A DNA stretch of 33,329 nucleotides from Lachnospiraceae bacterium (GTDB taxonomy: Bacteria; Bacillota; Clostridia; Lachnospirales; Lachnospiraceae): positions 1 through 33,329 of the forward strand of contig JAFSHK010000049.1 in NCBI GenBank assembly GCA_017440375.1, in the 5' to 3' direction. The first letter of the stretch is position 1. Each line of letters starts with the position of its first letter. Positions 1 through 33,329 of this stretch are shown one piece after another. The position numbers were made by a program, and so were the translations under genes. Under the pieces are notes generated by a model. The model was not told the origin of the DNA, ran no database searches, and was given only the letters and a program-made list of their open reading frames with translations.

Positions 1-194
1 ATTTCCGCCTCCGCAGAAATGGACAATATACTTTGATTATTTTCTAATTCTTTTTCCATTCTTCTGCAAATATCACAATTTTCTAAATGTTTCTTTACAA
101 GTTCTCTGCTTTCCTTACTACACACATCATCATGATAAAGCGGAAGAAGATCTTGTATTACCGGACATTGATCCATCGTATTCATCTCATTCAT
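1..194 (-). CDS. Anti-sigma factor, N-terminal zinc-finger part (cut by window edge)
   Basis: The visible reading frame starts with MNEMNTMDQCPVIQDLLPLY and runs off the left edge, so only about 64 residues are seen. It carries the pattern of a zf-HC2 / anti-sigma zinc finger: an early Cys, a later His three residues before a Cys, then C-x-x-C (HLENCDIC), in a segment rich in Glu and Lys. Anti-sigma factors of this type hold their partner ECF sigma factor inactive, usually as membrane-anchored proteins; the membrane part would lie outside the window. The gene overlaps the 3' end of the sigma factor by 8 bases, so the two are translationally coupled. The ATG at 194 is chosen because AAAGGATGAAG lies just upstream; the ATG at 185 is an alternative. 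Confidence 0.75.
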   Translation of the reverse strand, partial: MNEMNTMDQCPVIQDLLPLYHDDVCSKESRELVKKHLENCDICRRMEKELENNQSILSISAEAE

Positions 195-666
195 CTATCT
201 TCATCCTTTCCTGAAGTTTTAATTTCGCTCGGTGATATGTCACACGCGCCCAACTTTCTGTCTTGCCAAATATATTACCAATTTCTCGAAAATCCAGTTC
301 TCCAAATATTCTTAACTGAAACACCTTTTGATATGGTTCCTCCATATTATGTAATAATTGATAAATTTGAAATGCTGTATTTTTATCTATCAACGATTGT
401 TCAATATTTTCATGATTCGGAATTTCCATCTCATCCCACTGCACATATTTCTTTTGCTTTCGCAAAATATCAATACATGTATTTCTGGCAATTGCACACA
501 ACCAAGTCGATTCACTGGAATCTTTTCTGAACTTCCCCGACGATTTCATTGCTTTATAGAAAACTTCCTGCGTGATATCTTCGGCATAGTACGAGTCCTT
601 CATAATCGTCATTACATAGGAATATACCTGCATATAATAACTATTATAAAGTTTTTCATAATCCAT
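187..666 (-). CDS. ECF-family RNA polymerase sigma factor
   Basis: A 159-residue sigma-70 family protein of the short extracytoplasmic-function class. Region 2 lies at about residues 8-72 (YAEDITQEVFYKAM, then the -10-binding helix around ARNTCIDILRKQKK). Region 4, the -35-binding helix-turn-helix, lies at about 105-155 (YQKVFQLRIFGELDFREIG, then WARVTYHRAKLKL). It would direct RNA polymerase to a small set of stress or envelope genes. The start is placed at the second in-frame ATG (666), because AGAGGTG lies 8 bases upstream of it, while that same site touches the ATG at 672. The downstream overlapping gene encodes a zinc-finger anti-sigma factor, the usual partner. An ECF-type promoter lies upstream, which suggests autoregulation. 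The specific subgroup and regulon are unknown. Confidence 0.9.
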   Translation of the reverse strand: MDYEKLYNSYYMQVYSYVMTIMKDSYYAEDITQEVFYKAMKSSGKFRKDSSESTWLCAIARNTCIDILRKQKKYVQWDEMEIPNHENIEQSLIDKNTAFQIYQLLHNMEEPYQKVFQLRIFGELDFREIGNIFGKTESWARVTYHRAKLKLQERMKIDE

Positions 667-700
667 TGACATATCACCTCTTTTCTTATGTTTTCAATAG

Positions 701-729
701 TTAGACGAAGCATTGTGGAATTTGTTACA
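701..729 (-). promoter_or_regulatory. Candidate ECF-type promoter of the sigma gene
   Basis: On the minus strand TGTAAC (724-729) is followed by a 16-base spacer and CGTCTAA (701-707). This matches the general ECF architecture (a -35 with an AAC core, 16-17 bases, a -10 with CGTC/CGTA), not the housekeeping consensus. It sits about 35 bases upstream of the sigma start, where an autoregulated ECF promoter is expected. Confidence 0.55.
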
Positions 730-735
730 ATTTTT

Positions 736-774
736 TCAAAAAAGAAAAAGAGGCAAATTCACAATTCACCTCTT
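736..774 (-). terminator. Rho-independent terminator of the opp/M20D operon
   Basis: Arms 748-759 and 763-774 pair over 12 base pairs (two are G-T wobbles) around a 3-base loop. On the minus strand the stem is followed by a T-rich run (747 down to about 736). It overlaps the TAA stop of the amidohydrolase and ends the long minus-strand operon just before the sigma-factor promoter. Confidence 0.75.
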
Positions 775-1897
775 ACCCTAACAAAATCTCTGTCAAATAT
801 TTCGCTGTTGGCAGCAATACTTCCGGGTTTACCGCAAATGCCGGATGGTGTATCGGATGTCCTACTCCGGTACCGACCTTTACATAACAGCCCGGTATTT
901 TTTCTTCATAGAAAGCAAAATCATCTCCACCCATGGAGCTTTCTTCCAATACCACTTCAAAGCCCATTTCTTTGGCTTTCTGCTCACACAAATCTGCCAT
1001 TTTTTTATCATTATAAGTTGCCGGCGGTCCTGCAATCCACTGGACAACTGCCTCTGCACCGTATGCTTGTGCTGTTTTCTCTGCAATCTCTTTTACTTTT
1101 TTCTCATATAAAACGCGGTCTTCCCGCTCCATCGTACGGACTGTGCCTTCCATAACCGCTTCCGGCGGAATCACATTCCAAGTCGTACCTGCGCAGATTC
1201 TTGTTACGCTGAGCAAGGACGGATGAAACGCGTTCACATTCCGGCTTACAATCGACTGTAACGCCTGCACGATCGCCGCAGATACCAGAATCGGATCAAT
1301 GCCGTCATCCGGATGTGCTCCATGACAACCAATTCCTTTTACCGTAATCACAAAGCGATCTACTGCTGCCGTCACATAACCTTCTCGAATACCAATAACA
1401 CCCGCTGCATTCGTTGGGTCAGCATGGAATCCCCAAACGAAATCCACATTCTCCATGATATCCGTTTCTAATATTTTCAACGCACCAAGAGAAGACTCTT
1501 CCGCGGGTTGAAAGACAACTTTCACTGTACCGCGCAGCTTATCTCGATTTTCCTGCAACAACACTGCACAACCAAGTCCTGCTACAATATGCATATCATG
1601 TCCACAAGCATGCATTTTCCCTTCTGTTTTGGAACGATACGAAAGCGCGGTCTGCTCCACAATCGGAAGCGCATCAATATCACAGCGAAGCATCTGCACC
1701 GGACCATCCTGTTCTCCACGAATGACAGCAACCAATCCTGTTTCCAAATCATAAGGTAGAATCTCAATATGATAGCTTTCCAGAATTTCTCTGATTTTCG
1801 CCGTCGTGTTATATTCTTCATAAGACAATTCCGGATATTCATGAAACCAATAAAACGCATTCTTCAGTCGTTCTTCCAGTTGTTTCATATCTGTCAT
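773..1897 (-). CDS. M20D-family metallo-amidohydrolase (N-acyl-amino-acid / hippurate hydrolase type)
   Basis: A 374-residue cytosolic zinc or manganese peptidase-like enzyme of the IAA-amino-acid hydrolase / hippurate hydrolase (M20D) family. Family members cleave amide bonds of N-acylated amino acids or small peptides. Metal-site signatures are present: HACGHDMH at 96-103 (Cys98, His100), QPAEES at 130-135 with the metal and catalytic glutamates, FHAD at about 157, and GHPIHHPAF near the C-terminus. The dimerisation lid occupies about 180-290. The start has AGGAG 9 bases upstream. It is the last gene of the Opp operon, which suggests that the imported substrate is a short or N-acylated peptide hydrolysed in the cytoplasm. 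The exact substrate cannot be read from sequence. Confidence 0.9.
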   Translation of the reverse strand: MTDMKQLEERLKNAFYWFHEYPELSYEEYNTTAKIREILESYHIEILPYDLETGLVAVIRGEQDGPVQMLRCDIDALPIVEQTALSYRSKTEGKMHACGHDMHIVAGLGCAVLLQENRDKLRGTVKVVFQPAEESSLGALKILETDIMENVDFVWGFHADPTNAAGVIGIREGYVTAAVDRFVITVKGIGCHGAHPDDGIDPILVSAAIVQALQSIVSRNVNAFHPSLLSVTRICAGTTWNVIPPEAVMEGTVRTMEREDRVLYEKKVKEIAEKTAQAYGAEAVVQWIAGPPATYNDKKMADLCEQKAKEMGFEVVLEESSMGGDDFAFYEEKIPGCYVKVGTGVGHPIHHPAFAVNPEVLLPTAKYLTEILLG

Positions 1898-1933
1898 AAT
1901 AACGCTCTCCTATTTTCCAGTCCTCATGTTGAT

Positions 1934-2848
1934 TTACTTCTGCTCACTGTTCGGGTCGAGTGCATCTCTAAGCGCATCCCCCACGAAGTTAATCGCAATA
2001 ACCAATATAACAATCAATAGTCCCGGCGGCAACCATAACCAAGGCTGACTCGTCAGCACTGTTAAAGACTGTGCTCCGTTCAACATATTACCAAGACTTG
2101 CAGTTGGTGGCTGAACTCCCATTCCGAGGAAGCTTAACGCAGCTTCATCCAACATAGACAGCGCCAGTACAGAAGTTGCATACACCAGAATTGGTGCTAC
2201 CGTATTCGGTAAAATTTCCGAGAATAAAATATGTCGAAGCGGCATTCCTGCCACAATATTTCCTTTGATAAAATTTGTTTCACGCAAGGATAATACATTT
2301 CCGCGAACTAATCTGGCAATTCCCGGCCAATCGACGAAACCAAGTATCAGAATAATATTCCACATGCCCGGTTTGAAAATGGACGCCGCCACAAGCACAA
2401 GCAGAATATAGGGGAATGACATTACCATATCGGTGAAACGCATGATAACCATATCAATCACACCACCGAAATAGCCTGCAAGCAATCCGAGGATAACTCC
2501 GATAATCGTAGAAATCAGAGTCGCCATCACACCGACTAACAAAGAAACTCTCGTCGCGTATAACAAACGACTTAACACATCTCTCCCTATCTGGTCTGTT
2601 CCCAACCAAAACTCTTTCGATGGTGCGCCACTAAATGGTCCAACAATGGCATTCGGATCATAGGGTGCAATTATCGGTGCCAAGATTGCGGCGCCACCAA
2701 GAATTGCCAAAATAATCATACTGACCATTGCCAGATGATGTTTTCTGAAACGACGAAAAACAGTTTGTAAATAGCTTTCCGTTGTAATTGTATTTTGTTT
2801 CTTCTCCTGAGATTTCATTTTCAAATCATGCCTCTCTTCTGCCTGCAT
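1934..2848 (-). CDS. oppC: Oligopeptide/dipeptide ABC transporter permease (OppC/DppC family)
   Basis: A 304-residue inner-membrane permease. After a polar N-terminus of about 35 residues it has a first membrane helix (LAMVSMIILAILGGAAILAP), then a periplasmic-type loop with the family motif FWLGTDQIGRDVLSRLLYATR. The remaining helices follow, with the EAA coupling loop around RLVRGNVLSLRETNFIKG. That loop contacts the ATPases OppD and OppF. It pairs with the OppB-like permease encoded 57 bases upstream to form the translocation channel. The start at 2848 is kept, with AGG 9 bases upstream; the ATG at 2818, preceded by GAGAGG, is possible and would remove ten polar residues. Peptide specificity (Opp, Dpp or App) is not decidable here. 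Confidence 0.92.
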   Translation of the reverse strand: MQAEERHDLKMKSQEKKQNTITTESYLQTVFRRFRKHHLAMVSMIILAILGGAAILAPIIAPYDPNAIVGPFSGAPSKEFWLGTDQIGRDVLSRLLYATRVSLLVGVMATLISTIIGVILGLLAGYFGGVIDMVIMRFTDMVMSFPYILLVLVAASIFKPGMWNIILILGFVDWPGIARLVRGNVLSLRETNFIKGNIVAGMPLRHILFSEILPNTVAPILVYATSVLALSMLDEAALSFLGMGVQPPTASLGNMLNGAQSLTVLTSQPWLWLPPGLLIVILVIAINFVGDALRDALDPNSEQK

Positions 2849-2905
2849 TTTTCAACGCCTGCGCAAAATCCCATTTTTCTTATTGCAACTTTTGCTGCAA
2901 CTTTT

Positions 2906-3853
2906 CTACTGCAACTGAATGGTCGGGTCAACCAACGCATACATAATATCGGTTACCAGATTACCAATCAAAACAACCACTGCGGAAAGCAGACACACAC
3001 CCATAATCACCGGATAATCACGATTGCTGATTGCACTCATGGTCATAAGTCCAAGTCCCGGCCATGAGAACACCTGCTCAATAATAATCGCACCGCCAAA
3101 AAGCATCGGAATCTGCATACCAATGACTGTAACAATCGGTACAAGTGCGTTACGCAGCGCATGTTTATAAATCACTCTAAACCTGCCGATACCTTTTGCT
3201 CTGGCTGTTCGCAAATAATCCTGTTGCAAAATTTCCAAAACTGCACTTCTGATATAGCGGATATTACTGCCTGCCATCGATGCCGCCAGGACAATCACCG
3301 GCATCACCATGTGCTTCACCACATCCGCAAAACCACCGTCCGTTCCAAGTGTCGTCATGCCACTGGACGGTAATACACCTAACTTCACTGTAAAAAGATA
3401 AATCAAAAGCAATGATAAGAAAAATCCCGGTATACTGCTACCAAGAAAAGACATCGTAACTACCGCATAGTCTCCTTTGGAATACTGGTGAACCGCACTG
3501 TATATTCCTGCCGGAATTGCAATAATAAGGCTTACCAACAACGATACTCCCATCAATAACAACGTCGGTCCTAAATGACTTCCAATCATAGCACTGACTG
3601 CCTGTGACGATTTAATGGAATATCCCATATTTCCCTGCAGAAGCTGTCCCAGCCAGACAAAATACTGTATATAGAAAGGTTTATCCAGTCCTAATGCAAT
3701 TTTCTTTGCTTCAATAGCCCCTTCGGAAATTCTCGGTCCTTGTAACATCTCTAGTGGGCTTCCTGCCAGACACATAATGGCATAATCAATAATGGTAATA
3801 CCTATCAGAACAGGAATCGCTATCAAAATTCTTTTTAAGATATATTTTCCCAT
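2906..3853 (-). CDS. oppB: Oligopeptide/dipeptide ABC transporter permease (OppB/DppB family)
   Basis: A 315-residue inner-membrane permease. It opens with the hallmark OppB start MGKYILKRILIAIPVLIGIT, a first membrane helix directly at the N-terminus. Next comes an outer loop of about 80 residues, then five further helices with the cytoplasmic coupling loop around EILQQDYLRTARAKGIG. It forms the channel heterodimer with OppC. An AAAGGTG ribosome site precedes the ATG. It lies 14 bases after the OppF stop, within the same operon. Length and helix layout are normal for the family. Confidence 0.93.
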   Translation of the reverse strand: MGKYILKRILIAIPVLIGITIIDYAIMCLAGSPLEMLQGPRISEGAIEAKKIALGLDKPFYIQYFVWLGQLLQGNMGYSIKSSQAVSAMIGSHLGPTLLLMGVSLLVSLIIAIPAGIYSAVHQYSKGDYAVVTMSFLGSSIPGFFLSLLLIYLFTVKLGVLPSSGMTTLGTDGGFADVVKHMVMPVIVLAASMAGSNIRYIRSAVLEILQQDYLRTARAKGIGRFRVIYKHALRNALVPIVTVIGMQIPMLFGGAIIIEQVFSWPGLGLMTMSAISNRDYPVIMGVCLLSAVVVLIGNLVTDIMYALVDPTIQLQ

Positions 3854-3867
3854 GAACCTACACCTTT

Positions 3868-4860
3868 CTATTTATCCGTACTATAAGGACAGGCAACCAA
3901 ATGCTCTACACCTGCTGCACTCATTACCGCCTGCATATCAGGCTCTTCCTTACTGCAGTTTTCTGTTGCATAGGGGCATCTCGGATGAAAACGACATCCT
4001 GTTGGTGGATTGGTACTACTGCCAATTTCTCCCTGCAAAAGCCTTTTGTCCAATTCTCGCTCCTCCGGATCCGGTACCGGAACCGCATTCAAAAGCGCCT
4101 GTGTATATGGATGCACCGGATGATTGAAGATTTCTTTCGCTTCTCCGATTTCCACAATTTTCCCAAGATACATCACTGCAATTCGGTCACTGACATAATT
4201 CACTGCGCCAAGCCCATGTCCAACGAAAAGAAGTGTTAAATCCAATTCTTTCTGCAAGCTTTTCAGCAAGTTCAAAATCTGTGCCTGAATCGAAACGTCC
4301 AATGCACTGACCGGTTCGTCACACACGATAAATTCCGGATTTAAGGAAAGGGCTTTGGCAATACCGATTCTCTGTCTTTGCCCGCCGGAAAATTCATGCG
4401 GATATCTTCCTAATACACTCTTAGGAAGTCCGACCATATCCAAAATTTTCTCAATATCTTTCTCAATCGTTTCTTTAGTCGAGATGTTATGGAACAACAT
4501 CGGCTGTGCCAAAATCTCATATATATGCTTTCGCGGATTTAAAGAAGAATAAGGGTCTTGGAAGACCATCTGCAAATTCGTACGAATCTGTTTCATTTCT
4601 TCTTTCTTCATCTCCGATAAATTTCTGCCTTTGTAATAAATCGTACCTTCTGTGGGTGTTTCAAGTCCTACTAACTGCCTGCCAATCGTAGACTTTCCAC
4701 AACCGGACTCTCCTACCAAACCAAGCGTTTCTCCTTTTCGTATAGAAAAGCTGATTCCGTCCACCGACTTCACATAACCGGTTGTATGCGTTATAATACC
4801 GCCTTTTATCGGATAATATTTTTTCATATTTTCTACTAGAATCAAAGGAGTGTTGTCCAT
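3868..4860 (-). CDS. oppF: Oligopeptide ABC transporter ATP-binding protein (OppF type)
   Basis: A 330-residue ABC ATPase that powers the OppB/OppC channel from the cytoplasm. Walker A is GESGCGKST at 50-58, the Q-loop is in MVFQDPYSSLNPR, the signature is FSGGQRQR, and Walker B is in FIVCDEPVSALD. The C-terminal oligopeptide/dipeptide domain has the Cys pattern C-R-F-x-x-R-C then two more Cys, which binds an Fe-S cluster in some homologues. The long peptide-type insertion KGGIITHTTGYVKSVDG before Walker A is typical of OppF. One oddity is that the switch region reads VGHGL, where most relatives have SHDL; the switch histidine itself is kept. The start has AAGGTGGGG upstream. It follows OppD by 36 bases. 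Confidence 0.93.
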   Translation of the reverse strand: MDNTPLILVENMKKYYPIKGGIITHTTGYVKSVDGISFSIRKGETLGLVGESGCGKSTIGRQLVGLETPTEGTIYYKGRNLSEMKKEEMKQIRTNLQMVFQDPYSSLNPRKHIYEILAQPMLFHNISTKETIEKDIEKILDMVGLPKSVLGRYPHEFSGGQRQRIGIAKALSLNPEFIVCDEPVSALDVSIQAQILNLLKSLQKELDLTLLFVGHGLGAVNYVSDRIAVMYLGKIVEIGEAKEIFNHPVHPYTQALLNAVPVPDPEERELDKRLLQGEIGSSTNPPTGCRFHPRCPYATENCSKEEPDMQAVMSAAGVEHLVACPYSTDK

Positions 4861-4896
4861 TTTGCTACCCCACCTTCTACAATCTATTGAAACACG

Positions 4897-5874
4897 CTAA
4901 CCCTCTTGCGCCTGTTTATTTACAATACATTTCGCTGTATGCCCGGAACCGAATTCATAATCTTCCTGCGGCTTGTCACACTCCGGTTTGTAATATTTGC
5001 ATCGTTTTGCAAATCGACATCCCGGTATATCATCATAGCTTTCCGGTACCATACCCGGTATGGAAAATAATTCTCTGTCTGCACCGTCACGAATCGTCGG
5101 TACACTATCTAACAATGCCTGTGTATATGGATGCTTCGGATTTTTGAAAAGTTCTTTCACAGGTGCTTCTTCCACCAACTGACCTGCATACATCACAAGC
5201 ACTCTGTCTGCCATATTCGCAACGACTCCGATATCATGGGTAATCAATATGATAGACATTCCATTTTCTTTCTGCAATTCTTTTAACAAACTCATAATCT
5301 GCGCCTGAATCGTTACATCTAACGCAGTGGTCGGCTCGTCCGCAATCAACAGCTTGGGATTACAGGACAATGCCATCGCAATCATCACTCTCTGACGCAT
5401 ACCTCCGGAAAGTGTATGTGGATACTTCTTCATCGTACCTTTTGCATCCGGCATGCCGACTTTCTCAAGTAACATTTCTGCTCTCTGCTTCGCTTCTTCT
5501 TTGGATAAGCCCATGTGTGTACGGATGCTTTCCGTAATCTGACTGCCTATTGTGAAAACGGGGTTTAAGGAAGTTAACGGGTCTTGGAAAATCATAGTCA
5601 TCTGGTCGCCTCTGACTTTATTCAGTTCTTTCTCCGTCATGGTAAGAAGATTCTGTCCCTCAAACAAAACGCTGCCTTCTACGACTTCTCCCCCTCTGGA
5701 AAGCAATCCCATAATGGACAAAGAAGTAACACTTTTGCCACAGCCTGATTCGCCTACTATGCAGACCGCTTCTCCTTTATCCACATGAAAATCAATATGA
5801 TCAACGCTAACCGTTTTCCCATAATCTGCGCTGAATGCCGTTGTTAATCCTTTTACTTCCAACAAATGCGACAT
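4897..5874 (-). CDS. oppD: Oligopeptide ABC transporter ATP-binding protein (OppD type)
   Basis: A 325-residue ABC ATPase, partner of OppF. Walker A (GESGCGKS), Q-loop (MIFQDPLTSLNP), signature (LSGGMRQR), Walker B (LLIADEPTTALD) and switch (THDIG) are all intact. The C-terminal domain has the CRFAKRC motif plus further Cys. The start is set at 5874 (MSHLLEVKGL) rather than the open frame beginning at 5931. GGGGAAG sits just before 5874, the family begins at this point, and the upstream 19 codons lie inside an intercistronic hairpin. It is the second gene of the operon and is separated from oppA by that hairpin. Confidence 0.92.
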   Translation of the reverse strand: MSHLLEVKGLTTAFSADYGKTVSVDHIDFHVDKGEAVCIVGESGCGKSVTSLSIMGLLSRGGEVVEGSVLFEGQNLLTMTEKELNKVRGDQMTMIFQDPLTSLNPVFTIGSQITESIRTHMGLSKEEAKQRAEMLLEKVGMPDAKGTMKKYPHTLSGGMRQRVMIAMALSCNPKLLIADEPTTALDVTIQAQIMSLLKELQKENGMSIILITHDIGVVANMADRVLVMYAGQLVEEAPVKELFKNPKHPYTQALLDSVPTIRDGADRELFSIPGMVPESYDDIPGCRFAKRCKYYKPECDKPQEDYEFGSGHTAKCIVNKQAQEG

Positions 5875-5905
5875 ATTTCTTCCCCGCTTCTTTGCATTAT
5901 CTACA

Positions 5906-5942
5906 AAATACCACAGACGGTTTGATACCATCTGTGGTATTT
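5906..5942 (-). terminator. Intercistronic hairpin/attenuator between oppA and oppD
   Basis: Arms 5906-5920 and 5928-5942 pair over 15 bp with one wobble around a 7-base loop. On the minus strand the stem ends in TATTTTGT. It lies 30 bases after the oppA stop and before the oppD ribosome site. Such hairpins often stabilise or terminate part of the message, so that the binding protein is made in excess over the transporter core. The short T-run suggests partial rather than complete termination. Confidence 0.6.
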
Positions 5943-5972
5943 CACTAGCATTTATATTATCACATCACGCTT

Positions 5973-7646
5973 CTACTGCGCAATATCCCATTCATGGATA
6001 TTATTAAAGAATCCATAAACATCTACATTAACTCCTGTAAGACGTTTATTCACAGCACCCTGTGCGCTGATGATATAAGCAGAAAACATTGGAACATCCT
6101 CCTGCATTTTCTTATCTACAATGGAATAATAACCTTTGCTTTCTTCTACGTTGCTTGCTGTCTGAGTTGCTGTCAATGCTTCATTTACTTCATCATCACT
6201 GTATCCTGTCCAGCTTCCTTCACCGCCAAGCAACCATCCCATATCCGGATATGGATCTAATGGTACATATGTGTACTGTACTGCAAACATATCATAATCT
6301 GTCGTTCCAGCTAAGGTCATAAGTGCTGCAAGGTCAACTGTCTGCACTTCTACATTGATACCAACTGCTGCCCACTGTGCTACCATTACCTGTGCTGCTT
6401 TTACAAAAGTACCATCGCCTGAGTTTACAAAGAAACGAAGTGTCTGGGAACCATCCCATCCTGCCTCTGCAAGCAATTCTTTGGCTTTCTCAGGATCATA
6501 TGGTGTTGGTGTGATACTTTCATCGAAGAACGGTCCTGCAGAAGAAAGGAAACCATCTACTACTTCACCATGACCTTTCATAAGCTGTTCTAAAATCTGA
6601 TTTCTGTCAATTGCATACAAAAGTGCCTGACGAACTCTTGCATCCGTAATATTGGCAGTCTGAATAAATACAGACTGATTTGTAATAGGAGCTCCATAAA
6701 CTACATTGATATTTTCCAATGCTTCAATATTTTCATAATCTTCCTGTGGAATTGCTGTCATGGAAGGAAGTGTAATATCAATTTCTCCTGACTGTAATCC
6801 GGCATAAACCTGACTGGAATCTACAATTTTAATATTAAGCTTCTCAATATTAGGTGTACCCTTCCAGTAATTTTCATTTGCTGTATAAGAAATATAATGG
6901 TTTGCATCATACTCCTGTAACATATAAGGTCCGCTGACAACATCCGGTTTATTGAACCAGTCGAGTGTCATAAGTTCTTCATCACTGTACTGCTCCAAAA
7001 TATGCTTCGGCAATGTCAGAATGTAGCATGCATATGTGCTCTGGAATGTTGTTAAGGCAATCGGCTCTTTTGTCGTAAACTGAATTGTTTTATCATCAAT
7101 AACCGTTACACCTGCCACACTGGTTGCTCCTTCTTCTACGAAAGGATAATCAGCATCACCAACACCCTCGAAACGATAAAGCATCATAGTAGAGTTCGCA
7201 ATGACCGGACTTGCAAGGCGAAGAAATGTAAATTCAACGTCCTGTGCGGTAACCGGAGTACCGTCAGACCAAGTAGCATTCTCATCCAAATGAACAACGA
7301 AGTTCTTGTTATCTTCTGTTGTAATGGAATCTGCTAACATTGGCTGGAAATTCAAATCCGCATCCAATTCCATAAGTGGAAGAAACTGAAGTCCTGCTGC
7401 ATATTTGTTAATATTTGTCTGATCCATCATAAGCGGATTCACACCGCCAAGTGCATCTGTAATACCTACATTTACAATATTTGCGTCAGAAGCCGCCTGT
7501 GTACTGCCGCCTTCTGTGCTTTCTGCCCCTTCTGTTGCTTCTGTCTGTGCATCATCCTGTGCAGTAGATGCACCACAACCGGCTAAACTGAACATCATAA
7601 CAGATGCAAGTGCTAAACTTATTGCTTTGCTAATAAATTTTTTCAT
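5973..7646 (-). CDS. oppA: Oligopeptide-binding lipoprotein (SBP family 5, OppA type)
   Basis: A 557-residue extracellular substrate-binding protein anchored to the membrane by lipid. The N-terminus MKKFISKAISLALASVMMFS is followed by lipobox LAGC, with Cys24 as the acylated residue. A Thr/Ser/Glu/Gly-rich linker follows, then a family 5 solute-binding fold of normal length with DENATWSDGTPVTAQDVEFT and ARVQALLYAIDRNQI-like segments (ARVRQALLYAIDRNQILEQ). It captures peptides outside the cell for OppBCDF. The ATG at 7646 is chosen: an upstream ATG at 7661 lies inside the ribosome site itself (GAGGAGG, 8 bases before 7646). It is the first gene of the operon, behind a consensus promoter. Confidence 0.94.
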   Translation of the reverse strand: MKKFISKAISLALASVMMFSLAGCGASTAQDDAQTEATEGAESTEGGSTQAASDANIVNVGITDALGGVNPLMMDQTNINKYAAGLQFLPLMELDADLNFQPMLADSITTEDNKNFVVHLDENATWSDGTPVTAQDVEFTFLRLASPVIANSTMMLYRFEGVGDADYPFVEEGATSVAGVTVIDDKTIQFTTKEPIALTTFQSTYACYILTLPKHILEQYSDEELMTLDWFNKPDVVSGPYMLQEYDANHYISYTANENYWKGTPNIEKLNIKIVDSSQVYAGLQSGEIDITLPSMTAIPQEDYENIEALENINVVYGAPITNQSVFIQTANITDARVRQALLYAIDRNQILEQLMKGHGEVVDGFLSSAGPFFDESITPTPYDPEKAKELLAEAGWDGSQTLRFFVNSGDGTFVKAAQVMVAQWAAVGINVEVQTVDLAALMTLAGTTDYDMFAVQYTYVPLDPYPDMGWLLGGEGSWTGYSDDEVNEALTATQTASNVEESKGYYSIVDKKMQEDVPMFSAYIISAQGAVNKRLTGVNVDVYGFFNNIHEWDIAQ

Positions 7647-7656
7647 CCTTTTCCTC

Positions 7657-7690
7657 CTCATATTCCCTACGTTTTACTCATATTTCCTAC
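7657..7690 (-). repeat. 14-bp direct repeat in the oppA leader
   Basis: On the minus strand GTAGGAAATATGAG (7677-7690) and GTAGGGAATATGAG (7657-7670) differ at one base and recur at exactly 20 bases. Both contain a purine-rich stretch followed by ATG. The upstream copy opens a four-codon frame (Met-Ser-Lys-Thr-stop, 7681-7667). The downstream copy runs into the true ribosome site. The function is unknown. Confidence 0.6.
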
Positions 7691-7713
7691 TACTCAACTA
7701 GGAACTCTGTAAA

Positions 7714-7742
7714 ATTATATTTCCATATACTTCCATTGTCAA
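7714..7742 (-). promoter_or_regulatory. Consensus housekeeping promoter of the opp operon
   Basis: TTGACA (7737-7742) and TATAAT (7714-7719) on the minus strand are separated by exactly 17 bases, a full match to the sigma-A consensus. The leader to the oppA start is about 60 bases. Strong expression of oppA is expected. Confidence 0.88.
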
Positions 7743-7911
7743 TATTTTTTCATTTATTTTATATATTTTTTTCCAATTGTTTTACATGATTCTACAATAT
7801 TTTCCAAAAACTCATAAAATATTATTGCAATGTATTTCTAATCATTTTACAATAATTGACATATATAAAAGTTTAACAATACAAAAATACAAAGGATACA
7901 GAAATACCACT

Positions 7912-8532
7912 ATGAAAAATCTACTAAACTATCAATCCAGCGAATATGACTGTGGTCCAGTCACCCTGACAAATGCTCTCCGCTATCTTTTTGACCGCGA
8001 AGAAATTTATCCAGATATCATTAAGTATATTATGCTCTATTGTCTGGATTCTTATAACGAAGAAGGGGAACCTTGCAAACACGGTACTTCCCGTACTGCT
8101 ATGCTGTTTCTTGCTAACTGGCTCAATCATTTCGGTGAAATCAAGAATTTCCCGATTTCCTGTCAGTTTATGTCCAGCAAAGATGTACATATTGAAAAAG
8201 GAAATAAGATATATACCGCTTTAGAACAAGGCGGCGTTGTTGTGCTTCGCCTTTTCTTAGATGTTGCACACTATGTACTTTTAACAGGTGTCGAAGGTGA
8301 TAATATTTACTTATTTGACCCATATTACGAAGAAATTGATGACCCAAATCTGGATGATGAGTATTCCGAACCGGGAATTGCCTTCATAACTGACCAGCCC
8401 AAACGCGCTAACCGCCTCGTTTCCATTGAGAAATTAAACCGCGTCACCAAAGGCTACTATGAAATGGGCCCCTGCGACAAACGCGAAGCAATGATTGTCT
8501 TTAACACACTCACCCAAAAGACAAACGAATAA
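7912..8532 (+). CDS. C39-like papain-fold cysteine peptidase family protein
   Basis: A 206-residue protein of the papain-like C39 type. It has the nucleophile motif Y-D-C-G-P with Cys14, a histidine in V-A-H-Y-V-L-L-T-G (His120), and an acidic residue in L-F-D-P-Y-Y (Asp136). These are the Cys/His/Asp positions expected for a C39-like triad. No signal peptide, membrane helix or transporter domain is present, so it looks cytosolic and stand-alone rather than part of a bacteriocin exporter. The ATG at 7912 is chosen because the cysteine motif follows at the usual short distance; AAAGGA lies about 15 bases upstream, which is a loose fit. Substrate and role are unknown. The gene is divergent from oppA and convergent with spoVT. 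Confidence 0.7.
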   Translation: MKNLLNYQSSEYDCGPVTLTNALRYLFDREEIYPDIIKYIMLYCLDSYNEEGEPCKHGTSRTAMLFLANWLNHFGEIKNFPISCQFMSSKDVHIEKGNKIYTALEQGGVVVLRLFLDVAHYVLLTGVEGDNIYLFDPYYEEIDDPNLDDEYSEPGIAFITDQPKRANRLVSIEKLNRVTKGYYEMGPCDKREAMIVFNTLTQKTNE

Positions 8533-8554
8533 CATCTCTTAACATAACCAAAAC

Positions 8555-8581
8555 GGAGAATGGCACTGATTGCCATTCTCC
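8555..8581. other. Perfect 11-bp hairpin downstream of the C39-like gene
   Basis: GGAGAATGGCA (8555-8565) and TGCCATTCTCC (8571-8581) pair perfectly around a 5-base loop. No T-run follows on either strand, so it is not a standard terminator by itself. It stands in tandem with the terminator-like hairpin at 8594-8639 and may be an RNA-stabilising element. Confidence 0.5.
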
Positions 8582-8593
8582 CGGACAAAACAT

Positions 8594-8639
8594 AGAGTTT
8601 CTTTGACAGAGTTTTTTACTGTCTTAGAAACTCTTTTTG
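8594..8639 (+). terminator. Terminator of the C39-like gene
   Basis: AGAGTTTCT (8594-8602) pairs with AGAAACTCT (8626-8634). An inner GACAG/CTGTC stem is separated from it by a two-base mismatch on each side. The structure is followed on the plus strand by TTTTTG. It lies between convergent genes and ends 3 bases before the spoVT stop, so it may slow transcription from both sides. Confidence 0.7.
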
Positions 8640-8641
8640 TC

Positions 8642-9187
8642 CTATTGTTCCATCTGTCTTCCCAAAAATCCTGCTGCCGACTGAATCAACTTCTGCTCTA
8701 CTTCTCCCATTTTGGACTTGCTGTCTGTTTCCAACAAAATAACAGAACCTATTACATCACCTTCACAAATAATCGGGCTAATAGCTTCATGTTGATATTC
8801 TTCATCCACTTCATGACAAACAGAAATAAAATTTCTGTCTCCCTTTGTTGCCATCACACTTTCTCTGTTGTTAATCTTCTCTTCCAGTTCTTTACTAAGA
8901 GCCTTGCCAAGCATGCTTTTCATACCACCGGAAACAGCGATGAATTGATCTCTATCTGTAATCATTGCAATATGACCGGATACCTGCGCCATACTATCTG
9001 CATACTGTTTTGCAAATGTTCCCATCTCTCCAATGGGTGAATATTTTTTCAAAATAATCTCGCCTTCTCTATCTGTATATATCTCAAGCGGATCTGCTTC
9101 TCTGATACGCAGTGTCCGGCGAATTTCCTTCGGAATAACAATACGTCCGAGGTCATCTATACGGCGTACTATGCCTGTTGCTTTCAT
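8642..9187 (-). CDS. spoVT: Stage V sporulation protein T, AbrB-type regulator
   Basis: A 181-residue protein close to the usual SpoVT length. The N-terminal AbrB/MazE swapped-hairpin DNA-binding domain is at about 1-50 (MKATGIVRRIDDLGRIVIP, then KEIRRTLRIREADPLEIYTD). A GAF-like C-terminal domain at about 56-180 is the SpoVT ligand/tetramerisation part. SpoVT tunes forespore genes late in sporulation in Bacillus, so the organism is probably an endospore former. The ATG at 9187 is chosen over the ATG at 9202: GGAGG lies 9 bases upstream of it and the family starts exactly at MKATGIVRRIDDLGR. I did not find a convincing sigma-G promoter. Confidence 0.93.
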   Translation of the reverse strand: MKATGIVRRIDDLGRIVIPKEIRRTLRIREADPLEIYTDREGEIILKKYSPIGEMGTFAKQYADSMAQVSGHIAMITDRDQFIAVSGGMKSMLGKALSKELEEKINNRESVMATKGDRNFISVCHEVDEEYQHEAISPIICEGDVIGSVILLETDSKSKMGEVEQKLIQSAAGFLGRQMEQ

Positions 9188-9314
9188 AAAAAATACCTCC
9201 ATTTAAAACTATTATCTAAGAACCAAGTCATATTTTAACTTTTTTGTTCTAGTCCTATTATCTGTAAATGTTGGCATTTTATACCTTGCTTTTGTCTGTG
9301 GTATTACTTTTTGG

Positions 9315-10124
9315 CTACTCATTCATAACTCTTTCAAGTTCTCCCTTTAGATACAGATTTTCTTTTGTCCCGTAGATAATTGGTGTAATCTTTCCCTCTT
9401 TAACCAAATAGGACAAATTCTGTCTTGAGCATTGCAACATATCACTCGCTCCGGTTGCGTCCACCACATTCCTGCGTACAAAACCATAAAAATCATTTGC
9501 TGTCAAAGGCAATAACAAACCGATTATCCTCAAATCAGAAGTTGGGATTTCAATGGACTCATTAAAAGAAATACTATATCCACCAATGCCCACTTTTACA
9601 CTATTAAACAATTCTCTATTCTTCAAAACATGAGAAATATCCTTGTATTTGTCAACAAGCTTTGCAATATCTACCATTCTTACGGTATTGTCTCTAAACA
9701 TACATACTAGTTGGTTACTCTCCGCCGGAAAACATTCCAATACATTCTTCCTCATTCTGTCCTTAATATCTTCCGGAATCTCCTCCACCTCCGCAATGTA
9801 ACAACTATCCTGAGAGCATCTTCCCTTCGACAAATAAAGAAGAGCCATTTCACTATACCCTTTCAACTTATGATTTTTAAGAATACTGCCAATATTTTGT
9901 CTTCCACTAGGAATTACTCTTTCTTTAACCCACAAAAGGCTAATGTCCCGCGAAACGGTATATATTCCTTTTCTAACCAATCCTTGAAACAATAGCGGAG
10001 CATCCCATTCATCTAAATCCTTACACAATTCAATTATAAAACTTTCTGCCTTTTCATAATAAAACAAATAGCCAATTGCAGATGTTCTATTCAATTCTTC
10101 ATCATAAATTGCATAACTTTTCAT
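9315..10124 (-). CDS. Multi-domain HTH protein paired with HipA-like kinase (candidate antitoxin/regulator)
   Basis: A 269-residue protein I do not recognise as a named family. The N-terminal part (about 1-115) ends in RVIPSGRQNIGSIL, GYSEMALLYLSKGR; this loosely recalls the small N-terminal subdomain of HipA proteins. The middle (about 140-200), with NTVRMVDIAKLV and ELFNSVKVGIGGYSISF, resembles a DUF2442 domain. The end (about 225-262), ATGASDMLQCSRQNLSYLVK, looks like an excisionase/MerR-type helix-turn-helix. The start ATG at 10124 has AAGGTGG 7 bases upstream; GTG at 10130 is possible. It overlaps the 3' end of the kinase gene by 23 bases, so the products are probably made together and may interact. 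The domain calls in the first two parts are inference. Confidence 0.6.
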   Translation of the reverse strand: MKSYAIYDEELNRTSAIGYLFYYEKAESFIIELCKDLDEWDAPLLFQGLVRKGIYTVSRDISLLWVKERVIPSGRQNIGSILKNHKLKGYSEMALLYLSKGRCSQDSCYIAEVEEIPEDIKDRMRKNVLECFPAESNQLVCMFRDNTVRMVDIAKLVDKYKDISHVLKNRELFNSVKVGIGGYSISFNESIEIPTSDLRIIGLLLPLTANDFYGFVRRNVVDATGASDMLQCSRQNLSYLVKEGKITPIIYGTKENLYLKGELERVMNE

Positions 10125-10932
10125 ATTCACACCACCTTGCCCAAAGCATATCCCATATCTTTTTCAAATGCATTTCCGATAATACAGGCGATAAATCTGC
10201 ACACAATATTTCTTTATCCTGCGGTTTTAGTACATATGGAAAAACAGTAGTTTTATCTGCAACGAGACATAAATTATCAAAAGTAGAACGACTACCGATG
10301 AAATTCTGACACGGTTTATCTGCCAATATATCAAACTGTTCTATTTCTTCATCACTATAACAGGAACACAAGAAAGACAAACCGTGATCAAATAATGGTG
10401 CAATTCTTATAGTATGTTTTCGTCCATTTCGAAGCACCTCTATATTAGCACCATGTCGATCTCTATTTAATATCAAATAATCCACCACCAGCATAGTATC
10501 AATATACTTTTGCCAACCATTATTCACACAAAACTCATAACGTGATTCATTCTCTTTTCTATTAATTTGATAATAGTTATCCAGTGCAGATTTCGTTTCT
10601 CCGCGCCTCTTAAAATCATTTGATGCGCACAGCCATGTATCATAGACTTTTCCATCCATCTCAATATCTGCATGAATGAGCTGATATTCCAAATGCTCTA
10701 CCCCCAAAATAGTAAGCAGACGGTCTACAATGATTTCATTCACACATTCATGACCAATAATTCCTTTTTCACTATCAAAATTGGATAACTTATAATATAT
10801 TTTCTCTCCAGCTACCACAGACTGGGACTTTAAAAATGTTCCGGCTGTGCCACTTGAATTTCTTGCATGAGACCACTTAAGATATGTAAGATCCTGTTTC
10901 TCTATAATTACCTTCTGTTGCATTCCAACCAC
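10102..10932 (-). CDS. Compact HipA-like serine/threonine kinase domain protein
   Basis: A 276-residue protein with HipA-type kinase hallmarks. These are a Gly/Ser-rich segment SSGTAG (about 26-31), a likely ATP-contacting Lys48 (YYKLSNF), Glu62/Glu66, the catalytic loop L-N-R-D-R-H-G-A-N at 155-163 (Asp158, Asn163), and the metal aspartate in P-L-F-D-H-G (Asp182). HipA kinases phosphorylate cytosolic targets such as aminoacyl-tRNA synthetases and can arrest growth. The N-terminal HipA subdomain is missing, making the protein much shorter than classic HipA (about 440). GTG at 10932 is used, with GGAGG 4 bases upstream; ATG at 10923 is an alternative. It is the first gene of a two-gene unit with the HTH protein, downstream of a palindrome-covered promoter. 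Its target is unknown. Confidence 0.72.
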   Translation of the reverse strand: MVGMQQKVIIEKQDLTYLKWSHARNSSGTAGTFLKSQSVVAGEKIYYKLSNFDSEKGIIGHECVNEIIVDRLLTILGVEHLEYQLIHADIEMDGKVYDTWLCASNDFKRRGETKSALDNYYQINRKENESRYEFCVNNGWQKYIDTMLVVDYLILNRDRHGANIEVLRNGRKHTIRIAPLFDHGLSFLCSCYSDEEIEQFDILADKPCQNFIGSRSTFDNLCLVADKTTVFPYVLKPQDKEILCADLSPVLSEMHLKKIWDMLWARWCEYEKLCNL

Positions 10933-10967
10933 GTCACCTCCAAGTTGATTGCTTTTAACACATCTTA

Positions 10968-10998
10968 ATTTTGCATTTCCATTTGACGTGCGTCAAAT
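10968..10998 (-). promoter_or_regulatory. Promoter with palindromic operator for the kinase/HTH pair
   Basis: An 18-bp perfect palindrome, ATTTGACGTGCGTCAAAT (10981-10998), contains on the minus strand a -35 TTGACG (10991-10996). A -10 CAAAAT (10968-10973) follows at 17 bases. A protein bound to the palindrome would block the -35, as expected for autoregulation, perhaps by the HTH partner encoded downstream. The promoter is a moderate match (5/6 and 4/6). Confidence 0.6.
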
Positions 10999-11235
10999 AT
11001 TTTCGCACAATATACTAATAAGAAAATGCAATATATGAATGCGCATATGTACCACTATAACATCCCGTCCTCTCATCCAGTTTTTAATTATATCATTCGT
11101 CTCATTGCTTTTATATTTAGCATTGTCTGTCAGGGATATGTATTCATTTTCAAAATCAGCAGTATAAATATCGATGTTGTTATCTACATAACAATAATTT
11201 GTATCTATAAATTCTGAAATTTTTCTAATTCTCAT
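10993..11235 (-). CDS. Doubtful small ORF downstream of the beta-lactamase-like gene
   Basis: An 80-codon frame beginning MRIRKISEFIDTNYCYVDNN. Its ATG overlaps the last codons of the class D beta-lactamase-like gene. The first 50 residues are polar and Asp/Asn-rich and the last 15 are hydrophobic. There is no recognisable family, and the stop falls inside the palindrome of the next promoter. It may be a real, translationally coupled small protein, a decayed gene end, or chance. I see nothing that decides between these. Confidence 0.3.
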   Translation of the reverse strand: MRIRKISEFIDTNYCYVDNNIDIYTADFENEYISLTDNAKYKSNETNDIIKNWMRGRDVIVVHMRIHILHFLISILCENI

Positions 11236-12199
11236 TAGCAAATTTTTTCTTTACTATTTCTCTTGCCATGTTCCCAGTTGCAAGCTGCGTAGCATCATCA
11301 CTTATTATATATACCGCAAAATAGTATGTATGCTGTTCTTTCTCGGCAACACCAACATACCACCCTTCCTTATTTTGGTTTGTTCCAGTTTTGCCATATA
11401 TTGAATACCCGTTCACCTCATCATGCAGCATAACACCTTTCATAATATCTACTTCGTGTTCAGAATAAATACTTTCTTCACCTAATGCTTTTTGCAAAAC
11501 CTGGACTTGCTCCAATGGCGATATCTTTAAGGATGATGCCAACCAAAATCCATTCAATTCCTCACCCGGATTAAGACCAGAGCCAGACCACTCAGATATG
11601 TCACAGTTTCCATAGGACAATTTATTCAGTTCTGATTGAACCTCTTGTTGTCCAACTGCATCAATGATTTGTCTGAAGTACCAGATACAAGATGTTTGGA
11701 AGGCATCCTTCAAATTAACATTCTGATTCCATGAATCGACAGGATATATCGTACCATTGTAATCCATTGTAGAATTCTCATCCACAACTACACTGTTCCT
11801 TAATCCCATCAATGTCGCCACCAGCTTGAATGTTGAATACGGTGAAACCCTTGTTTCTGCTAAAGTTTGATTATATATAGAATATTCAGTCGTTTCTTTA
11901 TTATACAGTACAAAACACCCATTCACTTCGTCAAAGATATGGCTTAAATCTACTTGGACAATGGACATTTCCGGCTCAATAGTTATCTGTTCCTCTTTAT
12001 TAGTGTTGTTCATTGTTACTTTATTATCTACATTCTCGATAATATCAAAATTACTTTTATTCGCCATTGCACCGCCATTATGAACGTCAATAGAATCTGT
12101 GCCGACATATCTAGTGGTATATATAAAACTACCTATTAAAATTAAAATCATCAAAATAATTCCGACCAAAACAAGTGCGTAACGCTTCCACTTAGTCAT
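11225..12199 (-). CDS. Membrane-anchored class D beta-lactamase-like / penicillin-binding protein
   Basis: A 324-residue protein with an N-terminal membrane anchor (about 7-28, YALVLVGIILMILILIGSF), an Asn-rich linker to about 75, and a class D (OXA-type) penicillin-recognising domain. Motifs are S-T-F-K with nucleophile Ser122 and Lys125, S-C-I at 170-172 in place of S-x-V, Y-G-N at 196-198, K-T-G at 270-272, and G-W-Y-V-G around Trp280. Hydrolysis of beta-lactams is plausible. A penicillin sensor domain (BlaR1 type) has the same fold, but no metalloprotease part or blaI-like neighbour is present. The start at 12199 has GGGAGG 5 bases upstream; the frame open to 12271 is ignored. No lipobox cysteine is seen, so it is tethered by the helix. 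Confidence 0.82.
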   Translation of the reverse strand: MTKWKRYALVLVGIILMILILIGSFIYTTRYVGTDSIDVHNGGAMANKSNFDIIENVDNKVTMNNTNKEEQITIEPEMSIVQVDLSHIFDEVNGCFVLYNKETTEYSIYNQTLAETRVSPYSTFKLVATLMGLRNSVVVDENSTMDYNGTIYPVDSWNQNVNLKDAFQTSCIWYFRQIIDAVGQQEVQSELNKLSYGNCDISEWSGSGLNPGEELNGFWLASSLKISPLEQVQVLQKALGEESIYSEHEVDIMKGVMLHDEVNGYSIYGKTGTNQNKEGWYVGVAEKEQHTYYFAVYIISDDATQLATGNMAREIVKKKFANEN

Positions 12200-12298
12200 A
12201 CTCTCCTCCCTTTCATAAGCCCCAATTTCTATAAACCTCAAAGAATGACATTCCTCTGTCATCGAAAGCATCCTTCGCCGAATCTAAAGTACGGCTTT

Positions 12299-12328
12299 AT
12301 TTTAGTCTTGGTCTACAAATTTTGTCAA
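12299..12328 (-). promoter_or_regulatory. Candidate promoter of the beta-lactamase-like gene
   Basis: TTGACA (12323-12328) and TAAAAT (12299-12304) on the minus strand are separated by 18 bases. The -35 overlaps the TGA stop of the upstream dehydrogenase. A small inverted repeat TAAAG/CTTTA (12285-12299) lies just downstream of the -10. No TACA-TGTA type BlaI operator is seen. Confidence 0.55.
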
Positions 12329-13089
12329 TTCATTCCCATCGACAAAATTGTGATTTTTTGAAATAAACTATCCGGCAATATTGTCTTAAAGAAAACAAAT
12401 GTATGTGAAAACTTTCCTACTAAATATCTTGCCTTGTTTTTCCTTTTCGTTACAATCCTTCCTACGAGTTTCGCAACATTATCCGGATTCGTTAATACTT
12501 GCTTGCCTTTTCCATATCTTTTTTCATAATATTGTGCTGCCAAATCTGCATCTTCGCAATACGCTGAATTTTTAGCCGTTTCACGAATATTCTGTGCTGC
12601 AATGACTCCCCAATCAGTCTGTATCATTCCCGGTTCTATCAATACTACTTCAATATTGTATTTTCGTAATTCCATGCGTAATGCATCACTAATAGACTCC
12701 ACGGCATATTTGGTTGAATGATACCATCCTCCAAACGGAGAAGTAAACCTTCCACCCATAGAAGAAATATTTATAATTTTACCGTAATTATGCTTTCTCA
12801 TAGCCGGCAATACCAATTGAATCATTCGCCCCAGACCAAAAACATTTACTTCATACTGTCTTTTCACCTCTTCCATCGGAATATCCTCCACTGCTCCGCA
12901 CGAACCATACCCCGCATTATTTATAAGTATATCTATTCTTCCCTCTTTCTTTAGAATATTTTCCACACATGCACACATCGACTCCTCATTCGTGATATCC
13001 AGTGCAACAATGTTTCCGCCTCTGGCTTCAATTTCTTTCATCGGTTCGATTCTTCTTGCTCCGGCATAAACACAAAAACCTTTCTCCAT
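12325..13089 (-). CDS. Short-chain dehydrogenase/reductase lacking its N-terminal cofactor motif
   Basis: A 254-residue SDR-family protein. Visible family features are N-N-A-G at 57-60, the catalytic serine in I-N-I-S-S (109-110), and Y-x-x-x-K (Tyr123, Lys127) with the following helix. The reading frame starts at MEKGFCVYAGARR, which corresponds to the second strand of the fold. The first strand and the TGxxxGIG dinucleotide loop, about 25-30 residues, are absent, and the 20 bases between ATG and operator leave no room for them. A ribosome site (AGAGGA) precedes the ATG, so the shortened protein may be made, but NAD(P) binding should be impaired. It may be a decaying gene after a 5' deletion. 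It is divergent from a TetR gene that probably controls it. Confidence 0.75.
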   Translation of the reverse strand: MEKGFCVYAGARRIEPMKEIEARGGNIVALDITNEESMCACVENILKKEGRIDILINNAGYGSCGAVEDIPMEEVKRQYEVNVFGLGRMIQLVLPAMRKHNYGKIINISSMGGRFTSPFGGWYHSTKYAVESISDALRMELRKYNIEVVLIEPGMIQTDWGVIAAQNIRETAKNSAYCEDADLAAQYYEKRYGKGKQVLTNPDNVAKLVGRIVTKRKNKARYLVGKFSHTFVFFKTILPDSLFQKITILSMGMN

Positions 13090-13108
13090 TCTATTTCCTC
13101 TTTTTAAT

Positions 13109-13121
13109 CAACACTGTGTCA
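13109..13121. promoter_or_regulatory. TetR-type operator, second (imperfect) copy
   Basis: CAACACTGTGTCA on the plus strand matches the perfect site at 13145-13157 in one half (TGTCA) and in 3 of 5 bases of the other. Its centre is 36 bp from the other centre, and it lies between the -10 and the start of the dehydrogenase. Confidence 0.5.
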
Positions 13122-13129
13122 ATAAACAC

Positions 13130-13158
13130 ATTTTATCACCTATCTGACATAGTGTCAA
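13130..13158 (-). promoter_or_regulatory. Promoter of the dehydrogenase gene
   Basis: TTGACA (13153-13158) and TAAAAT (13130-13135) on the minus strand have a 17-base spacer, 11 of 12 consensus bases. The perfect palindrome at 13145-13157 covers most of the -35 and the adjoining spacer. Confidence 0.7.
13145..13157. promoter_or_regulatory. TetR-type operator, perfect palindrome
   Basis: TGACATAGTGTCA is a 5-bp perfect inverted repeat (TGACA/TGTCA) around a 3-base centre. It lies between the divergent TetR and dehydrogenase genes and overlaps the dehydrogenase -35. The adjacent TetR protein is the likely binder. Confidence 0.6.
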
Positions 13159-13162
13159 TTAT

Positions 13163-13190
13163 TTGCAAAAAATTTTTTTTTTGATATAAT
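13163..13190 (+). promoter_or_regulatory. Promoter of the TetR gene
   Basis: The extended -10 TGATATAAT (13182-13190) has TTGCAA (13163-13168) 16 bases upstream as a partial -35. It begins a few bases from the palindrome at 13145-13157, so the regulator could also control itself. Confidence 0.6.
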
Positions 13191-13248
13191 ATGACTGTTA
13201 CTACAAATTGAGCAATTTAGTGAAACAAAGGAAGGAAATCAAGGCATT

Positions 13249-13881
13249 ATGGATTTTTTGCGTGCAAGAACCAAAGAACAAATCGACCAACGACGTTTCG
13301 ACATCATACAAGCCTGCGCAAAGCTTTTTGACGAAGGAGGATATGATTTTGTAAATCTGAAATCCATCTCCGAGATGACAGCTATCTCGCGTCCTTCCAT
13401 CTATACCTACTACAAAACAAAAGATGAAATTATGCTAGATATTCTAATTATGAAGTTAACCGAATGGAAAAATGACCTTCTGATTTGGACACAAAAAAAG
13501 GCTCCTTTATCAAAAGAAACCTTTTGTCGTGAATTTACAGATATATTATCCAAGCACGATAGTATGCTAAATTACTTTAGCTTGCTTTATACGATGTTAG
13601 AAAGAAATTGCCGTCTCGAAAAATTGATTGATTTCAAGCAACAGGTTATTCCGCTTTTAGAAACCTTTGTACAAGTAATTCTTACCCATTTTCCTAATTA
13701 TTCTGTACAACAGGCGTCTTTTCTGGTGGAAGAAATACTGGCGTATATACTGGGTATCTATCCAACCACTCATCTGACAGACAAACAACAGGAAGCTCTT
13801 ATACAATCCAATATGAACTATCATGCTCCTGACTTTAAGACCTTATGTGAGTCCGGTCTGCTTGCCTTTTTTTCTCTCTAG
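13249..13881 (+). CDS. TetR/AcrR-family transcriptional regulator
   Basis: A 210-residue TetR repressor. The N-terminal helix-turn-helix is at about 15-60 (RRFDIIQACAKLFDEGGYDF, then SISEMTAISRPSIYTYYKTKDE), which is a textbook TetR DNA-binding domain. The C-terminal helical ligand/dimer domain (about 70-205) is not diagnostic of a ligand. AAGG lies 4 bases before the ATG and a stronger AAAGGAAGG lies further up. Divergence from the dehydrogenase, with two related palindromes between, suggests local control of that gene and autoregulation. Confidence 0.9.
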   Translation: MDFLRARTKEQIDQRRFDIIQACAKLFDEGGYDFVNLKSISEMTAISRPSIYTYYKTKDEIMLDILIMKLTEWKNDLLIWTQKKAPLSKETFCREFTDILSKHDSMLNYFSLLYTMLERNCRLEKLIDFKQQVIPLLETFVQVILTHFPNYSVQQASFLVEEILAYILGIYPTTHLTDKQQEALIQSNMNYHAPDFKTLCESGLLAFFSL

Positions 13882-13897
13882 TGCAAGCAGTTACCTT

Positions 13898-15901
13898 CTA
13901 CGAAAGCGACAAGCTTTCCAGCTCCGTTTCCGTCTCCAGCATTCGCTCTAATAACGTTTCTTGCTGGTGCTCCTCCTCTTCTAGCTGCGTCTGTAACTCC
14001 ATCAGCTTATGATAATCCGATGCTAAAGCAGGGTCCAAAAGCTGCAATTGCAAGGAAGCTGCTTTTTCTTCGCTTTCTGATAGCTGCTTTTCAAACTTTT
14101 CAAGTTGCTTGAGCAGACGTGATTTTATCTTGCCGGGATTATAATATGTTTTTTTATCAAATACATCTTGTAAGGTGGGATCATCTCCGGTACCCGACAC
14201 AGAGTTATCCTTGCCTTGCATAACTCCATTTTCTTTATGCACAGTTCTCCCTTTACTCTGCGTATTTTTATCCGCATTATCGAGTTTCATCTTTTCCTGC
14301 AAATAGTCGTCATAGCAACAGTCATATTGCTTTACACCTTCCATGCCGAATTCCAGGATTCCGGTAGCCACCTGCTTGATAAAATATCGGTCATGGGAAA
14401 CAAATAAAACGGTACCCGGAAAATTCTGAAGCATCTGTTCCAAAGCCTGTTTGCCCAAAATATCCATATGATTAGTAGGCTCATCCAGAATCAAAAAATT
14501 CGGTTTCGTCTGAAACATTTTACAAAGCGCAAGTCTTACCTTCTCTCCACCGGAAAGCTGCCCCATCTTCTTCATGACCTCTTCCTGTGAAAACATAAAG
14601 CTACCTAATGCACTTCTTACCTCTTCACGTTTCAGAGTCGGATATTCTTCCCAGAAATTATCCAACACAGTCTGTTCCGGATCTGCATCATTAACGACTG
14701 CCTTTTGCTGGTCGAAATATCCCCATTCCACATTATGACCAATGGTAAAGCTTCCACCTAATTCCGGCACAATCCCAACTAACGTTTTCAAAAGGGTAGA
14801 TTTGCCTTTTCCATTTTCTCCCAGAATAGCAAGCCGATTTCCTTTTCGCAAAGTGAAAGAAAGCTGACTAAGTTCTTTATCATAACCAATTTTTAGATTT
14901 TTAACGGTTAATACATCCGTGTAGCTTTCTATTCTTGGCGAAAACATAGCATGGAACGTTTTCGTATCAAAGCGACGCGGTTTTTCTATTTTCACCATAT
15001 GCTCTATCGCCATTCTCTTCGATCGGGTTGCTGCTACTTTCGTAGGTGTGTTTTTCCACATTTCAATCCATTCTGTCAAACGTTTAATTTCCTTCTGTTG
15101 TGCCTCATAATCCTTTTCCTGCTTCAACAAATTCTCTTCTTTTCGCTTCATAAAGGCCGTATAGTTTCCCGGATATCGCTTTATCTGATGATACTCTATT
15201 TCATAAGTCACATCGATAATCCTATCCAGAAACATTCGGTCATGTGATACAATAATGACAGTTTTGTCATAATTTTTCAGATAATTTTCCAACCATTCAA
15301 TCGTTGGCAAATCTAAGTGGTTCGTCGGCTCATCCAAAAGCATAATATCCGGTCGGCTGAGTAGCAATTTAATAAATGCCACCTTTGTCTGCTGTCCACC
15401 GGAAAAACTTCCGATAGGGCGCTTTAAATCTTCCAGCAAAAAGCCAAACTGTTGGAACATTATTTCCATATCTCGTTTCCAGGTATAGCCTCGCAATGCC
15501 TCCATCTTTTTCTGCATATTATCATATTCATATAATAATTTTTGATTTTCTTTTTCTTCTTGAAGTTCCTGCTCTATCTCTGCCATTCTTGCTTCACAGG
15601 CAAAAACGGATGCAAAAGTCTTTTTTATTTCCTCTTCTACTGTAACTTCTCCATCCGGAAAACTAATCTGCCGCAGAAAACCAATTTCCTGTTTACCGGC
15701 CATAAAAATACCACACTCTTCATCGCTATCCAGATTGTTCATCTGAATATCTCCCGCAATCAACTTGAGCAACGTTGTCTTTCCACACCCGTTTCTTCCA
15801 ACAATTGCAATTTTTTCATTGTCGCGAACCTCAAAATTTACATCTTCCAATATAGTATCTGCTGCGTATTGTACTAACGCATGTTTTATTTGATATCTCA
15901 T
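13898..15901 (-). CDS. ABC-F family ATPase (YdiF-like)
   Basis: A 667-residue cytosolic protein with two ABC domains and no membrane segment. Domain 1: Walker A GRNGCGKTT (35-43), signature SGGQQ (167-171), Walker B LLDEP with TNHLD (188-197). The charged interdomain linker (about 230-320) is the P-site tRNA interaction motif region of ABC-F proteins. Domain 2: Walker A GENGKGKST (361-369), signature LSGGEK (449-454), ILDEPTNHMD (471-480). A C-terminal coiled coil follows (about 593-665). ABC-F proteins act on the ribosome as translation factors or antibiotic-protection factors; the C-terminal coiled coil and length fit the YdiF type. AGGAG lies 11 bases before the ATG. The gene converges on the TetR gene with 16 bases between. 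Confidence 0.92.
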   Translation of the reverse strand: MRYQIKHALVQYAADTILEDVNFEVRDNEKIAIVGRNGCGKTTLLKLIAGDIQMNNLDSDEECGIFMAGKQEIGFLRQISFPDGEVTVEEEIKKTFASVFACEARMAEIEQELQEEKENQKLLYEYDNMQKKMEALRGYTWKRDMEIMFQQFGFLLEDLKRPIGSFSGGQQTKVAFIKLLLSRPDIMLLDEPTNHLDLPTIEWLENYLKNYDKTVIIVSHDRMFLDRIIDVTYEIEYHQIKRYPGNYTAFMKRKEENLLKQEKDYEAQQKEIKRLTEWIEMWKNTPTKVAATRSKRMAIEHMVKIEKPRRFDTKTFHAMFSPRIESYTDVLTVKNLKIGYDKELSQLSFTLRKGNRLAILGENGKGKSTLLKTLVGIVPELGGSFTIGHNVEWGYFDQQKAVVNDADPEQTVLDNFWEEYPTLKREEVRSALGSFMFSQEEVMKKMGQLSGGEKVRLALCKMFQTKPNFLILDEPTNHMDILGKQALEQMLQNFPGTVLFVSHDRYFIKQVATGILEFGMEGVKQYDCCYDDYLQEKMKLDNADKNTQSKGRTVHKENGVMQGKDNSVSGTGDDPTLQDVFDKKTYYNPGKIKSRLLKQLEKFEKQLSESEEKAASLQLQLLDPALASDYHKLMELQTQLEEEEHQQETLLERMLETETELESLSLS

Positions 15902-16075
15902 AATAATTTTTTCTCCTAATTGTTACTACTTGTTTCATCATAAAATAAAATTCTCATATCTGCAAATAAAAGAATTATCAAAGTTATGTAAATGTTAAAT
16001 TGTCTTACTTTTCATGTCTCATTTTGTCGAATTTCAACAATTCCTAAATTATTTTAATATATTCGCTAAAAAGAA

Positions 16076-16104
16076 TTGATTTCATGCTAAAAAAGCAGTA
16101 AAAT
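16076..16104 (+). promoter_or_regulatory. Candidate promoter of the GGDEF/EAL gene
   Basis: TTGATT (16076-16081), a 17-base spacer and TAAAAT (16099-16104) match the housekeeping consensus at 9 of 12 positions. The leader to the start at 16154 is about 43 bases. Confidence 0.55.
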
Positions 16105-16153
16105 GGTAGTAAAATAGTACTAATGGGGTTTTTATAGCAGGGGAGTAATGCTT

Positions 16154-19123
16154 ATGGAACAATATAATTCTTTAACAGGTTTATTATATAATCTGTCCTT
16201 TATTCAAAAAGCCGGTCAATTTATTCAAGACCTTCAACCAAATACATATTGTATGATTGCCATTGATATTGAGCATTTCCGTCTCTTTAACAAATTATAT
16301 GGTCGCCAATCCGGTGACGAACTCTTACAATATATCGGTAATTGTCTAAAAGAAATTGAGGAAAAACATACTTCTGTTTCCGGATATTTAGGCGGTGATA
16401 ATTTTGCAATTTTAATGCCTAATATGCCCGATGTATTTACAGAATTAAAAGATATGATTATCAAAGGCGTAAGAAAATGGAATAATACCGTCGGATTTCT
16501 TCCGGCTCTTGGTATTTATCTAATTGACGATATAAGTGTCCCGCCTGAAATCATTTATGATCGTGCGACTACTGCACTTTCTCATGTTATGAATAAATAC
16601 ACAAACCGTATTTGTTATTACGATTCCAGTATGGAAACAGATTTAGAGCAGGAACTTATTTTACTTGCAGAAATTCAAACTGCTCTGGAAAATGACGAAT
16701 TTACTTTCTATGCGCAGCCTCAATGCGATATTTCTACCGGAAAAATTGTCGGCGCCGAATCCTTAGTTCGTTGGCAACATAGTACAAAAGGTATTGTACC
16801 GCCCGGTGTCTTTATTCCGGTATTGGAAAAAAATGGACTAATTGCTGATTTGGACCGTCATGTTTGGAAAAAAGTATTTGAATGGCTTCGCAGTTGGATT
16901 GACAGAGGATATCGTCCGGTTCCTATTTCCATCAATGTTTCCCGAATTGATATTTTCTCCATGGATGTAGCCGCTTATCTGTTGGAACTTTTACATACTT
17001 ATGATTTATCTGAGAAACTGATTAAAGTAGAGATTACAGAAAGTGCTTACACCGAAAACAATCAGACAATCGATGAGACAGTACAGGAACTTCGTAATCA
17101 TGGCTTTATTGTTATGATGGATGATTTCGGATGCGGTTATTCCTCTTTAAATATGTTACGCAATATTACAGTTGACGTTTTAAAACTGGATATGCGTTTC
17201 TTAGATATAAGTGAGCAGGAGACGGATCGTGGTATTGGTATTCTGGAATCTGTTATTAACATGGCAAGGTTGATGCAACTCCCGATTATTGTAGAAGGCG
17301 TTGAAACCCAGAGTCAAGAACATTTCCTATTAAATATGGGATGTCGTTATACACAAGGTTACTATTATTACAGACCTCTTCCCATTGCTCAGTTCGAAGA
17401 GTTATTGACAGACGAAAGACGACTTGATTTTACCGGTTTGTGGTGTAAGCAAGTGGATTCTCTCCACACACGAGAATTTTTGGACAACAACTTCTTTACA
17501 GACAGCATGGTTAACAACATTATTGGACCGGTTGCATTTTATGAAATGTATGACAATCGCATTGAAGTTACACGTATCAACGAACAATACTATCGTTTAG
17601 CAGGCATTCCAACAGGTTCTGATAACAGTTCCGTAAAAAGATTTTGGAATCATATCAGAGATGACGACCGTCCAACTTTATTTGCTATTTTCGAACAGGC
17701 ATATGCAAATCCGGTTCTAGGTGCTGACGGATTTATTCATTTTCTCCGAATGGACGGAAAAGTATTGTGGGTTTACTTACGAGTCTTTTTCTTAAAAGAA
17801 AATGAAGGAAAGAAATTATTTTATAGTTCGATCGTTGATATGACGGATCAGCATGTACAAAAAAAGCCAAAAGAAAACGTTCTTGCCGAATGCATTGACT
17901 TGCCAAAGGAACATATTGCACTCATGGAAACATATTATGGTCATGTTCCTTATGCCTATGGTATTGCCAAAATTATGGCTGATGAAAACGAAAGAGCATA
18001 TGATTTTGAATTAGTATACGCAAATCCTGCACTCATGAAAAATTGTGACAACGATTTGCATCGTCTTAAACTGATAACATGGAAAGCTTTTGAGAAAAAT
18101 AAAGAAGAAACCTTAGAGAAAGTTTATCGGACAGCATATTATGGAGAAATGCAGGAAATATATGTATATAGCTCTATTTCCAGCCGCTATTTACTCTTTA
18201 CATTTTATCAATATGCTCCCGGTTATGTAGCTTGCATTTTACGCGACTTTACACATGAGTATATTCAGGAAAATGCGTTGAACAGTATTATGTTGTCTTA
18301 TCGCGAGGTTTATTTTGTACATTTACAGGATAATTATTGTAGAATGATTCATCCAAATGAAAACCAAATCTTGGAGCGTGGAAATTACGAAGAGATTATC
18401 AATCGACATTTTTACACCGGAAAAATTCTGGAAATAGATGAGGAAAATGTTCGCAAGTTCTTGTCTTTGGAAAATTTACGTGACATATTACGCACACAAC
18501 ATTCTACAGAATATGTTTATCGAAGAAGTACAAAAGGCCTCTCTGACGAATGGTGTCAGACCAGCTTCATTGTTAGTGAACGTGATAATGACGGTTCTGC
18601 CAAAACTGCTATCATGGTTATTCGAAGCATCGATGCAATTATGCGCGAATCCGAAGATACCAGAAGACAGCGAATGGCTGAAAGCCTTGCAAATATGTCG
18701 GATGGATTCTTTATTTATCAGGCAAATGATAACCAGAAAATTTTGTATGCCAACCCAAAAGTATTGGAACTTTATGGATGTGAAACTGTAGAAGAATTTA
18801 GAACACTTGTAAACCGTTCTTTCCGCGGCATGGTACATCCGGAAGATTTGGCTCGTGTAGAATGGGAAATCAAAGATCAAGTTATTACTTCTGAACAACA
18901 TATGGATTTTATTCAATATCGAATTATCCGTAAAGATGGTGAAGTTCGCTGGATTGATGACTATGGTCATTTGGAGCGTGCATCCAGTGGTGCCGGTGGC
19001 GATTTGTTCTATGTTTTCCTAACCGACGTTACTGACACAATCTCAGCTGTGCAGAAAAACAAACTTCTCAGTATGAACAAATACTATCAAGAACAAAAAA
19101 ATAAATCAGAAAATCCGGTATAG
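16154..19123 (+). CDS. GGDEF (degenerate) - EAL - multi-PAS c-di-GMP signalling protein
   Basis: A 989-residue soluble protein. A GGDEF-like domain (about 1-160) carries IDIEHFRLFNKLYG with metal Asp38, but its signature reads GGDNF (80-84). The catalytic Glu is replaced, so cyclase activity is doubtful. The EAL phosphodiesterase domain (about 165-420) keeps the metal and catalytic set: E202 in E-S-L, N261, E293 (EITES), D323/D324 (MDDFGCGYSSL), K344, E381 and E384 (EGVET). It is therefore probably active in cyclic di-GMP breakdown. PAS-like regions follow at about 430-570, 600-710, 720-845 and 850-975; the last, with YANPKVLELYG and HPEDLARVEWEI, is the clearest. There are no membrane helices. 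The ATG at 16154 is chosen because AGGGGAG is 8 bases upstream; the ATG at 16148 is too close. Confidence 0.9.
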   Translation: MEQYNSLTGLLYNLSFIQKAGQFIQDLQPNTYCMIAIDIEHFRLFNKLYGRQSGDELLQYIGNCLKEIEEKHTSVSGYLGGDNFAILMPNMPDVFTELKDMIIKGVRKWNNTVGFLPALGIYLIDDISVPPEIIYDRATTALSHVMNKYTNRICYYDSSMETDLEQELILLAEIQTALENDEFTFYAQPQCDISTGKIVGAESLVRWQHSTKGIVPPGVFIPVLEKNGLIADLDRHVWKKVFEWLRSWIDRGYRPVPISINVSRIDIFSMDVAAYLLELLHTYDLSEKLIKVEITESAYTENNQTIDETVQELRNHGFIVMMDDFGCGYSSLNMLRNITVDVLKLDMRFLDISEQETDRGIGILESVINMARLMQLPIIVEGVETQSQEHFLLNMGCRYTQGYYYYRPLPIAQFEELLTDERRLDFTGLWCKQVDSLHTREFLDNNFFTDSMVNNIIGPVAFYEMYDNRIEVTRINEQYYRLAGIPTGSDNSSVKRFWNHIRDDDRPTLFAIFEQAYANPVLGADGFIHFLRMDGKVLWVYLRVFFLKENEGKKLFYSSIVDMTDQHVQKKPKENVLAECIDLPKEHIALMETYYGHVPYAYGIAKIMADENERAYDFELVYANPALMKNCDNDLHRLKLITWKAFEKNKEETLEKVYRTAYYGEMQEIYVYSSISSRYLLFTFYQYAPGYVACILRDFTHEYIQENALNSIMLSYREVYFVHLQDNYCRMIHPNENQILERGNYEEIINRHFYTGKILEIDEENVRKFLSLENLRDILRTQHSTEYVYRRSTKGLSDEWCQTSFIVSERDNDGSAKTAIMVIRSIDAIMRESEDTRRQRMAESLANMSDGFFIYQANDNQKILYANPKVLELYGCETVEEFRTLVNRSFRGMVHPEDLARVEWEIKDQVITSEQHMDFIQYRIIRKDGEVRWIDDYGHLERASSGAGGDLFYVFLTDVTDTISAVQKNKLLSMNKYYQEQKNKSENPV

Positions 19124-19141
19124 TTATCTATACCGGATTTT
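19110..19141. terminator. Bidirectional terminator between the EAL and ddl genes
   Basis: AAAATCCGGTATAG (19110-19123) and CTATACCGGATTTT (19128-19141) form a perfect 14-bp stem with a TTAT loop. A's on one side and T's on the other let it serve both convergent genes. The EAL gene's TAG stop lies in the stem. Confidence 0.85.
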
Positions 19142-19143
19142 CA

Positions 19144-20325
19144 TTATTTCTTAACACCTTTCGCACCGGACAAATTTGCATTCTGCAAAATATTACTTTG
19201 GAAAGATGTCATTAAATTCTTCTCTTCTCGCTCTCTCTTCAGCGCCAATTTCACCATATCATCCAACAATTCTGCATACGGCTTGCCAAGCGCCTCCCAC
19301 AAATAGAATGCCAGCGAACCCGGAATTGGGTTAATTTCATTGACATAAACTTGATTGGTATCTTTATCAATCATGAAATCAATTCGGGATACACCGTTAC
19401 AATCCAACACTTGGAATGTTTTGACAGCAATCGAACGAATCTGTTCACGCAGTTCCGGTGTTAAATTTGCCGGAAGTTCTCTCTTGGCAGTACGCATCCC
19501 TTGAGAACCACTTTTATCCCCTGCTACATATTTATCCTCGTAACTCAAGATTTCATCACTGGAAATGGGTTCTTCACATTCGGATGCTTGTGCACTTTCA
19601 TAATCACCAAGTACCGCGCAGTTGATTTCGCGCAAATTCATAATCGCACGCTCTACCAGAACCTTCTGACCAAACTCATAGGCGTATTCCAAAGCTTCCT
19701 TCAAGCCTTCTCTGTCCTTCGCAACTTTAATACCAACACTGGACCCTAAGTTAACCGGCTTAATAATAACCGGATAAGCTACTTTGCTTTCCACTTTCTG
19801 ATAAGCAGCCTCTTCGTCTGCCTGATATTCTTTTACATGTAATGTTACACAGTCTAATACCGGAATGTCATTATCCTTCAAAACGGTCTTCATAACATAC
19901 TTATCCATCGTAACCGCAGATGCCATAACATCACAGCCTACAAGCGGTATATTATAGTGACGTAAGAATCCCTGCAAAGAACCATCTTCAACATTCGCAC
20001 CATGTACTACCGGAAATGCCACATCAATATAATCCACAACAGAGTTACCAAACTTTTTCTCCGGATACTGTACCATATTTACTTTGCCCTGCTCACAGAT
20101 AAAGAAGATTCTTATACTCTTCTTTAATAATTCCGGAATATTTTTATAGTTTGCAATATCACCTACTGCTTCACCCGTATACATTTCATTTTCTTTTGTA
20201 ATATAAATTGGAATCGGTTCATATTTCTCCTGATTGAAAGACTTTAAAGCCTGAATACCGGAAATAACAGAAACCTCATGTTCTACACTCTTACCACCAA
20301 AGAAAACGCCTACTTTAATTTTCAT
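19144..20325 (-). CDS. ddl: D-alanine--D-alanine ligase
   Basis: A 393-residue ATP-grasp enzyme that joins two D-alanines for peptidoglycan precursors. Motifs are FFGGKSVEHEVSVISG at the N-terminus (substrate Glu/Ser region), HGANVEDGSLQGFLRHYNIP, MDKYVMKTVLKDNDIPV, VIKPVNLGSSVGI for ATP binding, SRIDFMID, and VNEINPIPGS, with the metal-binding Glu/Asn. The protein is longer than the usual 300-370 residues, with a Ser/Glu-rich insertion near the omega-loop region (SSDEILSYEDKYVAGDKSG) and a polar C-terminal tail. The SYEDKY segment and the lack of any vanH/vanX neighbour favour a housekeeping Ddl over a D-lactate ligase. The gene follows the MurF-like ligase, whose substrate would be its product. 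Confidence 0.93.
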   Translation of the reverse strand: MKIKVGVFFGGKSVEHEVSVISGIQALKSFNQEKYEPIPIYITKENEMYTGEAVGDIANYKNIPELLKKSIRIFFICEQGKVNMVQYPEKKFGNSVVDYIDVAFPVVHGANVEDGSLQGFLRHYNIPLVGCDVMASAVTMDKYVMKTVLKDNDIPVLDCVTLHVKEYQADEEAAYQKVESKVAYPVIIKPVNLGSSVGIKVAKDREGLKEALEYAYEFGQKVLVERAIMNLREINCAVLGDYESAQASECEEPISSDEILSYEDKYVAGDKSGSQGMRTAKRELPANLTPELREQIRSIAVKTFQVLDCNGVSRIDFMIDKDTNQVYVNEINPIPGSLAFYLWEALGKPYAELLDDMVKLALKREREEKNLMTSFQSNILQNANLSGAKGVKK

Positions 20326-20419
20326 ATTTAATATCCTCTTTTCAGCTATTATAATTCTACTTTACATCTCACAAGCAATAAATTTATTTGTTTGATGCCA
20401 TATAATACAATATATATTT

Positions 20420-22054
20420 TTAAGTATAATTGTCCGGCAAATCATTTTCAATCAAAATTACTTTCTGCTTCTCTCCCGGAATTGCATTTACCATCTGAAA
20501 TGCTTCCTGCAAGTTATCTACAACAATCATTTTGTTCTGTGGAAATCCTGCTTCCAGCAATCCATCCTGAATCGGTTTCGTCTGCTCTTTGCCGACCAAT
20601 ACTGCATAATCACATTTATCATTGGCATACATACCTACTTCTTTGTTCTCATCATATTGCTTCTCACCAAGCTCTACCATACCCGGAGTCATCAAAATAC
20701 GTAAATCTTCAAACATTGCCAATGTATCAAGTGCTGCTTTAAAGCCGTTTTTGTTTGAATTATAGCTGTCATCCAATATAGTACGATTTCCTTGTTTCAA
20801 AAGCTGTAACCTATGCGGAACACTCTCTAACTGTTTCACCGGATAAATCAATTTATCCATTGGAATCCCAAGTGTATTTGCAACTGCAACTGCTCCGGCA
20901 ATATTCTGCACATTATGATTACCAACCAATCGAGTATGGAATTCATATTCTTTTCCTGTACTGTCCTTCATTTTGAAAGCAGAACCTTCTTTGGAGACCG
21001 AAATATCATAGGCACGATAAGCCACATTTTCTTCTGATACACCATAGCTTACAATCTGTTTATCAATCTTATGATTTCGAATATATTCATTGTCATAATT
21101 CAGGAACACTTTACCCTCTGCCGGAACGGCATCGGCCAATTCAAATTTGGTTCCGATTACATTGTCAATACTATGAAAACTCTGCAAATGCTGCGGTCCG
21201 ATAGAAGTAATAATTCCGTACTGCGGATGTACCAAGTCACATATTTCTTTAATATCGCCAACCTCGCGTGCTCCCATCTCACAAATAAATATCTCATGAA
21301 ATGATTTCATCTGTTCGCGAATCGTTCTGACTACCCCTAGGGTTGTATTAAAGTTACCCGGTGTATGCAACACACTAAACTGTGTGGATAATAACTTGCT
21401 TAAGAAATATTTTACACTGGTTTTTCCATAACTTCCGGTAACACCAATAATCGTCAGATGTGGCATTTCTCTTAAAATTCTCGCTGCATCATTGATATAA
21501 TGCTGGTTCACACCTTTTTCAATCGGGCGGTTCATCAAATTCACAAGCAATACCAGAACCGGGATCGCAAGAAACAAAACTAACAATACAACTGCACATA
21601 CCACCAAAACTGCATAAACGCTCCCATCACTCCATAATCCAGTTCCTGCTAAATTACAACATATCACTGCTGCCAAAACAATAACTGCATACACCACACC
21701 GGTTGTTATCAACATTCTTTTTACTCTGGGAGTATACACAAGCGGTTTTTTTGCCTGTCGCGGCTTATTTACCAAAACAGACATCAAATTCAGCAAACAG
21801 GCGGCAATCAGCAAACCGACTGATGCACCTCTTCCTTTGTCACCAAATAATACGACTACAAATAAAAGCAACGAAATCCATGCATATAACGTCTTTCCAA
21901 GGAGTCTTCCGATGTTACTTGTTACCTGCATCCATTCCCTATACTCTCTCGGTTTATAGGAATTTTGCTGAAACATGTGCATAATATATAATTCAAACCA
22001 GACAGCACCCCATATATAAGTGCCAAACCAGATAATCCACAAAAAAATTTCCAT
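20420..22054 (-). CDS. Membrane-anchored MurF-like Mur ligase
   Basis: A 544-residue protein. Residues 1-175 form about five membrane helices (near 1-25, 56-72, 78-96, 113-135 and 146-173) in place of the soluble MurF UDP-MurNAc-binding domain. Residues from about 200 are a Mur ligase: ATP loop GVTGSYGKT (204-212), TPGNFNTTLG, EMGA, GPQHLQSF, and the MurF-style D-D-S-Y-N-S-N segment, then the C-terminal domain. MurF adds D-Ala-D-Ala to the UDP-MurNAc-tripeptide, and the next gene is ddl, which makes D-Ala-D-Ala. A MurF-type reaction at the membrane is therefore the best guess. A different acceptor is possible because the normal N-terminal substrate domain is absent. The ribosome site is weak (GAAG close by, AAGGA further up). 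Confidence 0.82.
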   Translation of the reverse strand: MEIFLWIIWFGTYIWGAVWFELYIMHMFQQNSYKPREYREWMQVTSNIGRLLGKTLYAWISLLLFVVVLFGDKGRGASVGLLIAACLLNLMSVLVNKPRQAKKPLVYTPRVKRMLITTGVVYAVIVLAAVICCNLAGTGLWSDGSVYAVLVVCAVVLLVLFLAIPVLVLLVNLMNRPIEKGVNQHYINDAARILREMPHLTIIGVTGSYGKTSVKYFLSKLLSTQFSVLHTPGNFNTTLGVVRTIREQMKSFHEIFICEMGAREVGDIKEICDLVHPQYGIITSIGPQHLQSFHSIDNVIGTKFELADAVPAEGKVFLNYDNEYIRNHKIDKQIVSYGVSEENVAYRAYDISVSKEGSAFKMKDSTGKEYEFHTRLVGNHNVQNIAGAVAVANTLGIPMDKLIYPVKQLESVPHRLQLLKQGNRTILDDSYNSNKNGFKAALDTLAMFEDLRILMTPGMVELGEKQYDENKEVGMYANDKCDYAVLVGKEQTKPIQDGLLEAGFPQNKMIVVDNLQEAFQMVNAIPGEKQKVILIENDLPDNYT

Positions 22055-22129
22055 AGATAACTTCTAATTCCTTTCCAATTCTCACACAAAGTTGTGCTGC
22101 AACCTTCACATGATCCTATTTACATTATT

Positions 22130-22894
22130 CTATCCGAAGAAAGCTTTCAAAGCGCCATGTACTTTCGCCGGTTGCTCTAAGAATGAGTAATGTCCGGCCC
22201 CTTCACAGACCACAAGTCCTGCATCGTCAATAAGTTCTTCCATACGCTTAGCATCACTAATCGGAGTCGCTGTATCCAAATCTCCCCATACTAAAAGTGT
22301 CGGACACTTCACTTTGGAAATAAGTGGCTCCAAATCCTCATTTACAACTTTTACCAAAGTCGCACGCATGGTAGGCGTCGCACTATTATAGTCTGCGGAA
22401 CCACGCTTTCTGCGCATATCTTCAACTGCATCCGGATATAGAAAATGTAATACTTTGGTGCTCATAATCCTTCTCGCTATTTTATACATCCGAAGACTTG
22501 CCTTTTGTTTCAAAGTTTTCTTAGGCATAATACCTGCGCTATCCACCAAAACAACTTTATGAATATGATAAGAAAAATTCTCTCTGGCATTCATTTTGAA
22601 TAAAACCCTGCCGCCAAAGGAATGCACCAGAATGCTAAACTCTTTTAATTCCAGACTGTCAATAAATTTCACAACAAAATCTACATAATCATCCACGCAC
22701 CAAGTCTTTGGTGGTTCAGATGTCTTACCAAACCCCGGCATATCCAGCGCAATCACTCTATGATTCGGTGAGAGAAGTTTAATAATACCATCAAACAAAG
22801 TAATATTTGCTCCCCAGCCATGTAAAAGCAATATCACATCGCCTTCTCCCTCGTCTATATAATTCACAGAAATATTATCAATTTTGGTAATCAT
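22130..22894 (-). CDS. Alpha/beta hydrolase
   Basis: A 254-residue alpha/beta-hydrolase fold enzyme with an intact triad. The oxyanion motif is H-G-W-G (25-28), the nucleophile is Ser92 in H-S-F-G-G, the acid is Asp207 in G-D-L-D-T-A-T-P, and the base is His235 in G-A-G-H-Y-S-F. There is a lid segment at about 125-185. No signal peptide is seen. The ATG at 22894 is chosen because AAGGAG lies 6 bases upstream; the in-frame ATG at 22936 lacks such a site. It is the first gene of the series hydrolase, MurF-like, ddl, but whether it has a cell-wall role is not visible. The substrate is unknown. Confidence 0.88.
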   Translation of the reverse strand: MITKIDNISVNYIDEGEGDVILLLHGWGANITLFDGIIKLLSPNHRVIALDMPGFGKTSEPPKTWCVDDYVDFVVKFIDSLELKEFSILVHSFGGRVLFKMNARENFSYHIHKVVLVDSAGIMPKKTLKQKASLRMYKIARRIMSTKVLHFLYPDAVEDMRRKRGSADYNSATPTMRATLVKVVNEDLEPLISKVKCPTLLVWGDLDTATPISDAKRMEELIDDAGLVVCEGAGHYSFLEQPAKVHGALKAFFG

Positions 22895-23018
22895 GTAAGA
22901 CTCCTTCTTCCCTATATCTTCATGATAAATCATCATGGTTTGTAACTCAGTTCATTATAAACTATGATTGATTCTAAATTATATTATATGCCATGAAAAG
23001 CATATCAAATGCTAATTA

Positions 23019-23129
23019 CTACGCAAAACGTGCCTCCATATAATCCTCATAATCCATTTCACTCGCAAATAGCATATATCTGCCTTCCACATAACCCATA
23101 TATCCGCTCTCAACTGCATACCCTTTCAT
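23019..23129 (-). CDS. Small 36-residue Tyr/Glu/Met-rich protein
   Basis: A complete 36-codon frame. It starts MKGYAVESGYMGYVEGRYML, continues FASEMDYEDYMEARFA, and stops with TAG. It has an excellent ribosome site (AGGAGA, 8 bases before ATG). The composition (six Tyr, five Met, six Glu, no Cys) and regular spacing of aromatic and acidic residues look like a real small protein rather than chance. The segment Y-M-G-Y-V-E-G-R-Y-M-L-F-A-S-E resembles short uncharacterised clostridial proteins as I remember them; I cannot verify this. No membrane helix is predicted. It stands alone between mfd and the hydrolase. The function is unknown. Confidence 0.7.
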   Translation of the reverse strand: MKGYAVESGYMGYVEGRYMLFASEMDYEDYMEARFA

Positions 23130-23200
23130 AAATGTTATCTCCTCTCTACAAACGCTCTGTCTTGTGACAACCATATGTTCTATAGATAAGATAACATTTA
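23129..23200 (-). promoter_or_regulatory. Inverted repeat able to sequester the start of the 36-aa gene
   Basis: On the minus strand TAAATGTTATCT (23200-23189) is a perfect 12-bp complement of AGATAACATTTA (23140-23129). The second arm spans the end of the Shine-Dalgarno, the spacer and the A of the start codon. The loop is 48 bases. If both arms are in the transcript, the fold would hide the start region, which points to translational control. Confidence 0.55.
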
Positions 23201-23266
23201 GTCAGTCCTATAAAACGGACTTTAAATCATCCATTCTCTCATATCAATTCCAAATTACTGTGACTG

Positions 23267-26200
23267 TTACACTAACAACACTTCCTGCATATCACATAAC
23301 AATTCTTCCGTCAATGTCAGCAGTAATTCCTCATCCCGTTCTACCATGCCATATTTTTTATATCGATAGCGGAAAACCGGTGTTCCTTTCGGGTCAAAAA
23401 CTAATTTTCCTTTATGCTTCTGCAATAAAACAGGAATATTTTCTATCGCAATCTTAGCATCGGATCTAAGCTGGAACTGAATAGATTCGTTCTTTCCCTT
23501 CACTTCAGGCATGAAAAGTTGATGCGCTTTGATTCGAATCAATGCAATTCGCAACAAATTATCTACGGATTTCGGTATTTCTCCGAAACGATCCAGAAGT
23601 TCTTCCTTCATATCCTCGCATTCTCTGTCATTTTCAATTCCTGCAATGCGTTTATAAATATCTAACTTCTGAATTTCGTTTACAATATAAGATGGTGGAA
23701 TATAGGCATCCACATCCAAATCAATACTGGTATTAAAATCTTCAATGGTAGAGATACCTTTCAGATTTTTCACAGCTTCATTCAACATCTTACAGTATAA
23801 ATCATATCCAACTGCCTGCATATGTCCATGCTGTCTCGCACCAAGAAGATTTCCGGCTCCACGAATCTCCAAATCTCGCATAGCAATCTTGAAGCCACTT
23901 CCCAAATCCGTAAATTCTTTGATTGCTTCCAATCGCTTCTCGGCTATTTCTTTTAGCATTTTATCCCGCTTATACATCAGAAAAGCATAAGCGGTACGAT
24001 TCGAACGACCAACTCTTCCTCGCAACTGATACAACTGAGAAAGACCCAGATTATCGGAATCATGAATAATCATTGTATTTACATTGGAAATATCCATTCC
24101 GGTTTCAATAATCGTCGTAGAAACCAGTACATCAATATCCCCCTCAACAAAATCATACATAATTCGTTCTAATTCATTTTCTTTCATTTGCCCATGTGCA
24201 AAGGCTACATTCGCCTCTGGCACAAGATTTTGAATTGTCGCTGCAATATCAGCAATATTATTGACTCTGTTGTACACATAATAAACCTGTCCGTCTCTGG
24301 AAAGTTCTCGCACAATCGCTTCCCGGACTAGTTCTTCGTTATACTCACATACAAAAGTCTGTATCGGCAATCGTTCATTCGGTGCTTCCTCAAGCACACT
24401 CATATCACGAATGCCGATTAAACTCATATGAAGGGTTCTTGGAATCGGTGTCGCTGTCAACGTCAACACATCGATATTCTCCTTCATTTTCTTAATCTTC
24501 TCTTTATGTGTAACACCAAAACGCTGTTCCTCATCAATGATTAGAAGTCCTAAATCTTTAAAAACAACATCTTTGGATAAAACACGGTGTGTTCCGATAA
24601 CGATATCCACCATACCTTTTCGCAAATCTTCAATGGTTTTCTTCTGCTCTGTGGCGGTACGGAATCTGGACATCAAATCCACACGCACCGGAAAATCCTT
24701 CATACGCTGCACAAACGTATTATAGTGCTGTTGTGCCAGAATTGTCGTCGGTACAAGATAGACTACCTGCTTTCCTTCCTGTACTGCCTTGAACGCTGCA
24801 CGAATCGCAATTTCCGTTTTACCGTAACCAACATCACCACAGATAAGGCGATCCATAATTTTGGAACTCTCCATGTCGGCTTTCGTCGCCTCAATCGCAC
24901 TTAACTGGTCTTCTGTTTCTTCAAACGGGAACATCTCTTCAAATTCTCGTTGCCAAACCGTATCTTTTCCATACTGAAAACCATTTTTCTGCTGACGCGC
25001 AGCATACAATTCTACCAAATCCTGCGCAATCTCGTTGACCGCACTGCGCACCTTGGATTTGGTACGATTCCACTCCTGAGTACCCAATTTATTTAACTTC
25101 GGTGTACCTCCTGCGTCTGCCGAAGCATATTTCTGAATTACATCCAATCCGGTAGCCAGAATATACAGATTTCCACCGTCTCGATATTCGATTTTAATAT
25201 AGTCTTTTATAACTTTTTCTACTTCTACTTTTTCAATGCCTCGATATACACCAAGTCCGTGACTTTCGTGTACCACATAATCGCCTACCTTCAGCTCAGA
25301 AAAATCATTGATTTTCTGTCCTTCATAGACTTTTTTCTTCTTCTTTTTCTTCTTCTCAGCACCGAAAATATCACTCTCAGAAATCACGGCAAATTTCAAA
25401 AGCGGATATTCAAATCCCTTCAAAACTCTGCCGTAATAAGTCATAATCTCACCCGGCTGCACTTCTCTGAATGGATCATCACTATAAAAAGAAGTAAGTC
25501 CCTGCTCACGCAAATCTTCTGCCAGACGTTTTGCTCTTGTTCTGGAACCGGATAATAAAATCACACGATAATTATTTTTCCGATATCTTCCCAAATCCTT
25601 AACTAGTGCATCAAAACTATTATTATATGAAGGCATACTCCTAGCCTGAATATCAAATTTGTGTTCAGCTTTAAACAATGGATTTTTCCCATCCATCATT
25701 GCAATCGTAACCACTCTGCGATTTGCTAACTTCGCTGCCACTTCTTCACTACGGAAAAGAACGTCCATCTGTCCCGGCAAAATATATCCTTTCTCGGCAC
25801 GGTGCATCATACTTTCTCGAAATTCCAACTCAACCGCGCTTGCATGCTCCTTCACACGAATCGGTTCATCTACGAAAATGCAACTTTTCTCCGCCGGAAA
25901 GAAATCCAAAAAAGTAGTTAATTCCGGATAAAAATAGCGAATATAACTTTCCAGATTTACAGCATTGATAGAAACGCCTAATTCCAAAAGCTGCTCCCGC
26001 AATTCTTTAATCTGCTGCTCTACGCGATGTGCCTCTTCCGTTTTCATTTCTTTCCGAAGCTTTCCGGAAAATTCTTTTCCTTCTTTTTCAATGACTTTGA
26101 TTCCGGCATGAAGTTCATCTTTACTAAGAACTAATTCCGTTGCCGGATAAATTGCAATCGACTCCAATTTTTCAATGGAGCGCTGACTTAACATATCAAA

Positions 26201-26809
26201 ACTACGAATCGATTCTACATCTTCTCCCCAAAGTTCAATTCGGTATGGGTTTTCTTCCGTCAAATCAAAAACATCTACAATACCACCGCGAATGCTGAAC
26301 TGCCCCGGTGCCTCTACCTGATAGTTTTTTACATAGCCGAGCTCTGCAAGCTGTTTTGCCAGTTTACTTTCGTCAATCGTACTCTGTTTGTTAATGCGAA
26401 TAACACTTTCCTGCAAAGTAGAAAGCGGAATTTGTGGTGCCATCAGGGAATCAAACGTTGTAATAATAGTTACCGGTTTTCCCTCCATAATTTTACGCAA
26501 GCAGTTTATTCGCTGCTTTATAAGCTGATTTCCATGAATATCCGCTTGAAAAAAGATTAAATCTTTTGCAGGATAAATAACCGTATTTCTGTCATAAAAT
26601 TTATAATCTTCATAAAGTTCTTTCGCCTTTATATCACTAAAAGTAACGATGATTTTATATCGAAAACCATCGCTGAGTCCATAAATCATGTGTAGCTTCT
26701 CAGAATCCACACAGCCGCTTAACGCAACGACTGTTTTCTCCTTCTCAAGCATTTTTCTTATTTCACCAAATTCTCCCAGTTCTTGTAAGGGCGCCAGTAA
26801 TGCTCTCAC
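23267..26809 (-). CDS. mfd: Transcription-repair coupling factor
   Basis: A 1180-residue ATP-dependent DNA translocase that removes RNA polymerase stalled at lesions and recruits UvrA. It has an N-terminal UvrB-like module (about 1-470), an RNA-polymerase-interaction domain beginning at ELKVGDYVVHESHGLG (about 500-560), and a RecG-like helicase core with Walker A CGDVGYGKTE and Walker B L-I-I-D-E-E-Q. Helicase motifs TATPIPRTLHMSL and LRGRVGRSNR are present, with a C-terminal TRCF domain after about 1010. A run of eight lysines (AE-K8-VYEG) sits in the linker just before the polymerase-interaction domain. Length is normal. It starts 9 bases after the pth stop, so the two are co-transcribed. 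Confidence 0.97.
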   Translation of the reverse strand: MRALLAPLQELGEFGEIRKMLEKEKTVVALSGCVDSEKLHMIYGLSDGFRYKIIVTFSDIKAKELYEDYKFYDRNTVIYPAKDLIFFQADIHGNQLIKQRINCLRKIMEGKPVTIITTFDSLMAPQIPLSTLQESVIRINKQSTIDESKLAKQLAELGYVKNYQVEAPGQFSIRGGIVDVFDLTEENPYRIELWGEDVESIRSFDMLSQRSIEKLESIAIYPATELVLSKDELHAGIKVIEKEGKEFSGKLRKEMKTEEAHRVEQQIKELREQLLELGVSINAVNLESYIRYFYPELTTFLDFFPAEKSCIFVDEPIRVKEHASAVELEFRESMMHRAEKGYILPGQMDVLFRSEEVAAKLANRRVVTIAMMDGKNPLFKAEHKFDIQARSMPSYNNSFDALVKDLGRYRKNNYRVILLSGSRTRAKRLAEDLREQGLTSFYSDDPFREVQPGEIMTYYGRVLKGFEYPLLKFAVISESDIFGAEKKKKKKKKVYEGQKINDFSELKVGDYVVHESHGLGVYRGIEKVEVEKVIKDYIKIEYRDGGNLYILATGLDVIQKYASADAGGTPKLNKLGTQEWNRTKSKVRSAVNEIAQDLVELYAARQQKNGFQYGKDTVWQREFEEMFPFEETEDQLSAIEATKADMESSKIMDRLICGDVGYGKTEIAIRAAFKAVQEGKQVVYLVPTTILAQQHYNTFVQRMKDFPVRVDLMSRFRTATEQKKTIEDLRKGMVDIVIGTHRVLSKDVVFKDLGLLIIDEEQRFGVTHKEKIKKMKENIDVLTLTATPIPRTLHMSLIGIRDMSVLEEAPNERLPIQTFVCEYNEELVREAIVRELSRDGQVYYVYNRVNNIADIAATIQNLVPEANVAFAHGQMKENELERIMYDFVEGDIDVLVSTTIIETGMDISNVNTMIIHDSDNLGLSQLYQLRGRVGRSNRTAYAFLMYKRDKMLKEIAEKRLEAIKEFTDLGSGFKIAMRDLEIRGAGNLLGARQHGHMQAVGYDLYCKMLNEAVKNLKGISTIEDFNTSIDLDVDAYIPPSYIVNEIQKLDIYKRIAGIENDRECEDMKEELLDRFGEIPKSVDNLLRIALIRIKAHQLFMPEVKGKNESIQFQLRSDAKIAIENIPVLLQKHKGKLVFDPKGTPVFRYRYKKYGMVERDEELLLTLTEELLCDMQEVLLV

Positions 26810-26818
26810 TTCTCTTAC

Positions 26819-27388
26819 CTATCCTTTTTTATTAAATTGATTCATTGCTGCATCCGGGCCATCTGTCATAATCACTTCTAAAGCCTCTACTGCCTTTTTC
26901 ACACTTTCTGCTATCTGCTCCTTTTCATCTTGTTGAAAATGTCCCAGAACATAATCCGCTAAGTCATAGCCGGAAGGCTTCTCGCCTACTCCCATGCGAA
27001 TTCTTCGAAATTCATCATGTCCAAGATGAAGTATAATATTCTTCAGTCCGTTATGTCCACCCGCACTTCCTTTTTTGCGCACACGTAACTGTCCCACATC
27101 CAGACTGATATCATCCGAAATCACTATCAATTCTGCTGTTTCATCTATTTTATAATAATCTATGATATCACGCACACTTTCACCACTCAGATTCATAAAA
27201 GTTTGCGGTTTTACCAAAATTACTTTTTGTCCTGCAATAAATCCTTTGCCGATAATTGCTTTATGCTTTTTCTCACTCACACTGATATTATGCTTCTTAG
27301 CCGCTTCATCAATTGCCATGAAGCCTACGTTATGTCTTGTATTTTCATAATCCTTACCCGGATTTCCCAATCCTACGATAATATACAT
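26819..27388 (-). CDS. pth: Peptidyl-tRNA hydrolase
   Basis: A 189-residue enzyme that recycles peptidyl-tRNA released from stalled ribosomes. Family motifs are G-L-G-N-P-G-K-D-Y with N-T-R-H-N-V-G-F (catalytic His20), V-K-P-Q-T-F-M-N-L-S-G, and S-D-D-I then K-G-S-A-G-G-H-N-G-L-K. Length is typical (the Bacillus homologue is called SpoVC). GGAGGAGAT precedes the ATG. Directly followed by mfd. Confidence 0.97.
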   Translation of the reverse strand: MYIIVGLGNPGKDYENTRHNVGFMAIDEAAKKHNISVSEKKHKAIIGKGFIAGQKVILVKPQTFMNLSGESVRDIIDYYKIDETAELIVISDDISLDVGQLRVRKKGSAGGHNGLKNIILHLGHDEFRRIRMGVGEKPSGYDLADYVLGHFQQDEKEQIAESVKKAVEALEVIMTDGPDAAMNQFNKKG

Positions 27389-27445
27389 ATCTCCTCCATG
27401 TGCTTCTTACACAATATTTAGCATACCTTAGTTCTTTCCTAATTA

Positions 27446-27474
27446 CGTAAGAAAAGGATGCCTCAGCATCCTTC
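27446..27474 (-). terminator. Terminator of spoVG
   Basis: AAGGATGC (27454-27461) and GCATCCTT (27466-27473) form an 8-bp stem with a 4-base loop. On the minus strand CTTTTCTT follows the stem. It lies 23 bases after the spoVG stop and separates it from pth. Confidence 0.65.
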
Positions 27475-27496
27475 TCCTACACTTATTAAATTACTC

Positions 27497-27769
27497 CTAT
27501 ACGTCATCCGGTTCTAAAAGTGCTTTTTCATAGCTTTCCAGAATAATTTTCTGAATGCTTTCTCTGGTAGCAGAATTTATCGGATGTGCTATATCTCGAT
27601 ATTCGCCATCAGTCGCTTTTTTGCTTGGCATAGCAATAAAAAGCCCTTTTTCGCCTTCAATTACTTTAATGTCATGCACTACAAATTCATCGTCAATGGT
27701 AATCGAGACGATTGCTTTCATCTTGCTGTCTTGAGTCATTTTACGTACGCGGACATCAGTAATTCTCAT
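27497..27769 (-). CDS. spoVG: Septation / sporulation regulator SpoVG
   Basis: A 90-residue protein matching the SpoVG family along its length: [63 protein letters not shown]. SpoVG is a site-specific DNA- and RNA-binding regulator that affects septation and sporulation genes in Firmicutes. The ATG at 27769 is chosen: AGGAGG lies 9 bases upstream and the family begins there, while the frame open to 27790 only covers the ribosome site. It lies upstream of pth and mfd, as in Bacillus. Confidence 0.96.
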
Positions 27770-27786
27770 GAAGCTCAGCCTCCTTA

Positions 27787-27915
27787 TCATATGATACCGA
27801 ACAGGTCACTGTCGGCTTTCACAAGCTTTTCCACACAAGTCATACCCATTAAGCCACGTAGCTTGTAATAAACATCCTTATCTTTTGAATCGAATAAACC
27901 TACATTAGATAACAA
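27787..27915 (-). CDS. Possible small ORF between glgD and spoVG (TTG start)
   Basis: A 42-codon frame with a TTG start. Its tail reads [20 protein letters not shown] then DSDLFGII, and its TGA is followed directly by the spoVG ribosome site (TGATAAGGAGG). The spacing (20 bases after the glgD stop) and the protein-like composition suggest a gene or the remains of one. The start codon is weak, with only AAGAG close by, and no family is recognised. It may be the end of a lost gene. Confidence 0.3.
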
Positions 27916-27935
27916 TGGCTCTTACTATAATAACA

Positions 27936-29054
27936 CTAAATTACGTATCTGTCATTATGTTCTACAACAATCTCTATACCATTTTCTCCTTTGTGATAAG
28001 AATTAGCACGGATTGTGCCTCTACTTTCTACAATACAGTTCTCTATATGAGTGTTATCTCCAATGTAAACATCATTCAAGATAATGGAATTTTTAATGTA
28101 ACAATTATTACCTATATAAGTTTTCTTAAAAATAACGGAATCTTCTACCGTACCATTTACAATACATCCACTGGAAATTAAGCTGTTCTTGATGCTTGCT
28201 CCTAAGTTGTATTTTGCCGGTGGATTATCATCTACTTTAGAATAGATGTCCGGATACTGTTTGAAGAAATAGTTTCTGATATTCGGTTGAAGGAAATCCA
28301 TATTGGTTCTGAAATAATCATCTACTGTCGCAACATTACTCCAATATTCTTTGATTTTATAACCGTAGATTCTCTTCATGTCTTTAAAACGAATTAAAAT
28401 ATCTTTTACAAAGTCATAACGATCTTCTGCTGCGCACTTCTCAATCATTTCAATCAATTGACGTCTTCTGACTACATAAACACCGCAAGAAATCGTATTT
28501 GATCTTGCAACGACCGGTTTTTCTTCAAATTCTTCAATACGGCATTCCTCATTCATTTTAATAGTACCAAAACGTTCTACATTAATATCTGGTGCCATAT
28601 CTTTGCAAACGACCGTAATATCCGCTTTTTTCTCAATATGATATTCCAGAATCTTATTATAATCCATTTTATAAACACAATCACCTGATGAAATTACTAC
28701 ATACGGTTCATGACTGTTTTTCAAGAAAGAAAGATTCTGCGCAATCGCATCTGCTGTACCACGATACCAAGCATTGCTTTCTGCTGTTACTGCAGGAGTG
28801 AAAACATATAAGCCCCCCTGTTTACGTCCGAAATCCCACCATTTAGAAGAACTCAGATGTTCATTCAAGCTGCCTGCATTATACTGTGTAAATACTGCAA
28901 CCTTATTGATATGGGAATTCGACATATTACTAAGTGCAAAGTCAATACTTCGGTAGCTTCCTGCAATCGGCATAGCGCAAACAGCACGTTTTTGGGTCAA
29001 TTCTTTAATTCTGTGGTTATTACCACCAGCTAAAATAATTCCTATTGCTCTCAC
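27936..29054 (-). CDS. glgD: Glucose-1-phosphate adenylyltransferase, GlgD subunit
   Basis: A 372-residue GlgD, the partner subunit of ADP-glucose pyrophosphorylase in Firmicutes glycogen synthesis. The nucleotidyltransferase fold is recognisable ([29 protein letters not shown]). The loop that reads GGQGSRLG in GlgC here reads GGNNHRIK, and the lysine motif KPA is replaced by VCAMP. This supports a non-catalytic, regulatory subunit as known for GlgD. The C-terminal beta-helix (hexapeptide-like repeats [20 protein letters not shown]) is about 285-365. It starts 4 bases before the end of glgC (ATGA overlap), so the two are translationally coupled. Confidence 0.95.
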
Positions 29055-30325
29055 TGTTCTTCACCTGCCTTAATCAATGTTCTACCACTTGGAAGACTGC
29101 CATCTTCATAATCCGCTGCTGAGGTTACACCAAATACAACTGAATTCTTTCCAATAGAAATTCCTTTCGGAATGACACTCTTCTCACCTACTGTCACAAT
29201 ACCATGATTGTAAATATGTGGGTCTGTTTCATTCTGAACCTCTTCACCAACGCCCAGTTTTACATCATCTTCGATTTCTACATGTTCTGCAACAATAGCT
29301 TTATTTAATTCACAGTCCTTACCGATTACCGTAGAATTCATGATAATAGAATCTCTGACAACTGTACCTTCGCCAATAACTACGCCACATCCAATAACAG
29401 AATTATAGATTTTACCATGTATTTCTGCGCCTTCACCAACAATACTTCTCTCTACAACACTATCCGGTGCAAGATACTGTGGCGGAAGAATTTCACATCT
29501 GGTATAAATCTTCCAGTATTCTTCATATAAATTAAATTCAGGAACAATGTCAATCAACTCCATATTAGCTTCCCAGTATGAATTCAATGTTCCTACATCT
29601 TTCCAATAACCGTTAAACTCGTATGCATAAAGAGGTGATCCGTTTTTATGACAGTAAGGAATGATATGTTTACCGAAGTCAAGTCCAGGCTGTTCTGCAT
29701 TTGCAAGCAACGCCGCCTTTAATGTCTTCCAGTTGAAAATGTAAATACCCATAGAAGCCAGATTACTTCTCGGATTCTCCGGTTTCTCTTCGAAATCGGT
29801 AATCTTACGGTTTTCATCTGTAATCATAATACCAAAACGCTTCGCTTCTTCCATTGGTACCGGCATAACTGCTATGGTTACTTCTGCACCATTCTGCTTA
29901 TGGAAGTCCAGCATCACTTCATAATCCATTTTATAAATGTGGTCACCGGAGAGAATCAATACATATTCCGGATTAAAGCTCTCCATGTATCCAATATTCT
30001 GATAAATCGCATTCGCCGTACCCGTATACCATTCACTATTAGTACTCTTCTCGTATGGCGGAAGTACAGTAACACCACCAATATTTCTATCTAAATCCCA
30101 CGGAATACCGATTCCGATATGCGTATTCAGCCGAAGTGGCTGATACTGTGTCAAAACACCAACTGTATCAACACCGGAATTGATGCAATTACTCAGCGGA
30201 AAATCAATAATTCTGTACTTACTGCCAAATGATACTGCCGGCTTAGCCACTTTAGATGTCAAAACACCTAATCTGCTTCCCTGACCACCTGCCAACAGCA
30301 TGGCAATCATTTCTTTCTTAACCAT
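29051..30325 (-). CDS. glgC: Glucose-1-phosphate adenylyltransferase, catalytic subunit
   Basis: A 424-residue enzyme making ADP-glucose from ATP and glucose-1-phosphate, the committed step of bacterial glycogen synthesis. Motifs are [13 protein letters not shown] for nucleotide binding, [38 protein letters not shown] with the catalytic Asp, and FEEKP with the sugar-phosphate Lys. A left-handed beta-helix follows from about residue 290 and carries the allosteric site. AGAGGTG precedes the ATG. It is the first gene of the glgC-glgD pair; glycogen use during sporulation is a known Bacillus/Clostridium theme and fits the spoVG neighbour. Confidence 0.96.
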
Positions 30326-30677
30326 ATCCTCACCTCTTGTTTCTGATAAATATTATATAAAAAGTATAAAAACTTATTTTGTTTTATAAGTATATCACAC
30401 CCCAAGCAGAAAGTGAATATTATTTACAAAATAATTCTCTTTTTATAATCGTAATCTTATTCATAAATAACAATATTTTTGGAATTTTTTGTTGTTTTTT
30501 CAATATTTTACACAACTTTATTTTTTTTGTATTTTACATAGATTTGTCTTTTTGTAAATTTTTAATAAAAAAGCAATTTTTACCATCTCCTTTCCTTTTT
30601 GTGTAAAATTAGGTTGGTTTTTTTGTTACAAATGCGTATAATACTTATAATAATAAAAAGATAGGAAGTCATAGATT
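30326..30677. other. AT-rich divergent intergenic region, glgC / murC
   Basis: This 352-base gap holds the upstream regions of both genes. Its centre (30380-30600) is extremely AT-rich with many T-runs and no ORF I would defend. A TATAAT lies near the glgC side (about 30351-30356 on the minus strand) but without a good -35. The murC promoters are listed separately. No hairpin, riboswitch or RNA gene is recognised. Confidence 0.6.
30614..30651 (+). promoter_or_regulatory. Overlapping promoters of murC
   Basis: Two perfect TATAAT boxes (30637-30642 and 30646-30651) each have a candidate -35 at 17 bases: TTGGTT (30614-30619) and TTGTTA (30623-30628). The second is the better match. Transcripts would have leaders of about 20-30 bases. 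Confidence 0.6.
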
Positions 30678-32060
30678 ATGTATCAAATTGATTTTGAAAA
30701 TCCGATTCATGTCTACTTTATCGGAATCGGTGGTATCAGCATGAGCGGGCTGGCAGAAATACTTCTTTCAGAAGGTTTTAAAGTATCCGGTTCTGACAGA
30801 CAGGAATCTCCGCTTACAAAAACTTTATGTGACAAAGGTGTTTCCATTTATTACGGACACCAGAAAGAGAACCTTTCCATCGTTCCCGATTTAATTGTAT
30901 ATACCAGTGCCATTAAAGAAGATAATCCGGAAATGATTGCCGGCAAGGAATTGCATGTTCCTTTCTTATCACGCGCTCAACTGCTTGTACAAATGATGAA
31001 AAATTATAAACTTCCCATTGCAGTCAGCGGCACTCATGGTAAAACCACTACAACTTCCATGCTTTCCCAGATTCTTCTGGAAGGAAAGACGGATCCCACC
31101 TTGTCCATTGGTGGTATTTTTCAACCAATAAACGGGAATATCCGTGTCGGTAAGTCGGATTACTTTGTAACGGAAGCGTGTGAATATACCAACAGCTTTT
31201 TGAGCTTTTTCCCGAAAATCAGTATTATCCTTAATATAGAAGAAGATCATCTGGACTTTTTTAAAGATATTAATGAAATCCGCGATTCCTTCCATCAGTT
31301 TGCAAAACTGCTGCCTGTCGACGGAACTTTAATTATAAACGGTGATATCCCATATGCCGAAAAAGTTACCGCGGATTTGGCTTGTCACATCATCACCTAT
31401 GGTTCGTCCGATTCTTCTGACTATTATCCGGTCGATATCACTTACGATACCGCCGGACATCCATCCTTTACTTTGATGTCGAAAGATGGTCAAAAGGAAG
31501 GCACCTACACCTTACATGTTCCGGGCATCCACAATGTTTATAACGCAATCGCCGCAATCGCTGCCGCCAAACTACTTGGCATCGACGAAAGCGTTATTAT
31601 AAAAGCGTTGTCTGATTTCAAGGGAACCGACAGACGATTTGAATACAAAGGTCAGGTAAACGGCTTCACTATAATAGATGATTATGCACATCATCCCACA
31701 GAAATTACTGCAACTTTACAAGCTGTGAAAAATTATCCGCACAAAACGACTTGGTGCGTGTTCCAACCCCATACTTATACAAGAACCAAAGCCTTTTTGT
31801 CTGACTTTGCAAAAGCTTTGTCACTTGCTGACAAAATCATTCTTGCTGACATTTATGCTGCAAGAGAAAAAGATACACTCGGCATCAGTTCAAAGACTTT
31901 GCAGGAAGAAATCCTGAAGCTTGGAAAAGAATGTTACTACTTTCCTTCTTTTGCAGAAATTGAAAATTTCATTTTGAAAAATTGCACAAAGGATGATTTG
32001 TTGATAACTATGGGGGCCGGGGATGTCGTAAAAATCGGTGAAAATTTACTTCAAAAATAA
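30678..32060 (+). CDS. murC: UDP-N-acetylmuramate--L-alanine ligase
   Basis: A 460-residue Mur ligase that adds the first amino acid, L-Ala, to UDP-MurNAc in the cytoplasm. The N-terminal Rossmann motif is FIGIGGISMSGLA (14-26). The ATP loop is GTHGKTTT (118-125), followed by EACEYTNSFL and NIEEDHLDFF in the catalytic domain. DDYAHHPTEI and FQPHTYTRTK mark the C-terminal domain and are MurC hallmarks. Length is normal. AGGAAG lies 9 bases before the ATG. A terminator follows and separates it from the DnaD-family gene. Confidence 0.97.
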   Translation: MYQIDFENPIHVYFIGIGGISMSGLAEILLSEGFKVSGSDRQESPLTKTLCDKGVSIYYGHQKENLSIVPDLIVYTSAIKEDNPEMIAGKELHVPFLSRAQLLVQMMKNYKLPIAVSGTHGKTTTTSMLSQILLEGKTDPTLSIGGIFQPINGNIRVGKSDYFVTEACEYTNSFLSFFPKISIILNIEEDHLDFFKDINEIRDSFHQFAKLLPVDGTLIINGDIPYAEKVTADLACHIITYGSSDSSDYYPVDITYDTAGHPSFTLMSKDGQKEGTYTLHVPGIHNVYNAIAAIAAAKLLGIDESVIIKALSDFKGTDRRFEYKGQVNGFTIIDDYAHHPTEITATLQAVKNYPHKTTWCVFQPHTYTRTKAFLSDFAKALSLADKIILADIYAAREKDTLGISSKTLQEEILKLGKECYYFPSFAEIENFILKNCTKDDLLITMGAGDVVKIGENLLQK

Positions 32061-32212
32061 TTATCCACAATATCCACACGAAAAGAACTTTTTTCCGGTT
32101 CTTTTTGCTGTGGATATTTTTCTTCTTTATGAAAATGCCATAAACGATTGCAAAAATCATTTCAAATGACACCCTTCGGAATATACATCCAAGGTTATCC
32201 ACATTATCCACA
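32061..32212. other. Cluster of five DnaA-box-like 9-mers
   Basis: TTATCCACA, the bacterial DnaA-box consensus, occurs exactly at 32061-32069, 32195-32203 and 32204-32212. ATATCCACA occurs at 32070-32078, and on the minus strand at 32109-32117. The plus-strand boxes form two tandem pairs with a 9-bp step. A weaker TTATGAACA follows at 32216-32224. Boxes bind the replication initiator DnaA; here they lie between murC and a DnaD-family gene. Confidence 0.75.
32070..32127 (+). terminator. Terminator of murC, with DnaA boxes as outer stem
   Basis: The inner stem is AAAAGAAC/GTTCTTTT (32081-32088, 32098-32105). The outer stem is ATATCCACA/TGTGGATAT (32070-32078, 32109-32117). The junction pairs through C-G and G-T with one bulged base, giving about 19 bp. 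TTTTTCTTCTTT follows on the plus strand. It ends the murC transcript 10 bases after the stop. Confidence 0.75.
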
Positions 32213-32277
32213 AAGTTATGAACAGGTGTTTGTTTTTTCTTTCTGGCAAATTGACTATATCTTTTTAAAATTTGCTA

Positions 32278-32286
32278 TGCTATAAT
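32278..32286 (+). promoter_or_regulatory. Extended -10 promoter of the DnaD-family gene
   Basis: TGCTATAAT is an extended -10 (TGn-TATAAT). The -35 at the normal distance is poor; a TTGACT at 32251-32256 is 24 bases away, which is too far. The DnaA boxes end about 65 bases upstream. Confidence 0.55.
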
Positions 32287-32322
32287 TCTGCTTACTTTGG
32301 TAAATATATATAAGGGTATGGT

Positions 32323-33329
32323 ATGCAAATGAGTCAGTTAACAATCTATCAAGATAATTATACAGATGCGACGGTTATCTCTAACCGTTTTATCGATGAA
32401 TATATGAAGTCTGCAAATGACGCGCAGCTCAAAATCTATCTTTATCTGATTCGTGTGATGAGTGCCAGACTCTCTACCAGTGTGTCAGAAATCGCTGATA
32501 TGTTTAATTATACAGAAAAAGATGTTCTGCGCGCATTAAAATATTGGGAGAAAAACCAATTATTAACATTGGATTATGATGATGCCAAAAATCTTGTCGG
32601 TATTCACTTACGCGACTTGAATGCAGCACCAGCGGCAGAAACTCCTTCTGCATCCTACGTGGCACCGATTTCATTCAAGTTACCGATGCCCGAGAAGGGA
32701 ACACCTGTCATAAAGGAAGCCGTTCCTACAATAGAAACTGTTCCGGAAAAAGAAACCGTCTCCGGACAAGTAGACACAGTGGCAGACCCTTATGCGAAGC
32801 CTGCTTATACTTTGGACGAACTGAAGGCATTCAAATCGGATGAAGCAACCTCCAGACTATTGTTCATTGCAGAACAATATTTAAAGAAAACCTTGAGTCC
32901 TTCTGAAATGAAATCGATTTTCTTTATTTCGGACAAGCTCGGTTTCTCAGAGGATTTAATCGATTATCTGATTCAGTACTGCATTGACCGTGGCAAAAAG
33001 GATTTACGTTATATGGAAAAAGTTGCTATTAACTGGGCACAAGAAGGCATTACAACACCCAAACAAGCAACAAAATATGTACATAAATATGACAAAACCG
33101 TTTATGATATAATGAAAGCACTTGGCAAATCCACTACACCAACACAAACAGAGGTTACTTATATTACTCGTTGGACAAAAGAATTTGCCTTTGAATTTGA
33201 TGTGATTGCCGCTGCCTGCGAGCGCACTGTTCTGGCAACCGACAAGCATCGTTTTGAATATGCCGACAGTATTTTGAGCAATTGGTATAAAGCCGGTGTT
33301 CATCATCGTGGTGATATTCAGGCTTTGGA
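32323..33329 (+). CDS. DnaD/DnaB-type replication initiation protein (3' end outside window)
   Basis: The visible 335 residues start MQMSQLTIYQDNYTDATVIS. A winged-helix-like N-terminal domain (about 20-95, AQLKIYLYLIRVMSARLSTS) is followed by a Pro/Glu-rich linker (about 105-165). A DnaD_DnaB2 domain is at about 185-250 (FIAEQYLKKTLSPSEMKSIF, then YMEKVAINWAQEGI), and a second one runs from about 265 to the edge (EFAFEFDVIAAACERT, YADSILSNWYKAGV). DnaD and DnaB help load the replicative helicase after DnaA opens the origin in Firmicutes. AAGGG lies 6 bases before the ATG; the ATG at 32329 is an alternative. A helicase-loader (dnaI/dnaC-like) gene is often next, beyond the window. Confidence 0.88.
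   Translation, partial: MQMSQLTIYQDNYTDATVISNRFIDEYMKSANDAQLKIYLYLIRVMSARLSTSVSEIADMFNYTEKDVLRALKYWEKNQLLTLDYDDAKNLVGIHLRDLNAAPAAETPSASYVAPISFKLPMPEKGTPVIKEAVPTIETVPEKETVSGQVDTVADPYAKPAYTLDELKAFKSDEATSRLLFIAEQYLKKTLSPSEMKSIFFISDKLGFSEDLIDYLIQYCIDRGKKDLRYMEKVAINWAQEGITTPKQATKYVHKYDKTVYDIMKALGKSTTPTQTEVTYITRWTKEFAFEFDVIAAACERTVLATDKHRFEYADSILSNWYKAGVHHRGDIQAL

Follow-up and report, generated by a model that had tools for sequence, protein, structure and literature searches.

The locus raises the question of whether a short Hip-family kinase and the three-domain protein encoded by the overlapping gene downstream of it form a toxin-antitoxin module, and how such a module would relate to the Hip systems already described. 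The window, by which we mean the whole stretch of DNA that was analysed, is 33,329 nt long and comes from Lachnospiraceae bacterium GCA_017440375.1 (contig JAFSHK010000049.1), the assembly of which is 68% complete. An earlier note on this DNA had reported two genes with a 23-base overlap, and the coordinates of the two reading frames, both on the minus strand, agree (overlap at 10102-10124, 23 bp; Table 1). A GTG at 10130 offers the partner an alternative start, which would give a protein of 271 aa (9315-10130). The anatomy of the unit is well supported, and from the sequences and predicted structures we infer that it functions as a bicistronic, toxin-first, self-repressing Hip-kinase toxin-antitoxin module, a reading to which we assign a probability of a little over three in four.

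Table 1. Positions of the kinase, its partner and the predicted control elements in the window
Feature	Position	Strand	Description
Hip-family kinase	10102..10932	-	276 aa, GTG start, core kinase domain, N-subdomain 1 absent
Partner (putative antitoxin/repressor)	9315..10124	-	269 aa from ATG
Partner residues 1-114	9783..10124	-	HipS / HipA N-subdomain-1-like domain
Partner residues 122-207	9504..9761	-	DUF2442 domain, the family of the antitoxins in DUF4160/DUF2442 modules
Partner residues 219-269	9318..9470	-	MerR/excisionase-type helix-turn-helix
Predicted operator	10982..10997	.	TTTGACG-NN-CGTCAAA (palindromic), lying 50-65 bp before the kinase start
Predicted sigma-A promoter	10968..10996	-	-35 TTGACG (10996-10991) within the palindrome, spacer of 17 nt, -10 CAAAAT (10973-10968)

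The kinase has the Hip core fold with its Gly-rich loop (S26-S-G-T-A-G31), catalytic motif (NRDRHGAN, residues 156-163) and metal motif (PLFDHG, residues 179-184), which puts catalytic D158 and metal-binding D182 at the positions previously given for them. Both residues are invariant in an alignment of 53 sequences (the window and 52 relatives, hand-picked from the 80 loci introduced below) reaching down to 59% identity, and the loop, NRDRHGAN and FDHG are conserved among the kinase relatives. The nearest fold was that of CtkA, with resemblance also to HipT, HipA, PI4K and Fam20 and with PI4K-II scoring as high as HipA, and Pfam returned Fam20C (E 1.1e-4), PI3_PI4_kinase (8e-4) and HipA_C (2.8e-3, 17.8 bits), all below the cut-off. 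CtkA of Helicobacter pylori (3akj, 3akk, 3akl) shares 17-19% identity with the window kinase, and we know of no partner gene of the window type for it. NCBIfam gave nothing useful for either protein, and the Pfam and PHROGs matches were mostly weak.

The partner was modelled by AlphaFold2 with a mean pLDDT of 95.1, and a fold search with the predicted structure assigned residues 1-114 to the HipA N-subdomain/HipS fold. The loose likeness to this subdomain that had been noticed in the first 115 residues is thereby strengthened, since the fold search and the profile comparisons described below agree. Residues 122-269 recovered DUF2442 and MerR/Xis folds, with few matches covering residues 115-218, and the absence of HIRAN from this fold list does not exclude it. 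Pfam searches of 64 members of the partner family listed HTH_17 and DUF2442 and no HIRAN; the window partner alone gave HTH_17 at E 0.03, below the cut-off. The C-terminal helix-turn-helix (HTH) and the DUF2442-like middle proposed earlier are both borne out by the structure and by the relatives' Pfam matches, except that the middle is not neutral filler: in modules of the DUF4160/DUF2442 type the antitoxin belongs to DUF2442, and the partner therefore combines parts of two antitoxin families.

Direct profile searching of the PDB with the partner retrieved neither HipS nor HipA (best match 2auw, E 0.09), nor were they retrieved with a widened HipS-like alignment. The HipS assignment is supported by comparisons within the family, in which an HMM of the N-domain was searched against the open reading frames of the fetched loci. 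It matched the upstream-encoded protein in all seven units consisting of a short kinase and an upstream partner, falling in the C-terminal portion of an HTH protein at six of them (L020, L024, L029, L030, L159 and L171; E 5e-8 to 6e-4) and on a HipS-only protein in the seventh (L018; E 4e-6). Among 23 loci with single-chain Hip kinases, the segment just N-terminal of the kinase domain was matched at E ≤ 1.5e-4 in six; four more gave E 0.002-0.06 and 13 gave no match. With a first build of the N-domain, profile-profile comparison with three such sets yielded E 4.5e-5, 8e-8 and 2e-10; a second build yielded 1.3e-4, 8e-7 and 2e-8, and control profiles of the DUF2442 and HTH parts stayed at E 0.066 or worse. 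The classical single-chain set reached a probability of only 54-69%. Residues R69, R75, G101 and D106 are invariant in 19 aligned rows drawn from the N-domain, upstream-partner and single-chain kinds. In the partner alignment, with 63 relatives hand-picked from the 80 loci introduced below, residues 63-84 were the most conserved of the stretches measured (invariant W65, R69, P72, R75, Q76 and N77). Trp65 of E. coli HipS is described as wedging next to the Gly-rich loop and as required for neutralisation; judging from motif positions, R75 rather than W65 would occupy its place in the partner.

Conservation of the pair was assessed in a species-genome collection, where 426 stretches fitted the search pattern and 375 of these were kinase relatives, the best 80 of which were kept. 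All of these best 80 of 375 have the partner reading frame directly downstream on the same strand, and the pairing is therefore not due to chance. The genes overlap in 78 of these best 80 of 375 loci (48 overlaps are of 14 bp, 20 of 23 bp, seven of 26 bp and three of 4 bp) and are separated by 4 and 23 bp in the remaining two; one partner (L068) is cut by a contig end and was counted as fused although the contig end hides the full fusion, and one kinase (L080) is frameshifted. In a kinase search of 200 genomes sampled from the family, including the window's own, 67 genomes gave a match at E ≤ 0.001 and 16 gave one at E ≤ 2.4e-31; in all 16 the partner lies downstream, at full length in 14 and as the N-domain alone in two (L014 and L016). 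The adjacency in other genomes that had been proposed as a check was thus found in the best 80 of 375 relatives and in 16 of 16 family genomes with a match at E ≤ 2.4e-31, and fold, profiles and conserved pairing together support the earlier description of a split HipA system in which antitoxin subdomain and DNA-binding domain are fused.

Many of the relatives are labelled Lachnospiraceae, Butyrivibrio or Pseudobutyrivibrio, often of ruminant origin. Outside the order, full-length partners occurred in two genomes of one other family (391 genomes sampled from the class), and the N-domain alone gave three matches among 398 genomes of the phylum, none of them outside the class. HipS-only proteins of about 118-157 aa were also seen outside the order at L199, L200, L208 and L209, with a Hip kinase directly upstream in the first three; at L209 the kinase profile gave no kinase within the available stretch. 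The commonest neighbour family besides the two genes was found at 15 of 81 loci, and the unit thus has the type II character of overlapping, co-directional genes kept as a pair in varied surroundings.

The kinase tree (56 rows) groups the kinases with downstream partners, 39 fused and four HipS-only, with a support of 94/97, just below the tool's mark, and places the seven upstream-partner kinases as their sister group (99/97). The fifth HipS-only row (L208) fell among the single-chain kinases on a long branch, and because of such branches the placing of several distant rows is unsure. The fusion may have had a single origin (support 60/65).

Reading of the upstream regions identified the palindrome TTTGACG-NN-CGTCAAA, present as a single copy in the window (20-bp palindrome TATTTGACGNNCGTCAAATA). 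The two central bases vary and the arms are nearly invariant, a subgroup (L009-L011, L013, L141) carrying the variant CTTG(A/T)C-rTAy-G(A/T)CAAG. From 113 upstream regions, 97 remained after removal of 16 that shared a 60-mer with another, and the core TTGAC-N4-GTCAA with at most one mismatch was present in all 92 distinct fused loci (77 exact) and in none of the five HipS-only loci (L014, L016, L155, L199 and L200, the starts used for the last three being beginnings of reading frames or guesses). An earlier count that retained near-copies had found it in 103 of 106 regions. In the best 80 of 375 loci, near-copies included, the core occurred 137 times in 23,836 bp of upstream sequence versus 19 times in 854,661 bp of other sequence, and 50 dinucleotide shuffles of the 106 regions contained it 0.92 times on average and four times at most. 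Two copies precede the kinase in 54 of the 92 distinct fused loci, one in 35 and more than two in three; among the 106 regions with near-copies, 47 of 68 spacings between copies were 41-45 bp.

The Fisher value for the association between operator and HTH (1.6e-8) ignores relatedness, and the five HipS-only loci are not five independent events because ancestry may be shared; on the kinase tree the HipS-only label requires three changes, with two the least that is forced. Chance gain or loss of the HTH was considered as the source of the association, but the more distant L015 (42% kinase identity) keeps both HTH and operator, whereas the nearer L014 (47%) has neither, and distance alone therefore fails to explain the link.

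The left arm of the palindrome, TTGAC(A/G), coincides with a predicted -35 box. At exactly 17 nt from it, a TATAAT-like hexamer (at least five of six positions) is found in 66 of the 92 distinct fused loci, 36 of them perfect; at other spacings from 8 to 29 nt such a hexamer occurs in at most six, except for 26 of 92 at 9 nt, where it may derive from the A+T-rich flank of the palindrome. The window's own -10 box, CAAAAT, is weak, matching at four of six positions. The palindrome over the -35 box is thus a predicted operator linked to the presence of the HTH, and it constitutes an immediately testable prediction.

This weak -10 box, together with the broken copies at L155 (decayed), L080 and L038, would fit a relic in which the kinase is no longer toxic and a harmless autoregulated operon persists. 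The invariance of the catalytic residues in the 53 aligned sequences, and the retention of reading frames and operator in nearly all loci examined, argue in the other direction, and we regard decay of the system as very improbable.

The same operator bears on whether the unit is a phospho-signalling regulator rather than a toxin-antitoxin module, the kinase modifying its DNA-binding partner or another target to throw a signal-driven gene switch, with the HipS-like domain acting allosterically. The regulator-like HTH, the conserved predicted operator and the resemblance of the kinase to CtkA, PI4K and Fam20 would all be compatible with such a switch. However, the palindrome with at most one mismatch occurs nowhere but at the module in the window's own 68%-complete assembly; in 30 further genomes, exact copies were found at nine places in five genomes, every one at the module, and stray copies with one mismatch appeared in seven genomes, no commoner than matches to a reversed control pattern (14 genomes). 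With the palindrome restricted to the module and strays at control level, no regulon is therefore visible. The neighbours are not conserved, and the HipS-like part also stands alone beside the kinase without an HTH (L014, L016, L199), so that we consider a signalling role unlikely.

Under the toxin-antitoxin reading that we prefer, the kinase would phosphorylate an essential protein and thereby stop growth. The HipS-like domain would dock on the N-lobe of the kinase in the way that HipS docks on HipT, keeping the Gly-rich loop ATP-incompetent, by analogy with the inhibition through this loop that is described from crystal structures of HipT. By binding the palindrome, which covers the -35 box, the C-terminal HTH would repress the operon, probably better with the kinase bound, and the gene overlap would couple translation and match the supply of partner to that of kinase. 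The kinase would be freed once the partner is lost or titrated away. The HipS-only relatives would represent natural variants in which neutralisation is separated from repression.

The closest described arrangements come from a 2021 survey of 1,239 Hip kinases (PMC8262856), which distinguishes ten organisations and in which Firmicutes account for 5% of the kinases; its table names the aminoacyl-tRNA synthetases GltX and TrpS among the targets of Hip kinases. Its hipJS likewise has a short Hip kinase gene first and a HipS-like protein second, but the window partner continues beyond the HipS-like domain with DUF2442 and an HTH and so is not the HipS-only antitoxin of hipJS, and the window operon also has a conserved predicted operator. 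Four relatives (L014, L016, L199 and L200) do fit hipJS in their gene arrangement. In hipIN the gene after the short kinase encodes a HipS-like domain joined to a putative DNA-binding domain, as in the window, except that HipN carries HIRAN where the window partner shows DUF2442 and HTH. E. coli O127 and Legionella have hipBST systems (PMC10627512, PMC9325769) that also split HipA into a core kinase and a HipS antitoxin. They share with the window a HipS-like subdomain whose gene is separate from that of the kinase and, in the same operon, an HTH repressor, which in the window is a putative one; they comprise three genes in the order B-S-T with a separate HipB, whereas the window has two, with the kinase first, HipS and another type of HTH fused, and no separate HTH gene conserved nearby. 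The six upstream HTH-HipS units mentioned above likewise place a chain of HTH and HipS-like domain next to a roughly 270-aa kinase, but their antitoxin-like gene comes first, their HTH is N-terminal (by eye) and DUF2442 was not seen in them; they may correspond to the survey's hipRG (HTH repressor and short kinase), the HipS-like half being unnamed in the relevant passages.

The term DUF2442 has no occurrence in PMC8262856, and the survey passages give none of the ten organisations with DUF2442 or an HTH arrangement of the window type; passages of open-licence PMC papers likewise yielded no description of DUF2442 linked to a Hip kinase. The earlier claim that no described system has this domain order needs narrowing: toxin-first order is described for hipJS and hipIN, and fusion of HipS to a DNA-binding-type domain for hipIN, and therefore only the HipS-DUF2442-HTH combination appears new with respect to these sources. 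The unit is most likely a variant of the hipJS/hipIN arrangement that lies outside the published list, and it would add a gene organisation to the ten of a survey in which, by its own figures, Firmicutes are thinly represented.

DUF2442 and DUF4160 proteins form toxin-antitoxin pairs, among them the toxin-first dhiTA of Dickeya, with a promoter repressed by the antitoxin (PMC8198452), and a pair proposed on a Thermus plasmid (PMC12724237). DhiTA resembles the window unit in its toxin-first order and its DUF2442 protein in second place, and differs in that the toxin is DUF4160 and not a kinase and that a HipS-like domain is absent. The gene next to the window partner is the kinase and not a DUF4160 gene, and DUF4160 gave no match in the window's own 68%-complete genome. 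In relatives from the window's family and class, proteins with DUF2442 and HTH were found directly downstream of DUF4160 genes in all five pairs scanned, picked from ten displayed loci (L050, L054, L202, L204 and L206), their C-terminal HTHs being of the HTH_59 and XRE/HTH_3 types; the dhiTA passages of PMC8198452 do not mention such a two-domain form of DhiA.

These parallels allow a further reading, in which the partner is a HipS/DhiA chimera with a single repressor domain and its DUF2442 part still works independently, by neutralising DUF4160 (DhiT) in trans or by sensing a ligand, such as a phage product, that frees the kinase. DUF4160 genes were found in eight of 14 genomes with the fusion versus four of 17 others searched (G111, G060, G005 and G027), a distribution that is compatible with a double-toxin role without requiring it, and we hold a separate DUF2442 function to be improbable. 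If true, one protein would guard two unrelated toxins or couple a kinase toxin to a trigger. The occurrence of antitoxin domains of two unrelated toxin families in one chain bears on the evolution of antitoxins by module exchange.

Release of the kinase could also serve abortive infection, a phage removing or binding the partner, perhaps via DUF2442 or by competing for the operator. The kinase gave a match to PDC-M03A, a candidate family of PADLOC (best E 3.4e-9), and the HTH of the partner gave one to mad1 (E 8.8e-6); passages of PMC8262856 propose a defence role for hipIN, hipL and hipRF/hipRG. At one locus on an IMG/VR contig (L141:102-10705), the module is flanked by an AAA_14 ATPase on one side and, on the other, by an OLD-type TOPRIM ATPase with a Fic gene after it; a phage-tail-lysozyme-like gene is found upstream. 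This stretch is possibly a mobile element with defence cargo. Nevertheless, the PDC families are candidates only, the ten window proteins scanned with Pfam included no phage or known defence gene, and the neighbours at other loci are mixed. We regard an anti-phage function as possible but somewhat doubtful, and it would be a role for the same toxin-antitoxin mechanism rather than a different mechanism.

Two further observations concern the surroundings of these genes. Upstream of the module, at window positions 11225-12271, lies a gene whose 348-aa product contains a penicillin-binding transpeptidase domain (Pfam E 1.3e-30) and, as recognised by eye, a hydrophobic stretch close to the N-terminus. 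Downstream of the HipS-only pair at L014 (L014:406-1075), two small open reading frames resemble, by eye, a HicA/HicB pair.
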